Part shown: piece by piece, positions 1-64,000 of the stretch
How positions within the stretch are numbered: position 1 is the stretch's first letter
Layout of the letters: every line of letters begins with the position of its first letter
Source of the DNA: an uncultured Bacteroidales bacterium
GTDB lineage: Bacteria > Bacteroidota > Bacteroidia > Bacteroidales > UBA932
Assembly (NCBI GenBank): GCA_944326335.1
Contig: CALVDM010000003.1
Span: forward strand, 1 to 64,000
Direction of reading: 5' to 3'
DNA: 64,000 nt
Translations under genes and position numbers: made by a program
Notes under the pieces: model-generated
Seen by the model: the letters and a program-made list of their open reading frames with translations, nothing else
Databases searched by the model: none
What the model was told of the DNA's origin: nothing

Positions 1-74
1 CGGGGTCGAACCGGCACATCCTTTCGGACATTGGTGTTTGAGACCAACGCGTCTACCGATTCCGCCATCCGGGC
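1..74 (-). tRNA. tRNA-Leu (CAA), 3' end cut by window edge
   Basis: Read on the minus strand, the sequence begins GCCCGGA at 74 and shows a D arm, an anticodon stem TTGGT/ACCAA around loop CTCAAAC (anticodon CAA), a variable arm with stem TGTCC/GGATG-like pairing, and the start of the T arm (GGTTCGA). The long variable arm fits the class II tRNA-Leu form. The 3' acceptor strand lies outside the window. A minus-strand -7 box CAAAGGTA (122-129) lies upstream and may be its promoter. Confidence 0.9.
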
Positions 75-172
75 TTGACTGTGCGCCAGAGGGCAAGTGC
101 CCTGCCGGTAAACATGGAGTGCAAAGGTATGATAAATTATGACAAAAAACAACTTTATTTACGGCCACGGCT

Positions 173-203
173 TTTGCATTTTCAGGAAAATCACGTACAT
201 TTG
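173..203 (+). promoter_or_regulatory. Bacteroidota-type promoter of the FMN-riboswitch transcript
   Basis: TTTG at 173-176 and TACATTTG at 196-203, separated by 19 bp, match the Bacteroidota consensus (-33 TTTG, 19-21 bp, -7 TAnnTTTG) exactly. The predicted transcription start (about 210) falls directly at the first stem of the FMN aptamer, which supports both calls. Confidence 0.75.
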
Positions 204-211
204 CAGCCGCA

Positions 212-362
212 TATCTTCAGGGCAGGGTGAAATCCCCGACCGGCGGTATAGTCCGCGAGCCGGCGTCTGCGGCCGGATTTGCTTTCACGGCAAATCATGC
301 ACGACAACGGCTGAACCGTTGAAACTACGGTACCGACAGTAAAGTCTGGATGGAAGAAGATA
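212..362 (+). promoter_or_regulatory. FMN riboswitch (RFN element)
   Basis: The closing stem P1 is formed by TATCTTC (212-218) with GAAGATA (356-362). Between them stand the conserved RFN blocks: GGGCAGGGTGAAATCCCCGACCGGCGG-like sequence from 220, TAGTCCGCGAGCC at about 247-260, and CCGACAGTAAAGTCTGGATGGAAGAAGA near 333-360. The approximately 150-nt length is normal for the class, which binds flavin mononucleotide and usually shuts off riboflavin synthesis or uptake genes. A hairpin GTGCCGG-ATA-CCGGCAC (380-396) follows with no U-run, so control of translation is more likely than classical termination; that is inference. The next gene is a TonB-dependent receptor. Confidence 0.95.
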
Positions 363-502
363 AATCGCATGAAGGGCATGTGCCGGATACCGGCACGATG
401 ACAGACGGCGGTGCACAGCCGGATTCTCTCTGCGACTTGTTGACTTGTATCGAATTATGCCTTGAATTGTATGCTGAAAGTAACAATTTGAGGTTTTTTT
501 GT

Positions 503-2992
503 ATGAAAAAGTCATTACTTCTCAGACTGCAATTCATTTTTGCTCTCTCACTGGCCGGCATTGCCGGCAACTTCACCCCGGCATCCGCCGGGACAGTCCC
601 TGCCCGGTCCGGCATTGCCTCGGACGAGGTACACGGGATAAATTCCGTAACTGCAGCGTCGCCCGACATGGCTCCCGCTCCTGCCGATTCGATATGGATG
701 GCAGGAGACTCCCTTACTCTTCAGGAAGTGACCGTGGTCTCGAATTTCCAGAGCAGGAATTCGTCGCCGCTCCGGCTGAATACCATAGACAACGCAATGA
801 TAGCTCAAAGGGCAACAGCGAGGACATATCCGGAGCTCATGAAATATATCCCCGGCATTTACGCCACGGCAGAAACCGGCAGCTACGGAGATGCCAAAAT
901 CAATATCAGAGGTTTCAAGCAGGAAAACATATCCGTCCTGCTGAACGGCATCCCCATCTCCGGCCTCACCTCAGGCAACATGTTCTGGAACAACTGGATG
1001 GGACTCACCGATGCAACCTATGCCATACAGGTCCAGAAGGGTGTCGGAGGTTCCATGTTGTCAGACAACTCTGTTGGCGGCACAATCAACATAATCACTG
1101 CCACGACAACATCCGAATTCAGGGTTGACGGAGGTGCGCACGTCACGGACTACGGTACAGGAAAAGGATTCATCAGCCTGAACAGCGGAGAGCTGGGAAA
1201 GGGCTGGAGCATAAGCCTGCTCGGCTCGTATGTCGGCGGGAGAGGCTATGTCGACAGGACGGATGTCAGCTCGTGGTCCTACATGCTGAATGTCACGAAA
1301 AGGATAGGCTCCAGGAACACGTTGCTGTTCACTGCCCTCGGTTCTCCCGAACGACATGAACAACGTTCCACGAAACTCAGCTACGACGAAGTCACGACTT
1401 ATGGCCTGAAATACAACAAGAACTGGGGATACAGGGACGGCAAGGCCTACAATCTCAACAGGAACAACTATTTTAAACCTTATTTCACGCTCCAGCATAT
1501 CTACGCGGGAGAAAAACTGACCATGACCAATTCCGTTTATCTTGCGATAGGCAACGGAGGCGGCAGGTGGTCGGAATCCAAGGGCCAGCCGATATCGTCA
1601 TACAGGACGGAAGACGGCCTTGTGGACTGGGATGCCGCGATAGCCGCCAATGCCGGAAGCACCGGGCTGCCGGCCACGGGCGCTCCGGATGAGAGCCTGC
1701 GAAGCGGAAGCGCGACCAATATCCTGAGCGACTACCGTGCGGGACATACCCAGGCAGGCGCAGTCATCTCCGGGACATACCGCTTCAACGGACATTGGAA
1801 GCTTGACGCCGGGTTGCATTACCAATATTATTCGACATGGGAGAACGAACGGATTACCGACCTGCTCGGAGGAGCATATTGGTATGAGGACTATGAGAAT
1901 AACGCCCTCTGCGGACTTGCCGGAAGGGACCCTGTGAAACATGTCGGGGATTATATCCGCACGGATAACGGTAAGGACACCCACCATTTCACGGCATACG
2001 CCATGGGGAACTGGACTTCGGACAGATGGGACGTGCGTCTGGGCGCGTCGGTATTCGGGGCGGCGACGAGAAGATGGGACAGATACAATTACACCGGCAA
2101 CGATGTCTGGAGCGGGACGGCGTCCGGAGCCGGCTACAGCACAAAGGCCGGCATCCTTTTCAAACCGGCCAAAGGTCATTCTCTCTATCTGAACGGCGGA
2201 ATCTACAGCAGGCTGCCGTATCCGGACACATGGTTCGCTTCCGGCAACAACACCATTTCGCGGAATGTGAAGAATGAAAGGAACCTCCTCTCCGAACTCG
2301 GTTACCGCTTCGTCTATGGCAGGGGCAGCGTAGAAGCCACGGCATATTATACCTACTGGAAGAACAAGACCCTGATGTCGGATCCGTACCAGCAGATAGA
2401 CGATGTGGAGGATGTGAGATACATGATAACCGGACTCGATGCCTTGCATTACGGTGTGGAGGTGGAGGCGCATCACCGGGCGACAAGATGGCTTGCTCTC
2501 CATGCATTCGCGTCGCTCGGGCACTGGACATGGCAGAATGATGTGTCCGCCAACATCTACGACAACTACACCGGGGCTGTCGCCGAGACGATAAATGTCT
2601 ATAGCAAGGGACTTCCCGTAGGGGATGCGCCTCAGACGCAGGTGGGGGCTGTCGTGGAAGTGGATTTCCTGCGCCATTTCAGGTTTTCGGCCGACTGGCA
2701 GTTCAACGACAGGATGTATGCCGATTTCGACCCGGAAGGCCGGACCGACCCTGACGACAGGGCGGCTTCGTACCGGATTCCTTCATATCATCTCGTGAAC
2801 GCATCTCTGAGCTGGAGTGGAAACATAGGGAAGAGACTCGGCCTGACAGTATTCGTCAACGGGTACAATCTGCTCGATACCAAATATATAGAGAGAGGAC
2901 AGGACGGGGCGGACCATAGTCTCGGGACATTCCGAGGTTTCTGGGGATTCGGGCGCAACTTCAATTTCGGACTCAGGTTCTCCGTGAGATGA
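503..2992 (+). CDS. TonB-dependent outer-membrane receptor, probable flavin transporter
   Basis: This 829-aa protein has a signal peptide (MKKSLLLRL, then a hydrophobic stretch ending near ASAG), a TonB plug at roughly residues 85-200 (IRGFKQENISVLLNGIP, GGTINII) and a long C-terminal beta-barrel. I chose ATG 503, although the frame is open further upstream, because it gives a clean signal peptide, has GAGG nine bases upstream, and lies after the riboswitch instead of inside it. The family carries iron complexes, cobalamin and other scarce ligands across the outer membrane using TonB energy. The ligand here is inferred from the FMN riboswitch: riboflavin, FMN or FAD. No SusD partner or carboxypeptidase-regulatory-like domain is present, so it is not a SusC. 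It ends eight bases from the convergent LuxR gene. Confidence 0.88.
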   Translation: MKKSLLLRLQFIFALSLAGIAGNFTPASAGTVPARSGIASDEVHGINSVTAASPDMAPAPADSIWMAGDSLTLQEVTVVSNFQSRNSSPLRLNTIDNAMIAQRATARTYPELMKYIPGIYATAETGSYGDAKINIRGFKQENISVLLNGIPISGLTSGNMFWNNWMGLTDATYAIQVQKGVGGSMLSDNSVGGTINIITATTTSEFRVDGGAHVTDYGTGKGFISLNSGELGKGWSISLLGSYVGGRGYVDRTDVSSWSYMLNVTKRIGSRNTLLFTALGSPERHEQRSTKLSYDEVTTYGLKYNKNWGYRDGKAYNLNRNNYFKPYFTLQHIYAGEKLTMTNSVYLAIGNGGGRWSESKGQPISSYRTEDGLVDWDAAIAANAGSTGLPATGAPDESLRSGSATNILSDYRAGHTQAGAVISGTYRFNGHWKLDAGLHYQYYSTWENERITDLLGGAYWYEDYENNALCGLAGRDPVKHVGDYIRTDNGKDTHHFTAYAMGNWTSDRWDVRLGASVFGAATRRWDRYNYTGNDVWSGTASGAGYSTKAGILFKPAKGHSLYLNGGIYSRLPYPDTWFASGNNTISRNVKNERNLLSELGYRFVYGRGSVEATAYYTYWKNKTLMSDPYQQIDDVEDVRYMITGLDALHYGVEVEAHHRATRWLALHAFASLGHWTWQNDVSANIYDNYTGAVAETINVYSKGLPVGDAPQTQVGAVVEVDFLRHFRFSADWQFNDRMYADFDPEGRTDPDDRAASYRIPSYHLVNASLSWSGNIGKRLGLTVFVNGYNLLDTKYIERGQDGADHSLGTFRGFWGFGRNFNFGLRFSVR

Positions 2993-3000
2993 CGCAGTGC

Positions 3001-3588
3001 TCATTCCACTGAGGATGCATCAATCAGATTGTTGAGCAGGGCATAGACCGTGAGGCCGGCTACAGTCTTTATGCCGGTCTTGCGGGTTATGTTCCTTCTG
3101 TGCGTGATGACAGTGTGGATGGAGATGTTGAATATGTCTGCAATCTCCTTGTTTATCATCCCTTTTGCGACGCATATCAGAATGTCCTTCTCCCGTGCCG
3201 AAAGTTCGGATCCTTCCGTCGGTGCGCTGTCTTTCGGCGAGGACACGGCCGACCTCAGCTTGTGTATTATGTCTGCAGGGCTGTCATACAGGCTCAGCAC
3301 GGCATCATACTGGCGGGCGGCTTCTTCTGTCATGAACACGCTCGGGAACGCCACGACCGGAGCGTCCGTATATCCGGATATGTACTGTTTCGCGTTGCCG
3401 GCAGACGAGTGTGCGAATATCGCCGGGTCCACTATTATCACGTCAACAGACATGTTCTTCAATATGGCCTCTTCCCTGGGCGAGAAATCAGAGATTATCC
3501 CCTCGACCTTGAATTCCCCGAGGTCGTGGAACACCCCTTCTATTCCTCTTGCCATCACGCGCGACGGCATTATCAGAAATGCTTTCAT
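3001..3588 (-). CDS. LuxR/NarL-type regulator with degenerate receiver domain
   Basis: This 195-aa protein has an N-terminal receiver-like fold (about 1-115) and a C-terminal LuxR helix-turn-helix (about 130-190; SAREKDILICVAKGMINKEIA, then NISIHTVITHRRNI). The receiver keeps an Asp in VIIVDP but lacks the usual acidic pair after beta-1 (LIMPSRV) and the conserved Lys after beta-5 (LSLYDSP). It therefore probably does not work by ordinary phosphotransfer, and no histidine kinase lies nearby. It follows the hemerythrin gene by 18 bp on the same strand and is probably co-transcribed, so it may act in the same iron or nitrosative stress response. The target genes are unknown. Confidence 0.85.
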   Translation of the reverse strand: MKAFLIMPSRVMARGIEGVFHDLGEFKVEGIISDFSPREEAILKNMSVDVIIVDPAIFAHSSAGNAKQYISGYTDAPVVAFPSVFMTEEAARQYDAVLSLYDSPADIIHKLRSAVSSPKDSAPTEGSELSAREKDILICVAKGMINKEIADIFNISIHTVITHRRNITRKTGIKTVAGLTVYALLNNLIDASSVE

Positions 3589-3606
3589 ACAAGAAAAGTC
3601 TGGTTT

Positions 3607-4329
3607 CTAAGCCTCTTTCCCCGCTTCCAGCCTGTTCACCATCGGGACGAGGACGCAGTTCTCTATGTTGGTGTGCTTCTCCAGGTCCTCAGACAGCGAG
3701 AACAGCGCGTACAGCACGTCGCTGGCCGTCTTGCGGTTGCAGGCAGGGGGCAGATACTTCATCACTATGTTCTTCAGGTCGTTCAGTTTTTCCTCTATGT
3801 TGCTGTGGTTCTCTTCAAAGGTGGCTGCGGAATAGTCCCCTCCGGAAAGCCCCTTCACGACGGATTCCACGTAGGGGAAGAACACCTTCTCCTCGTATTC
3901 GAAATGCTTCTCCACTTCCTGCCTGTACTCGTGCAGGAAATCCAGGATGACATTCTTCTGGTTGTCCGAGCACGGCGAGACGAGTTCATCCATTATCTCC
4001 TCCAGTGCCTTGAACCCGTCCTCGATGTAGAAGGAGTGGGAATTGTGCAGGTATCTTACCACGGACATCGGGTCCGCAGCCTTCAAGGCTTCTCCGGTCG
4101 GCGTGTATCCCGGACAGGAGTACATGTCGCATATCAGGATGAACGCATTGGTATCCATGCCGGATTCGGCGCATATCCGTGCTACGGATTTCTCTCCGAA
4201 GCCGATGTTCATCCCCAGTCTGGCCAGGACCTGGAGCAGTCTGTAGTTGATTTCAATCAGGTCGGACATCTTCATGTCCGGCGAGAAAAACTTCATTTCA
4301 TTCATCTTCTTCATACTTTCGTCCGGCAA
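3607..4329 (-). CDS. Hemerythrin-domain protein, RIC/YtfE/ScdA-like
   Basis: This protein of about 240 aa combines an N-terminal helical region resembling the ScdA N-terminal domain (FSPDMKMSDLIEINYRLL) with a C-terminal hemerythrin four-helix bundle. Candidate di-iron ligands are H95/H98, H142 with E146, H175 and H219 with E223, in the expected spacing. Related proteins repair iron-sulfur clusters damaged by nitric oxide or oxidants, or sense oxygen or NO. The start is uncertain: ATG 4329 or ATG 4314 (MKKMNEM), which has no clear ribosome site either. A minus-strand -7 box CAAAGGTA (4489-4496) implies a 5' leader of about 150 nt. The LuxR gene follows and FeoAB lies upstream, making an iron/redox neighbourhood. 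Confidence 0.85.
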   Translation of the reverse strand: MPDESMKKMNEMKFFSPDMKMSDLIEINYRLLQVLARLGMNIGFGEKSVARICAESGMDTNAFILICDMYSCPGYTPTGEALKAADPMSVVRYLHNSHSFYIEDGFKALEEIMDELVSPCSDNQKNVILDFLHEYRQEVEKHFEYEEKVFFPYVESVVKGLSGGDYSAATFEENHSNIEEKLNDLKNIVMKYLPPACNRKTASDVLYALFSLSEDLEKHTNIENCVLVPMVNRLEAGKEA

Positions 4330-4540
4330 GTTCAGCCGTATTCCCGTGAAACGAAAGACGGGGCTGCCCGGGCGGGCCTCCCTGTCTTTTCTGAAAAACG
4401 CCGCGATTCACACCGGGACAGTTTTTTGCAACAATTAAAAGGATCTGAACATTTTTTACTTTATGGCCTGAAAAATTATCTTCTTCTGCAAAGGTAACAT
4501 TCCGGACCGGTCTGTGCAATCGCAATAAATGGTGATTTTT

Positions 4541-6931
4541 TCAGAACAGCAGGGCCACCCGATAGACTATGAACGCCATGACCCAGGCGAGGACTATGGT
4601 GTAGACCGCTGAAAATGCAGGCCATTTCCAGCCCCCGGTCTCGGTCATTATGGCCCCGAACGTCGCTATGCAAGGGAAGTAGAGGAGAACGAACACCAGA
4701 AAAGCCAATGCTGCGGCCGGTGTTATGCTGTTCTGGAGAGCCTGCTGGAGTTTTGTCTCCCCGGTCCCGGACTCCACATCCTCGTCAATGCTGTACATCA
4801 CGCCCATTGAACTCACCACAAGCTCCTTGGCTGCTATTCCCGAAATCACGCCGACCCCCATCTGCCAGTCGAATCCGAGCGGCTCGAGCACAGGTTCGAT
4901 GCTCTTGCCTATGTACCCCAGGAAGGAGTTCTCCTGCTGGGACACCTTGTCCTCGTACTTGTCGTGGTTCGGGAAATATCCGAGGAACCAGATGAATATG
5001 GAGCTTATCAGTATTATCCCGGATATCTTGTGCAGATACTGCTTCCCCTTCTCCCATGTGTGCCTGAGTATGGACTTCGTGGTCGGAATCCTGTATGGCG
5101 GCAGCTCCATCACGAAAGGGAGGTCGTCATCCTTGAAGAACCGGCTCATCACCTTCGCCGTGAGTATCGCCACGACGATGCCTGTCACATACAGCCCGAG
5201 AAGCACAATGCTGGCGTGGCCCGGGAAGAATGCCCCGACTATCAGTATATATACCGGCAGCCGTCCCGAGCAGGACATGAACGGGACTATGAGTGTGGTT
5301 ATCAGCCTGCTCTTGCGGCTTTCTATCGTCCTTGTGGCCATGATTGCCGGGACATTGCATCCGAATCCCATAATCATCGGTATGAAGGACTTCCCGTGCA
5401 GCCCCATCTTGTGCATCAGCCTGTCCATGATGAATGCCGCCCTCGCCATATAGCCTGAATCCTCGAGAAGCGATATGAAGAAGTAGAGCAGCACGATGTT
5501 CGGGAGGAACACCAGCACGCTCCCGACCCCACCGATGATGCCGTCTGTCATGAGGTCGCGCACCATCGCCATGTCGTCCGGGATTATGGATTCGACGAAA
5601 TCCCCGAATTTCGCGACTGTCCAGTCTATCCACTGCATGGGGTATTCCCCGAGCGTGAACGTGCCGAAGAACACTATGTACAGTATGAGGAAGAAGATTG
5701 GGAAAGCCAGCCACTTGTTTGTGATTATCGCGTCTATGCGGTCGGTCATGGAGCGGTGCTTCTTCTTCACCATCCCCGGCTTCCATGTCTCGGCCAGGGC
5801 GCCTTTCACGAACGCGTACTTCGCATCCACGACGGCCGATTCGGTGCTTGTGCCCATCAGGGATTCGAACCTCTTCTGCTCGTCGTATTTTATGGCTATT
5901 ATCTCGTCCTTGTTCGGCAGGGTGTCGATGACGGCCGCCGCCTCCTTGTCGTTCTCGAGGAGCTTTATGGCCAGATACCTCGTCGAATACTTGTACCTGA
6001 TGTCCTGGTTTTTCTGTATGGCCATCTTGACCCTGTCGATGGACTGCTCGAGTTCCTGCCCGTGGTTGATGTGGATGTGCCGCGCAATTTCAGGACTCGG
6101 GTTTTCGTAAAGTTCGATTACCTTGTCGAAAAGTCCGTCTATGCCTTCTCCGGTCTTGCTCACCGTAGGGACTATCGGCATCCCGAGAAGGTGCCCCAAT
6201 GTCTTGATGTCCAGTTCGTCGCCTTTTGCCCTTAGCTCGTCGAACATGTTCAGGGCCATCACCACCCTCAGGTTCATGTCTATTATCTGGGTGGTGAGAT
6301 ACAGGTTCCTTTCCAGGTTAGAGGCATCCACCACGTTCACCACTATGTCGGGAGTCTCCTCGACGAGATTCCTCCGGACATAGAGTTCCTCCGGGCTGAA
6401 TCCTGATATGGAATACGTGCCTGGGAGGTCCACTATCACGAACTTGTAGCCTCCGTATTCGAAGTTCCCCTCCTTTGCGTCCACCGTCACCCCGCTGTAG
6501 TTCCCCACATGTTCGTGGCTGCCGGACGCTATGTTGAAGAGGGAGGTCTTGCCGCAGTTCGGATTGCCCACGAGTGCCACCCTTATGACATGCCGGCGCT
6601 GCTCGGCAAGGTCTTTCATCCTCTGCGCCAATGCCTTTTCGTCATCCGCCTCATCTCCGGGAAGTATGCTCGGAGATGACGGCAGGCTCATGCTCTCCTT
6701 GGCTTCGGATTCGCTTATGACCTCTATCATTTCAGCCTCTTCCCGCCTCAGGGATATTTTGTAGCCTATTATCTCGTATTCGATGGGGTCCATCAGCGGA
6801 GCGTTCAATATGACCTTGACGACATTCCCTTTTATGAACCCGAGTTCGAGTATCCTTTTCCGGAAACTGCCGTGGCCGCTCACCCTGACCACGACACCAT
6901 GTTCCCCGGTCTTCAATTCGGACAATTTCAT
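4541..6931 (-). CDS. feoB: FeoAB fusion, ferrous iron transporter
   Basis: This 796-aa protein fuses a FeoA SH3-like domain (about 1-75) by a short acidic linker to FeoB. The GTPase shows G1 GNPNCGKTS (about 122-130), G3 DLPG (168-171) and G4 NMFD (228-231). The C-terminal half is the multi-helix Fe(II) permease with two Gate-type repeats. FeoA-FeoB fusion is common in Bacteroidota. The frame extends to 6973, but a promoter -7 box CAAAGATA lies at 6971-6978 on this strand, inside that extension. ATG 6931 (MKLSELKTGE) is therefore the better start. The gene is divergent from the RND efflux operon. Confidence 0.96.
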   Translation of the reverse strand: MKLSELKTGEHGVVVRVSGHGSFRKRILELGFIKGNVVKVILNAPLMDPIEYEIIGYKISLRREEAEMIEVISESEAKESMSLPSSPSILPGDEADDEKALAQRMKDLAEQRRHVIRVALVGNPNCGKTSLFNIASGSHEHVGNYSGVTVDAKEGNFEYGGYKFVIVDLPGTYSISGFSPEELYVRRNLVEETPDIVVNVVDASNLERNLYLTTQIIDMNLRVVMALNMFDELRAKGDELDIKTLGHLLGMPIVPTVSKTGEGIDGLFDKVIELYENPSPEIARHIHINHGQELEQSIDRVKMAIQKNQDIRYKYSTRYLAIKLLENDKEAAAVIDTLPNKDEIIAIKYDEQKRFESLMGTSTESAVVDAKYAFVKGALAETWKPGMVKKKHRSMTDRIDAIITNKWLAFPIFFLILYIVFFGTFTLGEYPMQWIDWTVAKFGDFVESIIPDDMAMVRDLMTDGIIGGVGSVLVFLPNIVLLYFFISLLEDSGYMARAAFIMDRLMHKMGLHGKSFIPMIMGFGCNVPAIMATRTIESRKSRLITTLIVPFMSCSGRLPVYILIVGAFFPGHASIVLLGLYVTGIVVAILTAKVMSRFFKDDDLPFVMELPPYRIPTTKSILRHTWEKGKQYLHKISGIILISSIFIWFLGYFPNHDKYEDKVSQQENSFLGYIGKSIEPVLEPLGFDWQMGVGVISGIAAKELVVSSMGVMYSIDEDVESGTGETKLQQALQNSITPAAALAFLVFVLLYFPCIATFGAIMTETGGWKWPAFSAVYTIVLAWVMAFIVYRVALLF

Positions 6932-6970
6932 AGTGACAATCGGTTGTTTGGGTTGGAAAAATTCCGTCGG

Positions 6971-6978
6971 CAAAGATA
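6971..6978 (-). promoter_or_regulatory. -7 box of the feoAB promoter
   Basis: CAAAGATA on the plus strand reads TATCTTTG on the minus strand, a full TAnnTTTG match about 40 bases before the chosen feoAB start. I see no clear -33 TTTG at the usual distance, so the call is moderate. Confidence 0.5.
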
Positions 6979-7027
6979 AGGAAAAAATAGAAGTTCTCTC
7001 TATCGCTATTAATCGGTATATTTTTTG

Positions 7028-7035
7028 TAAATTTG
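7028..7035 (+). promoter_or_regulatory. -7 box of the RND efflux operon promoter
   Basis: TAAATTTG matches TAnnTTTG and sits about 70 bases before the adaptor start. No good -33 TTTG is visible. It is divergent from the feoAB promoter 50 bp away, so the two transcripts share a compact control region. Confidence 0.5.
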
Positions 7036-7106
7036 CCCCGGCTCAATCTGTTTCACGGTATTGCGCTGTCCATGGAAAGAAGAAGAATTTAATACCCGGA
7101 CACGTT

Positions 7107-8309
7107 ATGAAAGGAAAGGAATTTCTGAAAGGCACTTATAACAGTATCGACAACAAATCCAAATACGTGGTGTTCAAAATCCGGAAATCCAGCTGGAAAT
7201 TCTGGGTTGTTCTCGGGGCCGTGCTTGTGGTCCTTGTGGCACTGATAATATGGCTGACAAGGCCGGAACCTCCTCAGGAGGATATCCCGATAGTGATGAC
7301 AGAGACAGTCTCCACCAGGGATGTCGAGCTGTACGGGGAATATCCGGGGACCATCAGGGCCCAGCAGTTCGTGGAGATAAGGGCAAGGGTGGAAGGCTAT
7401 CTCGAGAAGATGCTTTTCGAGGAAGGCACATACGTGAAGAAGGACCAGGTGCTGTTCATCATAGACCCGCGCCAGTATCAGGCCCAGGCCGACAGGGCCA
7501 AGGCCATGCTGGAGAGGAACAAGGCTCTTGCCCAGAAGGCGGAGAGAGACCTGAACAGAATCCGTCCTCTGTATGAGCAGAACGCCGCGAGCCAGCTTGA
7601 CCTCGACAATGCCATAGCCGCATTCGAGAGCGCGAAAGCCGACGTGCTCATGAGCGAGGCCGACCTCACCCAGGACTCGCTTGCGCTCAGCTACACCACT
7701 GTCTGCTCCCCGATAAGCGGCTACATAAGCGAGAGATACGTGGACATAGGCACGCTGGTGGGGCCGGGAGGACAGTCTCTGCTTGCCAATGTGGTGAAAA
7801 GCGATACGGTGGAGGTGGAGTTCAAGATGACCGACCTCGACTACCAGATAAGCAAGGCCCGCAACGTGAACATCGGACAGAAGGATTCCACGAGGACATG
7901 GGACCCTTACGTGACAATCACACTGGCCGACAAGTCCGTCTACAAGTACAGAGGCCTTGTGGACTTCGCGGACCCGCAGGTGGATTCCCGTTCCGGGACA
8001 TTCTCCGTGCGTGCCGAAATGCCTAATCCTGACCATGAACTTCTCCCGGGCCAGTTCACCAACGTCACCCTTCTCCTCGATGTCAGGGAAGATGCGGTGG
8101 TGGTCCCTACCAAGGCCATAATCACGGAAAAGAGCGGGGCCTACATTTTCGTCCTGAGAAACGACGGGATTGCCGAGAAGCGTTTCATCGAGCTCGGGCC
8201 GGAGACGGGGAACTACACTGTTGTGGAGAGGGGACTCCTCCCTGGAGAGCAGATAGTCGTCGAAGGCTATCACAAGCTGACACACGGCAAGAAGGCAAGG
8301 ACTGTTTAA
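7107..8309 (+). CDS. RND efflux periplasmic adaptor (AcrA/MexA family)
   Basis: This 400-aa membrane fusion protein starts at ATG 7107; the longer open frame upstream crosses the feoAB promoter region. After about 25 cytosolic residues it has one transmembrane anchor (about 27-49, WVVLGAVLVVLVALIIWL) where many AcrA homologues have a lipoprotein signal. The lipoyl half-motifs (VEIRARVEGYLEKMLFEEGTYVKKDQVLF and SPISGYISERYVDIGTLV) flank a helical hairpin at roughly 140-220, followed by the beta-barrel and membrane-proximal domains. It links the permease to the outer-membrane duct. It is followed after 17 bp by the permease-OMF fusion, so the two genes encode a full tripartite pump for hydrophobic or amphiphilic compounds. 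Confidence 0.94.
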   Translation: MKGKEFLKGTYNSIDNKSKYVVFKIRKSSWKFWVVLGAVLVVLVALIIWLTRPEPPQEDIPIVMTETVSTRDVELYGEYPGTIRAQQFVEIRARVEGYLEKMLFEEGTYVKKDQVLFIIDPRQYQAQADRAKAMLERNKALAQKAERDLNRIRPLYEQNAASQLDLDNAIAAFESAKADVLMSEADLTQDSLALSYTTVCSPISGYISERYVDIGTLVGPGGQSLLANVVKSDTVEVEFKMTDLDYQISKARNVNIGQKDSTRTWDPYVTITLADKSVYKYRGLVDFADPQVDSRSGTFSVRAEMPNPDHELLPGQFTNVTLLLDVREDAVVVPTKAIITEKSGAYIFVLRNDGIAEKRFIELGPETGNYTVVERGLLPGEQIVVEGYHKLTHGKKARTV

Positions 8310-8326
8310 TCTAATGGTGAACTCTG

Positions 8327-11300
8327 ATGAAATCTGATTTTTTCATTGACAGGCCGGTTTTCTCGACTGTCATATCGGTCATAATAGTGCTCGTCGGCTT
8401 CATCGGGCTCACATTGCTCCCTGTCGACCAGTATCCGGACATCGTCCCGCCGGTGGTGAGGGTGACGGCTTCATATCCCGGCGCGAGTGCGCAGACGGTC
8501 GCCCAGGCCGTGGCGACTCCTATTGAACAGGAACTGAACGGGACCCCGGGCATGCTCTACATGCAGTCCACCAACACGAATTCCGGAAGTTTCACCGCCA
8601 ACATAACATTCGACATATCGAGCAACCCGGACCTTGCGGCAGTCGAGGTCCAGAACAGGGTGAAGCAGGCTGAGGCCCGTCTCCCTGCCGAGGTGGTGCA
8701 GAACGGCATATCCGTCGAGAAGGTGGCATCCAACAAGCTCGTGACGGTGACCCTGCTCACCGACGACCCCAAGTTCGACGAGATATATCTGAGCAACTAT
8801 GCCACGCTGAACGTCCTGGACATGCTCCGGCGAGTGCCGGGTGTCGGGCGGGTGTCCAATGTCGGCAGCCGCTACTATGCCATGCAGATATGGGTGCAGC
8901 CGGACAAGCTGGCAAGCCTCGGCCTCACGGTCAAGGACCTGCAGAACGCCCTCCAGGACCAGAACCGCGAATCAGCGGCGGGTGTCCTCGGCCAGCAGCC
9001 TATCGAGGATGTGGATATCACGATTCCTATCACGGCCACAGGCAGGCTCTCATCCGTCAGCCAGTTCGAGAACATCGTGATAAGGGCGGGACAGGACGGC
9101 TCGATAATACGCCTCAAGGACGTGGCGAGGGTGTCCCTTGAGGCACAGTCATACAATACCGAGAGCGGAATCAACGGTGGCAATGCCGCGGTGATGGATG
9201 TCTACATGCTTCCGGGGGCGAACGCCCTCGAGGTCGCCGAGAATGTGAAGAAGGAGATGGAGGAGATTTCCAAGTCCTTCCCTGAAGGCATCACGTACGA
9301 CATCCCGTTCGACATGACGACATACATCTCCGAGTCGATACACCATGTCTACAGGACTCTGTTCGAGGCTCTGCTGCTGGTGATACTCGTGGTGTTCCTC
9401 TCCCTGCAGAGCTGGAGGGCGACCCTCATACCGGCCATCGCGGTCCCGATATCCCTTGTCGGCACATTCGGAGTGATGCTCATCTTCGGCTTCTCGCTGA
9501 ACATGATGACCTTGCTCGGGCTCATCCTGGCAATCGGTATCGTGGTGGACGATGCGATAGTCGTGGTGGAGAATGTGGACAGGATTATGCGGGAGGAGCA
9601 TCTTTCGCCGTACGAGGCCACGAAGAAGGCCATGAGCGGAATCGGAGGCGCGCTTGTAGCCATGTCCCTCGTGCTCTGCGCCGTGTTCGTGCCTGTCAGC
9701 TTCCTCTCCGGAATCACGGGCCAGCTTTTCAGGCAGTTCACCATCACCATCGCAGTGTCGGTCATCATCTCCACAATCGTCGCACTCACCCTCAGCCCTG
9801 TGATGTGCTCGATTTTCCTGAAACCGCCGAAGCCTGACGAGAAGAAGAATTTCATATTCAGAAAGATAAACGAAGGTCTCGCCAAGGGCAACTCTTTCTA
9901 CGAGAGGGTGATAAGGGCGAGTCTCCGCAATGCTCCGAGGATGTTCGCGTTCTTCGGCATCACGCTCATAGGCATCTGGGTCATTTCGAGCCTTGTGCCG
10001 AGCAGCTTCATGCCGAAGGAGGACCAGGGCTATTTCACCGTGGAGCTCGAGCTTCCGGTAGGTGCCACCCTTGAAAGGACCCGTGTCGTCACGGAACGGG
10101 CCATGGACTTCCTCATGAGGCAGCCGGACATCGAGTATGTGCTGAACGTGACTGGAACCAGCCCGCGTGTGGGCAGCAACCAGTCCAACAGCCAGCTTAC
10201 CGTCATCATGAAACCGTGGAAGGAGAGGAAGGAGAGGAACATAGACAAGACCATGGAGATGATAAGGGATTCCCTGTCTCTCTATCCGGAAAGCAAGGTC
10301 TATCTCAGCACACCGGCGGTGATTCCGGGGCTCGGGACTTCCGGAGGTTTCTCGATGGTGCTCGAAGCCAGGGGCGATGCCACATACGAAGACCTGCAGA
10401 GGGCTGCCGACACGCTCATGTTCTATGCTTCGCAGCGGAAGGAGCTTACCGGGCTGTCCACGAATGTGCAGAGGGACATCCCGCAACTGTTCTTCGATGC
10501 GGACAGGGACAAGATACAGATGATAGGAGTGCCGCTTGCAGACGTGTTCTCCTCCCTGAAGGCCTTCACCGGCTCCATATACGTGAATGACTTCAACATG
10601 TTCAACCGCATCTACAGGGTCTATATCCAGGCCGATGCGCCTTACCGCGCCCACAAGGAGAACCTCAATCTGTTCTTCGTGAGGAGTTCCAACGGGACAA
10701 TGGTGCCTGTGAACGCCCTCGGCAACACATACTACACTACAGGCCCGGGCACGATAAACAGGTTCAACATGTACTACGCCGTGACTGTCAGCGGAGAGGC
10801 TGCGCACGGCTACAGCTCCGGCCAGGCCATGGACCTTCTGGAGCAGCTTGCAAGGGAGCACCTGCCGGAGAACATAGGAATCGAGTGGAGCGGCCTTTCC
10901 TACCAGGAAAAGGCTGAGGGCGGCCAGACAGGTCTTGTGCTGGGGCTCGCCCTGCTGTTCGTGTTCCTTTTCCTTGCCGCACAGTATGAAAGCTGGTCCA
11001 TCCCTGTGGCCGTGCTTCTGTCGCTGCCGATAGCGATAGCCGGTGCATATCTGGGAGTTTGGGTGCTCGGCTACGAAAGCAACGTGTATTTCCTGATAGG
11101 TCTCGTCATGCTTGTGGGTCTCGTGGCAAAGAATGCCATCCTGATTGTGGAGTTCGCCAAGGAGGAGGTGGAGAAGGGCAAGGGCCTTGTCGAGGCCACT
11201 GTCACTGCAGCCCATCTCAGGTTCAGACCTATTGTGATGACATCCCTCGCATTCATCCTCGGCATGCTCCCTCTGGTGTTCGCCACCGGACCGGGCTCGG

Positions 11301-12841
11301 CAAGCCGTCAGGATATCGGAACCGGCGTATTCTTCGGTATGATTATAGCCATAACCGTCGGTATCGTGTTCGTGCCGTTCTTCTTTGTACAGATTTACAA
11401 AATGCGGGAAAAAATGTCGAGACGCAAGAAAAACAACAGCGGCGCCGCAACTGTGATAGCGGCTCTGATAATTGCCGGGACTGTCGGCGTGTCCTGCTCT
11501 CCTGCCAGGCATTGTGCCGCCCCGGAGCTCGGGCTTCCGGAGAACTACACCGGTGAGACCGTCACCGATACGCTTACATGGGCGGATGTCGAGTGGTGGA
11601 AGATATATCCGGACACCACCCTGCACAACCTCATAAGTGATGCGCTGGAGTACAACAAGGACATGCTTGTGGCTGCGGAACGCCTGCGCGAGATGGAGTA
11701 CCGCTACAAGATACAGCGTTCGGAGCTCTGGCCGTCCATATCGGCGAGGGTGTACGGGGAGAATGAGTACACGAACTATTCGGGCAGGAACCCTGCGGAC
11801 GACCCTGTGGTGAGTGTGATAGGGAGATTCTCGTGGGAGATAGATTTGTGGGGACATCTGAGGTGGGCCACAAAGGAGACTCTTGCCGAGTATTTCGCAA
11901 GTGTCGAGGCGCAGCGTGCGCTAAGGATATCCCTGATAGCCGAAGTCGCGGACACCTATTTCGACCTTCAGGCCCTGGACAACGAGCTTCTGATTGTCCG
12001 GCGCACTTTGAAAACCCGGGATGAAGGGGTGCAGAAGGCCAGGCTCAGACTGGAAGGCGGACTGACATCGGACATACCATACCAGCAGGCTCTCGTGGAG
12101 CGGGCGACCACTGCTGCCCTTATCCCGGAGCTGGAGCGTGAGGTGGCCATGAAGGAAAGCGCGCTGGCATTCCTTACCGGCTCATATCCCAAGCATATCG
12201 AAAGGTCGAGGATTCCGTTGGAGCTTTCATACAGGGATGAGATACCGGTGGGCGTTCCGTCGCAGCTCCTGACGCGCCGCCCTGACCTGCGTCAGGCGGA
12301 GCAGGAGCTGCGTGCCGCGGAAGCGGCCGTGGGCGTTGCCCAGGCGGAACGCTTCCCTACATTCTCCATCTCGTTCAACGGAGGCACCGAGACCAACACC
12401 CTGGAAAACATCGTGAAGGCCCCGTACTACTACCTCCTCGGCAACCTCGCGGCACCGGTCTTCGAATTCGGAAAACGCAAGGCCAATTTCAAGGCGGCGA
12501 TATCCCGCTACAACCAGGCACGTCTGAATTATGAGAAAGACGTACTCCAGGCCTTCAAGGAGGTTTACGATGCAATCGTGAGCTACAATTCGGCCGTGGA
12601 GAACACAAGCCTGAAGTTCGACCTCCAGGAAGCCTCGAAGCAGTACGTCTCCCTCGCCAATCTCCAGTACATCAACGGAGCCATCAGCTACATGGATGTC
12701 CTCGACGCCCAGCGTTCCTATTTCAGCTCGCAGGTGGAGCTCAGCAACGCCATAATGAACGAGTACAAGGTTCTCGTGGATCTTTACAAGGCTCTCGGCG
12801 GGGGCTGGCAGAGTCAGAGCCCCCAGTCTGAGAGCATGTAG
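8327..12841 (+). CDS. RND efflux permease fused in frame to an outer-membrane factor
   Basis: One uninterrupted 1504-aa frame. Residues 1-1025 form a complete HAE-1/AcrB-type permease: TM1 after MKSDFFIDRPVFSTV, the TM4 proton-relay Asp pair in GIVVDDAIVVVENV, the TM10 Lys in GLVAKNAILIVEFA, and two large periplasmic loops. It ends in the usual basic tail (YKMREKMSRRKK). Where a stop is expected, the frame continues through a hydrophobic stretch and VGVSC (Cys 1057), a good lipoprotein signal, into a NodT/OprM-type outer-membrane factor (about 1057-1504, with RRPDLRQAEQELRAA and the C-terminal repeat). ATG 11402 or 11414 could start a separate 475-aa lipoprotein. The product may be a polyprotein cut by signal peptidase II, a fusion with internal initiation, or the result of a lost stop codon. 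The 3' end overlaps the convergent nuclease gene by 28 bp. Confidence 0.93.
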   Translation: MKSDFFIDRPVFSTVISVIIVLVGFIGLTLLPVDQYPDIVPPVVRVTASYPGASAQTVAQAVATPIEQELNGTPGMLYMQSTNTNSGSFTANITFDISSNPDLAAVEVQNRVKQAEARLPAEVVQNGISVEKVASNKLVTVTLLTDDPKFDEIYLSNYATLNVLDMLRRVPGVGRVSNVGSRYYAMQIWVQPDKLASLGLTVKDLQNALQDQNRESAAGVLGQQPIEDVDITIPITATGRLSSVSQFENIVIRAGQDGSIIRLKDVARVSLEAQSYNTESGINGGNAAVMDVYMLPGANALEVAENVKKEMEEISKSFPEGITYDIPFDMTTYISESIHHVYRTLFEALLLVILVVFLSLQSWRATLIPAIAVPISLVGTFGVMLIFGFSLNMMTLLGLILAIGIVVDDAIVVVENVDRIMREEHLSPYEATKKAMSGIGGALVAMSLVLCAVFVPVSFLSGITGQLFRQFTITIAVSVIISTIVALTLSPVMCSIFLKPPKPDEKKNFIFRKINEGLAKGNSFYERVIRASLRNAPRMFAFFGITLIGIWVISSLVPSSFMPKEDQGYFTVELELPVGATLERTRVVTERAMDFLMRQPDIEYVLNVTGTSPRVGSNQSNSQLTVIMKPWKERKERNIDKTMEMIRDSLSLYPESKVYLSTPAVIPGLGTSGGFSMVLEARGDATYEDLQRAADTLMFYASQRKELTGLSTNVQRDIPQLFFDADRDKIQMIGVPLADVFSSLKAFTGSIYVNDFNMFNRIYRVYIQADAPYRAHKENLNLFFVRSSNGTMVPVNALGNTYYTTGPGTINRFNMYYAVTVSGEAAHGYSSGQAMDLLEQLAREHLPENIGIEWSGLSYQEKAEGGQTGLVLGLALLFVFLFLAAQYESWSIPVAVLLSLPIAIAGAYLGVWVLGYESNVYFLIGLVMLVGLVAKNAILIVEFAKEEVEKGKGLVEATVTAAHLRFRPIVMTSLAFILGMLPLVFATGPGSASRQDIGTGVFFGMIIAITVGIVFVPFFFVQIYKMREKMSRRKKNNSGAATVIAALIIAGTVGVSCSPARHCAAPELGLPENYTGETVTDTLTWADVEWWKIYPDTTLHNLISDALEYNKDMLVAAERLREMEYRYKIQRSELWPSISARVYGENEYTNYSGRNPADDPVVSVIGRFSWEIDLWGHLRWATKETLAEYFASVEAQRALRISLIAEVADTYFDLQALDNELLIVRRTLKTRDEGVQKARLRLEGGLTSDIPYQQALVERATTAALIPELEREVAMKESALAFLTGSYPKHIERSRIPLELSYRDEIPVGVPSQLLTRRPDLRQAEQELRAAEAAVGVAQAERFPTFSISFNGGTETNTLENIVKAPYYYLLGNLAAPVFEFGKRKANFKAAISRYNQARLNYEKDVLQAFKEVYDAIVSYNSAVENTSLKFDLQEASKQYVSLANLQYINGAISYMDVLDAQRSYFSSQVELSNAIMNEYKVLVDLYKALGGGWQSQSPQSESM
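11414..12841 (+). other. Outer-membrane factor module within the RND fusion, possible internal start
   Basis: ATG 11414 begins a textbook lipoprotein signal: basic n-region (MSRRKKNNSG), hydrophobic core (AATVIAALIIAGTVG) and lipobox VGVSC with Cys at position 28. The upstream bases GGGAAAAA could act as a weak ribosome site. The module includes both outer-membrane efflux protein repeats and has the length of a normal stand-alone OMF (475 aa). The entry marks this functional unit inside the longer frame and does not claim a proven second gene. Confidence 0.6.
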
Positions 12842-14652
12842 CTTCCCGTCACTGCCTCCGGCACTTCAGGGAAGAAATTGAATGTGCCTCCGAGCAATAC
12901 TTCTATCTCGTCCACGCTGCGGGCGAATTCCGCAAGATTGCCGCCGGCTATTTCTCCGCTGTTCTGTATATCCTGAGGAAGCCAGAAGCCGATGGCCATC
13001 AGCTCGTCTGCCGTGCAGTCGCAGATGCGTTTGCCGGTATTCCCTTCCTTGGTTCTCAGGTAGAGTTTGTACTGTGCAGTCGGCACGTCACAGATTTTGG
13101 ACAGGCTTGACTGCGTGCTGCCGTTGCATGCGTCATAGACGTAGTAGCTGTCCTCCTCGTAATGGCATCCGGCAACGACATATATCGTGTCCGTGCATAT
13201 CCAGGTGTCCGACAGCAACGCTTCAAGCTGCCCGTGTATGTCCGGATAAAGGAATCTTTCCGGAGCTATGTTGGTAGGATAGAATGTCTGGATGTTCAGT
13301 TCCGTGTTGTGCCCGCCTCTGTCTGCGGAGCGGAGCAGATGGCCTCTGGTGACGTACGAGCCCTCGAGCGGACTCCAAAACTGGTAAGGGTCCGTCGCCC
13401 GTGAAGCCCCGTCCCACGGCCAGTCATCATAGTCTGAACCGTAGATTATGGACTGCTCCCAGTGGTCGAATTTAGGGTCCGGCCTCCACGGGTCAGGGTC
13501 GGTCCTGCCGAATCCGCCTTCAGTGTAGCATTTGTGATGCGGGTAGGCCACCCATGCCGGATTGCGCTTTTCCGTGTCGTAGCATGCGGAATAGTTGCGG
13601 ACACGCTTCCCTGTCAAGACAGTTTCGGACCAGTGTGTCACGAACTTGTATGCATCGTCCGGGATTATCGTAGCCGGCATTTCCGGCCATGGCACATTGT
13701 TGTCCTTTTCGGTGTACGCCACGGTCTGTGTGGCGGTCCGGGTAGTCTCTACGAGCTTGAAATCATCCACTTTCGTGGTCTTTTTCCCTGACCAGAGAGT
13801 GAAGTTTATTCCGGAAGGCGTTCCTCCCGTTATCTCGAACACGGCAGAGGCCAGAACCCATGTGCCGCTCCCTTTCACTGCCGTGAAGTCAAGTTCCGTC
13901 TCCGCTCCGGAACCGCCGTCGAAGCTGACATACAGCTTCATGCTTGTCCCGCTGACGAAAGACTCCCCGCTTGGAGGCGTGGCGCCGAACGAGAACTCGA
14001 GCCTTGTCTGCCCCGGCGAGAGGGAAATTCCGCTTATGAGGATGGACCTGTCATCATAGTTGAAGTTCATGGCATTTCCGCCTGAGGCTCCGTCGTAGCC
14101 CATCGACACGTATCTGTCCCTGACGCTGATGCCCTGCCCGCTGTAGCTTACATTGGCTGCCCCTGGTCCTGTGGCGTTGATATATTCGTTCCACTGGTCG
14201 AGGTAATATGCCCCGCCGCCGGCACTTGTCCGGTCAAGATTGTCGCTGTATATGAGGGTTTCCTCCACAACCGGAGGTTCCGGCCCGGTGCCGGCCTCGC
14301 GTGTGACCTTCACTGTCCTCGACACTGTCTCGTCTTCCGATGACCTCGGGAAGGTGGTGACAGTGATTGTTCCGGTCTGCCCTTCCCCGATATCTGTCAC
14401 CTTCACCTCCGTATTGCCCGCGTCGCCGTCCTTCGGCTCGAATTTCAATGTGCTGTTGTCGCTTTCGGCATGCCAGGACACCGAAGAGTTGACGATGAAT
14501 ATGTTTTTGTCGGGATTGTCCGCGTCGAATTCCAATGTCTCTTTTGAAACTGCGAGAGAAGCTTTTTCATAGCCGTCCGGGGTTGCCGAGTCGCATGCCG
14601 CGAAGGCCAGGATGACTGCAGCAAACGCTGCGGATTTCTGCCTTATGGTCAT
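12814..14652 (-). CDS. Lipoprotein DNA/RNA non-specific endonuclease with BACON-like domain
   Basis: This 612-aa protein has a lipoprotein signal (lipobox LAFAAC, Cys 20), a BACON-like beta domain (about 30-115), a middle beta-sandwich region (about 130-310) and a C-terminal NUC1-family beta-beta-alpha metal endonuclease (about 330-600). The active-site motif is TRGHLLRSADR (435-445) with the general base His 438; N453 and N461 in NIQTFYPTNIAPE are the metal-ligand candidates. The first motif residue is Thr where the family most often has Asp (DRGH). Such nucleases usually act outside the cell or at the surface and may serve nucleotide scavenging. The gene follows the AraC regulator by 78 bp on the same strand. 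Confidence 0.87.
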   Translation of the reverse strand: MTIRQKSAAFAAVILAFAACDSATPDGYEKASLAVSKETLEFDADNPDKNIFIVNSSVSWHAESDNSTLKFEPKDGDAGNTEVKVTDIGEGQTGTITVTTFPRSSEDETVSRTVKVTREAGTGPEPPVVEETLIYSDNLDRTSAGGGAYYLDQWNEYINATGPGAANVSYSGQGISVRDRYVSMGYDGASGGNAMNFNYDDRSILISGISLSPGQTRLEFSFGATPPSGESFVSGTSMKLYVSFDGGSGAETELDFTAVKGSGTWVLASAVFEITGGTPSGINFTLWSGKKTTKVDDFKLVETTRTATQTVAYTEKDNNVPWPEMPATIIPDDAYKFVTHWSETVLTGKRVRNYSACYDTEKRNPAWVAYPHHKCYTEGGFGRTDPDPWRPDPKFDHWEQSIIYGSDYDDWPWDGASRATDPYQFWSPLEGSYVTRGHLLRSADRGGHNTELNIQTFYPTNIAPERFLYPDIHGQLEALLSDTWICTDTIYVVAGCHYEEDSYYVYDACNGSTQSSLSKICDVPTAQYKLYLRTKEGNTGKRICDCTADELMAIGFWLPQDIQNSGEIAGGNLAEFARSVDEIEVLLGGTFNFFPEVPEAVTGSYMLSDWGL

Positions 14653-14730
14653 AATTCTGGAATTTGTTTTTCTGCAAATATCGTCCGGCAGGGCGGACGG
14701 AGTTTGTCAGAGGGTAAAATTTTTCTGTCA

Positions 14731-15828
14731 TCAGGTAAAATTCCTGCCTTTTGCCAGCCATTTGTCCCTGTATTTCGACGGTGTCATGCCTATCGTGGCC
14801 GTGAAAGAACGGTAGAATGTGGACAGAGAATTGTAACCGCTCATCTCCGCTATTTCCGTGAATGTCTTTCCGGGGTTGTCGCGTATCGCCTCTGCCGCCT
14901 TCCTCGCCCGGAAACCGTTCACGTATTCGTAGAATGAGGTGTGAAGGCTCCTGTTCAGGAAATCTGACAGGTATGTGCGGTTGGTGCCGACAGCCGCCGC
15001 AAGGTCCGGAAGGGTCAGCCGCGGGTTGAGGTATATCTCGGACGACTCCATGCACTCCGCGATTTTCTGCATCAGGCTGTCATTGGTGTCGCAGGATGCG
15101 GTTTTGCTGTCTCCGGCAATATCCGCATCCTGGCCGGCTTCTTCACGGGCGGAAACTGGCAGGGCCGGAATCTCCACGACCCTGTACTTTACCGCGAGAC
15201 TGTATATGTAGCTCCAGCAGCATATCGATATCAGGAAATACAGCGCGTCTCCCATGTATGTCGATTTCCACATCAGGACTGTCCATGCCAGCAGGCTGAC
15301 CAGAAGTGTGGACAAGGCCTTCCAGACCCATGTCACCGATATGTCCCTGATGTCGGAGAAGTAGCCTTTTATCCTGTTCTCGCGCTTGGATGTAGCCAGC
15401 ATGATAATCGTGATGACCGTGAGTCCGAACAGTATGATATATGCCATGGTTATGCGCACGATGCTTTCCGAAGGGTGTATGGCGTACAGGACGAGGGCGG
15501 CTGCTGTCGGGAAGGACATCCCGATGACGCGGGCCGGCCGTATCCATCCCGGTGACACCGCCTCGAAGAAGAAAAGAGCCATCACCGGCACGTACAGCAG
15601 GTCGGTGAGCATGGATATGTTGCACATATACGGATTTTCCCAGATATCACGTGACAGGAACATCATGTCCTTGGCGACAAGCGCGCACAGGAACACCATG
15701 CTCCAGAACAGTATTTTCTTGAAGTTGTTCTCGTTCCTTTCCGGAAATGTCCTCACGCTCATCAGTATGTAGAACATGAGAGCGGCCCCGCGCATTGCAT
15801 GGGATACATTTTCAATGATGTCAGTCAT
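14731..15828 (-). CDS. Membrane-bound AraC-family regulator
   Basis: This 365-aa protein has about six to seven N-terminal transmembrane helices (roughly residues 10-235, for example LMFYILMSV, FWSMVFLCALVA, VPVMALFFFEAV) and a C-terminal AraC HTH (about 265-365, ending GYNSLSTFYRSFTATIGMTPSKYR). ATG 15828 (MTDIIEN) is preferred because the longer frame to 16023 would run into the divergent antiporter gene. The design suggests a one-component membrane sensor acting directly on DNA. The nuclease lipoprotein directly downstream is the likely co-transcribed partner. The signal is unknown. Confidence 0.85.
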   Translation of the reverse strand: MTDIIENVSHAMRGAALMFYILMSVRTFPERNENNFKKILFWSMVFLCALVAKDMMFLSRDIWENPYMCNISMLTDLLYVPVMALFFFEAVSPGWIRPARVIGMSFPTAAALVLYAIHPSESIVRITMAYIILFGLTVITIIMLATSKRENRIKGYFSDIRDISVTWVWKALSTLLVSLLAWTVLMWKSTYMGDALYFLISICCWSYIYSLAVKYRVVEIPALPVSAREEAGQDADIAGDSKTASCDTNDSLMQKIAECMESSEIYLNPRLTLPDLAAAVGTNRTYLSDFLNRSLHTSFYEYVNGFRARKAAEAIRDNPGKTFTEIAEMSGYNSLSTFYRSFTATIGMTPSKYRDKWLAKGRNFT

Positions 15829-15897
15829 AGGCAGTCTCTTTTTGTCCCGATGTCCACGCATGGGCAATATCCGGGTAAAGATAATGAAAAACTTTCT

Positions 15898-15905
15898 TAA
15901 TTTTG
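15898..15905 (+). promoter_or_regulatory. -7 box upstream of the NhaC-type antiporter
   Basis: TAATTTTG matches TAnnTTTG and lies 45 bases before the antiporter start. No clear -33 box is visible. Confidence 0.45.
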
Positions 15906-15949
15906 CAGCGTGACTGATGACAAGTGTCGTATTCTGATGGAGTTTTGAA

Positions 15950-17248
15950 ATGAAGACCGGACAGGACGGAAAACGGATGAACGGATGGCTGGCTCTCAGC
16001 CCGCTGATGTTGTTCCTGTGCATATATCTCGTGTCTTCCGTCGTGGCGGAAGACTTCTACAAGGTGCCGATTGCGGCGGCCTTCCTGCTCGCGTCTGCAT
16101 ACGCGCTCCTGATAACGCGTGCGGAAGACACCGAGAGCAGGGTGGCCATATTCTCCGCAGGGGCAGGAGACAGGAATGTCCTGCTGATGATATGGATATT
16201 CGTGCTCGCAGGGGCGTTCGCAGGCACTGCCGAGGATATGGGGGCGATTGACGCTGCGGTGAACCTGGCTCTCGGGATTCTCCCGGGGAAATTCATCTAT
16301 GCCGGACTTTTCCTGGCATCGTGCTTCATCTCCATGGCGATAGGTACGAGTGTCGGTACGGTAGTGGCCCTTGTGCCGGTGGCGTCCGGAATAGCCGCCG
16401 AGGCAGGGATGGACGTGGCGTTCGTGACGGCGATTGTCGCCGGCGGGGCGTTCTTCGGGGACAATCTTTCATTCATTTCCGACACGACTATTGCTTCCAC
16501 ACGCACACAGAACTGCTCCATGTCGGACAAGTTCAAGGTCAATGTAGGCATAGTGGCACCTGCCGCAGTCATAGTCACCGTGATATATCTGATAGCCGGA
16601 CTGTCTTCCGGTGCGGAGGTCCAGGCCGGGGAAGTGAACGGGGTGAAGCTGATTCCGTATCTTCTGGTGATTGGGCTCGCCCTGACAGGGATGAACGTGG
16701 CTGTGGTCCTGTCCGTGGGAATCCTGGCAAATGCGGCCATAGGCTTTGCCTACGGAGAGTTTTCATGGGTGGGCTGGCTTGCTTCCGTAGGGGACGGCAT
16801 CGGGGCAATGGGGGAACTTATAATAGTGACGATGCTTGCCGGCGGGATGCTCGAGGTCATAAGGCATAACGGAGGCCTGGATTTCATCATATCCGGGCTC
16901 ACGAAGCATATTTCAGGAAAACGGGGAGCGGAATTCAGCATAGCCGCGCTTGTGGGCCTTGCCAATCTCTGCACGGCCAACAACACGATAGCGATAATCA
17001 CCACCGGGCAGATAGCCAGGAATATTACGGAGAAGTTCGGGCTCGACCCCAGGAAGACTGCGAGCATCCTCGACACCTTTTCCTGCCTTGTCCAGGGGCT
17101 CATTCCTTACGGCGCGCAGATTCTCATGGCTTCCGGACTTTCCGGAGTGTCCGGCATCTCCATTGTCGGCTTCATGTTCTATCCTTTCATGATGGGGGCT
17201 TTCGCCATCCTCTCCATAATATTCCGTTATCCACGGAAATATTCGTGA
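15950..17248 (+). CDS. NhaC-family Na+/H+ antiporter
   Basis: This 432-aa integral membrane protein has about eleven to twelve helices. The family signature region reads AGGAFFGDNLSFISDTTIAST, and a second conserved block is ANLCTANNTIAIITTGQIA. NhaC-type carriers exchange sodium, or in some branches amino or organic acids such as malate/lactate, for protons across the inner membrane. ATG 15950 is used; ATG 15977 is an alternative and would remove nine charged residues. The gene leads into aroB after a 57-bp gap, but a functional link to aromatic synthesis is not evident. Confidence 0.85.
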   Translation: MKTGQDGKRMNGWLALSPLMLFLCIYLVSSVVAEDFYKVPIAAAFLLASAYALLITRAEDTESRVAIFSAGAGDRNVLLMIWIFVLAGAFAGTAEDMGAIDAAVNLALGILPGKFIYAGLFLASCFISMAIGTSVGTVVALVPVASGIAAEAGMDVAFVTAIVAGGAFFGDNLSFISDTTIASTRTQNCSMSDKFKVNVGIVAPAAVIVTVIYLIAGLSSGAEVQAGEVNGVKLIPYLLVIGLALTGMNVAVVLSVGILANAAIGFAYGEFSWVGWLASVGDGIGAMGELIIVTMLAGGMLEVIRHNGGLDFIISGLTKHISGKRGAEFSIAALVGLANLCTANNTIAIITTGQIARNITEKFGLDPRKTASILDTFSCLVQGLIPYGAQILMASGLSGVSGISIVGFMFYPFMMGAFAILSIIFRYPRKYS

Positions 17249-17305
17249 TAATATTCCTATATTTGGATTTTGCGAATATACATCTTCTTGCTCGTAAAGG
17301 ACAAT

Positions 17306-18418
17306 ATGGAAGATATTCTTATAAGGAAAGGGGATGAAGTGCCCGGCAGGATAGTTTTCGGGCAGGACACCGCAGGTGTGGCTCCGGTGCTGGAAACATG
17401 TGCCGGCAGCCGCCCCGTACTCCATGTGTATGTCGTGTGCGACATCAATGCTGCCGGATATGCGGACAGGATTGTTTCGGCCCTGCCGGCAGGAGGCGCG
17501 GTCAGGATATGCGGGAGATACATGCTCAAGGCAACGGAGGAGGACAAGACAATGGGCTCCGTGCTTTCCATGTCCGAATGGCTCCTCACGTCCGGGGCCG
17601 ACAGGAATGCCTTCATCCTTGCCGTCGGAGGAGGGATAACCACGGACATGGCAGGCTTTGCCGCCTCGATATACAAGCGCGGGGTGAAATTCGCCTATGT
17701 CCCGACGACGCTCCTGTCGCAGGTGGATGCCGCCATAGGAGGGAAGACAGGGGTCAACTACCTGTCATACAAGAACATGCTCGGTGTCATACGGCAGCCG
17801 GAGTTCACCTATATATGTCCGGAAGTCCTGGAGACGCTGCCTGTGAGGGATTTCCTGTCCGGGGCGGCCGAGATGGTGAAGACATTCATGATAGAGGACA
17901 GGGGCTTCATGGGGAAGGCCATGTCTTTCCTCTCCGGACTCCATGAGGCTGAGGACAAGTCCGGATATCTGAAGGACAACCGTCCGGAACTGTTGTCCCT
18001 GATTCATGCTGCGGCCTCGGTGAAGGCAGGCGTGGTGTCCCGGGACCAGTTCGAGAACGGCGAGCGGAGAAAACTGAACCTCGGGCATACGTTCGCACAT
18101 GCCATAGAGAAGAATGCCAGGATGGCCGGGGACGACATCACCCATGGCGAGGCTGTATCCATAGGGATGGTCATGGCTGCCGGTCTTTCGGAAAGGCTCG
18201 GGCTCGCTCCCGGAGGATTCGCTCCGGAACTGGCTGCCGGACTACGGGCTGCCGGACTCCCGGTAGATTGCCCGTATCCCGTCCGTGACCTGATTGAGGC
18301 AATGTCCAAGGACAAGAAGGCTGAAGACGGGATAGTGCATTTCGTGCTCCCTGCCGGGCCGGGCGATGTCCGGATTGTGGACATGACAGCTTCCCGGGCA
18401 GGGGAGATTCTTGCATGA
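17306..18418 (+). CDS. aroB: 3-dehydroquinate synthase
   Basis: This 370-aa enzyme converts DAHP to 3-dehydroquinate, the second step of the shikimate pathway. Recognisable motifs are the NAD-binding AVGGGITTDMAGFAAS, the substrate-site block YVPTTLLSQVDAAIGGKTGVN, GAAEMVKTFMI, and the metal-ligand His regions in LNLGHTFAHAIE and HGEAVSIGM. I took ATG 17306 (MEDILIRKG); the frame is open for another 36 bases upstream, without support. The next gene, the aroD-aroA fusion, starts 46 bp downstream, so the genes form an aromatic operon. Confidence 0.95.
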   Translation: MEDILIRKGDEVPGRIVFGQDTAGVAPVLETCAGSRPVLHVYVVCDINAAGYADRIVSALPAGGAVRICGRYMLKATEEDKTMGSVLSMSEWLLTSGADRNAFILAVGGGITTDMAGFAASIYKRGVKFAYVPTTLLSQVDAAIGGKTGVNYLSYKNMLGVIRQPEFTYICPEVLETLPVRDFLSGAAEMVKTFMIEDRGFMGKAMSFLSGLHEAEDKSGYLKDNRPELLSLIHAAASVKAGVVSRDQFENGERRKLNLGHTFAHAIEKNARMAGDDITHGEAVSIGMVMAAGLSERLGLAPGGFAPELAAGLRAAGLPVDCPYPVRDLIEAMSKDKKAEDGIVHFVLPAGPGDVRIVDMTASRAGEILA

Positions 18419-18464
18419 GATGCCCGTGCCGGTTATGATTGATTCATCGGACAGACGTTAATAT

Positions 18465-20483
18465 ATGATTTGTACGGTTATACAGAACAAGACAGCCTCC
18501 CGTGTGCAGGAAATACTCGGGAGTGTGGAGATGGCTGAGATTAGGCTCGACCGGTGCCGGCTTTCCGACGAGGAGATAGCATCATGCTTCGAGTCCGATG
18601 TCCCCCTCGTGGCCACATGCCGCGTGGCCGAGGTCATGGCCTCGTCTCCGGAGATGACTGAGGCGAAGGCTGCAGCCATCTGCGGACACAGGCTCTGCGA
18701 AGCCATTGTTGCGGGGGCAAGGTATGTGGACGTTGAGATGGAAGCTCCCAAGTACATGTCCAAGAAGGTGAAGTCATACGCCAACAAATACGGGAGCGTC
18801 TTTGTCAAATCCTATCACGATTTTGAAGGGACAGACTCCTATGAAGCATTGAAGGCCATAGTGGAGAAATGCATGGGGCAAGGTGCCGAGATAGTGAAAA
18901 TCGTCACCACCGCGCGGTCGCAGGAAGAGGCGGCAAGGGTCATGAGGCTCTATGACGAGTTCGACCCTGCCGGGCTGATTGCATTCTCCATGGGGGAGTA
19001 TGGCAGGATGTCACGTCTGGAATGTCTTGCCAAAGGTGCCCCGTACACCTACGCCGCCCTTGCAGGGAACGATTCTGCGGCCCCGGGACAATGGACTGTA
19101 TCTGAGATGTCCGGGAGGGTGTACGGCAGCAGGAGATTCATCAGTTCGGAAATCACGATACCTTCTTCCAAGAGCTTTGCGCAGCGGGCGATAATTGCCG
19201 CTGCACTTGCCGGTGGGGTCTCGAGGCTTTCGGGCTATTCGCCGTGCGGGGACAACGAGGCTGCGCTTGCCGTAGCGAGGGCGCTCGGAGCCAAGGTGTC
19301 GGTCAACGGGACGGATGTGGAGATAGAGGGGATTGCCGCAGAGCCCGGATGTCTCTGTCTCGGGGAGCTTCATACCGGAGAGTCCGGGCTGCTCACGAGG
19401 CTAATGCTGCCCCTTCTCCCTCTGCTTTCTTCATCGCCTGTCCTCGTGACAGGGGAGAAGACTCTCGTGTCCAGGCCAATGAAAGGTGCGCGGGAGATGA
19501 TGTCGGAATTCGGGGTGAAGCTGGAAAGCGGGGACGCCGATTGCAGGATTCCCCTGACAGTGTCCGGGCCTCTGGCCTGCGGCAAAGCCGAGATATCCGG
19601 CAGGCATGGCTCGCAGCTTGTTTCCGGACTTCTGATGTCCCTGCCGTTATGCCAGGGAAACTCCAACGTGACGGTGAAGGACCCCAAGAGCATACCGTAC
19701 ATGTTCATAACGTTGGATGTGTTGAAGAAATTCGGTGTGAAGGTTTCCAACGAGATGCTCGGGGACAAGGCTTTCGCGGAATCAGGAGGAGACTGGGCAT
19801 TCTGCGACGAGATTGTTTTCAAGGTCAGGGGCGGACAGAGATACAGGGCTGCGGACATAGCCCTGGAAGGTGACTGGAGTTCCGCCGCCAACTTCCTCGT
19901 CGCAGGGGCTGTGTTCGGAAAGGTGGTGATAGAAGGTCTCGACACCACATCCCTGCAGGCGGACCTCACCATCATGGATGTGCTTATGGAAGCCGGGGCA
20001 AGCCTGTCACAGACCGACGGGGAAAGGGGACCTGTGACCGTGCAGCGTTCTCCTCTGAGGGCTTTCGAGGTGGATGCCTCAAACTGCCCGGACCTGTTCC
20101 CGATAGTGTCCGTGCTGGCAGCTTTCTGTCAGGGTACGAGCAGGATATCCGGAGTGGACAGGCTCGCCCACAAGGAAAGCGACAGAGGCAAGGCGATACT
20201 CCGGATGTTGCGGCAGATGGGAGTCTCCGCGGAGATTCGCGACAACTGTCTTGAGGTGGAAGGGCATTCCCTTGCATCAAGGCTGCTGGAGGGCAATCTT
20301 CTGAAAGGAGGAAACTACACATCGTGCCACGACCACAGGATGGTCATGGCCCTGATGGTTGCCGGTCTCGGCGCCGACAGCCCTGTGGTGATAGACGACA
20401 CGGCGTGCGTAGCCAAGTCTTTTCCGACTTTCCCTGCACTTTTCGAGAAACTTTCGTCCCGGGACGGCCGGGGCATTATCTGA
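18465..20483 (+). CDS. aroDA: AroD-AroA fusion: type I 3-dehydroquinase + EPSP synthase
   Basis: This 672-aa bifunctional protein catalyses two non-adjacent shikimate steps. Residues 1-222 are a type I 3-dehydroquinate dehydratase, with H118 in KSYHDFE, the Schiff-base Lys K145 in EIVKIVTTA, and the Arg/Ser/Gln-type substrate loop SMGEYGRMS. From about 226, 5-enolpyruvylshikimate-3-phosphate synthase follows: PSSKS (233-237), HTGESGLLTR, NCPDLFPIVS and HKESDR (569-574). The position matching the common GNAGTAMRP loop is strongly changed to ELHTGESGLLTRL. AroE and AroK are absent here and must be elsewhere. The fusion has no frameshift at the junction and both halves look complete. Confidence 0.94.
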   Translation: MICTVIQNKTASRVQEILGSVEMAEIRLDRCRLSDEEIASCFESDVPLVATCRVAEVMASSPEMTEAKAAAICGHRLCEAIVAGARYVDVEMEAPKYMSKKVKSYANKYGSVFVKSYHDFEGTDSYEALKAIVEKCMGQGAEIVKIVTTARSQEEAARVMRLYDEFDPAGLIAFSMGEYGRMSRLECLAKGAPYTYAALAGNDSAAPGQWTVSEMSGRVYGSRRFISSEITIPSSKSFAQRAIIAAALAGGVSRLSGYSPCGDNEAALAVARALGAKVSVNGTDVEIEGIAAEPGCLCLGELHTGESGLLTRLMLPLLPLLSSSPVLVTGEKTLVSRPMKGAREMMSEFGVKLESGDADCRIPLTVSGPLACGKAEISGRHGSQLVSGLLMSLPLCQGNSNVTVKDPKSIPYMFITLDVLKKFGVKVSNEMLGDKAFAESGGDWAFCDEIVFKVRGGQRYRAADIALEGDWSSAANFLVAGAVFGKVVIEGLDTTSLQADLTIMDVLMEAGASLSQTDGERGPVTVQRSPLRAFEVDASNCPDLFPIVSVLAAFCQGTSRISGVDRLAHKESDRGKAILRMLRQMGVSAEIRDNCLEVEGHSLASRLLEGNLLKGGNYTSCHDHRMVMALMVAGLGADSPVVIDDTACVAKSFPTFPALFEKLSSRDGRGII

Positions 20484-20491
20484 TAGCGGTC

Positions 20492-21469
20492 ATGGATACA
20501 TTCGGACAAAAATTCAAGGTCTCACTGTTCGGGGAATCGCACGGGCGTGCCATAGGAGCCGTCCTTGACGGAGTGCCAGCAGGCATCCCGCTCTCCGCAC
20601 AGGATTTCACGGAAGACATCCTCCGGCGCAAGAGCGGAGCGAAAGGCACCACGCCGAGGATTGAGGACGACAAACCGGAGATATTGAGCGGCGTGTTCGG
20701 AGGAAAGACCACCGGTGCGCCACTGGCCATAGTTTTCGGGAACAACAACACCAGGTCTTCGGATTATGAGATTTTCAAGGTGATGCCGCGTCCCGGTCAT
20801 GCCGATTTCGCTGCCGGAGTGAAGTGGGACAATATGAACGACCCTCGCGGCGGCGGTCATTTCTCAGGCCGGCTGACGCTTCCTGTCGTGGCTGCAGGAG
20901 TCGTGGCCAAGAAAGTTTTGGAGGATGTGCGCATAAATGCCAGGCTTGTCGAAGTCGGCGGAGTCGGCGCTGGAGAAGAGGCATGGCTGGAAGTGCTTGA
21001 CAATGCCATAGCTGAAGGCGATTCTCTCGGAGGCATTGTCGAATGTTCTGCGGAGGGCATCCCCGCAGGCGTCGGGGAGCCGTTTTTCGATTCTGTGGAA
21101 TCCCTGCTGTCACATGCCGTGTTTTCCATTCCAGGCGTGCGCGGAATAGAGTTCGGAGACGGATTCCGTGCCGCCGCGATGAAGGGGTCGGAGCACAACG
21201 ACCCTATCGTATCGGAGTCCGGCCGGTGTCTGAAGAACGGTGCGGGCGGAGTGAACGGCGGGCTTTCCAACGGGAATCCTATTGTCTTCCGGGTGGCTTT
21301 CAAACCTACGTCGAGCATCCGCAAGCCTCAGAAAACATTCGATTTCTCCAGCGGGAGGATGGGGACTCTCGAGATTCCCGGCAGGCATGACGTATGTTTT
21401 GCCTTGAGGACTCCCGTGGTCGTCGAGGCCATGACCGCAATCGTCCTCGCCGACCTTGTCCTCAGGTAG
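20492..21469 (+). CDS. aroC: Chorismate synthase (compact form)
   Basis: This 325-aa enzyme catalyses the last common step, EPSP to chorismate, using reduced FMN. Motifs: FGESHGRAIGAVLDGVPAG near the start, the flavin-site block RGGGHFSGRLTLPVVAAGVVA, and the C-terminal GRHDVCFALRTPVVVEAM. The middle block differs from the common GGGRSSARET form and the protein is about 30 residues shorter than most family members, yet all conserved ends are present. ATG 20492 lies nine bases after the aroDA stop. The gene ends two bases from the convergent Mom-like gene. The FMN requirement is a loose thematic link to the FMN riboswitch at 212. Confidence 0.95.
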   Translation: MDTFGQKFKVSLFGESHGRAIGAVLDGVPAGIPLSAQDFTEDILRRKSGAKGTTPRIEDDKPEILSGVFGGKTTGAPLAIVFGNNNTRSSDYEIFKVMPRPGHADFAAGVKWDNMNDPRGGGHFSGRLTLPVVAAGVVAKKVLEDVRINARLVEVGGVGAGEEAWLEVLDNAIAEGDSLGGIVECSAEGIPAGVGEPFFDSVESLLSHAVFSIPGVRGIEFGDGFRAAAMKGSEHNDPIVSESGRCLKNGAGGVNGGLSNGNPIVFRVAFKPTSSIRKPQKTFDFSSGRMGTLEIPGRHDVCFALRTPVVVEAMTAIVLADLVLR

Positions 21470-21471
21470 AG

Positions 21472-22299
21472 TCAATCCCGGTAGTCCGTGAGCTTCAGCC
21501 TGTACTTCAGACTGCCTCCGTTCATGTACCACAAAGATGGTCCGGTATCCTTTGCGGAGACGGCTGGCGTCCTTGTCCAGTCCACGGGATTTATGCGGAA
21601 AAGTACCGGGGCCTTGACCCCGTCTTCGGCAAAGCCGAGATGCCGGTAGACGCCTCCGTCCGACCATTCGATGTCGGCGTAGCTCATTATGTCGTCCGGC
21701 TCCACGTCCGCGATGAACCGGCTCAGGAGCTTGCCCATCCCGCCTGCGACCCTTGTCCCGCAGACTGAGGCGTAGCGGACCCATTCGTAGGACCGTACAG
21801 TCTTTCCGCCTTTCTGCCATCTCCTTGCATTGGAGAAAGTGGCTGCGGCCACTGTCTCCCCGCTCTTCTTCTCCACAAGACTGTAGCAATGCCGGCATGC
21901 GGCAGGGCCGTAACTGTGGTTTCCCGCGAGGAAAAGGTTGGCGGACATCCTGTCTGTCCTCACCGCCTCGCAATCCCTTGCCGATATCCTGCGGAATTTC
22001 CCGGCATGGGCAAGAAGCCTTGCCCTGTAGAGCCGGGCCTGGCTTCTCCATCTGTCTTCCGCAAGCGTGACCGCATTCCCTGCCGTCCTTATGGCCGCCT
22101 GCCTCCTTTCATGGTCGAGCCTTGCCTCATCCACGGTCCTTGCGGATATCCCGGCCGGCAGAATCAGCAGGGACCTGTCCTCCCCTCCCGCACGGAATCC
22201 GGCCCTGATGAACACAGTCTCCCCGAGCTGGAATGTCTCGCATCCTACCCCGTTGTCTTCCATGAAATCCGTTATCTCCTGAATGAAGTCCGCACTCAT
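21472..22299 (-). CDS. GNAT-superfamily protein resembling phage Mom-like domains
   Basis: This 275-aa protein of uncertain role has a C-terminal half that resembles the Mom-like acetyltransferase-fold domains known from phage and plasmid proteins: CRHCYSLVEKKSGETVAAATFS, WVRYASVCGTRVAGGMGKLLSRF, then IMSYADIEWSDGGVYRHLGF. In those proteins the fold carries out DNA base modification or is attached to homing-endonuclease-like partners. The N-terminal 100 residues are not recognised. ATG 22299 is firmly placed by a perfect minus-strand promoter 22 bases upstream. It is divergent from umuD, which makes a DNA-related role plausible, but that is inference. Confidence 0.65.
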   Translation of the reverse strand: MSADFIQEITDFMEDNGVGCETFQLGETVFIRAGFRAGGEDRSLLILPAGISARTVDEARLDHERRQAAIRTAGNAVTLAEDRWRSQARLYRARLLAHAGKFRRISARDCEAVRTDRMSANLFLAGNHSYGPAACRHCYSLVEKKSGETVAAATFSNARRWQKGGKTVRSYEWVRYASVCGTRVAGGMGKLLSRFIADVEPDDIMSYADIEWSDGGVYRHLGFAEDGVKAPVLFRINPVDWTRTPAVSAKDTGPSLWYMNGGSLKYRLKLTDYRD

Positions 22300-22320
22300 C
22301 TTTTGCCGTGAAATAATCCC

Positions 22321-22351
22321 CAAAGTTAATCCTGACGGACGACACTTCAAA
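22321..22351 (-). promoter_or_regulatory. Complete promoter of the Mom-like gene
   Basis: On the plus strand CAAAGTTA (22321-22328) and CAAA (22348-22351) are separated by 19 bp, which on the minus strand reads TTTG-N19-TAACTTTG, an exact consensus match. It sets the start of the minus-strand gene at 22299 and leaves about a 10-base leader. Confidence 0.75.
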
Positions 22352-22416
22352 CCTTCATTTCTTTTTCATCGTTTTTTTTCTTTTTCTGACGGTTTTTTCT
22401 GAATTTTGCTTGAGAA

Positions 22417-22869
22417 ATGGACAATAAGGAAATAGAGAACAATCTGCCCCCGATGTCTGAGTCGGGAATCCATGCCGGTTTCCCGTCGCCGGCCCAGGAT
22501 TACATGACCGGATGCATAGACCTGAACAAGGAACTTGTGAAACATCCTGCGGCCACGTTCTACGGCAGGGTCGTCGGAGATTCCATGCTGGATGCGGGAG
22601 TGGAGGAGGGCGACATACTCGTCATAGACCGTTCCTTGGAAGCATCCGACGGAGCCATGGCGGTCTGCTTCCTCGACGGGGAGTTCACACTCAAATACAT
22701 CTCCACGTCCAATCCTGCCACAGGAGAGAAGGGCGGCCTGTGGCTCGTCCCTGCAAATCCGCGGTACAGTCCGGTAAGGGTGAACGACCAGTCGGACTTC
22801 TCTGTCTGGGGCATAGTCACCTATGTTATCAAGAAAGTCCGTCATGTACGCTCTGGTAGACTGCAATAA
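22417..22869 (+). CDS. umuD: UmuD-like S24 peptidase subunit of DNA polymerase V
   Basis: This 150-aa protein has the self-cleavage site at A20-G21 (HAGFPSPAQDY), the nucleophile Ser 56 in VVGDSMLDAGVEEGD and the general base Lys 93 in FTLKYI. In the family, RecA filaments trigger autocleavage and UmuD' then pairs with UmuC for error-prone translesion synthesis. The 3' end overlaps umuC by 26 bases. I see no recognisable LexA operator upstream; Bacteroidota damage control is poorly conserved. Confidence 0.93.
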   Translation: MDNKEIENNLPPMSESGIHAGFPSPAQDYMTGCIDLNKELVKHPAATFYGRVVGDSMLDAGVEEGDILVIDRSLEASDGAMAVCFLDGEFTLKYISTSNPATGEKGGLWLVPANPRYSPVRVNDQSDFSVWGIVTYVIKKVRHVRSGRLQ

Positions 22870-24109
22870 CTTCTTCGTCTCGTGCGAACGGGTGTTCCGG
22901 CCCCAGCTTGAAGGGAAGGCTGTGGTCGTGCTCTCGAACAATGACGGCTGTGTGGTCGCAAGAAGCAACGAGAGCAAGAAGATGGGCATAAAGATGGGCA
23001 CTCCTTATTACAGGATAAGACAGCTCGCCGACAACGGAAGCCTGGAAGTGTGTTCGTCCAATTACACGCTTTACGGCGACATGTCTGCGAGGGTCATGTC
23101 GATACTTGCCGATTCTGTCCCGAAAATCGAGATATATTCCATAGACGAAGCATTCCTTGTGCTGGATGGCATTCCTGCAGCGGAAATTCCGGGGCTGTGC
23201 GGCGGACTTGTCCGGAAGATAAGGCAGTGGACAGGGATTCCCGTCAGCGTGGGCGTGGCCTCCACCAAGACACTTGCCAAGATAGCGAGCCATTTCGCCA
23301 AGCTCTACAGAGGCTACAGGGGAGTGTGCGTCATAGATGATGACCGGAAACGGGAGAAAGCCCTGTCGCTCACCCCGATAGAAGATGTGTGGGGCATAGG
23401 ACGAAAGCTCGCCCCGAAACTGCATGATGCCGGTGTGGCTACCGCCCTCGACTTTACCATGCGTCCGGAGACATGGATACGTGAACATTACATGCTGCAC
23501 GGAGTAAGGACATGGATGGAGCTCCGGGGGACTGTCTGTGTCGAGGCGGAGACGGATGTCGCAAAGAAATCCATCTGCACGTCCCGCTCTTTCGCCTCCA
23601 TGCTGGAGGACGAGGAGGAAATCGCCATGAAGGTGTCCGACTTCGCCGCTCAGTGCGCGAGGAAGCTCAGGGAAGACGGGACAGCGGCCAATGATGTCAC
23701 GGCATTCCTCTATACGAACCGTTTCAGGCAGGACCTCGAGCAATATTGCCCGTCAGCCACTGTCCGTCTCCAGGCGGCGGCCAACAATACCCAGGAGATA
23801 GTCTCGGCGGCCTTGAAGGCATACCGGCTCATATACAGGCCTGGCTACATGTACAAGAAGGCCGGAGTGACCGTGAGCAACATTGTGGATGCCGGCGCCA
23901 TACAGGCCCCCCTTTTCGGCTTCGACCCCGGAGCAAGGGCCAGGAACGACACCATTTCCAGGGTGATGGACAAAGTCAATGTCCGCGGGGATTCTTCGCT
24001 GCTGAGGCTCGCGTCGCAGAAGGCCGGGCATTATGCGGACGACATAAGGAGCGAGCACAGGTCGAAGAGGTATTCCACGTCTCTGGATGAATTGATAGAA
24101 ATACGGTGA
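22844..24109 (+). CDS. umuC: UmuC-like Y-family DNA polymerase (Pol V catalytic subunit)
   Basis: This 421-aa protein begins MYALVDCNNFFVSCERVF, carrying the first metal-binding Asp, and continues with YSIDEAFLVLDG (second acidic pair), the helix-hairpin-helix region LTPIEDVWGIGRKLAPKL and the little-finger domain. The C-terminal DUF4113-like tail (DKVNVRGDSSLLRLASQ) is typical of UmuC and not DinB. It inserts bases opposite lesions. ATG 22844 lies inside umuD, giving translational coupling. The frame is open for seven more codons upstream, but the family start is at MYALVDC. Confidence 0.94.
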   Translation: MYALVDCNNFFVSCERVFRPQLEGKAVVVLSNNDGCVVARSNESKKMGIKMGTPYYRIRQLADNGSLEVCSSNYTLYGDMSARVMSILADSVPKIEIYSIDEAFLVLDGIPAAEIPGLCGGLVRKIRQWTGIPVSVGVASTKTLAKIASHFAKLYRGYRGVCVIDDDRKREKALSLTPIEDVWGIGRKLAPKLHDAGVATALDFTMRPETWIREHYMLHGVRTWMELRGTVCVEAETDVAKKSICTSRSFASMLEDEEEIAMKVSDFAAQCARKLREDGTAANDVTAFLYTNRFRQDLEQYCPSATVRLQAAANNTQEIVSAALKAYRLIYRPGYMYKKAGVTVSNIVDAGAIQAPLFGFDPGARARNDTISRVMDKVNVRGDSSLLRLASQKAGHYADDIRSEHRSKRYSTSLDELIEIR

Positions 24110-24138
24110 CGATTGCTCCGCGATTCGGAGAAAATCGT

Positions 24139-24146
24139 TAATTTTG
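24139..24146 (+). promoter_or_regulatory. -7 box upstream of pgi
   Basis: TAATTTTG matches TAnnTTTG and stands 47 bases before the pgi start; ATTG at 24112-24115 is a weak -33 candidate. It suggests pgi is transcribed separately from umuDC. Confidence 0.5.
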
Positions 24147-24192
24147 TGAAATTTCACATGGAAAGGAAAGTTCCATTAAATATTAATACACT

Positions 24193-25530
24193 ATGCTGAA
24201 GGTCAATTTGGGAGGTTGCAGCTCCTTTGTAAAAGATGCAGATTATCAGAAATATGTGGAAAAGGCTCTCGCCGCATTCGATGTGCTCGAAAGCGAGACC
24301 GGAGCCGGAAACGACTTTCTTGGATGGAAACACCTTCCGAGCACCACTCCGGACTCTCTGATCAGTGAATGCGAAGCCGTAAGGGATTCCTGGAAGGCAA
24401 AGGGCGTGAACCTTGTCGTGGTCATCGGAATCGGAGGTTCGTATCTCGGGGCCAAATGCGCGATTGAGGCTCTTTCACATTCTTTTGCAAAGCAGCTTGC
24501 CGGTGCAGGGAAGTCCATGGAAGTGGTATTCGCCGGCCAGAACCTTTCAGAAGAATATCTTAGCGAGCTCATGGACCTTGTCAAGGAGCGCAATGCCGCA
24601 ACTGTCGTGATTTCCAAGTCCGGTACCACTACCGAGCCTGCCGTGGCATTCCGCCAGATAAGGAATTACCTCGAGGAGAAGTACGGCAAGGCCGAGGCTG
24701 CGGAAAGGACAGTAGCCGTCACGGATGCCAGGAAGGGCGCGTTGAAGTCCCTCTCGACGCAGGAGGGCTACAGGACATTCGTGATAGAGGACAATGTCGG
24801 AGGCCGTTTCTCCGTGCTTACGCCTGTGGGAATCCTGCCTATCGTGCTCGCCGGCTTCGACATCAGGATGATGCTCAAGGGTGCTGCAGAGATGGAGGAG
24901 ACCGCTGCCAGACGGTCTGCCGAGAATCCTGCTGTCCAGTATGCCGCAATGAGGAACCTCCTCTATGACCAGGGCAAGAAGATAGAGATACTCGTGTCCT
25001 ACAACCCTAAGCTCCAGTATCTGGGTGAGTGGTGGAAGCAGCTCTACGGCGAGTCCGAGGGCAAGGACGGAAAGGGAATCTTCCCTGCATCAGTCAACTT
25101 CACCACGGACCTCCACTCCATGGGGCAGTACATCCAGGACGGAGAACGCATACTCATGGAGACTGTCGTTACGGTGGAAGGGAGCAACCGCAGCATGACG
25201 ATAGTGAACGACCCTCAGAATCTCGACGGGCTGAACTTCCTCTCCGGGAAGAACATAGAGCACTGCAACGCCATGGCGGAACTCGGCACGAAACTCGCCC
25301 ACATCGACGGAGGAGTGCCTCAGCTCTCCGTGTCTATCGAGAGAATCAATGAATACAACCTCGGGGCATTGTTCTATTTCTTCGAGAAGGCCTGCGGAAT
25401 AAGCGCCTACATCCTCGGAGTGAATCCGTTCAACCAGCCGGGCGTTGAGGCATACAAGAAGAACATGTTCGCGCTCCTCGGGAAGCCGGGATACGAGGCT
25501 CAGGCAGAAGAGCTCAGGAAGAGACTCTGA
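24193..25530 (+). CDS. pgi: Glucose-6-phosphate isomerase
   Basis: This 445-aa cytosolic enzyme interconverts glucose-6-phosphate and fructose-6-phosphate. Signature blocks are VVIGIGGSYLGAKCAIEAL, the phosphate site VISKSGTTTEPAVAFR, the active-site region GRFSVLTPVGILPIVLAGFD, GKGIFPASVNFTTDLHSMGQ and the C-terminal catalytic-Lys block GVNPFNQPGVEAYKKNMF. Length matches the short bacterial (Firmicutes/Bacteroidota) form, not the 550-aa proteobacterial one. Two reductase/epimerase genes follow in the same direction. Confidence 0.97.
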   Translation: MLKVNLGGCSSFVKDADYQKYVEKALAAFDVLESETGAGNDFLGWKHLPSTTPDSLISECEAVRDSWKAKGVNLVVVIGIGGSYLGAKCAIEALSHSFAKQLAGAGKSMEVVFAGQNLSEEYLSELMDLVKERNAATVVISKSGTTTEPAVAFRQIRNYLEEKYGKAEAAERTVAVTDARKGALKSLSTQEGYRTFVIEDNVGGRFSVLTPVGILPIVLAGFDIRMMLKGAAEMEETAARRSAENPAVQYAAMRNLLYDQGKKIEILVSYNPKLQYLGEWWKQLYGESEGKDGKGIFPASVNFTTDLHSMGQYIQDGERILMETVVTVEGSNRSMTIVNDPQNLDGLNFLSGKNIEHCNAMAELGTKLAHIDGGVPQLSVSIERINEYNLGALFYFFEKACGISAYILGVNPFNQPGVEAYKKNMFALLGKPGYEAQAEELRKRL

Positions 25531-25558
25531 TACAAACCGATAATACATACAGACAAAA

Positions 25559-26338
25559 ATGTCAAGATATGCTGTAGTGACAGGGGCAAGCACCGGATTG
25601 GGCCGGTGCATTGCCCTTGAATTGGCGAAGAGACACATAGACACATTGCTGGCTGCCCTCCCGGGAGAGAATCTGCGGGACGTATGCCTTGCCTGCAGGG
25701 ATTACGGGACGTCGAGCGAATATTACGAATTCGACCTCACGGACAAGGCGGCTCTCGTGGAGTTCGCAAAGGATGTCAATGAGAAGTACGACGTGTTCAT
25801 GCTTGTGAACAATGCCGGGCTCGGCGGAAGCAGGCGCATGGATGATGTGCACCTGAAGTACATAGATACGATAATACAGGTGAATGTCGCGGCTACAGCT
25901 ATCCTGACTCATGAGTTCATTCCGGCCCTTAAGAAGAACTCTCCGTCGTATATCCTGAACATATCTTCGATGGCCGGCATAATACCGACCGGATACAAGA
26001 CCGTATATCCGGCATCCAAGGCTTTCATCAAGCATTTTTCCCTCGGCATGAGGGAGGAACTGAAGCCGTACGGCGTCTCCGTGAGCTTCGCTGTCCTCGG
26101 GCCCATGCCGACAAAGCAGGAGATAATATCGAGGATAAACCGGCAGGGCTTCATAGGCAAATCGCTGTCGGTGTCTCCGGAGAGGGCCGCAGCGACGTGC
26201 GTCAAGAAACTTCTCGGAAAGAGGCGCGTGATTGTGCCCGGGAAGCTCAACGCCCTTTCTTTCCATCTTGTGAAGCTCATCCCCGAGCATTTGAGGGGAA
26301 TACTCATGTCCCGCTCTGTCAGGAAGAACGAACTTTGA
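25559..26338 (+). CDS. Short-chain dehydrogenase/reductase
   Basis: This 259-aa classical SDR has the nucleotide motif TGASTGLG near residue 8, NNAG in the middle, the catalytic Ser in ISSMAG and YPASK as the Tyr/Lys pair. Substrate is unknown. It is 28 bp after pgi and 39 bp before an epimerase-like gene, so the three may be co-transcribed. The C-terminal tail (SFHLVKLIPEHLRGILMSRS) resembles SDRs that act on lipid-like substrates, but this is weak evidence. Confidence 0.9.
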   Translation: MSRYAVVTGASTGLGRCIALELAKRHIDTLLAALPGENLRDVCLACRDYGTSSEYYEFDLTDKAALVEFAKDVNEKYDVFMLVNNAGLGGSRRMDDVHLKYIDTIIQVNVAATAILTHEFIPALKKNSPSYILNISSMAGIIPTGYKTVYPASKAFIKHFSLGMREELKPYGVSVSFAVLGPMPTKQEIISRINRQGFIGKSLSVSPERAAATCVKKLLGKRRVIVPGKLNALSFHLVKLIPEHLRGILMSRSVRKNEL

Positions 26339-26377
26339 TGCGGCGGACATCCGTTTCAGATTAAAACAGGAGATAAT

Positions 26378-27313
26378 ATGGGAAAATCTGTACTCGTCAC
26401 AGGTGCCAACGGCATGCTGGCGACAAATATAGTCGAGGAACTGTCCCGCCGCGGATACAGTGTAATAGGGACTGTCAGGAAAGGACGGTCCTACAAAGGT
26501 GACCCGTCAGGCGACATCGTCATGGAGGAGGTTGATTTCAAGGATGCCGCTGCGATGGCCCCGATAATGTCCCGTTGCGGTACGGTCTTCCATGTCGCAG
26601 CCATGACATCGCAGTCCGAAAAGGATTACGAGGTGTTCCGCAAAGTGAATGTCGAGTCTACGAGGATGCTGCTTGAGCTTGCTGTGGCAAGCGGAGTTTC
26701 CACATTCGTGTATGTCAGCACGGCCAATACCATAGGATACGGCGGTGCGGAAGGATGCCCGATGAAGTATCCGTTTACGGAATCCCACTATGCCATGAGC
26801 AAGAAAGAGGCGGAGGACCTTGTCATGACGTATTCATCCCGTCTGAGAGTCGTGGTTGTGAACCCGACATTCATGGTCGGGAAATATGGCACCGTCAAGG
26901 GGTCTGACAGGATATTCTCCATGGTGAAGAAATCCATGTTCCTGTTCTGCCCGTCCGGGGGGAAGAATGTGATAGATGTGGCGGAGGCTGCAAGAGGGAT
27001 GGTGCTGGCCATGGAAAAGGGGAAGACCGGCTCACAGTATCTTATCTGCGGAAAGAATTACCATTTCAGGGAACTGTTCGGTGAACTTGCCGGCAGGTTC
27101 GGTGTGAAACGGGTCCTGATACCTCTTCCGGACTGGCTGCTGCGTCTGGCGGGACGCATTGGCGACCTCATGGCGAAATGCGGGATATCTTCCGAACTTT
27201 CAACCGTAAACATAGACATGCTGCTCGCAGAGAATTTCTACACCACCGACAAGGCCGCCAGGGAACTTGGTTTTGTCCCGGACGACAGCAGGATAGGCAT
27301 GGACTGGAATTGA
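26378..27313 (+). CDS. NAD-dependent epimerase/dehydratase family protein
   Basis: This 311-aa extended SDR has a GxxGxxA-type nucleotide site (TGANGMLA, residues about 7-14), the Ser/Thr of the active site in VYVSTANT and the YxxxK pair in HYAMSKKEAE. It resembles the NAD-epimerase subfamily that includes dihydroflavonol-4-reductase-like and 3-beta-HSD-like proteins. Substrate is unknown. It is preceded by the ribosome site AGGAGATAAT immediately before ATG 26378. A GC palindrome CCCGCC-G-GGCGGG follows its stop. Confidence 0.87.
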   Translation: MGKSVLVTGANGMLATNIVEELSRRGYSVIGTVRKGRSYKGDPSGDIVMEEVDFKDAAAMAPIMSRCGTVFHVAAMTSQSEKDYEVFRKVNVESTRMLLELAVASGVSTFVYVSTANTIGYGGAEGCPMKYPFTESHYAMSKKEAEDLVMTYSSRLRVVVVNPTFMVGKYGTVKGSDRIFSMVKKSMFLFCPSGGKNVIDVAEAARGMVLAMEKGKTGSQYLICGKNYHFRELFGELAGRFGVKRVLIPLPDWLLRLAGRIGDLMAKCGISSELSTVNIDMLLAENFYTTDKAARELGFVPDDSRIGMDWN

Positions 27314-27378
27314 CCCGCCGGGCGGGACATGCACGTGGAAAGCATCCTTGCAGCAGTTCGTACTGCGTAAAAAAACAA

Positions 27379-27409
27379 GAGGGTGACCAAAACACTTTTG
27401 GTCACCCTC
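27379..27409 (-). terminator. 14-bp perfect hairpin, strong terminator on the minus strand
   Basis: GAGGGTGACCAAAA, loop CAC, TTTTGGTCACCCTC: a perfect 14-bp stem. On the minus strand it is followed by TTGTTTTTTT, a classical intrinsic terminator for transcripts from the tRNA-Ser side. On the plus strand no U-run follows directly. Confidence 0.75.
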
Positions 27410-27413
27410 AAAC

Positions 27414-27531
27414 GTCTTTCTTCGAAAGACTGACCCATCTTAACCCCCGTAGACAAAGTCTACGGCCCCTATTAGGGGCATTTCGAGCCTACGGCTCGGT
27501 CCCTTCGGGACTTTTTAATGCTATTGGGTCA
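27414..27531. repeat. Cluster of five further short hairpins with three-base loops
   Basis: Hairpins follow one another: GTCTTTC-TTC-GAAAGAC (27414-27430), CCGTAGAC-AAA-GTCTACGG (27447-27465), GCCCCT-ATT-AGGGGC (27465-27479), CGAGCC-TAC-GGCTCG (27484-27498) and GTCCC-TTC-GGGAC (27499-27511) followed by TTTTT. TGACCCA (27431-27437) and TGGGTCA (27525-27531) could close the last four into one multi-branched structure. Every loop is three bases. The stretch has no convincing coding content. It could be a structured RNA, a degenerate repeat element or a terminator region; the plus-strand final hairpin and T-run could end the epimerase transcript. Confidence 0.7.
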
Positions 27532-27543
27532 CATCCTTGCTTG

Positions 27544-27631
27544 CGGAGAGAAGGGGATTCGAACCCCTGTGCCGCTTTAGGCGGCAACACGCTTTCCAGG
27601 CGTGCCTCTTAAGCCACTCGAGCATCTCTCC
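27544..27631 (-). tRNA. tRNA-Ser (GGA)
   Basis: The minus strand reads GGAGAGA (acceptor, 27631-27625), a D arm, the anticodon arm with loop CTGGAAA (anticodon GGA), a long variable arm GCCGC-CTAAA-GCGGC, the T arm GGGGTTCGAATCCCC and the acceptor TCTCTCC with discriminator G. CCA is not encoded. The class II variable arm confirms the serine tRNA call. Confidence 0.96.
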
Positions 27632-27664
27632 TTTGACGAAGTGTCCTTCCGGACATCTCCGAAA

Positions 27665-28069
27665 TTATTTCCCGAGTTCCATCACGACATTCCTGTCGGC
27701 ATCGAGAAGAAGAAGCCTGCCTTCGTCAGCCTTGACTGAAGACACATTCTGCATGGCGCCGAGAACCGCACTCTCAGCCTTCATGTTCTCTTCAGGACCG
27801 GCCATCATGGTTGTTGCCATGTTTCCGAATGTAAGGGACTTGCCATCAATGGTGTATGCCCCGTTCATTATGTTGCAGCCCGTGAAGCCATGTACTTTCG
27901 ACTCTTCTGTGCTGAACTCTATAAACGGCTTTTCATCACCTGTGACAACTATATCTTCTCCGTTGACTTTCAATATATTCCACTTCCCGTCAATCTCCGG
28001 CTGGCCGCAGCATGAAGCTGCCAGGAAAGCGGCGACGGAAACAACAAGTCCAGTTAAAACCTTTTTCAT
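27665..28069 (-). CDS. META-domain lipoprotein (HslJ-like)
   Basis: This 134-aa protein has a lipoprotein signal (MKKVLTGLVVSVAAFLAASC, Cys 20) and one META domain with its GCN-type turn (KVHGFTGCNIMNGAYTIDG) and the second block LTFGNMATTMMAG. HslJ-like proteins are envelope proteins with ill-defined roles, linked in other species to stress or antibiotic tolerance. ATG 28069 is used; the frame is open for another 23 codons that have no signal. Codon choice looks less GC-rich than in its neighbours. Confidence 0.88.
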   Translation of the reverse strand: MKKVLTGLVVSVAAFLAASCCGQPEIDGKWNILKVNGEDIVVTGDEKPFIEFSTEESKVHGFTGCNIMNGAYTIDGKSLTFGNMATTMMAGPEENMKAESAVLGAMQNVSSVKADEGRLLLLDADRNVVMELGK

Positions 28070-28134
28070 AGTTTTCCCGTGTTTTTCAAAATCGGAGCGC
28101 AAGTTAACAAAATTTTGAGACATGGAAAAACAAT

Positions 28135-28737
28135 TCACTCATCTTTTGAGAATCTTTCGATGTATTTCCTCAGGGTATTCCTGTGGACGCCTACGCATCT
28201 GGCAATCTGGCTCATCGGTATCCCCTTGTCAATCATGGCGGAAATCTCGTCCCACCTGCGGCTTGCGGACTCCTTTTTCTTGGAATGTCCCTTAGGACGG
28301 CCGAGACGGATGCCTGACGCCCTTTTCAGCGCAAGCGCTTCCTTTGTACGCTGCGATATGAGATTTCTCTCGATTTCGGCGGCAAGAGCGAACGCGAACG
28401 CTATTATCTTGGAATTGATATTGTCGGAAAGCTCGAACCCGTCCTTGATGGTACGGATGCGTATGCCTCTGGACGAACAGAAATTGAGGATTGACATAAT
28501 CATGAGCATGTTCCTTCCAAGCCTGGAAATCTCCGTACACAGCAGCATGTCCCCCTGTTTCATCCTGCGGAAAGTCTTGCCCAACGTCCTTTTCTCAACT
28601 GCAGTCGTCCCGGAGACCGATTCCAGGACCCATTTGTCCACTGTTATCCCTTTGGCCTTGCAGAACTGGATGATTTCATATTCCTGGCTGTCGTAACTCT
28701 GCATTTCCGTGCTGACCCTGATGTAAGCATATACCAT
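28135..28737 (-). CDS. Small serine recombinase, Mpi/resolvase-type DNA invertase
   Basis: This 200-aa protein has the catalytic Ser 9 in YIRVSTEMQS, the resolvase core blocks LLCTEISRLGRNMLMIM and AFAFALAAEIERNLISQRTKEAL, and a C-terminal HTH (about 170-195, ISQIARCVGVHRNTLRKYI-like). Layout and motifs closely match Bacteroides Mpi-type master invertases, which flip many capsule promoters. It lacks the large C-terminal part of transposon-type large serine recombinases. A 9-bp inverted repeat stands just upstream. No target invertible promoter could be proven inside the window. Confidence 0.92.
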   Translation of the reverse strand: MVYAYIRVSTEMQSYDSQEYEIIQFCKAKGITVDKWVLESVSGTTAVEKRTLGKTFRRMKQGDMLLCTEISRLGRNMLMIMSILNFCSSRGIRIRTIKDGFELSDNINSKIIAFAFALAAEIERNLISQRTKEALALKRASGIRLGRPKGHSKKKESASRRWDEISAMIDKGIPMSQIARCVGVHRNTLRKYIERFSKDE

Positions 28738-28743
28738 AATAAA

Positions 28744-28777
28744 TCCTGATTAAGAAGCGGTGTAAATATAATCAGGA
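28744..28777. repeat. Inverted repeat upstream of the invertase
   Basis: TCCTGATTA (28744-28752) and TAATCAGGA (28769-28777) are perfect inverted copies separated by 16 bp, seven bases from the invertase start codon. It could be an operator for autoregulation or a recombination site; the short spacer is too small for a useful invertible segment by itself. Confidence 0.6.
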
Positions 28778-28834
28778 ACAGAAAGCTTGCCCGAAGGCGC
28801 CCCGATACAGGGACAGTCTGCCGATTGACTCATA

Positions 28835-29185
28835 ATGACGGAATTAAACGACAGTCCCTATGCTACGGGCACATACGAATCTCCTATGCTTGCCGCACTT
28901 GGCGGCCCGGCTGAAACTACGGAAATCGAAATGGAGAAGGCTGCCGAAAGCACAAATACCATAAGCTTCGAAGACCTCGATCCGGACGGTTTTGCCATGA
29001 TATACATCGGATTGACACTGTCCCCCTATGGGGCATTCTATTTCTGCAGCTTCAGGTTCTCGACATACCTGGCAATCCTGTGCAGCTCCCATGGGATATT
29101 GATTTTCTGCGGACACATGCTGACGCATTTCCTGCATCCTATGCAGTGGTCTGCCTGCCGGATTTTCGGCACAGCCCTGTCATAG
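28835..29185 (+). CDS. Small orphan reading frame, possibly a gene remnant
   Basis: A plus-strand frame of 116 codons begins MTELNDSPYATGTYESPM. Its first 67 codons lie in otherwise empty DNA and use common codons for this genome, with an acidic stretch (TEIEMEKAAES) and no signal peptide or cysteine motif. The last 49 codons run antisense through the 3' end of the aldo/keto reductase gene, which is unlikely for a normal gene. It may be a truncated gene whose 3' part was lost, or chance. No family is recognised. The region from 28778 to 29037 holds nothing else that I can support. Confidence 0.25.
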   Translation: MTELNDSPYATGTYESPMLAALGGPAETTEIEMEKAAESTNTISFEDLDPDGFAMIYIGLTLSPYGAFYFCSFRFSTYLAILCSSHGILIFCGHMLTHFLHPMQWSACRIFGTALS

Positions 29186-30378
29186 CCGACAAGATATGCG
29201 CGGCGTGCTTTCCTGTAGCCGCTGTCACTGGTGTCAGTCGCGATATTCCCTTCATTCACGCATTTGTTGTAGTGCAGCAATATGGAAGGAATGTCGATGC
29301 CGTAAGGGCAAGGCATGCAATACTCGCAGTTGTTGCACGGTATGGTCGGATATTGTTTCATCAGTGTGGCCGTCTCCTCGAGGAAAGCCAGCTCCTCTGC
29401 GTCCAGAGGTGCAAGGGGTGAGTATGTCCTTATGTTCTCCTCGAGGTGCTCCATGTATGTCATCCCGCTCAGCACCGTGAGCACTCCGGGGAACGTGCCT
29501 GCAAAGCGGAAAGCCCACGATGCAACGCTGTTTTGCGGTTCCATGCCTTTGAGCCTTGCTGCGATATGCTCCGGCACCTTGCTCAGCCGTCCTCCGAGCA
29601 GAGGCTCCATTATCACTGCCGGGATTCCCCGCTTCTCCAGTTCGCCATAGAGGTACGCGGCGTCCGGTCCTGCGCTCGGATGCTTCCAGTCCAGATAGTT
29701 GAGTTGTATCTGGACAAAGTCCCAGTGCACCTTGTCATGAAGGCTGAGGACGTAGTCGAAGCATTCCTTGTCGTCGTGGAACGAGAATCCGAGGTTGCGG
29801 ATACGTCCTGCCTCCCTTTCCTTCATCAGGAAGTCCACCATCCCGTTGTCCATGAATCTCGAATTGAACTTGTCTGTACCGCCGCTCACGGAATGCAGCA
29901 GATAGTAGTCGATATGGTCTGTCATCAGATTCTCGAACGACTTCCGGTACATGAGCACGGAATTGTCTTTCGACCAGTTGCTGAAGTTGGAAAGCTTGGT
30001 GGCTATGAAGTACGAGTTTCTCGGGTGGCGGGACAGAGCGGCGGCTGTCATTTTCTCCGACAGTCCCCGGCAGTAGACAGGAGCCGTGTCGAAATAGTTC
30101 ACTCCGCTTTCTATGGCGCGGTCAACGAGCCTGTTCACCGCTTCCTGGTCCACGGTTCCGTCTTCAGTCATCGGCCATCTCATGCATCCGTAGCCGAGCA
30201 GGGACACCTTGTCTCCAGATGCGGGATTGGTCCTGAGGGTCATCTCTCCCGGCTTTTCCTGTCCCGGCACGCCTCCTTCCTTTACCGGGGCGCACCCGGA
30301 TGCCATTGCTCCGAGAGCTGCAGCCGCCGCTCCTGCATGCTTTAGGAATTCCCGCCTTGTGATGCTGTTGCCGTCCAT
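29038..30378 (-). CDS. Tat-exported aldo/keto reductase with C-terminal 4Fe-4S domain
   Basis: This 446-aa protein starts at ATG 30378, which has GGAGGA nine bases upstream; an earlier in-frame ATG overlaps that ribosome site. The N-terminus carries a twin-arginine signal (ITRREFLKHAGAAAAALG) ending in a lipobox-like SGCAP, so it is probably folded in the cytosol and anchored outside the inner membrane. The body is an aldo/keto reductase barrel, and the C-terminus has ferredoxin motifs CNNCEYCMPCP and CIGCRKCVSMCP. The polyferredoxin gene ends 27 bases upstream on the same strand, suggesting an electron path from membrane donors to this reductase. Substrate unknown. Confidence 0.9.
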   Translation of the reverse strand: MDGNSITRREFLKHAGAAAAALGAMASGCAPVKEGGVPGQEKPGEMTLRTNPASGDKVSLLGYGCMRWPMTEDGTVDQEAVNRLVDRAIESGVNYFDTAPVYCRGLSEKMTAAALSRHPRNSYFIATKLSNFSNWSKDNSVLMYRKSFENLMTDHIDYYLLHSVSGGTDKFNSRFMDNGMVDFLMKEREAGRIRNLGFSFHDDKECFDYVLSLHDKVHWDFVQIQLNYLDWKHPSAGPDAAYLYGELEKRGIPAVIMEPLLGGRLSKVPEHIAARLKGMEPQNSVASWAFRFAGTFPGVLTVLSGMTYMEHLEENIRTYSPLAPLDAEELAFLEETATLMKQYPTIPCNNCEYCMPCPYGIDIPSILLHYNKCVNEGNIATDTSDSGYRKARRAYLVGYDRAVPKIRQADHCIGCRKCVSMCPQKINIPWELHRIARYVENLKLQK

Positions 30379-30405
30379 GTCATTATCCTCCATGTCATTC
30401 CTGGT

Positions 30406-31905
30406 TCAAATTGTCCTGTGGACTTCATGTCCCTCCACATATATTGCACTGTACGGCCTTGCCGGGCACAGATATTCGCACGCCCCGCAGCCTATGCACC
30501 TTTCCGTGTCCACTGCCGGAATCTTGAGCGAATCCTTGTCTCCCGGCACTGACCTTACCATCATTATGGCCCCTGACGGACAATGTCTCGCACAGTTCCC
30601 GCAGGATACACCGTCGGTATTCACGACGCAGTTTTCATAGACCACGACTGCATGTCCCGTCTGGATGGAACTCTTCTCCTCCACGGTCACCGGCACAATC
30701 GGACCGGAAGGGCAGACTTCCGAGCATTTGGTGCATTCAGGCCTGCACCATCCTTTTTCAAACGACATTTCCGGCTGCATCAGGGTCTCTATGGCGGAAG
30801 ACGGGCGCAGGACATGGTTCGGACACACTGAAACGCAGAGCTGGCATGCAGTGCAGTGGTCTGAAAAATGTCTGAGACTCATGGAGCCGGCAGGTTTCAG
30901 CGGAGTCATCCTCGAAGGGGCCTTCCTGTCCTGTATGACGGCCAGACCTCCGTCCACCTTCATGTCCTGGGCTTTCAATGCGGCTGCGGACAAGACAATC
31001 GCCGACGATGTCACGAATGCCCGCCTGCCTGCATCGGTCTTTTCTTCATTGCCGGGGCCGGATGTCTTCCCATGTCTCTTCCAGATCGGCCTGTAGCTTA
31101 TGGCCCCTTCATTGCAGGCCCCGATGCAGTCGAAACAAGCCACGCATCGGCTGTAGTCTATCCTGTGTTCCTTCATGTTTATGCAGGAAGCCTTGCACTG
31201 CCTTCCGCACAGCCCGCAATTCCTGCATTTCTCCGTGTCAATCACAGGCTTGAACAGCGAGAACCGTGAGACGGCGCCGAGTATGGTCCCTACAGGGCAT
31301 ATCGTGTTGCAGTATGTCCTCCCGTTCTTCCAGGCAAGGATGAATATGGCTGTGAATGTCACCACGGCAACGGCAAATGTAGCCAGTCCCTTGAACCAGA
31401 CTTCAGAGCTGTAGAAGGCGTAGCTGCCGGCTTTTTCGGCGAACCATGCAAGCAGGTTGTTGCCCCACAGATAGAGCGGTGCGAAAAGATTGGAGGCTAT
31501 TCTTCCGAAGGCGCTGTAAGGCTCAATCAGAGATGCGACGGACAGGGCCCCGGCGGCGGATGCAACAACGAACAGGGCAAGGACAGTGTATCTGAGCGGA
31601 TTTTTCGCCTTTGACCAGGAGAAACGGAACCGGTTCCGCTTCCGGGTGCGTCCGTGCACCCATGAGATGATGTCCTGCATTATCCCGAGAGGGCAGATGA
31701 CCGAGCAGTAGACCCTGCCGAAAAGGAGGGTGAGCAATACGAGCAGAAGCACAATCCCGAAATTCATTGCCAGCACTGCCGGTATGAACTGTATTTTTGC
31801 AATCCATCCCAGCCACCTGTGGATGGAGCCAGTGAAATCAAGGAACAGCAGCATGGCTGCGATGAATATCGCTGCGGCGAGAATTTTTCTTGTCTTTTTA
31901 AGCAT
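30406..31905 (-). CDS. Membrane polyferredoxin (NapH/NosR/RdxA-like 4Fe-4S protein)
   Basis: This 499-aa protein has about five to six N-terminal membrane helices and two cytosolic NapH-type motifs (CSVICPLG and CNTICPVG), followed by many ferredoxin clusters: CRNCGLCGRQC, CVACFDCIGAC, CTACQLCVSVCP, CRPECTKCSEVCP, CGNCARHCP and CIGCGACEYLCP. Such proteins pass electrons from quinol or cytosolic donors to periplasmic reductases. It is the first gene of a pair with the Tat aldo/keto reductase. A -7 box CAAAAATA (31926-31933, plus strand) lies 20 bases before the start. A mid-protein break (AFVTSSAIVLSAA) looks like an internal Tat-type membrane segment. Confidence 0.9.
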   Translation of the reverse strand: MLKKTRKILAAAIFIAAMLLFLDFTGSIHRWLGWIAKIQFIPAVLAMNFGIVLLLVLLTLLFGRVYCSVICPLGIMQDIISWVHGRTRKRNRFRFSWSKAKNPLRYTVLALFVVASAAGALSVASLIEPYSAFGRIASNLFAPLYLWGNNLLAWFAEKAGSYAFYSSEVWFKGLATFAVAVVTFTAIFILAWKNGRTYCNTICPVGTILGAVSRFSLFKPVIDTEKCRNCGLCGRQCKASCINMKEHRIDYSRCVACFDCIGACNEGAISYRPIWKRHGKTSGPGNEEKTDAGRRAFVTSSAIVLSAAALKAQDMKVDGGLAVIQDRKAPSRMTPLKPAGSMSLRHFSDHCTACQLCVSVCPNHVLRPSSAIETLMQPEMSFEKGWCRPECTKCSEVCPSGPIVPVTVEEKSSIQTGHAVVVYENCVVNTDGVSCGNCARHCPSGAIMMVRSVPGDKDSLKIPAVDTERCIGCGACEYLCPARPYSAIYVEGHEVHRTI

Positions 31906-31925
31906 TGATGTTCAGTTCGTCTGTG

Positions 31926-31933
31926 CAAAAATA
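31926..31933 (-). promoter_or_regulatory. -7 box upstream of the polyferredoxin gene
   Basis: Minus strand TATTTTTG (plus CAAAAATA) matches TAnnTTTG, 20 bases before ATG 31905 and inside the short gap after the MATE gene. It suggests the reductase pair has its own promoter. Confidence 0.45.
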
Positions 31934-31934
31934 A

Positions 31935-33311
31935 TTATTTCGAAGGACTTGCGCTGCCTTTTTTCAGGATTTTCGGAAAAACGAAGGCGAAAATTGCCAT
32001 GCAGCACAGGGCAGCCGTGGCGTCGGCGACGGATTCGGCCATATATACTCCCTCCACACCCATGAACCGCGGAAGGATGAATGCAAGCGGAACGAGCAGG
32101 AACACTTTCCGGAGAAGGGCTATGAATAGGGATATGCGTGCCTGGCCAAGGGCTATGAAGGTGTTCTGGCAAGCCCTCTGAAGTCCGAATATCATTGAGC
32201 CGGTCAGGAAATACGGGGCCATTTCCTTCACGTGTGCTATGAGCAGGGGGTCTTCAGTGAAGAATGATGCGACGACACCAGGGAAAAGCACCATCAGGAG
32301 CATGAGCACGAAGTTGAATGTGAACATGGTGACTACGGCTATCCTGAAGCAGCCTTTCACCCTGTCTGCCCTGCCTTGCCCGAAGTTGTAGCTGGCGACA
32401 GGCACGAAGCCCTGGGCGAACCCCGTTATCGGCACGCTGCCGAACATCATCGCGCTCTGCAGCACCGTGAGTGTGCTGACATATATGTCTCCGTATTGTT
32501 TCAGGCTTCCGTTGAGCACAAAGCCGACAATGCTTTCGGTGCATGACATCACGAAAGGTGCCACGCCGAGCGACATGACAGCGAGAATTATCCTGCGGTG
32601 CGGTATCATGTGCCCGGCATCTATACGCAGACTCGCTTTTCTGGAGAACAGGAAATGCAGCACCCATGCCGCGCTCAACGCCTGTGATATGACGGTGGCA
32701 AGTGCTGCACCTTTCACACCCATGTCCAGTCCGAAAATCAGCACCGGGTCGAGCACAAGGTTTGTCAACGCCCCTATGACTGTGGACATCATGGCGATTC
32801 CGGGCCTCCCCTGCGCACTTATGAAGGAGTTGAGACCTGTCGATATCTGCACGAATACGGTGCCGGTGAGATATATCCCGAGATAGTCCTTTGCGTAGCC
32901 TATAGTGTTTGCGGACGCCCCCGTGAGCATCAGAAGCGGCTCCATGAAGGCGTAGGTGAGCCCTGTCGTCACGATTGCGAAGCAGAGTAGCATCAGGAAT
33001 CCGTTGCCGAGGATTTTCGCTGCCTTCTCCCTGTTGCCCTGTCCGAGGGCTATCGATGCGAGCGGTGCCCCGCCGCCTCCGACAATCATCGAGAAGGCGG
33101 ATATGAGTATTATTACCGAACCTGTGACCCCGACCCCGGCGAGAGCGTCGGTCCCTATTCCAGGAATCCTCCCGATGAATATCCTGTCCACGATGTTGTA
33201 GAGCAGGTTCACAATCTGGGCGACGACGGACGGAAGAGCCATCCGGAAGACGAGAGGAAGCAGCCTGTCCGTCCCCAGCCTGTTTTCATACTGTCTTGTG
33301 TCGCTGTCCAT
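31935..33311 (-). CDS. MATE-family multidrug/Na+ exporter
   Basis: This 458-aa protein has twelve predicted helices in two homologous halves; the first begins PLVFRMALPSVVAQIVNLLYNIVDRIFIG, a common MATE opening, and the second begins near HRRIILAVMSLGVAPFVMS. It exports cationic drugs or metabolites by Na+ or H+ exchange. ATG 33311 is chosen because AGGAG lies seven bases upstream on this strand; an open stretch of eight codons before it has no support. Neighbours give no clear substrate. Confidence 0.92.
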   Translation of the reverse strand: MDSDTRQYENRLGTDRLLPLVFRMALPSVVAQIVNLLYNIVDRIFIGRIPGIGTDALAGVGVTGSVIILISAFSMIVGGGGAPLASIALGQGNREKAAKILGNGFLMLLCFAIVTTGLTYAFMEPLLMLTGASANTIGYAKDYLGIYLTGTVFVQISTGLNSFISAQGRPGIAMMSTVIGALTNLVLDPVLIFGLDMGVKGAALATVISQALSAAWVLHFLFSRKASLRIDAGHMIPHRRIILAVMSLGVAPFVMSCTESIVGFVLNGSLKQYGDIYVSTLTVLQSAMMFGSVPITGFAQGFVPVASYNFGQGRADRVKGCFRIAVVTMFTFNFVLMLLMVLFPGVVASFFTEDPLLIAHVKEMAPYFLTGSMIFGLQRACQNTFIALGQARISLFIALLRKVFLLVPLAFILPRFMGVEGVYMAESVADATAALCCMAIFAFVFPKILKKGSASPSK

Positions 33312-33402
33312 TGCCTCTCCTTTGAAAAACGGCACGAAACTACATAAATTTTACTGAATATGGATGTCCGCCAACATAAAAGACGGGTTCGTCTTTCAAA
33401 GA

Positions 33403-33443
33403 AAACGGGGTTGTGTCAAAATTCGCTTGACACAGCCCCGTTT
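33403..33443 (-). terminator. Terminator of pnp
   Basis: AAACGGGGTTGTGTCAA (33403-33419) pairs with TTGACACAGCCCCGTTT (33427-33443) with a single G-T/C change and a 7-base loop. On the minus strand the stem ends in CCCCGTTTTC, 20 bases after the pnp stop. Confidence 0.85.
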
Positions 33444-33462
33444 AAGATGTGTAAGAATCAGG

Positions 33463-35685
33463 CTATCTCTTGTCGTTGCGCCTGTTCCCGCCTTTTCCTC
33501 CGTCGCGGCGAGGTCCTCTGTTCCCGCCCTGAGGACGCGGCCTGCGTTCAGGCTCCACGTAGTCTTCCGGCTTCTCGATGAGTGCCCTGCGGGAGAGTCT
33601 CATCTTCCCTGTCTTCTCATCGATTTCAAGGAGTTTCACGTCAACCTCGTCACCGATGTTGAGCACATCCTCCACCTTGTCGGTCTTGCCCCAGTCGAGT
33701 TCCGAGATGTGGAGCAGACCTTCCTTGCCGGGAAGAATCTCGACGAATGCACCGAACTCCAGGATTGAAACCACTTTGCCGTGATATATCTGTCCGACCT
33801 CAGGCACTGCGCAGATGCCGTTAATCCATTCGAGGGCCTTGTCCATGGACTCCTTGTTCTCTCCGAAGATGTCCACGATGCCTTCCCCGTTCTCCTCGGT
33901 GATTGTGATGGTGGTGCCAGTCTCCTTCTGTATCTTCTGGATGACTTCCCCGCCTTTGCCGATGACGGCTCCGATGAAGTCGCCAGGGATTCTTATCTGG
34001 ATGATGCGAGGTACGAACGGCTTGTAGTCTGCACGAGGCTCGCTGATGCACTTCATCATTTCACCCATGATGTGCATCCTGCCCTGACGTGCCTGCTCAA
34101 GGGCTTTCTCGAGCACTTCGTATGAAAGTCCGTCCACCTTGATGTCCATCTGGGTGGCCGTGATTCCATCCTTTGTGCCTGTCACCTTGAAGTCCATGTC
34201 TCCGAGGTGGTCTTCATCCCCGAGGATGTCGCTCAGGATTGCATATCTGGTGTTAGGGTTCTTCTCGTCGGTTATGAGCCCCATGGCTATACCTGCTACA
34301 GGTTTCTTTATCTTGACTCCGGCATCCATGAGCGCGAGGCATCCTGCGCAGACTGTGGCCATGGATGACGAACCGTTGGATTCGAGTATGTCAGAGACCA
34401 CGCGTACAGCATACGGATTTTCAGGAGCAAGCGGAACCATTGGCTTGAGTGCCCTCCATGCGAGGTTGCCGTGCCCGATTTCGCGGCGTCCGACACCTCT
34501 CTGAGCCTTCGCCTCGCCCGTGGCGAAAGGAGGGAAGTTGTAGTGGAGCACGAACTGCTCTGTCTTCTGAACGAGCACCTCGTCGAGCTCCTTCATGTCC
34601 AGCTTGGTGCCGAGTGTCACTGTGGACAGGGACTGGGTCTCTCCGCGGGTGAAGATGGCCGAGCCGTGTGCACATGGCAGATAGTCAGTCTCGCACCATA
34701 TCGGGCGTATCTGGGTGGATGTACGTCCGTCGAGGCGGATTCCCTCGTCAAGTATGAGGTTCCTCATCGCCGTCTTTTCCACGGCGTGGTAGTATCTTTC
34801 CACCATCATCTCCTTGGCTTCCCTTTCCTCTTCAGGGATAGTCTGGTAGAATTCTTCCTTCAGGGCATCGAAAGCATCGCTCCTTTCGTGCTTCGGAAGG
34901 CTTGACTTGGCGATGGCATAGCACCTGTCGTAGCAGAATGCCTCCACGGCCTTGCGGAGCTCCTCGTCGTTCTCCTCGTGGCAGTATGTTCTCTTTACGG
35001 TCTTTCCTGCCTCCTCCATGAGCTCCATCTGCACCTTGCAGTGCTTCTTTATCTCGGTGTGCGCGAACTTGATGGCTTCAAGCATCTCGGCTTCGCTCAC
35101 TTCCTTCATCTCGCCCTCCACCATCATGATATTATCGTAGGTGGCTGCAACCATGATGTCAAGGTCGCAATTCGCCATCTCGCTGAAGTCAGGGTTGATT
35201 TTCAGCTCTCCGTTTATCCTTCCTACCCTTACTTCGGAAATCGGGCCGCCGAACGGTATGTCGCTCACAGCGAGTGCTGAAGATGCGGCAAGTCCGGCCA
35301 GTGCATCCGGCTGTATGTCCTTTTCTGCGGAAATCAGATTGATGGTGACGAAAACCTCTGCATGGAAGTCTTCAGGGAACAGCGGCCTGAGAGCCCTGTC
35401 CACAAGTCTTGCAGTGAGTATCTCTGCATCGGAAGCCTTCCCCTCACGTTTCATGAATCCGCCAGGGAACCTTCCTGCGGAAGCGAACTTCTCCTTGTAG
35501 TCCACCTGGAGCGGCATGAAGTCCACATCTGGTTTAGCCTCTTTTGCGCATGTGACACACGCGAGGAGCATCGTACCCCCCATCTTCACAACGACAGAAC
35601 CGTCTGCCTGCTTGGCAAGTTTGCCGGTCTCGATTTCAATTACCCTTCCGTCGGATAATTCGATTTTCTTGTTGATAATATTCAT
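33463..35685 (-). CDS. pnp: Polynucleotide phosphorylase
   Basis: This 740-aa phosphorolytic 3'-5' exoribonuclease has two RNase PH domains (about 10-230 and 320-550), a KH domain (about 555-615, [16 protein letters not shown]) and an S1 domain (about 625-695, [20 protein letters not shown]). It ends in an Arg/Gly-rich tail ([17 protein letters not shown]). The phosphate-site region of the second core domain reads [25 protein letters not shown]. It degrades mRNA in the cytosol. rpsO lies upstream on the same strand, the classical rpsO-pnp order, but 184 bp and a terminator separate them. Confidence 0.98.
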
Positions 35686-35821
35686 GTAGTTAATTTCAGT
35701 CTGCCTCCCCCTATGGGAGTTGATTCATAAATTGTTACTGTTTTCCCTTTATATCGTAGCCTTTCCCGGCCGCAGACCGATTCTTTTTAGCCGGAGAAGG
35801 GATATGATTGCGTCTTTACAC

Positions 35822-35857
35822 AAAAAGGGGAGACCTTTCGCACGATCGCCCCTCTTT
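35822..35857 (-). terminator. Probable rpsO terminator
   Basis: On the minus strand an imperfect stem AAAGAGGGGCGA / GTCTCCCCTTTTT (two mismatches) is followed by a T-run, 13 bases after the rpsO stop. Confidence 0.6.
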
Positions 35858-35869
35858 GCATTTTCACAT

Positions 35870-36145
35870 TTATCGACGGAGTCCGAGCTCCTTGATTATG
35901 CTTCTGTATCTCTCGATGTCTTTTTCCTTGAGGTAATCAAGTGTACGACGCCTCTTGCCGACCAGCTTCAAGAGAGAAAGACGGGTTACATGGTCTTTCT
36001 TGTTGTTCTTGAGGTGCTCGGTGAGGTGAGCGATACGGTAGGAAAATAAAGCAACTTGACTCTCCGGAGAGCCGGTGTCCTTATTAGACTTTCCGTACTT
36101 CGCGAAAATCTCCTGCTTCTTATCAGCTTCCAAATATTCAGCCAT
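35870..36145 (-). CDS. rpsO: 30S ribosomal protein S15
   Basis: This 91-aa protein begins [20 protein letters not shown] and contains the conserved 16S rRNA-binding blocks [49 protein letters not shown] and the C-terminal [13 protein letters not shown]. It binds the 16S central domain early in 30S assembly. The usual length is 89 aa. ATG 36145 is the family start; a second ATG two codons upstream is possible. A minus-strand -7 box is found at 36215-36222 (plus CAAAGTTA). Confidence 0.98.
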
Positions 36146-36214
36146 CTGCAAAAAGATTTAATTATTAATAATAAAATGTAAGTGCAAAAATCCCGCAGGG
36201 GAATTAAGCGGCCG

Positions 36215-36222
36215 CAAAGTTA
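36215..36222 (-). promoter_or_regulatory. -7 box upstream of rpsO
   Basis: Plus CAAAGTTA reads TAACTTTG on the minus strand, a TAnnTTTG match about 70 bases before rpsO. No clear -33 box. Confidence 0.45.
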
Positions 36223-36295
36223 GATATTAAATCTGATAAAACAATAGAATCGGTCTTTAATTTTATTGAATTTTATTGAAATACGGATAAGCATT

Positions 36296-36958
36296 CTAAA
36301 AAGTGAATCCCAGATGCCAGTCGATTCCGTAGGCGAATTTCCTTTTGACAGTCATGGCCTGAAGTTCCAGCGTGTCCACGGACGGTACCGTTGTCCCCTT
36401 CAGTCCCACGGAGAAATAGAGGCTGTTCTTTTCCGACACCCTGTAGTTCACGCCCACAGAAGGGTTGACATACAGCCCCATCGTGCCGTACCGGATATTT
36501 TCTCCTGTTTCCATCCCGAATTCCTTTTTTGCGGAAAGCCTGCCGCCCGCCGAGAGGGCGAAAAGAGGCGACACCCTCGATTTGAGGAAATATGCCTTGA
36601 AATGCACGTAAAGAGGGATATTCACAAGCGGACACGACAGGCAGTCACCGTTGCCGCCGGTCACCACAGAATGCGTTTCATAGCTTTCCTTTATGGAGTC
36701 CATTATTGAAATTCCGATGCCGGCCCCGAGGAAGATATGCTCGTTGAACCGGTAGCCTCCGATATAGCTTATGTTCGCCTCAAGATTGTTCGCACCGGTC
36801 ATCATCATTGCGTAAGAAGCGTCCACAGACTGCTCGTAACCGGATTCCACAGGCGGGAGCTTTGCTTTGGTGATGACTAAAGACGAACTGGATATCAATT
36901 GTGCGTTAGTTGTGGCTGCGACAGCCAACAGCAAGATGGTCAGAATGCTCCTTTTCAT
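36296..36958 (-). CDS. Exported beta-barrel-like protein, unknown function
   Basis: This 220-aa protein has a signal peptide (MKRSILTILLLAVAATTNAQ). The rest has the alternating pattern of an outer-membrane beta-barrel (ISYIGGYRFNEHIFLGAGIGISI, LYVNPSVGVNYRVSEKNSLYFSVGL) and ends in aromatic LGFTF, a good outer-membrane C-terminal signal. It resembles the OmpW/outer-membrane-beta-barrel class common in Bacteroidota. Two Cys close together (GDCLSCPLVN) could form a disulfide. It follows the 169-aa exported protein by 33 bp on the same strand, so the two may form an operon. Confidence 0.75.
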   Translation of the reverse strand: MKRSILTILLLAVAATTNAQLISSSSLVITKAKLPPVESGYEQSVDASYAMMMTGANNLEANISYIGGYRFNEHIFLGAGIGISIMDSIKESYETHSVVTGGNGDCLSCPLVNIPLYVHFKAYFLKSRVSPLFALSAGGRLSAKKEFGMETGENIRYGTMGLYVNPSVGVNYRVSEKNSLYFSVGLKGTTVPSVDTLELQAMTVKRKFAYGIDWHLGFTF

Positions 36959-36991
36959 ATTTCAGCGGTTTTCAGTATCCGGTTCCGGAAA

Positions 36992-37501
36992 TTATTTTTC
37001 AATCTGAAGTCTTGTCTGCCCCTCCGGGTTTTCGAGGATTTTGTTGTTCTCCTCCCCGGTCACGCTCTTGGCCTTTGCCACGAGGTTCACATCCTGCTCC
37101 GTGGCGTTTCTGAAGTTCACGTATTTCGCCGGATAGCCGGAAACCGTTATTTCGAGGAAGCCCGCCTCGTTTGTAATCACGTCTATTGTGGCCCCGACTA
37201 TCGCGTCCGCCTTATAGGCTCTTGCAGCACGGCTGAGGGCGATTTTCTTGAACTCCGGTACCAATTTCACTATTGCCGGGCTGACTGGATACCTTGAAAA
37301 GGCATCTTTTTCGGTGTAGGCAATCTTGTCCGAAATCAACTGGAGATCAGCGATCATAGGCGTGATCATCACTGACTGCTGCGGTTCAAGGTTGCGTGCG
37401 GACGATTCCTGGTATTCCACACGGTCGGTACGGGACTGGGCGTAAGATACGGAGCAGAGCGCGAAAAGGGCTGCTGCCGCCGGAATGATTTTCTTTATCA
37501 T
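36992..37501 (-). CDS. Exported protein of unknown function
   Basis: This 169-aa protein has a signal peptide cut after SYAQ. The core contains a segment SRAARAYKADAIVGATIDVIT followed by FLEITVSGYPAKYVNFR, a pattern I associate with exported Bacteroidota proteins that carry a YbjQ-like alternating fold; this is a weak recollection and not a family call. No catalytic motif is visible. It is expressed with the barrel protein downstream and lies 59 bp after the BspA-like gene's stop on the same strand. Confidence 0.65.
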   Translation of the reverse strand: MIKKIIPAAAALFALCSVSYAQSRTDRVEYQESSARNLEPQQSVMITPMIADLQLISDKIAYTEKDAFSRYPVSPAIVKLVPEFKKIALSRAARAYKADAIVGATIDVITNEAGFLEITVSGYPAKYVNFRNATEQDVNLVAKAKSVTGEENNKILENPEGQTRLQIEK

Positions 37502-37560
37502 TGATTCCTGTGTTTAGTTGTTTATATTCAGTAGCAAAAATCTTTCTCCGGAAGACGTTC

Positions 37561-39808
37561 TTATTTGTAGAATTCGGAAGAAGGCACCCCTTCGAGCGGC
37601 CAGTCTTTCCAGAACTCCGCTTTTTCATAGTCCGCAAGTGTTTCTTCCGGCACATAGATCCTGAATCCGGAATTTTGCAAAGGGTCTCCTGCGTACATAT
37701 ATCCCCTCCCGAAAATCGTGTTTGTAAGAGTAGGAGGCGTATAATAGTTGAGGTACAGGGCTCCGAGGTTCTTGTCTCCCGAGAAAACCTGTCTGCCGAA
37801 TGTGGTTTTCATAATATGGCCGCACTCGAGCCCGACACTTGCCAGTTTGTTGCAGTCCGCGAACGCCACGGTTCCGACAAATTCTATATATCTCCCTAAT
37901 TTCACATCTGTCAGACTTCTGCAGTAATAGAATGCGCCTGCGCCTATCCTTCTGAGGTCGTGCTCGCATTCAATTTTTTCAAGTCCGGATAACGCGAAAG
38001 CATAGCGGCCGATTTCCCTCAACGTTTCCGGCAGCTGTATTTTCCTGAGACTGCGGCATTCGTAAAAGGCATAGTCTCCTATCGGATAGTTCCCCCGCCA
38101 CTCCCAGTCCATATCGAACCGTACATCGGACAGGGCCGAGCATCCGTAAAACGCATACTCCCCGACTTCCTGCAGCAGCCCGAATGATGTGAGCTTTTTG
38201 CATTTGTAGAAAGCATAATCGCCGACACTCACTCCGGGAAAACTGCCGTCCCTGTCAGTAAGTCCTTCCAAGGATTCGCATCCATAGAAAGCCCTTTGCC
38301 CAATGTAGGTTACGTCATCTCCCCATCTTACCTCTCTGAGGGAAGTGCAGTTCTCGAATGTCGAACTGCCTATACTGTGCCCGTTTACGGCACCTCGTGG
38401 AATGTCGATTTCGACCAATGATATGCAGTCAAAGAACACGGAAGTTTCTATACCATAGCCGTCGTTGAACGAACTGTTGGTGAACACGACTTCTTCCAAG
38501 GACGTGCATCCGGAAAATGCAGCTGAACCCACTGTTCCCAATGCCGGCTGAAGCCATATTTTCTTCAATGTGGAGCAGTTGTTGAAGGCTCCGCTGTAAA
38601 CCTCGTCATCGTTGGTGGTCTTCAGTGCGATTTTGCCGGTCCCGTCTTCGAAAATATGTCCGGCATAGCCGTTTTCCGAAATCATTAGTTTCCTGCCGTC
38701 CGTGGTCGTATATTTTATGCCGGCGAAAGCATTCAGGGTGACCTGTATCGTGTGCGATACCGTGTTGTCCTGAGACAATATGTGAACTTCCCCGGATTTG
38801 GCGGCTTCATCGAAGTTCACATCATAGTGGAAGTATATTTTCTGAATGTCCGGATTCCCGGCAAGTTCCTCGACAGCGTTGCCGCTTGACCCGTCTGTGC
38901 TGAACCTTATCCAGTCCGCATCCGATGAGACAGTCCAGCCACAATTGGACGATATTGTGATATAATCGATTACATTGTTATATGGCCTGCCCTCGGAAAA
39001 CTGTCCGAGGTTGTCCAATGTTATAGACTGGGACAGTTCACCCTGGACGAATGTCAGGCTTTGGTATATTTCCACCTCTTCACCGTCGCGGGAAACCGTG
39101 CTCCCGATTTTGATTCCAGCCTTTCTGCCTTCGAAGTCAGGATTGGACAGGACTTCCACTGAAAGGCTGTAGCTCCGGGTTCCAGAGTTGTCTGTACTGG
39201 TTTCAGAGCCTCCTGTACTCTTGACATTTATCCAGTCGCACTCGTTCAGGACCTCTACAGGGAAATTCGAGTCTGTCACGAACTCGTAGGTCTTGCCGGA
39301 TTCCGGCACTTCAAAGCCATTTTCGAGACCTTCCCACATATCCTCCAGTTCTTCGTCGGAGTACGAGTCCGCAGGTGTGATATTGAAGACGGGAGCTTGG
39401 GGATTTTGACGCAGGGTGACTTCTTTCCTTACCTCCGGATGGTCAGGACAATATATTTCCAGCACTCCAGTGTAGCTGTCGAAAACCAGACCTCCGTCGT
39501 GTATGCGCGCCTGTGCACTTATCCGGAGTTCGCTTTCGGAAGTCTGTTCCGCCGAGAACGGATTTGAGGCATAGTCGTCAGGACAAGACAGGGAATAGTT
39601 CCAGGTGAATTTTGACGTGACATTTACCGTTTTCGAATCTCCGTTGCCGGAGAGCACGACAGTTTCCGGTTCCACGACAAGCAGGTCAGTGCCGTCCGCC
39701 GTAATGGTTTCAGTCGTGCATCCGTTCAGGATTATTTCCCCCCCCCACCCACGCGCAGGAAAGCAGGAAAGACAGGCAGATTGTGCCGGATGATTTTCTT
39801 GTCTTCAT
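37561..39808 (-). CDS. BspA-like leucine-rich-repeat lipoprotein with 5' frameshift at poly-G
   Basis: The open frame 37561-39675 (704 codons, GTG at its 5' end) lacks a signal peptide. ATG 39808 starts MKTRKSSGTICLSFLLSCAW, a lipoprotein-type signal, in another frame; the two join across a run of nine Gs (plus-strand C 39738-39746). Eight Gs would restore one frame, giving LNGC or LLSC as lipobox. The N-terminal half has BACON-like beta domains (about 10-300). The C-terminal half has about eight LRR_5 repeats of BspA type (for example GSAAFSGCTSLEEVVF, IGQRAFYGCESLEGL), used for surface binding to host or polymer. With nine Gs the product from ATG stops after about 33 codons. It may be a phase-variable gene or an assembly error. 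Confidence 0.8.
39738..39746. repeat. Homopolymer run C9/G9 in the BspA-like gene leader
   Basis: Nine consecutive C on the plus strand, followed by A and CCC. It sits 20 codons into the signal-peptide region of a surface lipoprotein gene and its length decides the reading frame, the usual arrangement of a slipped-strand phase switch. Nine is out of frame here; eight or eleven would be in frame. Confidence 0.85.
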
Positions 39809-39855
39809 TTTTTCAAGGTTTTCCAATTGAGTCAACGGGCAAGTGCAATAAGATA

Positions 39856-39863
39856 CAAAATTA
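39856..39863 (-). promoter_or_regulatory. -7 box upstream of the BspA-like gene
   Basis: Plus CAAAATTA reads TAATTTTG on the minus strand, a TAnnTTTG match 48 bases before ATG 39808. This supports transcription of the frameshifted 5' part. No clear -33 box. Confidence 0.5.
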
Positions 39864-39947
39864 CAATAAAAATCTAAAGAACTCGTAAAAAAGGGAATAA
39901 TTCAAAACAGATTCTTAAATTTGCCGTCTGCAGACAGGAGACAGATT

Positions 39948-41582
39948 GTGAAAACATCCATATACAGAATACCGATATTGTGTGCAGCCTTTTTCTGCGT
40001 GGCGGGGATGTCATGCCATGCCATGTGGCAGAGGGAGCCGGACCTTACGGATGCCGCCGTCCTAATGTATGAATACCCCGACAGTGCAATGACTGTGGTG
40101 GAGAGGCTGGAGCCGCGCTTTTCCATCGTGGACACAGCGTCCGCAAGGCAGGTGGACAGTGTCACGCATTCGGTTTTCAACTATTACCGCAAGCACAAGA
40201 GCCGCACGGAAAAGCTCGACATGTACTACATCCTCGGCAGATTCCACCAGATACGCGGAAACGAGGAGTCGGCCATGTTCTGCTACGTTAATGCCGAACA
40301 GTATGTCGGTGATGCTGCGGATGCGGTTCTTCCGGGATGCCTTTCCGCATCAATGGCCAGCCTTTACGAGTACGGCTACGATTATGCGAAGGCTGTCGAC
40401 GGCTACATGACCGCCGGACGGCATTTCAAGGAGGCCGGGGACTACAGGCATTTCGCCAGGGTGAACATAAGGGCCGCCCGATGCTGCTTCTACATGGGCG
40501 ACGAGCTCAGGGCCATGGCAATACTCGATGACATGGCGCCGTATATGGAAAGTGTGGAGGATGCGGACCAGGTCAGGTATTTCAGGCTGATACTGAACAT
40601 GAACCATGAGATTCCCCTGGACGATGTCATAAACGCCGTGGAGCATCTGGACCTCCGCGGGGACACTTCACCTGACCAGGGATACCTTCTCGCCATATCG
40701 GACATATACCTGAAGTCCGGCTATACGGATTCCGCCATGGTCTACATAGACAGATACAGGGAGGCGACACCTGCCTTCAGCTCAAATCCGACATATTACC
40801 TGCGGCTGTCGAATGTCTACGACACTCTGGGGCTCGAGAAGATGGCCCTGCAGGCGTACAAGAAGCACGTGGCCCTCAAGGATTCCACATATCTGGACAA
40901 GATAGACGAGAATGTGCAGATGGTTGCGGCGATGTACGACAATTATGTGCAGATGTCGAGGAGCGAGAGGGAGAAGCGGCTACTGCTGTATTCCATAGCG
41001 GCCATACTCGTTGTCGGGGCCGGAGTGGTCCTGCACTTCCGCCGGAAAATCTGGAAGCAGTCCCGCCGGGCCGACTATCTCGAGGAACTGTACCGGAACG
41101 TCTCCAAGGAAAAGGATGCGCTGACGGCGATAAGGAAAAATTCCGTGCTCATCGACGAACCGTCGAGGAACGTGATAGAGAACCGTCTTGCCGCCCTTGA
41201 CGAGATTCTGACCATGAGGCGGCTCGGGAACTATTCCCCTAAACGTGCCCTGGAGATGATAGAGTCCATTGCGCTTGACCAGGAAGCCTACATGAACTCG
41301 CTCGGACTCATGTTCTCACTCCGTCATCCCGCACTGTCGGACTATCTCCGGAGCCGCCAGTTCTCGACATGGGAGATAGGCTACTGCAGCCTTTACAGCA
41401 TGGGCTTCAAGGGAAAGGACATCGGGAACATCCTCGGGTCGAGCAGGTACTACAAGATAAACAGCGTAATCAGGAAGAAGCTCGGCCTTGCCCCTACCGA
41501 GACCAACCTTGACATCTATCTCCGGAAACTCATCGCCGACATCGAACCCCGCTCCGGCGGGAGTGCCGCAGACGGACGGTAA
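39948..41582 (+). CDS. TPR-type membrane regulator with C-terminal LuxR-like HTH
   Basis: This 544-aa protein starts at GTG 39948, with AGGAG seven bases upstream and a -7 box TAAATTTG (39916-39923) before it; a TTG at 39921 in frame lies inside that promoter. The N-terminus is a signal/lipoprotein-like segment (lipobox-like VAGMSC). Residues about 35-330 are tetratricopeptide-like helices, then one transmembrane helix (about 340-362, LLLYSIAAILVVGAGVVLHF), a short coiled coil and a C-terminal HTH (STWEIGYCSLYSMGFKGKDIG). Such Bacteroidota proteins are thought to link an envelope signal to transcription. It precedes the SusC-SusD pair and is divergent from the BspA-like gene, so it may control either. 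Confidence 0.82.
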   Translation: MKTSIYRIPILCAAFFCVAGMSCHAMWQREPDLTDAAVLMYEYPDSAMTVVERLEPRFSIVDTASARQVDSVTHSVFNYYRKHKSRTEKLDMYYILGRFHQIRGNEESAMFCYVNAEQYVGDAADAVLPGCLSASMASLYEYGYDYAKAVDGYMTAGRHFKEAGDYRHFARVNIRAARCCFYMGDELRAMAILDDMAPYMESVEDADQVRYFRLILNMNHEIPLDDVINAVEHLDLRGDTSPDQGYLLAISDIYLKSGYTDSAMVYIDRYREATPAFSSNPTYYLRLSNVYDTLGLEKMALQAYKKHVALKDSTYLDKIDENVQMVAAMYDNYVQMSRSEREKRLLLYSIAAILVVGAGVVLHFRRKIWKQSRRADYLEELYRNVSKEKDALTAIRKNSVLIDEPSRNVIENRLAALDEILTMRRLGNYSPKRALEMIESIALDQEAYMNSLGLMFSLRHPALSDYLRSRQFSTWEIGYCSLYSMGFKGKDIGNILGSSRYYKINSVIRKKLGLAPTETNLDIYLRKLIADIEPRSGGSAADGR

Positions 41583-41643
41583 TGGTATCGGCAATCATAT
41601 AATTTCACCCCGACGGCAGACTTTTTCTGTTTTTGAATATCCA

Positions 41644-41660
41644 ACTCATTGATAATGAGT
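41644..41660. promoter_or_regulatory. Palindrome upstream of susC, possible operator
   Basis: ACTCATT-GAT-AATGAGT is a perfect 7-bp inverted repeat with a three-base centre, 33 bases before the susC -33 box and 60 bases after the TPR regulator gene. It could be a regulator site; no U-run follows, so it is not a clear terminator. Confidence 0.4.
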
Positions 41661-41692
41661 GGTGGTCTGTTTTCAGTTTGTCAAACTTATTT

Positions 41693-41724
41693 TTTGTCCG
41701 GCAAACTATTCGACGGTAATTTTG
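41693..41724 (+). promoter_or_regulatory. Complete promoter of the susC-susD operon
   Basis: TTTG (41693-41696), 20 bp, then TAATTTTG (41717-41724): an exact fit to the Bacteroidota consensus, 22 bases before ATG 41747. Confidence 0.8.
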
Positions 41725-41746
41725 CATCCCGTATAAATTTATCATT

Positions 41747-44700
41747 ATGATTCGGAACAGATGCATATTGGCCGTCTTCATGATTGTGGCATCGGTATTC
41801 CTGCCGTATGGCTCGATGGCACAGGAGGCGAAGCGTGAGGTGGTCGGCACCATCATGGACGACCTCGGGAATCCGCTTGCCGGTGCGGCGGTGACCGTGA
41901 GGGGAGAACCCGTCTCGGAGGGAGTGATTACAGACCTGGACGGCAGGTTCAGCATTATGGCTGCGCCGAAGTCCGTCCTCATGATTTCATACGTCGGTTA
42001 CAAGGAGGTCAGGTATCCGCTCGGGAACAGGACCGACATAACGGTGGAGATGGAGGAAGACACCGAATATCTCGACGATGTGGTGGTGATAGGCTACGGT
42101 ACACAGCGGAAATCGGACCTGACGGGCTCGATATCCTCAGTTGATGCAAAGGACATAAGGAATGTTCCGGCGAGGTCGGTGTCGGAGGCTTTGCAGGGCA
42201 AGGTGGCCGGTGTCATGGTCTCGAAGAACGACGGCACCCCGGGCAGCACGGCGGACATCGTGATAAGAGGCGTAGGTTCGATAAACGGACTGAATCCTCT
42301 TTTCGTCATAGACGGGGTGGCTGTGGAGAACTCCGCGGACTACAACCTCAGTGACATAGAGTCCATAGAGGTAATCAAGGATGCGAGTGCTGCAGCCATT
42401 TACGGGGCGCGTGCCGCAGGCGGAGTCGTGCTCATCACCACGAAGCAGGGAGACTACAACTCTCCGGCACGCGTGTCCTTTTCGGCGAGGGCAGGCATCA
42501 GGTCTCTGGCAGACATGTACGAGCTTCTCGACACCCGTGATTTCGTCAGGGTGAAGCAGGCGCTCGGAGAGGATAACGCCATTTTCAACGACCCGTCTTC
42601 CCTTCCTTATACGGACTGGCCTTCGGAGATATACCGCAACGGTATAGAACACAGCTACAACCTGTCGCTTTCAGGCGGAAGCGGCAAGCTGAGGTATTAT
42701 CTTGCCGGAGCCTACGAGAGGGAGAACGGGACGCAGCTCGAGAATTACTGGGAGCGTATTTCCGCCAGGCTGAACGTGGATTATGCAGTGAACAAGGCAG
42801 TGACAGTGGGCACGAGGATATATTTCGCCAGGATAAGGGAAAACCCGTACACCTTGTCTTTCCCGTGGGTCTCTGTGCCTTACATCACGGTGAAGAATCC
42901 TGACGGTTCATGGACAGGGGTGCCGTCGGGTGTGGATACGGATGCGGGAAACCCTCGCGCCGACATCGCGAAACATCATTTCAAGTCTTCGGACCTGGTC
43001 GGTAACGCCGACCTGTTCATAGACTGGAACATCTGGGACGGCCTGCGGCTGAACGTGACAGGCGCAGCCCATTTCGGCGGCGGATTCGACGACCAGTACA
43101 CCGAGTCCAGCACCCTCAGGAGGACACCTGAAAGCGACAGCTACTACAAATACCTGGACTACAGCGAGGAATATACCTTCACGTCCACGCTGTCATACGG
43201 GAAGAAATTCGCCGGCAAACATGATTTCTACGTGATGGCCGGGTTCGAGGCGAAGAATGCCAACTATTCCTACCTCAGTGCGACGGCTACGGATTTCCCT
43301 GTCGACAATCCGCAGTCTTTCGCCCTTTCCACCGTGGATGACAGGTCTGCTTCCGGGACCCTCAGCTACGACAGGTTCCTGTCTTTCTTCGCAAGACTCA
43401 CCTACAACTACGACGGCAGATACCTTTTTTCCGCGAACTTCAGAAGGGACGGGTCCCCTAAATTCGGGCCTACGCACAGGTGGGGTAATTTCCCGTCGTT
43501 CTCCGCCGGGTGGAAAATCTCCGAAGAACCGTTCTTCAAGAACTGGAGCCAGAGCTGGTTCAGTTCGCTCAAGCCTCGCGTGAGCTGGGGTATCCTCGGA
43601 AACGATTCCGCGCTTGCAAGCTATTCGTACCTTTCGTCTTTCAGCAATGTCACCCTGCATTCGTTCGACGGCAGCTCTGCGGTCGCAGGCTACAACAACC
43701 CCAAGGTGATAAACGAGGACATAAGGTGGGAGTCCATCTATACCCTGAACGCCGGGGTGGACATGGAGTTTTTCAACAACAAGCTCGCCGTCTCGTTCGA
43801 CTGGTACCGGAGAATCACCAGGGATATGATATACGCCATATCGGTGCCCAACTCGTCCGGGATAACGACACCGGTGAATACCGGCACCATGGCTACCATG
43901 CCGGTTAACCTCGGCCGCATAGACAACAACGGGTGGGAGCTTCTCGTGTCTTACAGGAACAACGTGGGCGGCTTCAACTATGCCGTGAGCGCGAATGTCT
44001 CCCAGAACAGGAACAGGGTGGTGGACCTCGGTCTTCCTACAGCCTACATCTACGGCGGGGGCGGACATCCGATGCAGGCTACCACGAGCCCGTGCAAGAC
44101 GGTGAACGGCATGCCGATAAGCAGTTTCTGGGGCCTTCAGACCGACGGGCTCATAACTTCACAGGAAGAGATAGACGAATTGAACGCCATAGCCAGGGCC
44201 AACGGCCATGATTACTATCACCAGCGGCTGACCGGAGTCGGAGACCTCAAGTTCGTGGACCGCAACGGGGACGGCACCATAAATGACGATGACTGCACAT
44301 TCATCGGGAACCCGTGGCCGGACGTGCAGTACGGCTTCAACATAACCCTCGGCTACAAGGGGATAGATTTCGTGGCGGACTTCACCGGAGTGGCCGGGAA
44401 TGATGTCATGAACCTTTCAAAAGCCTACACTCAGAACATGGTGCAGAGTTCCAACACCACCGCGGAGATATTCGAGGCTTCCTATTTCCTCGGCAACGGC
44501 ATGACCGGCCGCCCGAGAGTGTCCGCAATCGACCCTGACAACAATGCCGTGGTCAAGGACCCGAACCAGAACTACAGCAGGTATTCCGACTATTTCATAG
44601 AGGACGGTTCCTATCTGAAACTGAAGAATGTCACCCTGGGATACACTTTCCCGCGCAAGTGGACAAGGAAGGCGAAAATAGACAGGCTCAGGATATATGT

Positions 44701-44848
44701 CACCGGAAGCAATCTTCTCACTTTCACGAAGTTCACAGGCCTCGACCCTGAATTTGCGGGGGCAGCCAAGACGGCGTACGGGGTCTATTACGGCAGCACA
44801 TATCCCCAGACGAAGATGGTCGCCCTCGGAATCGACCTTTCTTTCTGA
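41747..44848 (+). CDS. SusC/RagA-type TonB-linked outer-membrane transporter
   Basis: This 1033-aa protein has a signal peptide (ending YGSMAQ), a carboxypeptidase-regulatory-like domain (about 31-110, VVGTIMDDLGNPLAGAAVTVRG), the TonB-box/SusC signature region (YLDDVVVIGYGTQRKSDLTGSISSV), the plug (EALQGKVAGVMVSKNDGTPGS to GGVVLITTK) and a 22-strand-type barrel with terminal aromatic LSF. SusC proteins import oligosaccharides, peptides or other large ligands with a SusD lid. The SusD gene follows after 41 bp. No glycoside hydrolase, sulfatase or peptidase gene is adjacent, so the ligand cannot be read from context. Confidence 0.97.
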   Translation: MIRNRCILAVFMIVASVFLPYGSMAQEAKREVVGTIMDDLGNPLAGAAVTVRGEPVSEGVITDLDGRFSIMAAPKSVLMISYVGYKEVRYPLGNRTDITVEMEEDTEYLDDVVVIGYGTQRKSDLTGSISSVDAKDIRNVPARSVSEALQGKVAGVMVSKNDGTPGSTADIVIRGVGSINGLNPLFVIDGVAVENSADYNLSDIESIEVIKDASAAAIYGARAAGGVVLITTKQGDYNSPARVSFSARAGIRSLADMYELLDTRDFVRVKQALGEDNAIFNDPSSLPYTDWPSEIYRNGIEHSYNLSLSGGSGKLRYYLAGAYERENGTQLENYWERISARLNVDYAVNKAVTVGTRIYFARIRENPYTLSFPWVSVPYITVKNPDGSWTGVPSGVDTDAGNPRADIAKHHFKSSDLVGNADLFIDWNIWDGLRLNVTGAAHFGGGFDDQYTESSTLRRTPESDSYYKYLDYSEEYTFTSTLSYGKKFAGKHDFYVMAGFEAKNANYSYLSATATDFPVDNPQSFALSTVDDRSASGTLSYDRFLSFFARLTYNYDGRYLFSANFRRDGSPKFGPTHRWGNFPSFSAGWKISEEPFFKNWSQSWFSSLKPRVSWGILGNDSALASYSYLSSFSNVTLHSFDGSSAVAGYNNPKVINEDIRWESIYTLNAGVDMEFFNNKLAVSFDWYRRITRDMIYAISVPNSSGITTPVNTGTMATMPVNLGRIDNNGWELLVSYRNNVGGFNYAVSANVSQNRNRVVDLGLPTAYIYGGGGHPMQATTSPCKTVNGMPISSFWGLQTDGLITSQEEIDELNAIARANGHDYYHQRLTGVGDLKFVDRNGDGTINDDDCTFIGNPWPDVQYGFNITLGYKGIDFVADFTGVAGNDVMNLSKAYTQNMVQSSNTTAEIFEASYFLGNGMTGRPRVSAIDPDNNAVVKDPNQNYSRYSDYFIEDGSYLKLKNVTLGYTFPRKWTRKAKIDRLRIYVTGSNLLTFTKFTGLDPEFAGAAKTAYGVYYGSTYPQTKMVALGIDLSF

Positions 44849-44889
44849 GACATTGACGCACAGGAATGAAAATTTATGAAGACATGCAG

Positions 44890-46722
44890 ATGAAACACAT
44901 TATATACAATATGAGGACGGCACTTCTCGCCCTGTGTGTGGCGGGGACCGTGTCGTGCAGGAATTATCTGGACCTGACGGACCCGGAGGCTCTTTCCGAC
45001 GGGAACTTCCCTGTGGACATAGAGCATATCGGCCTTATAGTGAATTCGGTTTACGGGGCGCAGCATCACTGGTTCTTCCTCGGCAATTACTGGGCAGGCT
45101 ATGTCATGTACTGTCTCGACCACACCATAGACATGCAGTGGCACAATGACCAGGGATGGATAGACATATCGGCCGGAGAAGTGAAGGCCGGCAACAACAA
45201 GGTGACCGACCCGTGGACAGGGCTCAGCCTCGGCGTGTATTATGCAAATACCGCCCTCGAGGAAATAGCGCAGTATCGCCAGACCGCTCCGGAGTCCGAG
45301 AAGGAAGCTCTGGACAATTATGAAGGGGAGTGCCTTTTCTTCCGGGCATTCTACAGATGGCACATGCTCTCCCTCTACGGCGAGCCGGACATGGACGGCG
45401 TGGGGATACCGGTGATACAGTCCGTGCCGAAGGACCTGGAGTCGATGTATGTCTCGAGAGAGACTACCGGAGACAGTTATGCCGCCATAATCTCCGACCT
45501 CGAAGCCGCCGAGGACCTGCTCACGCAGACCGATGTCCACAGGGTCACCGTGTGGTCTGTCAGAGCCTTCCTCGCCAAGGCCTTTTTCTTCATGGGACGG
45601 ACAGCGGATGCGAAGACGTATCTGGAGGCCTGCATCAATGACAGCGGGAAATCTCTTGTCCCGTTCGAGGATTACAGGATGATGTTCAACGGCTACGACG
45701 AATACGAGTACAACAGCGAATCCTTCTATGAAGTCGGCAACAGGGCTGACCCGACGGGAGGTAATGCATACGGCAATCCGAACACGGGTTCCACGCTTTC
45801 CATGTATTATCCTCCGTTCTGCATCGACCCGGACGGGGACAGGGTGGCAATGTCGTACGGAAACCAGTACATGCACGACAGGAATCTCGTGCGTTTCGGC
45901 TACACGGACCCGGCTCCTCTTTCTGCTGAAGTCCTCGTGACTCCGGAAGAAAGCGGCACTGACGCTTACTCGCTCGACCCGGACTATATGGCCAGACAAC
46001 AGGAATACAGGACTCTTCTCGGGACAGACCGGTATGACTACGGGAATTTCCCGGACCCGAGACTTTTCGTGTGCGCTCTCCAGCCGTTTGTGGATGAGGT
46101 GTACATGACCATAGACGGAATCTATGCCCCGAGGACGGTGGCCCAGGTGGAATTCGGGAAATGGTGGGAGATGGACTCCTCCACAGGCAACGACACGGAG
46201 ACTTTCTACGGCTGGCCAGTCAGGAAGTACAATTTCCTTGAAGGGCATCTTCTCGAGGAGACGAGGAACGTGGCCGGCTACAACATCTACTTCATCAGGC
46301 TTCCGGAAATCTATCTGATGTATGCCGAGCTGCTGGCGGATGAAGGCCGTGATGCGGAAGCTCTGGAATATGTCAACAAGGTTCACCGCCGGGCATACGG
46401 CTATGACCCGGACCAGCCTTCGCCAGTGGATTACACGAGTCTCCGGGACCGCACGAAGACAGCGGATGCGGAGGACCATCTGGCAAACAATCCTCTGCTC
46501 TACGAGAGATGGGCGGAAATGTTCGGCGAGATGAGATGGTGGGAGTATGTCCGGTACCTGAGAATAGGCCGGCAGGAGGCTTCGTACTACAAGACGGTCT
46601 CCGGACCGGGGCCGGCCAAGAGCAATATCATCTGGAAAGAGACGAACTATGCCATGCCTATACCTGCATCAGAGTTCGAGTCCAATCCTTCGCCGGGGAT
46701 GGTGCAGACTCCAGGGTACTGA
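44890..46722 (+). CDS. SusD/RagB-type surface lipoprotein
   Basis: This 610-aa protein has a lipoprotein signal (lipobox VAGTVSC, then RNYLDLTDPE), the N-terminal SusD-like TPR region, and the RagB/SusD C-terminal blocks (IYLMYAELLADEGRDAEALEYVNKVHRRAYG, ERWAEMFGEMRWWEYVRY). It covers SusC and helps capture the ligand at the cell surface. Several in-frame ATGs exist (44866, 44884, 44890); 44890 gives a signal peptide of normal length, and the first sits only two bases from a possible AGGA site. The gene is co-transcribed with susC. Confidence 0.94.
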   Translation: MKHIIYNMRTALLALCVAGTVSCRNYLDLTDPEALSDGNFPVDIEHIGLIVNSVYGAQHHWFFLGNYWAGYVMYCLDHTIDMQWHNDQGWIDISAGEVKAGNNKVTDPWTGLSLGVYYANTALEEIAQYRQTAPESEKEALDNYEGECLFFRAFYRWHMLSLYGEPDMDGVGIPVIQSVPKDLESMYVSRETTGDSYAAIISDLEAAEDLLTQTDVHRVTVWSVRAFLAKAFFFMGRTADAKTYLEACINDSGKSLVPFEDYRMMFNGYDEYEYNSESFYEVGNRADPTGGNAYGNPNTGSTLSMYYPPFCIDPDGDRVAMSYGNQYMHDRNLVRFGYTDPAPLSAEVLVTPEESGTDAYSLDPDYMARQQEYRTLLGTDRYDYGNFPDPRLFVCALQPFVDEVYMTIDGIYAPRTVAQVEFGKWWEMDSSTGNDTETFYGWPVRKYNFLEGHLLEETRNVAGYNIYFIRLPEIYLMYAELLADEGRDAEALEYVNKVHRRAYGYDPDQPSPVDYTSLRDRTKTADAEDHLANNPLLYERWAEMFGEMRWWEYVRYLRIGRQEASYYKTVSGPGPAKSNIIWKETNYAMPIPASEFESNPSPGMVQTPGY

Positions 46723-46792
46723 TGACTGCGGGGCGGAAATCCTGCATGGAATGTTAAGGAAATATTAAATTTTCAGCTGCCCGGTGCCATAA

Positions 46793-46824
46793 TTTGGAAA
46801 TTATTCCTCCGGGACATACCTTTG
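46793..46824 (+). promoter_or_regulatory. Complete promoter of the pst operon
   Basis: TTTG (46793-46796), 20 bp, then TACCTTTG (46817-46824) fit the consensus exactly, 59 bases before pstS. It shows that the pst genes are not simply read-through from susD. No Pho box of the proteobacterial type is visible. Confidence 0.8.
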
Positions 46825-46882
46825 CGGGGATGATTCGGGAATGCATTTTTTCCGGTCATCCCCTTATTTTAAGCCCCTTTTT

Positions 46883-47740
46883 ATGCATAAAGGAACTTTC
46901 GCATCAATGCTTGTCTGCTCCCTGCTCTTCTGCGGGGCGGCCGATGCACAAAGGGTCAAGGGCAGCGACACGCTTCTGCCGCTTACCCAGGAACTGGCTG
47001 AACAATATCTCGATACACATCCCGCAGAGGAGGTCATAGTCACCGGAGGAGGGTCGGGAGTGGGAATAGCAGCCCTTCCGGAGAATACCACGGACATAGC
47101 CATGGCTTCACGCAAGATAAAGTTCGGCGAGAAGATGAAGTTCGCCGGGCTCGGCCTCGATGCTGTCGAGGTGGTGGTGGCCTACGACGCCCTTGCCGTG
47201 GTCGTGAACCCGTCCAATCCGGTGGACAGCCTCACACGGGAGCAGCTTGAGGCCATCTTCCGCGGAAAAATCACCAACTGGAAAGATGTAGGCGGCGAGG
47301 ACCGTAAAATTGTCGTGTATTCCAGGGAGACATCTTCCGGCACCTACGAATTTTTCAAGGAGAGCGTGCTTGACAACAAGAACTACATGAGCAGCATCCT
47401 CTCGATGCCTGCGACCGGCGCCATAATCCAGTCGGTCAGGCAGACTGCGGGAGCGATAGGGTATATCGGACTTGCTTATCTCAACAAGTACGTGAAGCCA
47501 TTGGCCGTGTCCTATGACGGCGGCGTGCATTATGCCCTGCCTTCGGTCAGCACGGCAGCCGACGGCTCTTATCCGATTGTGCGTCCGCTCTACTATTATT
47601 ACGATTCCAGGAAGGAGGCCGAGGTTTCGCCTTTCATATCCTATGTGCTTTCGCCCGAGGGCCAGGCGTCTGTGCTGGAACAGGGATTCATCCCTGTAAA
47701 GGTTGAGGAGAACGCTCCCGCATCATTGAACGACAGATGA
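46883..47740 (+). CDS. pstS: Phosphate ABC transporter substrate-binding protein
   Basis: This 285-aa periplasmic protein begins at ATG 46883 (MHKGTFASMLVCSLLFCGAADAQ, signal peptide); a frame 14 codons longer overlaps the promoter leader. Phosphate-contact blocks are VKGSDTLLPLTQELAEQY, TGGGSGVGIAAL, IAMASRKIK and SRETSSGTYEFF. It also has the family segment NPVDSLTREQLEAIFRGKITNWKDVGG. It binds phosphate and delivers it to PstCA. It is shorter than the E. coli protein, of the PstS-like/SphX class. The stop overlaps the pstC start by four bases (ATGA). Confidence 0.95.
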   Translation: MHKGTFASMLVCSLLFCGAADAQRVKGSDTLLPLTQELAEQYLDTHPAEEVIVTGGGSGVGIAALPENTTDIAMASRKIKFGEKMKFAGLGLDAVEVVVAYDALAVVVNPSNPVDSLTREQLEAIFRGKITNWKDVGGEDRKIVVYSRETSSGTYEFFKESVLDNKNYMSSILSMPATGAIIQSVRQTAGAIGYIGLAYLNKYVKPLAVSYDGGVHYALPSVSTAADGSYPIVRPLYYYYDSRKEAEVSPFISYVLSPEGQASVLEQGFIPVKVEENAPASLNDR

Positions 47741-48933
47741 AAAGAGTGATAGAAAAGACAGTCAGATGGATACTGACAGGCAGCGGTTTCGTGACAAGTG
47801 TCGTGATACTGCTGATTATCGGATTCCTCTTCACTGAAGGTGCAGGCCTTTTCGGGGAACCTGTGATAGAGGAAGGCTATGTGCTTGCCGTCAACGGAGA
47901 AAACCCTGTCAAGGAGATGTCGGCAGAGGAAATCAAGGCGGTTTTCGATGAGGACATCACCAACTGGAAGGAGCTCGGAGGACCTGACCTTGCCATAGAG
48001 ACCTTCCGTCTGGAAGATGCCGACGAATATTTCACTGAGGAGGAGCTCGGTCCCCAGTACGGGAATGCAGGTGCGGCAATCGCCGCTCTCGTGGCTTCCC
48101 GTCCGGGTATGGTGGCTTTTGTGCCGGAGCTCATGATACCGGAAGAGTCCGGACTCAATTTCATTGAAGACAGGAATATATCCCCTGGAGAAGTGCTCGG
48201 GGGCAGGGAATGGTTCCCTACGGCCACTCCGTCGCCTCTTTTCGGAATCCTGCCTTTGCTTGCCGGCACTCTTTGGGTGAGCCTTTTCGCGATATTGTTC
48301 GCCCTTCCGTTCGGCATAAGCATAGCGGTCTACATGTCGGAGGTGGCATCCGGAAAGGTCCGGGGCTTCCTGAAGCCTGTGATAGAACTGCTGAACGGCA
48401 TCCCGTCCGTGGTCTACGGGTTTTTCGGGCTCGTGGTCATAGTCCCCATGCTTCAGCAGGTGTTCGGCCTGCCGGTGGGGGAGAGCGGGCTTGCCGGCAG
48501 TATCGTGCTTGCCATAATGGCTCTTCCGACCATAGTCACAGTGGCCGAAGATGCCATGAGGAACTGCCCGAGGACTCTGCGTGAGGCGAGCCTTGCACTC
48601 GGGGCGACCAAGTGGCAGACGATATACAAGGTAGTGATACCGTCATCCATGTCCGGAATAGCTTCCGGTGTCGTGCTCGGGATAGGAAGGGCTGTCGGCG
48701 AGACCATGGCCGTCCTCATGGTCACTGGAAACGCCGCCGTGATACCGTCGTCCATACTGGAGCCGCTGAGGACAATCCCTGCGACCATAGCGGCGGAACT
48801 CGGCGAGGCTCCGGCAGGAGGGGCGCACTACCAGTCCCTCTTCCTGCTCGGTGTGATACTTTTCTTCATCACTTTCGCGATAAACCTCTGCGTGGAATAC
48901 ATCTCCTCACGCAACCGTGCAAAAAACAACTGA
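47737..48933 (+). CDS. pstC: Phosphate ABC transporter permease PstC with PstS-like insert
   Basis: This 398-aa permease begins with TM1 (about 12-33) and then has a periplasmic insert of about 125 residues before the remaining helices. The insert contains LAVNGENPVKEMSAEEIKAV...ITNWKELGGPDLAIETF, which lines up with the PstS segment NPVDSLTREQLEAIF...ITNWKDVGGEDRKIVVY encoded just upstream. It looks like a partial substrate-binding-protein domain built into the permease. The ABC-permease EAA loop is present (ALGATKWQTIYKVVIPSSMSGI). PstC forms the channel with PstA. It is translationally coupled to pstS. Confidence 0.95.
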   Translation: MKRVIEKTVRWILTGSGFVTSVVILLIIGFLFTEGAGLFGEPVIEEGYVLAVNGENPVKEMSAEEIKAVFDEDITNWKELGGPDLAIETFRLEDADEYFTEEELGPQYGNAGAAIAALVASRPGMVAFVPELMIPEESGLNFIEDRNISPGEVLGGREWFPTATPSPLFGILPLLAGTLWVSLFAILFALPFGISIAVYMSEVASGKVRGFLKPVIELLNGIPSVVYGFFGLVVIVPMLQQVFGLPVGESGLAGSIVLAIMALPTIVTVAEDAMRNCPRTLREASLALGATKWQTIYKVVIPSSMSGIASGVVLGIGRAVGETMAVLMVTGNAAVIPSSILEPLRTIPATIAAELGEAPAGGAHYQSLFLLGVILFFITFAINLCVEYISSRNRAKNN

Positions 48934-48939
48934 TTATAT

Positions 48940-49821
48940 ATGGACAGACCAACATATCCTGAAGGCTACAGTGCCAGGAAACGCAGGGCACAGGCTGCGG
49001 CTTTTGCCGTCTGCAGAATATTGAGCCTGCTTATAGTCTTGATACTGTTCGCAATACTCGGATTCATAGTAATCAAGGGCGCAGGTGTCATAAGCTGGGA
49101 TTTCCTCACCAAGGCTCCGTCGGACGGCATGACTTCCGGCGGCATCTTCCCTGCAATAGTCGGCACATTGCTGCTCATGCTCGGAAGTGCCGTGGTGGCA
49201 TTCCCGGTGGGGATAATGAGCGGCATATACATGAATGAATATGCCTCGAAAGGCTGGGTGGTCAAGTTCATCAGGCTCATGACCAACAATCTGAGCGGTG
49301 TGCCTTCGATAGTGTTCGGACTTTTCGGAATGGCCCTTTTCGTGAAATATCTCGGTTTCGGAGACAGCATCCTCGCCGGTTCCCTGACACTCGGGCTGCT
49401 TTCGCTGCCGCTTGTCATAAGGACTACGGAGGAGGCTCTGAAAGACATACCGGCCGGCATCAGGGAGGGAAGTCTCGCCCTCGGGGCCACCAAGCTGCAG
49501 ACCATCTGGAAGGTAGTCCTCCCGATGGGAATGCCGCGTATAATAACGGGACTGATACTTTCCCTCGGCAGGGTTTCAGGGGAGACTGCGCCTATCCTGT
49601 TCACATGCGCCGCATATTTCTTCCCTCAGCTGCCGACTTCGATACTGGACCAGTGCATGGCTCTGCCCTACCACCTTTATGTGATTTCCACGAGCGGTAC
49701 GGACATAGAGGCCCAGCAGCCGATTGCATACGGCACGGCCCTGGTGCTCATAGTCATAGTCCTGATTATAAACCTGCTGGCCGGTCTGCTCCGCAAGCAT
49801 TTCGAGAAAGGCCTGTCATAA
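48940..49821 (+). CDS. pstA: Phosphate ABC transporter permease PstA
   Basis: This 293-aa inner-membrane protein has six helices and the EAA motif ([27 protein letters not shown]), with [18 protein letters not shown] as the family block. It pairs with PstC to move phosphate, powered by PstB. It starts six bases after pstC and ends 13 bases before pstB. Confidence 0.96.
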
Positions 49822-49834
49822 ACCAACGTTTTTT

Positions 49835-50587
49835 ATGGAAAAGATAGAAGCGAAAGAAGTTAACTTCCATTACGGGGACTTCCATGCTCTCAAGAATATC
49901 TCCATGGAGATACCCCGGAACAAGGTGGTGGCTTTCATCGGCCCCTCCGGCTGCGGAAAGTCCACATTCCTGCGCCTGTTCAACAGGATGAACGACCTTG
50001 TCCCGGGGGCGAGACTTTCCGGGAAGATTCTGATAGACGGGAAGGATATCTATGCGCCTGATGTCCAGGTGGATGAATTGAGGAAGGATGTGGGCATGGT
50101 TTTCCAGCGTCCGAACCCGTTTCCGAAGAGCATATTCGAGAATGTGGCATACGGCCTCAGGGTCAACGGCATCAAGGACAAGGAATTCATTGCCGGAAAA
50201 GTCGAGGAGGCTCTGAAAGGGGCCGCCCTCTGGAATGAAGTCAAGGAAAAGCTGAATGCATCCGCTTACGCCCTCTCCGGAGGACAGCAGCAGCGTCTGT
50301 GCATAGCCAGAGCCATGGCCGTGTCTCCGTCAGTGCTGCTCATGGATGAGCCGGCATCGGCCCTCGACCCGATTTCCACAGCCAAGATTGAGGAGCTCAT
50401 CTGCGAGATGCGCGACAAGGTCACGATAGTGATAGTGACGCACAACATGCAGCAGGCTTCCAGGGTGAGCGACAAGACGGCCTTCTTCTACATGGGGGAG
50501 ATGATTGAGTACGATGACACGAAGCTCATCTTCACCAATCCGCGCAAGGAGGCCACCCAGAACTACATTACAGGAAGATTCGGTTAA
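49835..50587 (+). CDS. pstB: Phosphate ABC transporter ATP-binding protein
   Basis: This 250-aa ATPase has Walker [10 protein letters not shown] (near residue 35), Q-loop [19 protein letters not shown], signature LSGGQQQR, Walker [13 protein letters not shown] and switch His in VTHNMQQA. The PNPFPKSI region is the PstB hallmark. It powers PstCA and, in other bacteria, takes part in phosphate sensing with PhoU. It ends in YITGRFG, as usual. Confidence 0.98.
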
Positions 50588-50610
50588 CAGGAAGAAAAAT
50601 TGTCAGCTAT

Positions 50611-51282
50611 ATGGTAAAATTTGTAGAATCCGAGCTTTCTCAGCTCAAACGTGAGGTGGACCAGATGTGGACGCTGGTCTACAACCAGCTGGAGCAGTCG
50701 CAGTCGGCTGTCCTTGACCTTGACCGCACCATCGCGCAGCAGATTATGGTGAGGGAGCGCAGGGTGGATGCGTTCGAACTCAAGATAGACAGCGATGTCG
50801 AGGATTTCATCGCGCTTTTCACCCCTGTGGCAGTGGATCTGCGCTTCGTGCTGGCGATGCTGAAAATCAACGGGGACCTCGAGCGCATCGGAGACTATGC
50901 GGACGGTATAGCCAGATTCGTCAGGGACACGGACATGGAGACCATGGACCCGGAACTCATCGGGCGGTTGCAGGTGAAGGAGATGTTCGAGGTGGTGCTG
51001 AAGATGCTCGGAGAGCTTCAGGAGGCCCTCAGGACAGAAGATGCAGCAAAAGCAACAGCCGTCCTGTCCATGGACGAACGGCTGGATTCAATCAACAAGG
51101 CATCGGCATCCATACTTGCAGACTATGCACGCGAGCATCCGGAAGCGATTCCTTTCTGTCTCGGTTTCGGAGGTGTGTTCCGCAAGCTGGAACGCACCGG
51201 GGACCATCTGACCAACATCGCAGAGGAGATTGTCTTCTACGTGGACGCGAAGGTCCTGAAACATAAAGAACTGAACGGTTAG
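50611..51282 (+). CDS. phoU: Phosphate transport regulator PhoU
   Basis: This 223-aa protein has the two three-helix PhoU repeats with the metal-site blocks RRVDAFELKIDSDVEDFIALF and KLERTGDHLTNIAEEIVFYVD. It restrains phosphate uptake and signalling when phosphate is ample. It is the last pst-operon gene, 23 bp after pstB, and overlaps the convergent ddh gene by four bases. No PhoR/PhoB-like pair is in the window. Confidence 0.96.
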   Translation: MVKFVESELSQLKREVDQMWTLVYNQLEQSQSAVLDLDRTIAQQIMVRERRVDAFELKIDSDVEDFIALFTPVAVDLRFVLAMLKINGDLERIGDYADGIARFVRDTDMETMDPELIGRLQVKEMFEVVLKMLGELQEALRTEDAAKATAVLSMDERLDSINKASASILADYAREHPEAIPFCLGFGGVFRKLERTGDHLTNIAEEIVFYVDAKVLKHKELNG

Positions 51283-52178
51283 ACGAGATGCCTTATGAGC
51301 TCTTCCCTGTCTCCCGGAAGAAGGTCTATCACAGGGATTTCTATGAGCGTGTAGCATCCGCTGGCCTGCCTGAATGAGGCCCGTGCGGCGCACACCATCA
51401 CCTGTGCCGTGAGGGCGGGGTTGTTTATCTTCATGTTGAACTCGAAAAGCTGGTTCTGGGTCTTCCCGGACACGCCTTTCCTTGTCAGGTTCACCCCGTG
51501 TCCCATGTCTATCAGGGCATCCACGTCATCCACCTTCACGACGTGGGTCTCGTCGTTCACGAAGTACGGGTCGGCCTTTATGGCCTTTGCCACTTCATTG
51601 AAATCATATCCTTCCGCAACCTCTATGTAGACCATCCTTCTGTGGACTCCTGTCCCTGTAGGTATGGTCATGGAGAGTGCGGCTTTCACTCCTTCCACAG
51701 CTTTTACGGCCACTGTGTGCCCCATGCTCATCCCGGGACCGAAATTGGTGTATGTGATGCCCTTGGGAGCGATGGCCTCGAGCAGAGCCCTCACTACCGA
51801 GTCGCTGCCCGGGTCCCAGCCTGCCGATATCACCGCCACTGCATTGTGCTTTACGGCAGTTTCCCCGAGACTTCTCCTCAACGCCGCGATGTCCGTGTGG
51901 ATGTCGAAGCTGTCCACCGTGTTTATCCCCATCTCGAGAAGCGGCTTCGCGTTTTCCTCCACCTTCCTTGTCGGGGTGCAGAGTATCGCCACGTCCACCT
52001 TGCCGAGCTCCCGTATGTCCTTCACTGTGTCGATGTCTGCCAGTTCAGCCGGCCTGTCAGCACCTCCCTGCCTTCTGACCACACCTGCAATCTCGAAGTC
52101 AGGTGAAACCCGCAGGGTCTCTACGACATATCTGCCGATGTTCCCGTATCCTATTACGGCTGCACGAATTTTTTCCAT
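51279..52178 (-). CDS. ddh: meso-Diaminopimelate D-dehydrogenase
   Basis: This 299-aa enzyme reductively aminates tetrahydrodipicolinate directly to meso-diaminopimelate with NADPH, a one-step route to lysine and peptidoglycan precursors. Motifs are the Rossmann start RAAVIGYGNIGRYVVETL, VDVAILCTPTRKVEENA, SFDIHTDI, SAGWDPGSDSVVRALLEAI, NFGPGMSMGHTVAVK and GTGVHRRMVYIEV. ATG 52178 is chosen; the frame extends 14 codons upstream without support, close to a -7 box (52208-52215). The enzyme is widespread in Bacteroidales. Confidence 0.96.
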   Translation of the reverse strand: MEKIRAAVIGYGNIGRYVVETLRVSPDFEIAGVVRRQGGADRPAELADIDTVKDIRELGKVDVAILCTPTRKVEENAKPLLEMGINTVDSFDIHTDIAALRRSLGETAVKHNAVAVISAGWDPGSDSVVRALLEAIAPKGITYTNFGPGMSMGHTVAVKAVEGVKAALSMTIPTGTGVHRRMVYIEVAEGYDFNEVAKAIKADPYFVNDETHVVKVDDVDALIDMGHGVNLTRKGVSGKTQNQLFEFNMKINNPALTAQVMVCAARASFRQASGCYTLIEIPVIDLLPGDREELIRHLV

Positions 52179-52207
52179 ATCTGTATCCGTTTTATGAATT
52201 TTGTTTA

Positions 52208-52215
52208 CAAACTTA
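52208..52215 (-). promoter_or_regulatory. -7 box upstream of ddh
   Basis: Plus CAAACTTA reads TAAGTTTG on the minus strand, matching TAnnTTTG, 30 bases before ATG 52178. No consensus -33 box at the normal distance. Confidence 0.45.
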
Positions 52216-52259
52216 CACATAATATCTCAAAACAGCCCTCACCAAATTCAAATTATGCC

Positions 52260-52267
52260 TAAATTTG
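52260..52267 (+). promoter_or_regulatory. -7 box of the polysaccharide operon
   Basis: TAAATTTG matches TAnnTTTG, 22 bases before the GT4 gene at 52290. It is divergent from the ddh -7 box 45 bp away. Confidence 0.5.
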
Positions 52268-52289
52268 CGGAATTAAAATCGTAGAGGCA

Positions 52290-53438
52290 ATGAAGGTGCT
52301 GATGGTGTCAGACTGCGGGAGCATACATACTGAAAGGTGGGCCCTGTCCCTCGCCGATGCCGGAATCGACGTCGTTCTGTTCTCCATCACTCCGGGGAAT
52401 CCCGGTATCTATGCTGAAAAAGGGATAAAGTTACAGGTATTCGACCTTTTCCGGTACAAGAAAAAGAAAAACGGCAGCCTCAAAGGCGCGATATTTTCTT
52501 TTTTTGAAGCCCTTTCCGCGCATTGCAGGGCTGTCAGGTCTCTGAAGAGACTTATTGCCGCGGAAAAGCCGGACTTGCTTCATGCACATTACGCCACGAG
52601 TTACGGGCTCGTGGCTGCGCTTTCCGGATTCCATCCGCTCATGGTGTCTGTCTGGGGAAGCGATGTTTATGAGTTCCCGAGGCTTTCCGCGCTCAACCGG
52701 ATGGCTGTCAGGTTCATACTCGGAAAGGCTGACAGGGTGCTTTCCACAAGCCATGCCATGGCTGAGGAAGCCTCAAGATATTGCAGGAAGGACATCGGCA
52801 TAACTCCTTTCGGGGTTGACACGGACCTGTTCCGGCCGGCGGAATCTGCCGCCGGGAAAGACGCTACCGTGGTCTTTGCCACGGTAAAGACCATGTCTTC
52901 CAGATACGGGATAGACCTGCTGATAAAGGCCTATGCCCAGATGCGCAGGAAGCTGCATTTCGGAAACCCGCTGCAGGCAGTGCCTGACACATTGCTCAGG
53001 ATAGCAGGCGACGGACCTGACCTCGCCATGCTCCGCAGGCTGGCCGAGGACGAGGGCGTGGCTCCGTTTGTGGAGTTCGCGGGCCGGATAGACCACGGCA
53101 GTGTCCCCGGATTCTACGGCAGCGCGGATGTGGCCGTGTTCCTTTCAAGGGCCGAGAGCTTCGGGGTTTCTGCCGTGGAGGCTATGGCTTGCGGCCTTCC
53201 TGTGGTCGCGTCTTCTGCCGACGGCTTCCGTGAGGTCCTGCAGGGCGGGGCAGGGATTCTGGTTCCGATAGAGGATGTGTCGGCTGCCGCCGATGCCATG
53301 CTGCTTCTCGCGACCGAACCTGACCTCAGGCACAGTATCGGACAGACCGGAAGGGAAAGAGCCGTCAAATGCTATGACTGGAGAGACAATGTCGCTTTGA
53401 TGACGGAGGAATATTCAAGGTTATGCCGGAAAATCTGA
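52290..53438 (+). CDS. Glycosyltransferase family 4
   Basis: This 382-aa GT-B enzyme has the N-terminal MKVLMVSDCGSIHTERWALSL, the conserved HAHYATSYGLVAALSG, the mid-domain VWGSDVYEFPRLSAL and the C-terminal sugar-nucleotide site SRAESFGVSAVEAMACGLPVVAS with its paired Glu residues. It transfers an activated sugar to a lipid-linked surface glycan in the cytosol. It opens a run of four tightly spaced genes; the flippase gene overlaps its end by 16 bp. The sugar and acceptor are unknown. Confidence 0.92.
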   Translation: MKVLMVSDCGSIHTERWALSLADAGIDVVLFSITPGNPGIYAEKGIKLQVFDLFRYKKKKNGSLKGAIFSFFEALSAHCRAVRSLKRLIAAEKPDLLHAHYATSYGLVAALSGFHPLMVSVWGSDVYEFPRLSALNRMAVRFILGKADRVLSTSHAMAEEASRYCRKDIGITPFGVDTDLFRPAESAAGKDATVVFATVKTMSSRYGIDLLIKAYAQMRRKLHFGNPLQAVPDTLLRIAGDGPDLAMLRRLAEDEGVAPFVEFAGRIDHGSVPGFYGSADVAVFLSRAESFGVSAVEAMACGLPVVASSADGFREVLQGGAGILVPIEDVSAAADAMLLLATEPDLRHSIGQTGRERAVKCYDWRDNVALMTEEYSRLCRKI

Positions 53439-54883
53439 AACAGAAGACAGCCACCGGAGTCAAGTGGGGGTTTCTGGAAAACCTCGGAGGGACGGGGATT
53501 CTCGCAATAGTGAATCTCGTCCTTGCGCGGGTGCTTTCCCCTGCCGAGTTCGGCATCATGGGCATGACAACGATATTCATAACCTTGTCCACTTCATTGG
53601 TGGACAGCGGTTTCACCGGAGCCCTCACGCGCAGGAAAGACGTGGACGAAAAAGACCTCAACACGGTATTCTACTTCAATCTGCTGACTTCCGTCCTCCT
53701 TTACCTCGTGCTCTTCTTCTGCGCTCCGGCGATAGCCGGCTTCTTCAGCCAGCCAGTGCTTGTCAAGGTGATGCGAATCCTCGGACTGTCTCTGATAATC
53801 ACCGCACTGAGCATAGTCCAGAAGGTGCAGCTCGTGCGCAGGATAGACTTCAGGACACAGGCCGTAGCCTCGGTGGCATCTTCCGTGGCAGGAGGTGCGG
53901 TGGGGATATGGATGGCTTTCACAGGCCACGGTGTCTGGAGCCTGGTGGCCATGCAGCTCGTGAGGCTTTCAGTCACCACGGTGCTCCTGTGGGTGTTTTC
54001 GAGATGGGTGCCGTCCCTTGTCTTTTCCGCGGCCTCGTTCAGGGAAATGTTCTCTTTCGGAGGAAGGCTCCTGCTCACGGCTGTGATAAGCACTATATGG
54101 TCCGAGATATATTCGTTCATAATAGGGAAGGTATATACACCGTCCACTCTCGGCCAATATTCCAGGGCCGACAAGTTCCGGAACATGGTCACATCGAACG
54201 TGAGCATAGTGATGCAGAGGGTCACATATCCGGTGCTTGCCTCGATAAGGGATGAAAGGCAGAGGCAGAGCCGCGCATACCGGAAGATAATCCGCACCAC
54301 CGTCCTCATTTCCTTCACCGCTGTCCTCGGACTTGCCGCAGTGTCCGAGTCCTTCATCCTCACTCTCATCGGAGACCAGTGGGTTCCGGCGATAAAATAT
54401 CTGCGCATACTCTGCCTTTCGGGACTTTTCATCCCGCTCATGGTGTGCAGCGCGAACATAATCAATGCCAACGGGCGGTCGGACACCACCCTTTACCTCG
54501 AGATAATGAAGACCGTGCTCGCCGGCATCCCCGTGCTTGCCGCCATATTCCTCGACATCGAGGCCATGCTCTGGTCGACGGTGGCAGTGTCGGCAGTCTC
54601 ATACCTGGTGTATGCCGTGAAGGTCTCGGAGTCCGTGGATTATCCTGTCCGGGAGCAGATAAGGGACATCCTGCCATATCTTGGAATCTCCGTAGCCATG
54701 GCTGCAATCGTGTTCTGCCTGTCGTTCCTTCCGCTTGCACACTGGCTTGTGCTCATGATACAGGTGGCGGCAGGTGCGGCGGTGGTGGTTGTCGCTTACG
54801 GGTACTTGTACAGGAACGAGGAGTACGAGGACGTGAAATCCGCATTGTCCAGGATGCTGAAACGTGAAAAGGAAGGAAAATGA
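53423..54883 (+). CDS. Oligosaccharide flippase (Wzx-type)
   Basis: This 486-aa integral membrane protein has about 12-14 helices and the WzxC/MOP-superfamily opening LKQKTATGVKWGFLENLGGTGILAIVNLVLARVLSPAEFGIMGM. It most likely turns a lipid-linked glycan over to the periplasmic side. The region LGQYSRADKFRNMVTSNVSIVMQRVTYPVLA is a family feature. It overlaps the GT4 gene by 16 bp and the GT2 gene by 4 bp, so the three are translationally coupled. No polymerase (Wzy) gene is present in the run. Confidence 0.92.
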   Translation: MPENLKQKTATGVKWGFLENLGGTGILAIVNLVLARVLSPAEFGIMGMTTIFITLSTSLVDSGFTGALTRRKDVDEKDLNTVFYFNLLTSVLLYLVLFFCAPAIAGFFSQPVLVKVMRILGLSLIITALSIVQKVQLVRRIDFRTQAVASVASSVAGGAVGIWMAFTGHGVWSLVAMQLVRLSVTTVLLWVFSRWVPSLVFSAASFREMFSFGGRLLLTAVISTIWSEIYSFIIGKVYTPSTLGQYSRADKFRNMVTSNVSIVMQRVTYPVLASIRDERQRQSRAYRKIIRTTVLISFTAVLGLAAVSESFILTLIGDQWVPAIKYLRILCLSGLFIPLMVCSANIINANGRSDTTLYLEIMKTVLAGIPVLAAIFLDIEAMLWSTVAVSAVSYLVYAVKVSESVDYPVREQIRDILPYLGISVAMAAIVFCLSFLPLAHWLVLMIQVAAGAAVVVVAYGYLYRNEEYEDVKSALSRMLKREKEGK

Positions 54884-55692
54884 AACCTGACATCTCCATC
54901 ATAATAGTGAACTACAATTCGGGGCGGTTCCTTTACGACTGTCTCACAAGCATCGCGGACAATATCCATGTCAGCTTCGAGGTCATTGTCGCGGACAATG
55001 CATCCACAGATTCGTCCCTGGACATCTGCCGTCCGTTCATGGAGGACGGGAGATTCAGGGCGTTGAGGCTTCCCGGGAATCTCGGATTCTCGAAGGCCAA
55101 CAACAGGGCAGCTGCGGAAGCCTCCGGCAGGATTCTGCATTTCCTGAATCCGGACACGGCTCTTCCTGATGGAATGGACGGCGACTACATGTACGTCCTG
55201 GAACATCCGGAATACGTGTATGTGAATCCCCTGCGGAACAGGGACGGCTCGCCCGAGAACGGGAAGATGCCCTTTCCCATGCTGCGGGATGTCATGCTCT
55301 GGAATTTCGGGTCGGACAAGGCAAGATGCTGGTACAAAGGGGCTTCTGTCATAATTTCGGCTGAAAATCTAAGGCTTGTGGGAGGATGGTGCGAGGATTA
55401 TTTCCTGTATGCCGAAGACCTGGACCTCTTCTACGAGATATGGAGGCATGGCATACAGGTCAGGGAACTCCCGACCGTAATATATCACTATGGAGGAGGG
55501 GTTTCGTCATCGCTCTGGAGTTCTGTCGAGAGGGAGACCATGGTGCAGCGGTCCAACAGGCTTTTCTTCAGGAAGCATTCCGGCAGATTCCAGTATGTCC
55601 TGTCCAAGTTCTATTTCCTTTTCCACAATCTTGTCCGTCATCCGTCGTCAGTCCCTGCATATATACGGGCATGGCGTCTGAGCGGACGTTGA
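54880..55692 (+). CDS. Glycosyltransferase family 2
   Basis: This 270-aa GT-A enzyme begins PDISIIIVNYNSGRFLYDCL and has VADNASTDSS, the metal-binding-type region FLNPDTALP, and the catalytic-loop block EDYFLYAEDLDLFYEIWRHG. It resembles rhamnosyltransferase-like GT2 enzymes of O-antigen and capsule loci. It overlaps the flippase by ATGA. The basic C-terminal segment (FYFLFHNLVRHP) may sit on the membrane. Confidence 0.92.
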   Translation: MKPDISIIIVNYNSGRFLYDCLTSIADNIHVSFEVIVADNASTDSSLDICRPFMEDGRFRALRLPGNLGFSKANNRAAAEASGRILHFLNPDTALPDGMDGDYMYVLEHPEYVYVNPLRNRDGSPENGKMPFPMLRDVMLWNFGSDKARCWYKGASVIISAENLRLVGGWCEDYFLYAEDLDLFYEIWRHGIQVRELPTVIYHYGGGVSSSLWSSVERETMVQRSNRLFFRKHSGRFQYVLSKFYFLFHNLVRHPSSVPAYIRAWRLSGR

Positions 55693-55705
55693 ATCCCGGC
55701 AATCC

Positions 55706-56712
55706 ATGTTCAGTTTCGATTCAGGCAAACGGTATAATTCATTCGTCGGATATTACCGGCGCATGTTCGGGGAGAGACTGCAGAAGATAGTCATCGATGC
55801 TGGCTTCACCTGTCCGAACCGTGACGGCACTGTGGGGAGGGGAGGGTGTACGTATTGCGACAATGCGGCCTTCCATCCCGGGTACAGCACTCCGGGAAAG
55901 TCCCTGCACAGGCAGATTGACGAGGGTATCGGGTTCCACAGGGGACGATACCGCAACTCCGTGCATTATCTGGCGTATTTCCAGGCGTATTCCAATACAT
56001 ACGCGTCCGTGGAGCGTCTGCGCGGCCTCTATGTCGAGGCTCTGTCGCATCCTGACGTGGTCGGGATAGTGATAGGCACGCGTCCTGACTGTGTCGATGA
56101 AGAGAAGCTGGACATGATTGCAGCCCTGAAGGACGGGCTTCTCATGCCTGGCTGGAGCAGGGAAGTGGGAGGGAAGGTGCTGTCCGCCCCTGTGACGGTG
56201 GTGGAATACGGGATAGAGTCCTGCTACGACCGTACCTTGCTCAGAATCAACCGCGGACACGATTTCAGCCGTGCGCGGAAAGCCGTTGAGCTTACATCCG
56301 CAAGGGGCATCTGCACAGGGGCGCATTTCATCCTCGGCCTTCCGGGGGAGACGGAGGAGATGCTGCTCTCGCAGACCGCCATGATAAACGACCTTCCTTT
56401 GTGCTCAGTCAAGTTCCACCAGCTTCAGATAATAAAAGGGACGGCCATGGAAAAGGAATATGCTGAAAGGCCGCAGGATTTCCTGAGGTTCCGGGTGGAT
56501 GACTACCTTGATTTCATCATAGACATGCTCGAGAGGCTGAGACCTGACCTTTACATTGAGAGGATAGCCGGCGAGGTGCCACCAAGATTCGTGAACGAGA
56601 CTCCGTGGGGGCTGCTGCGGAATTTCGAACTGCTGCGCCTTCTGGACCGGCGGCTTGAGGAACGCGGCACCTGGCAGGGGCGGAAGTTCGCGGCTTCCGC
56701 AGGTGGTTGCAT

Positions 56713-56719
<7 letters not shown>
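55706..56719 (+). CDS. Radical SAM protein of the YhcC/TIGR01212 family
   Basis: This 337-aa protein has the radical SAM cluster in CPNRDGTVGRGGCTYCDN, the family block AYFQAYSNTY, VVGIVIGTRPDCV, a GIES motif (VEYGIESCYDRTL) and HFILGLPGETEEMLL. Family members resemble ELP3-like tRNA-modifying radical SAM enzymes; recent work on relatives suggests RNA modification, but the substrate here is unproven. It follows the GT2 gene by 13 bp, though a role in glycan assembly is not expected. Its stop codon TAA straddles the border of the MITE-like element; the same stop would exist without the insertion. Confidence 0.92.
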
Positions 56720-58567
<1,848 letters not shown>

Positions 58568-58573
58568 GCCCGG

Positions 58574-59437
58574 ATGAAAGCGTGGGTTTCATCTGTTGCG
58601 GCGTTTGCGGTCGCCTTGCCGATGTTCATGTCGTGCAAGGCGATTTCCTCGCTTTTTGAAAAGGACCCCGTGGTCGCGAAGGTGGGACGCCACACGCTGA
58701 CGAGAAGTGAGGTGGCGGTTCTCGTGCCGAAGGGGACATCGCCTGAAGACAGCATGAAACTCGTCCTGCAATACGTGAATTCATGGGCGTCCGACCTCGT
58801 GTTCGCCGACATGGCCGAATCGAAACTCTCGAAGCAGGAGAAGGATGTGACAGATGAACTCGAGGAATACCGGAAGGCTCTGCTGAAATACCGTTACGAG
58901 CAGAGATATGTGAACGAGAGGCTCGACACCATAGTCTCGCCGAAGGAAGTCGAGAACTACTACGACTCGCACAAGCAGGACTTCATCGCGACGGTCCCCG
59001 TAGCAAGGGCCTGCTTCATGAGGATTTCTGCGGATTCTCCTGATATAGAGGCTATAAAGAGGGCCCTTTCCTCAGGCGATGTAGAGGATATGGACTATGC
59101 GGACAGCCTGGCTTCCGTCTCGGCGGACAGATATACGGACTACGGGGGAAACTGGGTGAGCATCGACGAGATAGCCGCTGATTTCGGCATGGACAGGGAA
59201 AGCCTGCTGCGGATGATGCGCAACTCCTTCATAGAAGTGAGGGACAAGGTCTATGACAAGGTGAACGTGGCCTATATCCCGTATATGGTGGATGTCGGGG
59301 AGGTCTTGCCGATAGAGTATTGCGAGGCGGACATCAAATCCATACTCATAGGTGTCAGAAGGCACAGGCTTGTGTCCACTTTGGAACAGGACTTGCTCGA
59401 AGATGCGCGCGAAAAAGGTAGGTTTGTAATATATTGA
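58574..59437 (+). CDS. SurA-N-like lipoprotein without a parvulin domain
   Basis: This 287-aa protein has a lipoprotein signal (lipobox MFMSC, Cys 21) and the SurA-type chaperone start PVVAKVGRHTLTRSEVAVLVP, then a helical region (KEVENYYDSHKQDF) like the body of SurA/PrsA. No recognisable PpiC parvulin repeat is present, so it probably acts as a chaperone and not as an isomerase. The gene lies six bases after guaB and ends at the start of surA, in an order that suggests work on outer-membrane protein folding. Confidence 0.8.
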   Translation: MKAWVSSVAAFAVALPMFMSCKAISSLFEKDPVVAKVGRHTLTRSEVAVLVPKGTSPEDSMKLVLQYVNSWASDLVFADMAESKLSKQEKDVTDELEEYRKALLKYRYEQRYVNERLDTIVSPKEVENYYDSHKQDFIATVPVARACFMRISADSPDIEAIKRALSSGDVEDMDYADSLASVSADRYTDYGGNWVSIDEIAADFGMDRESLLRMMRNSFIEVRDKVYDKVNVAYIPYMVDVGEVLPIEYCEADIKSILIGVRRHRLVSTLEQDLLEDAREKGRFVIY

Positions 59438-59442
59438 AAAAA

Positions 59443-60831
59443 ATGAATGTCAGCAAGTTAACAGTATTTGCCGTTGCAGTAGCCGCATTTGTCTCCGAGG
59501 TGGTCATGACGGCCCAGCAATATCCGGAAGGTGTCATAGACAAGACTGTCGCCGTCGTCGGGAACGAGATGATATCCATTTCCCAGGTAGAACAGGAAGT
59601 GCAGATGATGCGTGCGCAGGGCATGGCCTCGGACAGGAACATCCGGTGCGAGATACTCGAGCAGATGATGATATCCAAGCTGTTCCTCATACAGGCGAGG
59701 ATAGACTCGCTCACTGTGAACAACGACATGGTCGAGTCTGAGCTCAGAAGCCGGGTGGACAATATCAGGACCCAGCTCGGAGGCGACGAGAATGTGGAGA
59801 AGTATTTCGGCAAGCCTCTGTACAAGCTCCGTCAGGAATGGCGGCAGACCCTCCAGGACCAGAGCCTCACGCAGCAGATGCAGCAGAATGTGGCATCGTC
59901 CGCTCCGGAAATGACACCGTACGATGTGGAGAAGTATGTGGAGTCGGCCGACTCTCTCGACCTCCCGATAGTACCTATCAAGTACCAGCTCAGCCAGATA
60001 TGCATCTATCCGGACAGGGAGGCCGCAAATCTTGCCGTGAAGGACAGGCTTCTTGCAATAAGGGAACGCATCATGAACGGAGAGAAGTTCTCCGTGCTCG
60101 CGAGGATATATTCGCAGGACCCGGGAAGCGCGAGGAAGGGCGGCGAGCTCGGCATGGCATCCAAGTCGGTGTTCTGGCCGGCGTTCTCTGACGCGGCCAT
60201 GGCCCTGAAGCCCGGCATAGTGTCCCAGATAGTCGAGACTCCTGACGGCTTCCATATAATAGAGGTCCTTGAGAAGAAAGGGGACATGTTCAATGCAAGG
60301 CACATCCTCATGAAACCGGAATACACGGAAGAAGACAGGACCAAGGCTTTCGGTGTCCTTGACAGTCTCCGGACGGAACTGGAGAACGGGGCCGTGTCTT
60401 TCGACCTCGCTGCCCGCTTCTATTCCCAGGACCCTGCAACGAGGACGAACGGAGGCCAGATGGCCGACCCGAACACAGGGTCGTCGTATTTCGAGATAGA
60501 CCAGCTGAAGCCGGAGGATTACAATGCCATCAGGAACTTGAAGGAAGGGGATATTTCGGCTCCTTTCGAGTCGCGCGACAACGAGGGCCGCTCGGGGAAC
60601 ACGGTCTACAAGATAGTAAAGGTGGACAAGATAATACCTGCGCATACGGCTTCATTCTCGGAGGACTACACCTTGCTCATGGAGCAGGCGCAGAACGAGA
60701 GGGCGATGGAGGCCATAGAGAAATTCCTGAAGGAAAAGATAGCCGACACGTACATAGTCATAGACCCGATATTCAAGGATTGTCCTTTTGACAACGAGGA
60801 ATGGGCGGCCAAAATCAGGACAGAACAGTGA
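59443..60831 (+). CDS. surA: SurA-like periplasmic peptidyl-prolyl isomerase
   Basis: This 462-aa protein has a signal peptide ending MTAQQ, the SurA N-terminal chaperone module (about 20-165, KTVAVVGNEMISISQVEQEV) and two PpiC/parvulin domains (about 170-285 and 285-400) with GGELGMAS and GGQMAD glycine turns. It guards unfolded outer-membrane proteins in the periplasm. ATG 59443 is used; a TTG at 59434 overlapping the previous stop is possible. The next gene starts by GTGA overlap. Confidence 0.93.
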   Translation: MNVSKLTVFAVAVAAFVSEVVMTAQQYPEGVIDKTVAVVGNEMISISQVEQEVQMMRAQGMASDRNIRCEILEQMMISKLFLIQARIDSLTVNNDMVESELRSRVDNIRTQLGGDENVEKYFGKPLYKLRQEWRQTLQDQSLTQQMQQNVASSAPEMTPYDVEKYVESADSLDLPIVPIKYQLSQICIYPDREAANLAVKDRLLAIRERIMNGEKFSVLARIYSQDPGSARKGGELGMASKSVFWPAFSDAAMALKPGIVSQIVETPDGFHIIEVLEKKGDMFNARHILMKPEYTEEDRTKAFGVLDSLRTELENGAVSFDLAARFYSQDPATRTNGGQMADPNTGSSYFEIDQLKPEDYNAIRNLKEGDISAPFESRDNEGRSGNTVYKIVKVDKIIPAHTASFSEDYTLLMEQAQNERAMEAIEKFLKEKIADTYIVIDPIFKDCPFDNEEWAAKIRTEQ

Positions 60832-63521
60832 GAAAGGACCGTCTTTTCCGCATTGCGCTGCTGTGTGCGGCTTTGTCCGTGTCCGCTCCGTCCATGTATG
60901 CCGACGGGGGCGGCAAGGATGAGCCGGAGGACAGCCTTGTCCGCCTGATAAGCGGAAAGAGTGCGCAGCTGCTCGAGATAGACGGTGTGAACTACAGGAA
61001 GATAGTGGGGCCGGCGAGATTCCTGCACAACAACACTTACCTTCTGTGCGACACGGCTCTCTGGAATGTCGATACAAGGGTCATAGATGCTGTGGGGAAT
61101 GTCCAGATAATCCAGGAGCAGACCGAGCTCCGGAGCGAGAAGATGAAATATTTCATCGACACCGACCTCGCGGAGTTCCGCGGAGAGGTGGTGCAGCTGA
61201 AGGACAAGGACAACAACACGTTGAGGACAAAGTTCCTGGACTACAATACAAAGGACAGTGTGGCGGTCTTCTTCAGGGGCGGTTCGATGAGGGACAAGGA
61301 CGGCCAGATAATCGAGAGCCAGACCGGTACCTACGATTCGAAGATAAAGACTTTCGACTTCGAGAATGACGTGAACATGTTCACGGATTCCATCTTCATA
61401 AAGACAAACAGCCTGAAATACCAGTCGGAGACTTCTCTCGCCACGTTCGGAACCGGGACCAATGCCTGGAAAGACGACAATATGCTTTCGTCGGAGCATG
61501 GCTGGTATGACAGGGGCAGGGAGCAGTTCTTCTTCAGCAGGAAGGTGCACCTGATGTCTGACACGCAGGAGGCCTGGTGCGATTCCCTTTATTTCAACAG
61601 GCTCACTTCGAATATCAGGATGCTCGGGAATGTGCAGCTGAACGATACCACGAGGAATGTCTATGCGCTTGCAGGGCGGCTGGACTACGTGGATTCGCTG
61701 TCTACCGTCACACTTTCGAGGGACCCTGCCGTGGTGACCGTGACGGAGGAGGAAGGGCAGCTGGATTCGGTGTATTTCGGGGCAGATACCCTGATTCACT
61801 ACACACGGCAGATGTTCGAGATAGATTCGCTGCTGGTGGCCGAGGCTGCAACGAGGAAGAAGACCCTAGATATAGATCCTGTGACAGAGTTCCGGCGCAA
61901 GGCTGCCGAGGCGGCTGCGAAGAAAGCTGCCGAGGAGGCGATGAACGACCCGAACAAGAAGGCGCAGCTGGCCGCGCAGCAAGCTGCTGCGGCCAAGGCC
62001 GCGGCCGACTCTCTGGCTAAAGCCGAGGCGGCCGCAGCCGCGGACCTGAGGTCCGCCGCTGCGCCATCCGACACTCTCCGGACCCCGGATTCACCAGGCC
62101 CGGCCTCTGCAGACTCACTGGCATCCCTTGATTCCTTGCCGGCTGCGGACTCTTTGTCTTCCGGTGCGTTGGCAGACTCGCTTGCCGTCGGGGATTCCTT
62201 GCCGGCTGCGGACTCCGTCTCCGTCCGGGACTCGCTCTCCGTAAAGCAGAAAGACACCACCAAGATAGGCTTCGTGGTGGCTCTTCGCAATGTCAAGATA
62301 TTCCGGGACAACATGCAGGTCATCTGCGATTCCCTGCTGTACTCCGACCTCGACTCCCTCGCAAGGCTGTTCAAGGAACCGATGATATGGAACGAGGTCA
62401 CGCAGCAGTACAACGCGGACAGTATCTCCGTGGTAGTGAGGAATAACGCCATGGAGAAGGCCAGCCTCATGTCCAATGCCTTCATCCACATCCAGGAAGA
62501 CTCCACGCACTACGACCAGATAAAGGGGGCGGAGATGATGGCCTATTTCGGCGATGACGGCCAGCTGAGCCGTTTCGATGCGCTCGGCGGTGCTTCCGCC
62601 CTGTTCTACATAGAGGAGAACGGGGAGCTCGCCACCGTGAACAAGAAGGACTCGAAGATGCTGTCAGCGATTTTCCGCGACGGCAATATCCACAGGATAT
62701 ACTATTTCGACACCGCTGTCAGCGACGCTTATCCGGTTGTGCAGCTGTCCGAGGAGGACAGGAAACTGAAAGGATTCAACTGGCTTCCTGAAAGACGTCC
62801 TCATGACAGGCACGCCATCACATCCCTTGACCTGCGGCCTTCGGAACGGACCCGCTACAATGCGAGGCCGCGCGCCCGCTACACCCAGACAAATCTCTAT
62901 TTCCCTGGCTACATAGACAACATCTACCTTCAGATTTCCCTCAGGGACTCCCTGAACCATGTCCGTTCAGTGGAGCGTCAGCAGCAGGAACGTGAGGAGG
63001 AGATACGCCGGCAGCATATCAAGGACTCCCTGTCGATAGCCCGGCTCGATTCGCTCGAGATTGCCAAGGCCGACTCGATAGCCCTCCAGGACAGCCTGAA
63101 GGCCGTGGCTGATTCCATAGCCGTGGCCGACAGCATGGCGAGGGCGGATTCCATCGCTTCCGTGATGTCCAGACCTGCGGATGAACTCACAAAAGAGCAG
63201 ATACGCGAAAAGAAACGGCTCGAGAAAGAGACTCGGAGAAAGGAACGTCTGGCTGCCCGTGACGCAAGATGGGAGGCCAAGGACAAGGCTGATGCCGACA
63301 AGGCCCAGGCCAAGCTCGACAGGAAGGCTGCCAAGCTCCGTGAGAAGAAGCGCAAGGCTTTGCGCCAGGCTCAGGAACGTGCAAGGAAGGATGCCGAGAT
63401 GCTCCAGCGGTATATCGAACGCTATGAAAAGCGTCAGTCCAGGCGTAAGCCTGAATCCCCGGTCCCGGAAATCAAGAATCCTGCCCCTGAGGTTGCTGAT
63501 GAGTCTTCAGAAAGTCAGTAG
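60828..63521 (+). CDS. OstA/LptA-like protein with long repetitive and coiled-coil tail
   Basis: This 897-aa protein starts at GTG 60828 (overlap GTGA with surA, AGGA seven bases upstream); an ATG at 60801 is possible but would lengthen the signal peptide's n-region with acidic residues. After the signal (LFRIALLCAALSVSA) come LptA/OstA-type beta-jellyroll segments (about 40-340 and 480-680; VIDAVGNVQIIQEQTELRSEKM). Between them lies a low-complexity stretch of repeated ADSL/DSLA units, and the tail (about 720-897) is a highly charged R/K/E/A coiled coil. LptA-type domains carry lipopolysaccharide across the periplasm. The family in Bacteroidota is usually annotated only as OstA-like. It overlaps the convergent regulator by 50 bp. 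Confidence 0.85.
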   Translation: MRKDRLFRIALLCAALSVSAPSMYADGGGKDEPEDSLVRLISGKSAQLLEIDGVNYRKIVGPARFLHNNTYLLCDTALWNVDTRVIDAVGNVQIIQEQTELRSEKMKYFIDTDLAEFRGEVVQLKDKDNNTLRTKFLDYNTKDSVAVFFRGGSMRDKDGQIIESQTGTYDSKIKTFDFENDVNMFTDSIFIKTNSLKYQSETSLATFGTGTNAWKDDNMLSSEHGWYDRGREQFFFSRKVHLMSDTQEAWCDSLYFNRLTSNIRMLGNVQLNDTTRNVYALAGRLDYVDSLSTVTLSRDPAVVTVTEEEGQLDSVYFGADTLIHYTRQMFEIDSLLVAEAATRKKTLDIDPVTEFRRKAAEAAAKKAAEEAMNDPNKKAQLAAQQAAAAKAAADSLAKAEAAAAADLRSAAAPSDTLRTPDSPGPASADSLASLDSLPAADSLSSGALADSLAVGDSLPAADSVSVRDSLSVKQKDTTKIGFVVALRNVKIFRDNMQVICDSLLYSDLDSLARLFKEPMIWNEVTQQYNADSISVVVRNNAMEKASLMSNAFIHIQEDSTHYDQIKGAEMMAYFGDDGQLSRFDALGGASALFYIEENGELATVNKKDSKMLSAIFRDGNIHRIYYFDTAVSDAYPVVQLSEEDRKLKGFNWLPERRPHDRHAITSLDLRPSERTRYNARPRARYTQTNLYFPGYIDNIYLQISLRDSLNHVRSVERQQQEREEEIRRQHIKDSLSIARLDSLEIAKADSIALQDSLKAVADSIAVADSMARADSIASVMSRPADELTKEQIREKKRLEKETRRKERLAARDARWEAKDKADADKAQAKLDRKAAKLREKKRKALRQAQERARKDAEMLQRYIERYEKRQSRRKPESPVPEIKNPAPEVADESSESQ

Positions 63522-64000
63522 GAGTGGTGCCGAATATCTTCCGGAAACGTATCGTGAAATACTTCGGCGAACTGAATCCCATTTCGTAGGAGACTTCCGA
63601 GATGTTGTGCCTGCCGTCGAGCAGCAGCCTTGCCGCATATTTCATCCTTGTGTTCTCGATAAATTCATGAGGGGTGCTCCCAGTCAGCCCCTTTATCTTC
63701 TTTGCAAGGAGGGTCCTGCTGACATGCATCCTTGAACTGAGTATTGACACGTTTATCTCCTGCTCGGGAAGGAGGCTGTCTATGACCGATATGACATTCT
63801 CGAGAAAATCCGCATCCTTCCGGTTGGCGGCTATGCCTGCCGAATCATATATCGAGCGGCTGAATTTCGAGCGTATCTTTTCCCTGTTCCTGAGCAGATT
63901 CCTGCATTTGGCGCGGAGCAGTTCTATGGAGAACGGTTTCGAGACGAAGTCGTCCGCCCATGCACCGAGTCCGCTGAGCCTGTTCTCCTCCGAGGCGTAT
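63472..64000 (-). CDS. Hybrid two-component regulator, C-terminal part (receiver + AraC HTH)
   Basis: The frame enters from the right edge. The visible 175 residues begin with the end of a receiver domain (ADDFVSKPFSIELLRAKCRNLL, with the conserved Lys-Pro), then a linker and an AraC HTH (INVSILSSRMHVSRTLLAKKIKGLTGSTPHEF ... VSYEMGFSSPKYFTIRFRKIFGTTPTDF). This is the C-terminus typical of Bacteroidota hybrid two-component systems that switch on polysaccharide-use loci. The sensor, kinase and any linked locus lie outside the window. Confidence 0.9.
   Translation of the reverse strand, partial: YASEENRLSGLGAWADDFVSKPFSIELLRAKCRNLLRNREKIRSKFSRSIYDSAGIAANRKDADFLENVISVIDSLLPEQEINVSILSSRMHVSRTLLAKKIKGLTGSTPHEFIENTRMKYAARLLLDGRHNISEVSYEMGFSSPKYFTIRFRKIFGTTPTDFLKTHQQPQGQDS

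Follow-up and report, generated by a model that had tools for sequence, protein, structure and literature searches.

Fused HAE-1 permease and outer-membrane channel genes of Bacteroidales carry a conserved internal lipoprotein signal: a candidate efflux-pump polyprotein

How could an outer-membrane channel reach its destination when it is encoded as the C-terminal half of an inner-membrane permease? The question is raised by a 64,000-nucleotide stretch of DNA from an uncultured Bacteroidales bacterium (hereafter the window), which contains a compact efflux operon on the + strand: an adaptor gene and, after a gap of 17 nt, an open reading frame (ORF) of 1504 codons. The parts of the locus are as follows (window positions).

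7028..7035, + strand: TAAATTTG, candidate promoter, picked by eye, 71 nt before the adaptor ATG
7107..8309, + strand: RND periplasmic adaptor (MFP) gene, separate from the fused ORF (TIGR01730, 287.4 bits against a cut-off of 94.9)
8327..12841, + strand: fused permease and outer-membrane factor ORF (ATG start, 1504 aa plus stop, without internal stop)
8327..11431, + strand: residues 1-1035, the HAE-1 RND permease moiety together with its tail (NF000282 and TIGR00915 above cut-off)
9548..9553, + strand: codons of Asp408-Asp409, presumed proton relay (residues present)
11129..11131, + strand: codon of Lys935, presumed proton relay (residue present)
11495..12838, + strand: OprM/NodT-type outer-membrane factor moiety, residues 1057-1504 (TIGR01845, OEP)

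The adaptor start at 7107 was chosen by eye inside a longer ORF (6783-8309). The upstream TAAATTTG matches what we take to be the Bacteroidota -7 promoter motif, TAnnTTTG; a promoter and terminator scan gave no more matches than were obtained in shuffles. At its 3′ end the fused ORF overlaps tail-to-tail, by 28 bases (12814-12841), with an opposite-strand ORF (12814-14652) of 612 aa for which no NCBIfam match was obtained. Elsewhere in the window, an opposite-strand FeoB gene (4541-6973; 615 bits) also gave a weak FeoA match, below cut-off, at residues 36-86, and is possibly a FeoA-FeoB fusion.

The sequence-only reading of this DNA had described a complete AcrB-type permease running without a stop into a complete NodT/OprM-type channel, and both halves of that description held. 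The N-terminal moiety scored 1279.3 bits against NF000282 (cut-off 1250) and 1151.2 bits against TIGR00915 (cut-off 940.35), with an ACR_tran match spanning residues 3-1023 of the fused ORF, and its solved relatives include CmeB, MexB and AcrB. Hydropathy analysis gave the stretches expected for 12 AcrB-type helices, a single stretch covering two of them (we assume the AcrB assignment of stretches to helices), followed by one extra segment at residues 1037-1061. Asp408, Asp409 and Lys935, which by analogy with AcrB we presume to form the proton relay, are all present. By curated score and relay residues the permease is of the HAE-1 class, drug export being putative. The C-terminal moiety scored 307.2 bits against TIGR01845 (outer_NodT; cut-off 210.05) and was matched by OEP in two stretches. 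OprM was its best solved relative both in sequence and in fold: an AF2 model of residues 841-1504 (mean pLDDT 73.6) had OprM 3d5k as its top PDB match (TMt 0.84), indicating that the channel moiety, as modelled, has a TolC-like fold.

A continuous frame of this kind could be an artefact of faulty sequencing or assembly, or a mutation confined to a single metagenome-assembled genome, and the window's assembly is indeed in 61 contigs and 89.67% complete. However, a search for long homologues spanning the junction, proposed in the sequence-only reading as a check, showed that, of 103 distinct permease orthologues whose junction could be read, 49 are fused in the same way and 54 are unfused. The fused ones include records titled Parabacteroides goldsteinii, P. 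gordonii and Paraprevotella xylaniphila, all named strains. The fused relatives refute an artefact, to which we attach practically no credence.

The 103 orthologues comprise the best 80 of at least 572 confirmed related loci together with loci from genome searches (8 of 111 rows were duplicates and were collapsed), and the sample is biased toward in-frame cases because the full-length protein was used for ranking. Five unfused loci (L121, L123, L125, L127 and L128) failed the TM12 pattern and lie outside this set, but were added to the tree described below. A fairer estimate was obtained with a permease-only query of 393 genomes of the order: 6 of the 41 rows at E = 0 (63-100% identity) were fused (L001, L119, L046, which has the same permease as L120, L146/L175, L172 and L173; frames read from the sequence), and the remaining 35 had open frames of 1027-1076 aa. 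Among 63 further matches listed for this query, at 40-46% identity, none had an open frame longer than 1101 aa. Within 36 genomes of the same genus (58-98% complete), only G029 has an orthologue, which is fused and 78% identical; for the other 35, either nothing was listed above 42% identity or nothing at all. The window's own genome also encodes a second HAE-type pump (G000:C37:2250-6769) with a permease of 38% identity; there, permease and channel are matched in different frames, providing an internal control.

The distribution of the fusion was mapped onto a tree containing 108 orthologues plus two outgroups. The fused state requires 8 changes on both the FastTree tree and the IQ-TREE quick tree, and at least 7 of these are forced by starred branches, so a single rare local event is rejected. 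Fused sequences fall into the clade of the window (24 rows, set from the FastTree tree, including records titled Cryptobacteroides or uncultured Bacteroidales), a Tannerellaceae/Parabacteroides group (11 rows), a Paraprevotella group (4 rows) and five small groups of 1-3 rows each. The view that the arrangement is unusual for an HAE-1 pump therefore had to be abandoned. One fused copy, from a contig titled as a Clostridium sp. metagenome-assembled genome (L090), groups with a Muribaculaceae row, and the title of the contig is probably wrong.

If the fusion is real and recurrent, what is conserved where the two moieties meet? The junction reads MREKMSRRKKNNSGAATVIAALIIAGTVGVSC, and its elements are as follows.

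11387..11431, + strand: residues 1021-1035 (VQIYKMREKMSRRKK), C-terminal tail of the permease, which doubles as basic n-region of the internal signal (corresponds to the complete tail of the unfused relative L110)
11432..11494, + strand: residues 1036-1056, hydrophobic and uncharged, core of the internal signal peptide and predicted as TM13 (hydropathy)
11495..11497, + strand: lipobox Cys1057, predicted Lgt/LspA site (sole invariant junction residue)

The hydrophobic core and the lipobox cysteine noticed earlier are thus both present in the sequence, Cys1057 beginning at nt 11495 within the lipobox GVSC, whose Gly at -3 counts against a lipoprotein signal. A basic n-region, an uncharged core and a lipobox cysteine are the features of a signal peptidase II substrate; here they occupy residues 1021-1057 of the ORF, not the N-terminus of the primary product as in ordinary lipoproteins. 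An uncharged stretch ending in a lipobox-like cysteine was found in all 49 fused loci (for L064 its position was shifted by eye, four residues downstream); 47 of the 49 have Ser at -1. Net charge over the 20 residues preceding the core has a median of +7 across the 49 loci (minimum 0), the weakest being L047 (+1) and L049 (0). Moreover, when 25 of the 49 fusions (50-89% identity to the window's protein) were aligned, starting at window residue 841, no position between F1020 and P1071 other than Cys1057 was invariant. The AF2 model places a helix (1040-1053) at the signal core; its confidence there is low, so the model says little about cleavage.

Length variation of the linker between TM12 and the cysteine points in the same direction. 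At least 14 changes were counted within the window's clade (24 rows) and 7 within the Tannerellaceae clade (11 rows), all of them whole codons. A row is called fused only if it is in frame, and the weight therefore rests on the absence of any unfused row inside the 24-row clade. That an unfused row was missed is possible but not likely, because the same search retained out-of-frame unfused rows at only 76-78% identity. In the fused relative L047, 81 residues separate the TM12 motif from the lipobox cysteine; much of this stretch is a hydrophilic insert rich in Gly, Asp and Arg, and the frame is still kept.

These observations support the proposal, made in the sequence-only reading, of a polyprotein with an internal lipoprotein signal. 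We consider it likely, with a probability of roughly three in four, that in this HAE-1 family the channel is mainly released by Lgt and LspA at Cys1057 following export via the internal signal, the topology and the cleavage being predicted from sequence. The ORF would be translated whole as a single polyprotein; the twelve permease helices would insert, leaving the C-terminal tail in the cytosol; and the basic tail together with the hydrophobic core would serve as an internal signal peptide of type II. This thirteenth helix (N-in, C-out) would bring the channel moiety into the periplasm, where Cys1057 would receive its lipid from Lgt, and cleavage by signal peptidase II (LspA) would follow on its N-terminal side. 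Both enzyme families were detected above cut-off in the genome, indicating that lipoprotein processing enzymes are present. The expected products are a permease extended by one C-terminal helix and, freed from it, an OprM-like lipoprotein, which would move to the outer membrane and assemble with the separately encoded adaptor. Since pumps of this kind contain permease and channel in equal number (3:3, with six copies of the adaptor), the fusion may have the benefit of delivering permease and channel at 1:1 while the adaptor is kept separate.

Could the 1504-residue protein instead work uncut, as a tether that joins the inner and outer membranes? The maintenance of one continuous frame across many species would fit such a protein. 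However, the channel barrel must sit across the periplasm from the signal core, and the stretch that links the core to the channel domain is only some tens of residues long; furthermore, the invariant lipobox cysteine would be without purpose in a tether. A further argument comes from Parabacteroides distasonis (L221), added to the tree later, in which permease and channel are two ORFs overlapping by 4 bases. Its sequence is 93% identical to the fused L146 and is nested within the fused Tannerellaceae, raising the change count to 9, which suggests that P. distasonis reverted from the fusion to two overlapping genes. This relative shows that the fusion is dispensable, and both layouts therefore presumably give a working pair; interchange of layouts within one genus is most easily understood if both end as the same two proteins. 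Taken together, we regard an uncut tether as highly improbable. The P. distasonis record (NZ_OY725823.1) came from a PLSDB search for mobile elements, which gave 1492 records (1489 at <60% identity), 20 of them listed and two examined. It is filed there as a 237-kb plasmid, and as it contains metA, fabG and similar genes it may be a misfiled piece of chromosome.

A more serious alternative to release of the channel from the polyprotein is internal initiation at Met1026 (11402) or Met1030 (11414), both within the tail VQIYKMREKMSRRKK, which would make the channel lipoprotein separately and leave the fused product as a by-product or second source. The origin of these methionines was examined by comparison with the nearest unfused row, L110, which adjoins the window's clade on the tree. 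The L110 permease ends in the tail VKIYNLKNKLERKRK followed by a stop, 15 residues like the 15-residue VQIYKMREKMSRRKK of the window, and the ATG of its channel gene overlaps this stop (ATGA), where the window has AAAAAC. The fused signal therefore looks chimeric, with a basic n-region apparently derived from the permease tail and a core and lipobox from the channel. Comparing the bases around the junction with relatives, as had been recommended, located in L110 a stop/start overlap that the window does not have, and both candidate start codons fell in the stretch that matches permease tail. Consistent with this, the tail position of Met1030 (position 9) is mostly hydrophobic irrespective of fusion (M/F/L/I in 24 of 24 rows of the window's clade; L/F/M/I/V in 46 of 54 unfused rows); 10 of the 24 clade rows have a residue other than Met there.

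Start codons were then counted in all fused loci, the counts covering ATG, GTG and TTG past TM12, with starts inside TM12 and rarer codons falling outside them. In 4 of the 49 (L064, L088, L097 and L101), no such codon leaving a basic n-region follows the TM12 motif PFFF; from the third codon after PFFF on, these codons are absent in 7 of 49, and 16 of 49 have no such ATG. By comparison, an ATG with a basic n-region was found in 52 of 53 scored unfused loci (the remaining one of the 54, L137, missed the lipobox rule, though its MESC end was recognised by eye; L102 was misread by the start-codon rule). Unless they use a rarer codon or a start inside TM12, the four fused loci without a common start must derive their channel from the full-length fusion. 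Internal initiation is rejected as the general mechanism. The window itself, unlike these four, does have start codons past TM12.

Some observations nevertheless favour internal initiation within the window's clade. The codons before both methionines are A-rich, and an ATG followed by a basic stretch is kept in 22 of the 24 rows. The lysine codons of the tail are biased toward AAA (AAA:AAG 81:47, compared with 238:618 in the permease body), possibly a retained initiation context, although the rows are related and a P value for this bias is therefore not independent evidence. Unfused relatives show the same trend (201:79 in the tail, 1075:829 in the body), whereas the other 25 fused rows are without AAA enrichment (64:62 and 383:413). 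Predicted folding of the junction mRNA gave a weak signal in both fused groups analysed, being slightly less structured than synonymous resampling in the window's clade (mean z 0.53) and in a second group (mean z 0.45); eight other segments of the same genes in the window's clade ranged from -0.72 to +0.36. The suggestion that the channel might rely on starts at 11402/11414 thus keeps the A-rich tail of this clade on its side and loses ground to the alignment with the L110 permease tail and the four start-less loci. Overall, we judge it unlikely that internal initiation makes the channel; within the window's clade it is possible as a remnant or a minor second source, not as the main route. Frameshifting at the A-rich stretch is a further, speculative alternative.

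Other RND lineages were surveyed as well. The sequence-only reading had pointed to TolC-type fusions in CusA-like metal pumps of Bacteroidota, correctly: a CusA-model search of 61 genomes of the phylum gave frames of 1440-1506 aa in 30 of the 83 rows listed (L178, L182, L185-L188, L190, L192 and L197-L218), and all 30, picked by length, were single ORFs of more than 1400 aa with an internal hydrophobic segment. A Pfam check of L182 and L188 found both moieties. Like the family studied here, these CusA/CzcA-TolC proteins join an RND permease to a TolC-type channel after TM12 via an extra hydrophobic segment in one frame; unlike it, the permease is that of a metal pump and the internal signal is of the signal peptidase I (SPI) type, with Gln at +1 and without a lipobox. 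By a strict rule, Gln directly follows a plausible SPI site in 26 of the 30; in L186, L197 and L204 the Gln site was seen by eye and has Lys at -2; the site of L215 (ALT↓Q) is questionable.

A second group of fusions was found among HAE-type permeases. Full-length queries had tabulated open frames of 1464-1638 aa for 16 HAE rows, of which 12 were really 1020-1076 aa and four (L166-L169; family f142, same phylum) were fused. Open-frame length from full-length queries was accordingly dropped as a count of fusions, whereas the frame lengths from the permease-only query agree with the junctions read from the sequence. L166-L169 resemble the family studied here in having an HAE-type permease, 33-34% identical, fused to a TolC-type channel (both moieties in a Pfam check of L166 and L169), and differ in their internal site, which is of the SPI type, ending S↓Q or A↓Q after an internal hydrophobic segment (three of four by rule, L167 by eye). 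As they belong to another subfamily, their fusion probably arose independently. Gln at +1 is the signature of Bacteroidetes SPI, and on average across species 71% of substrates are predicted to have Gln exposed by SPI cleavage (PMC5837995). Retention of this signature inside fused proteins argues that internal SPI-type sites are cut. The same sites lend some substance to the idea that another protease, such as signal peptidase I, cuts the HAE-1 polyprotein in place of LspA; however, the invariant feature in this family is the lipobox cysteine, and we hold such a substitution to be very unlikely.

How does the arrangement compare with known systems? MexAB-OprM, AcrAB-TolC and CmeABC comprise a permease, an adaptor and a channel of the same families, as three separate proteins of which the channel has its own N-terminal signal. 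The unfused orthologues with a 4-base ATGA overlap (L110; P. distasonis WP_008780328/WP_010184517) have the same families in the same order and keep the lipobox, but as two ORFs, the state from or to which the fusions change. Another parallel is fbcH of Bradyrhizobium, a cytochrome b/c1 precursor that is likewise a bacterial polyprotein resolved at an internal signal, in that case by signal peptidase I and into two inner-membrane subunits. Fusions of RND permease and TolC in metal pumps and polyproteins cut by signal peptidase are thus already known. No description of RND-channel polyproteins or of their cleavage was found among the matches listed in a search of open-licence literature by title and the start of the abstract, and the passages searched in PMC8277102 and PMC10434189 do not describe them.

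Considering the lineages together, it is likely that Bacteroidota repeatedly build two-membrane efflux pumps from one precursor and that they do so in three or more RND lineages (the HAE-1 family studied here, the second HAE group and CusA): the basic permease tail would serve as the n-region of the channel's internal signal, and a housekeeping signal peptidase (II or I) would resolve the polyprotein and supply its parts at 1:1. If this is true, efflux pump assembly in this common gut phylum would include a step carried out by a housekeeping signal peptidase; an uncut channel would remain attached to the permease. Signal peptide tools that consider only the N-terminus would overlook exported outer-membrane proteins of Bacteroidota. 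A natural comparison exists within Parabacteroides, between the fused genes of P. goldsteinii and P. gordonii and the unfused genes of P. distasonis. Finally, processing of this kind would be a simple route to a fixed 1:1 stoichiometry and would explain the recurrence of fused RND-TolC genes.
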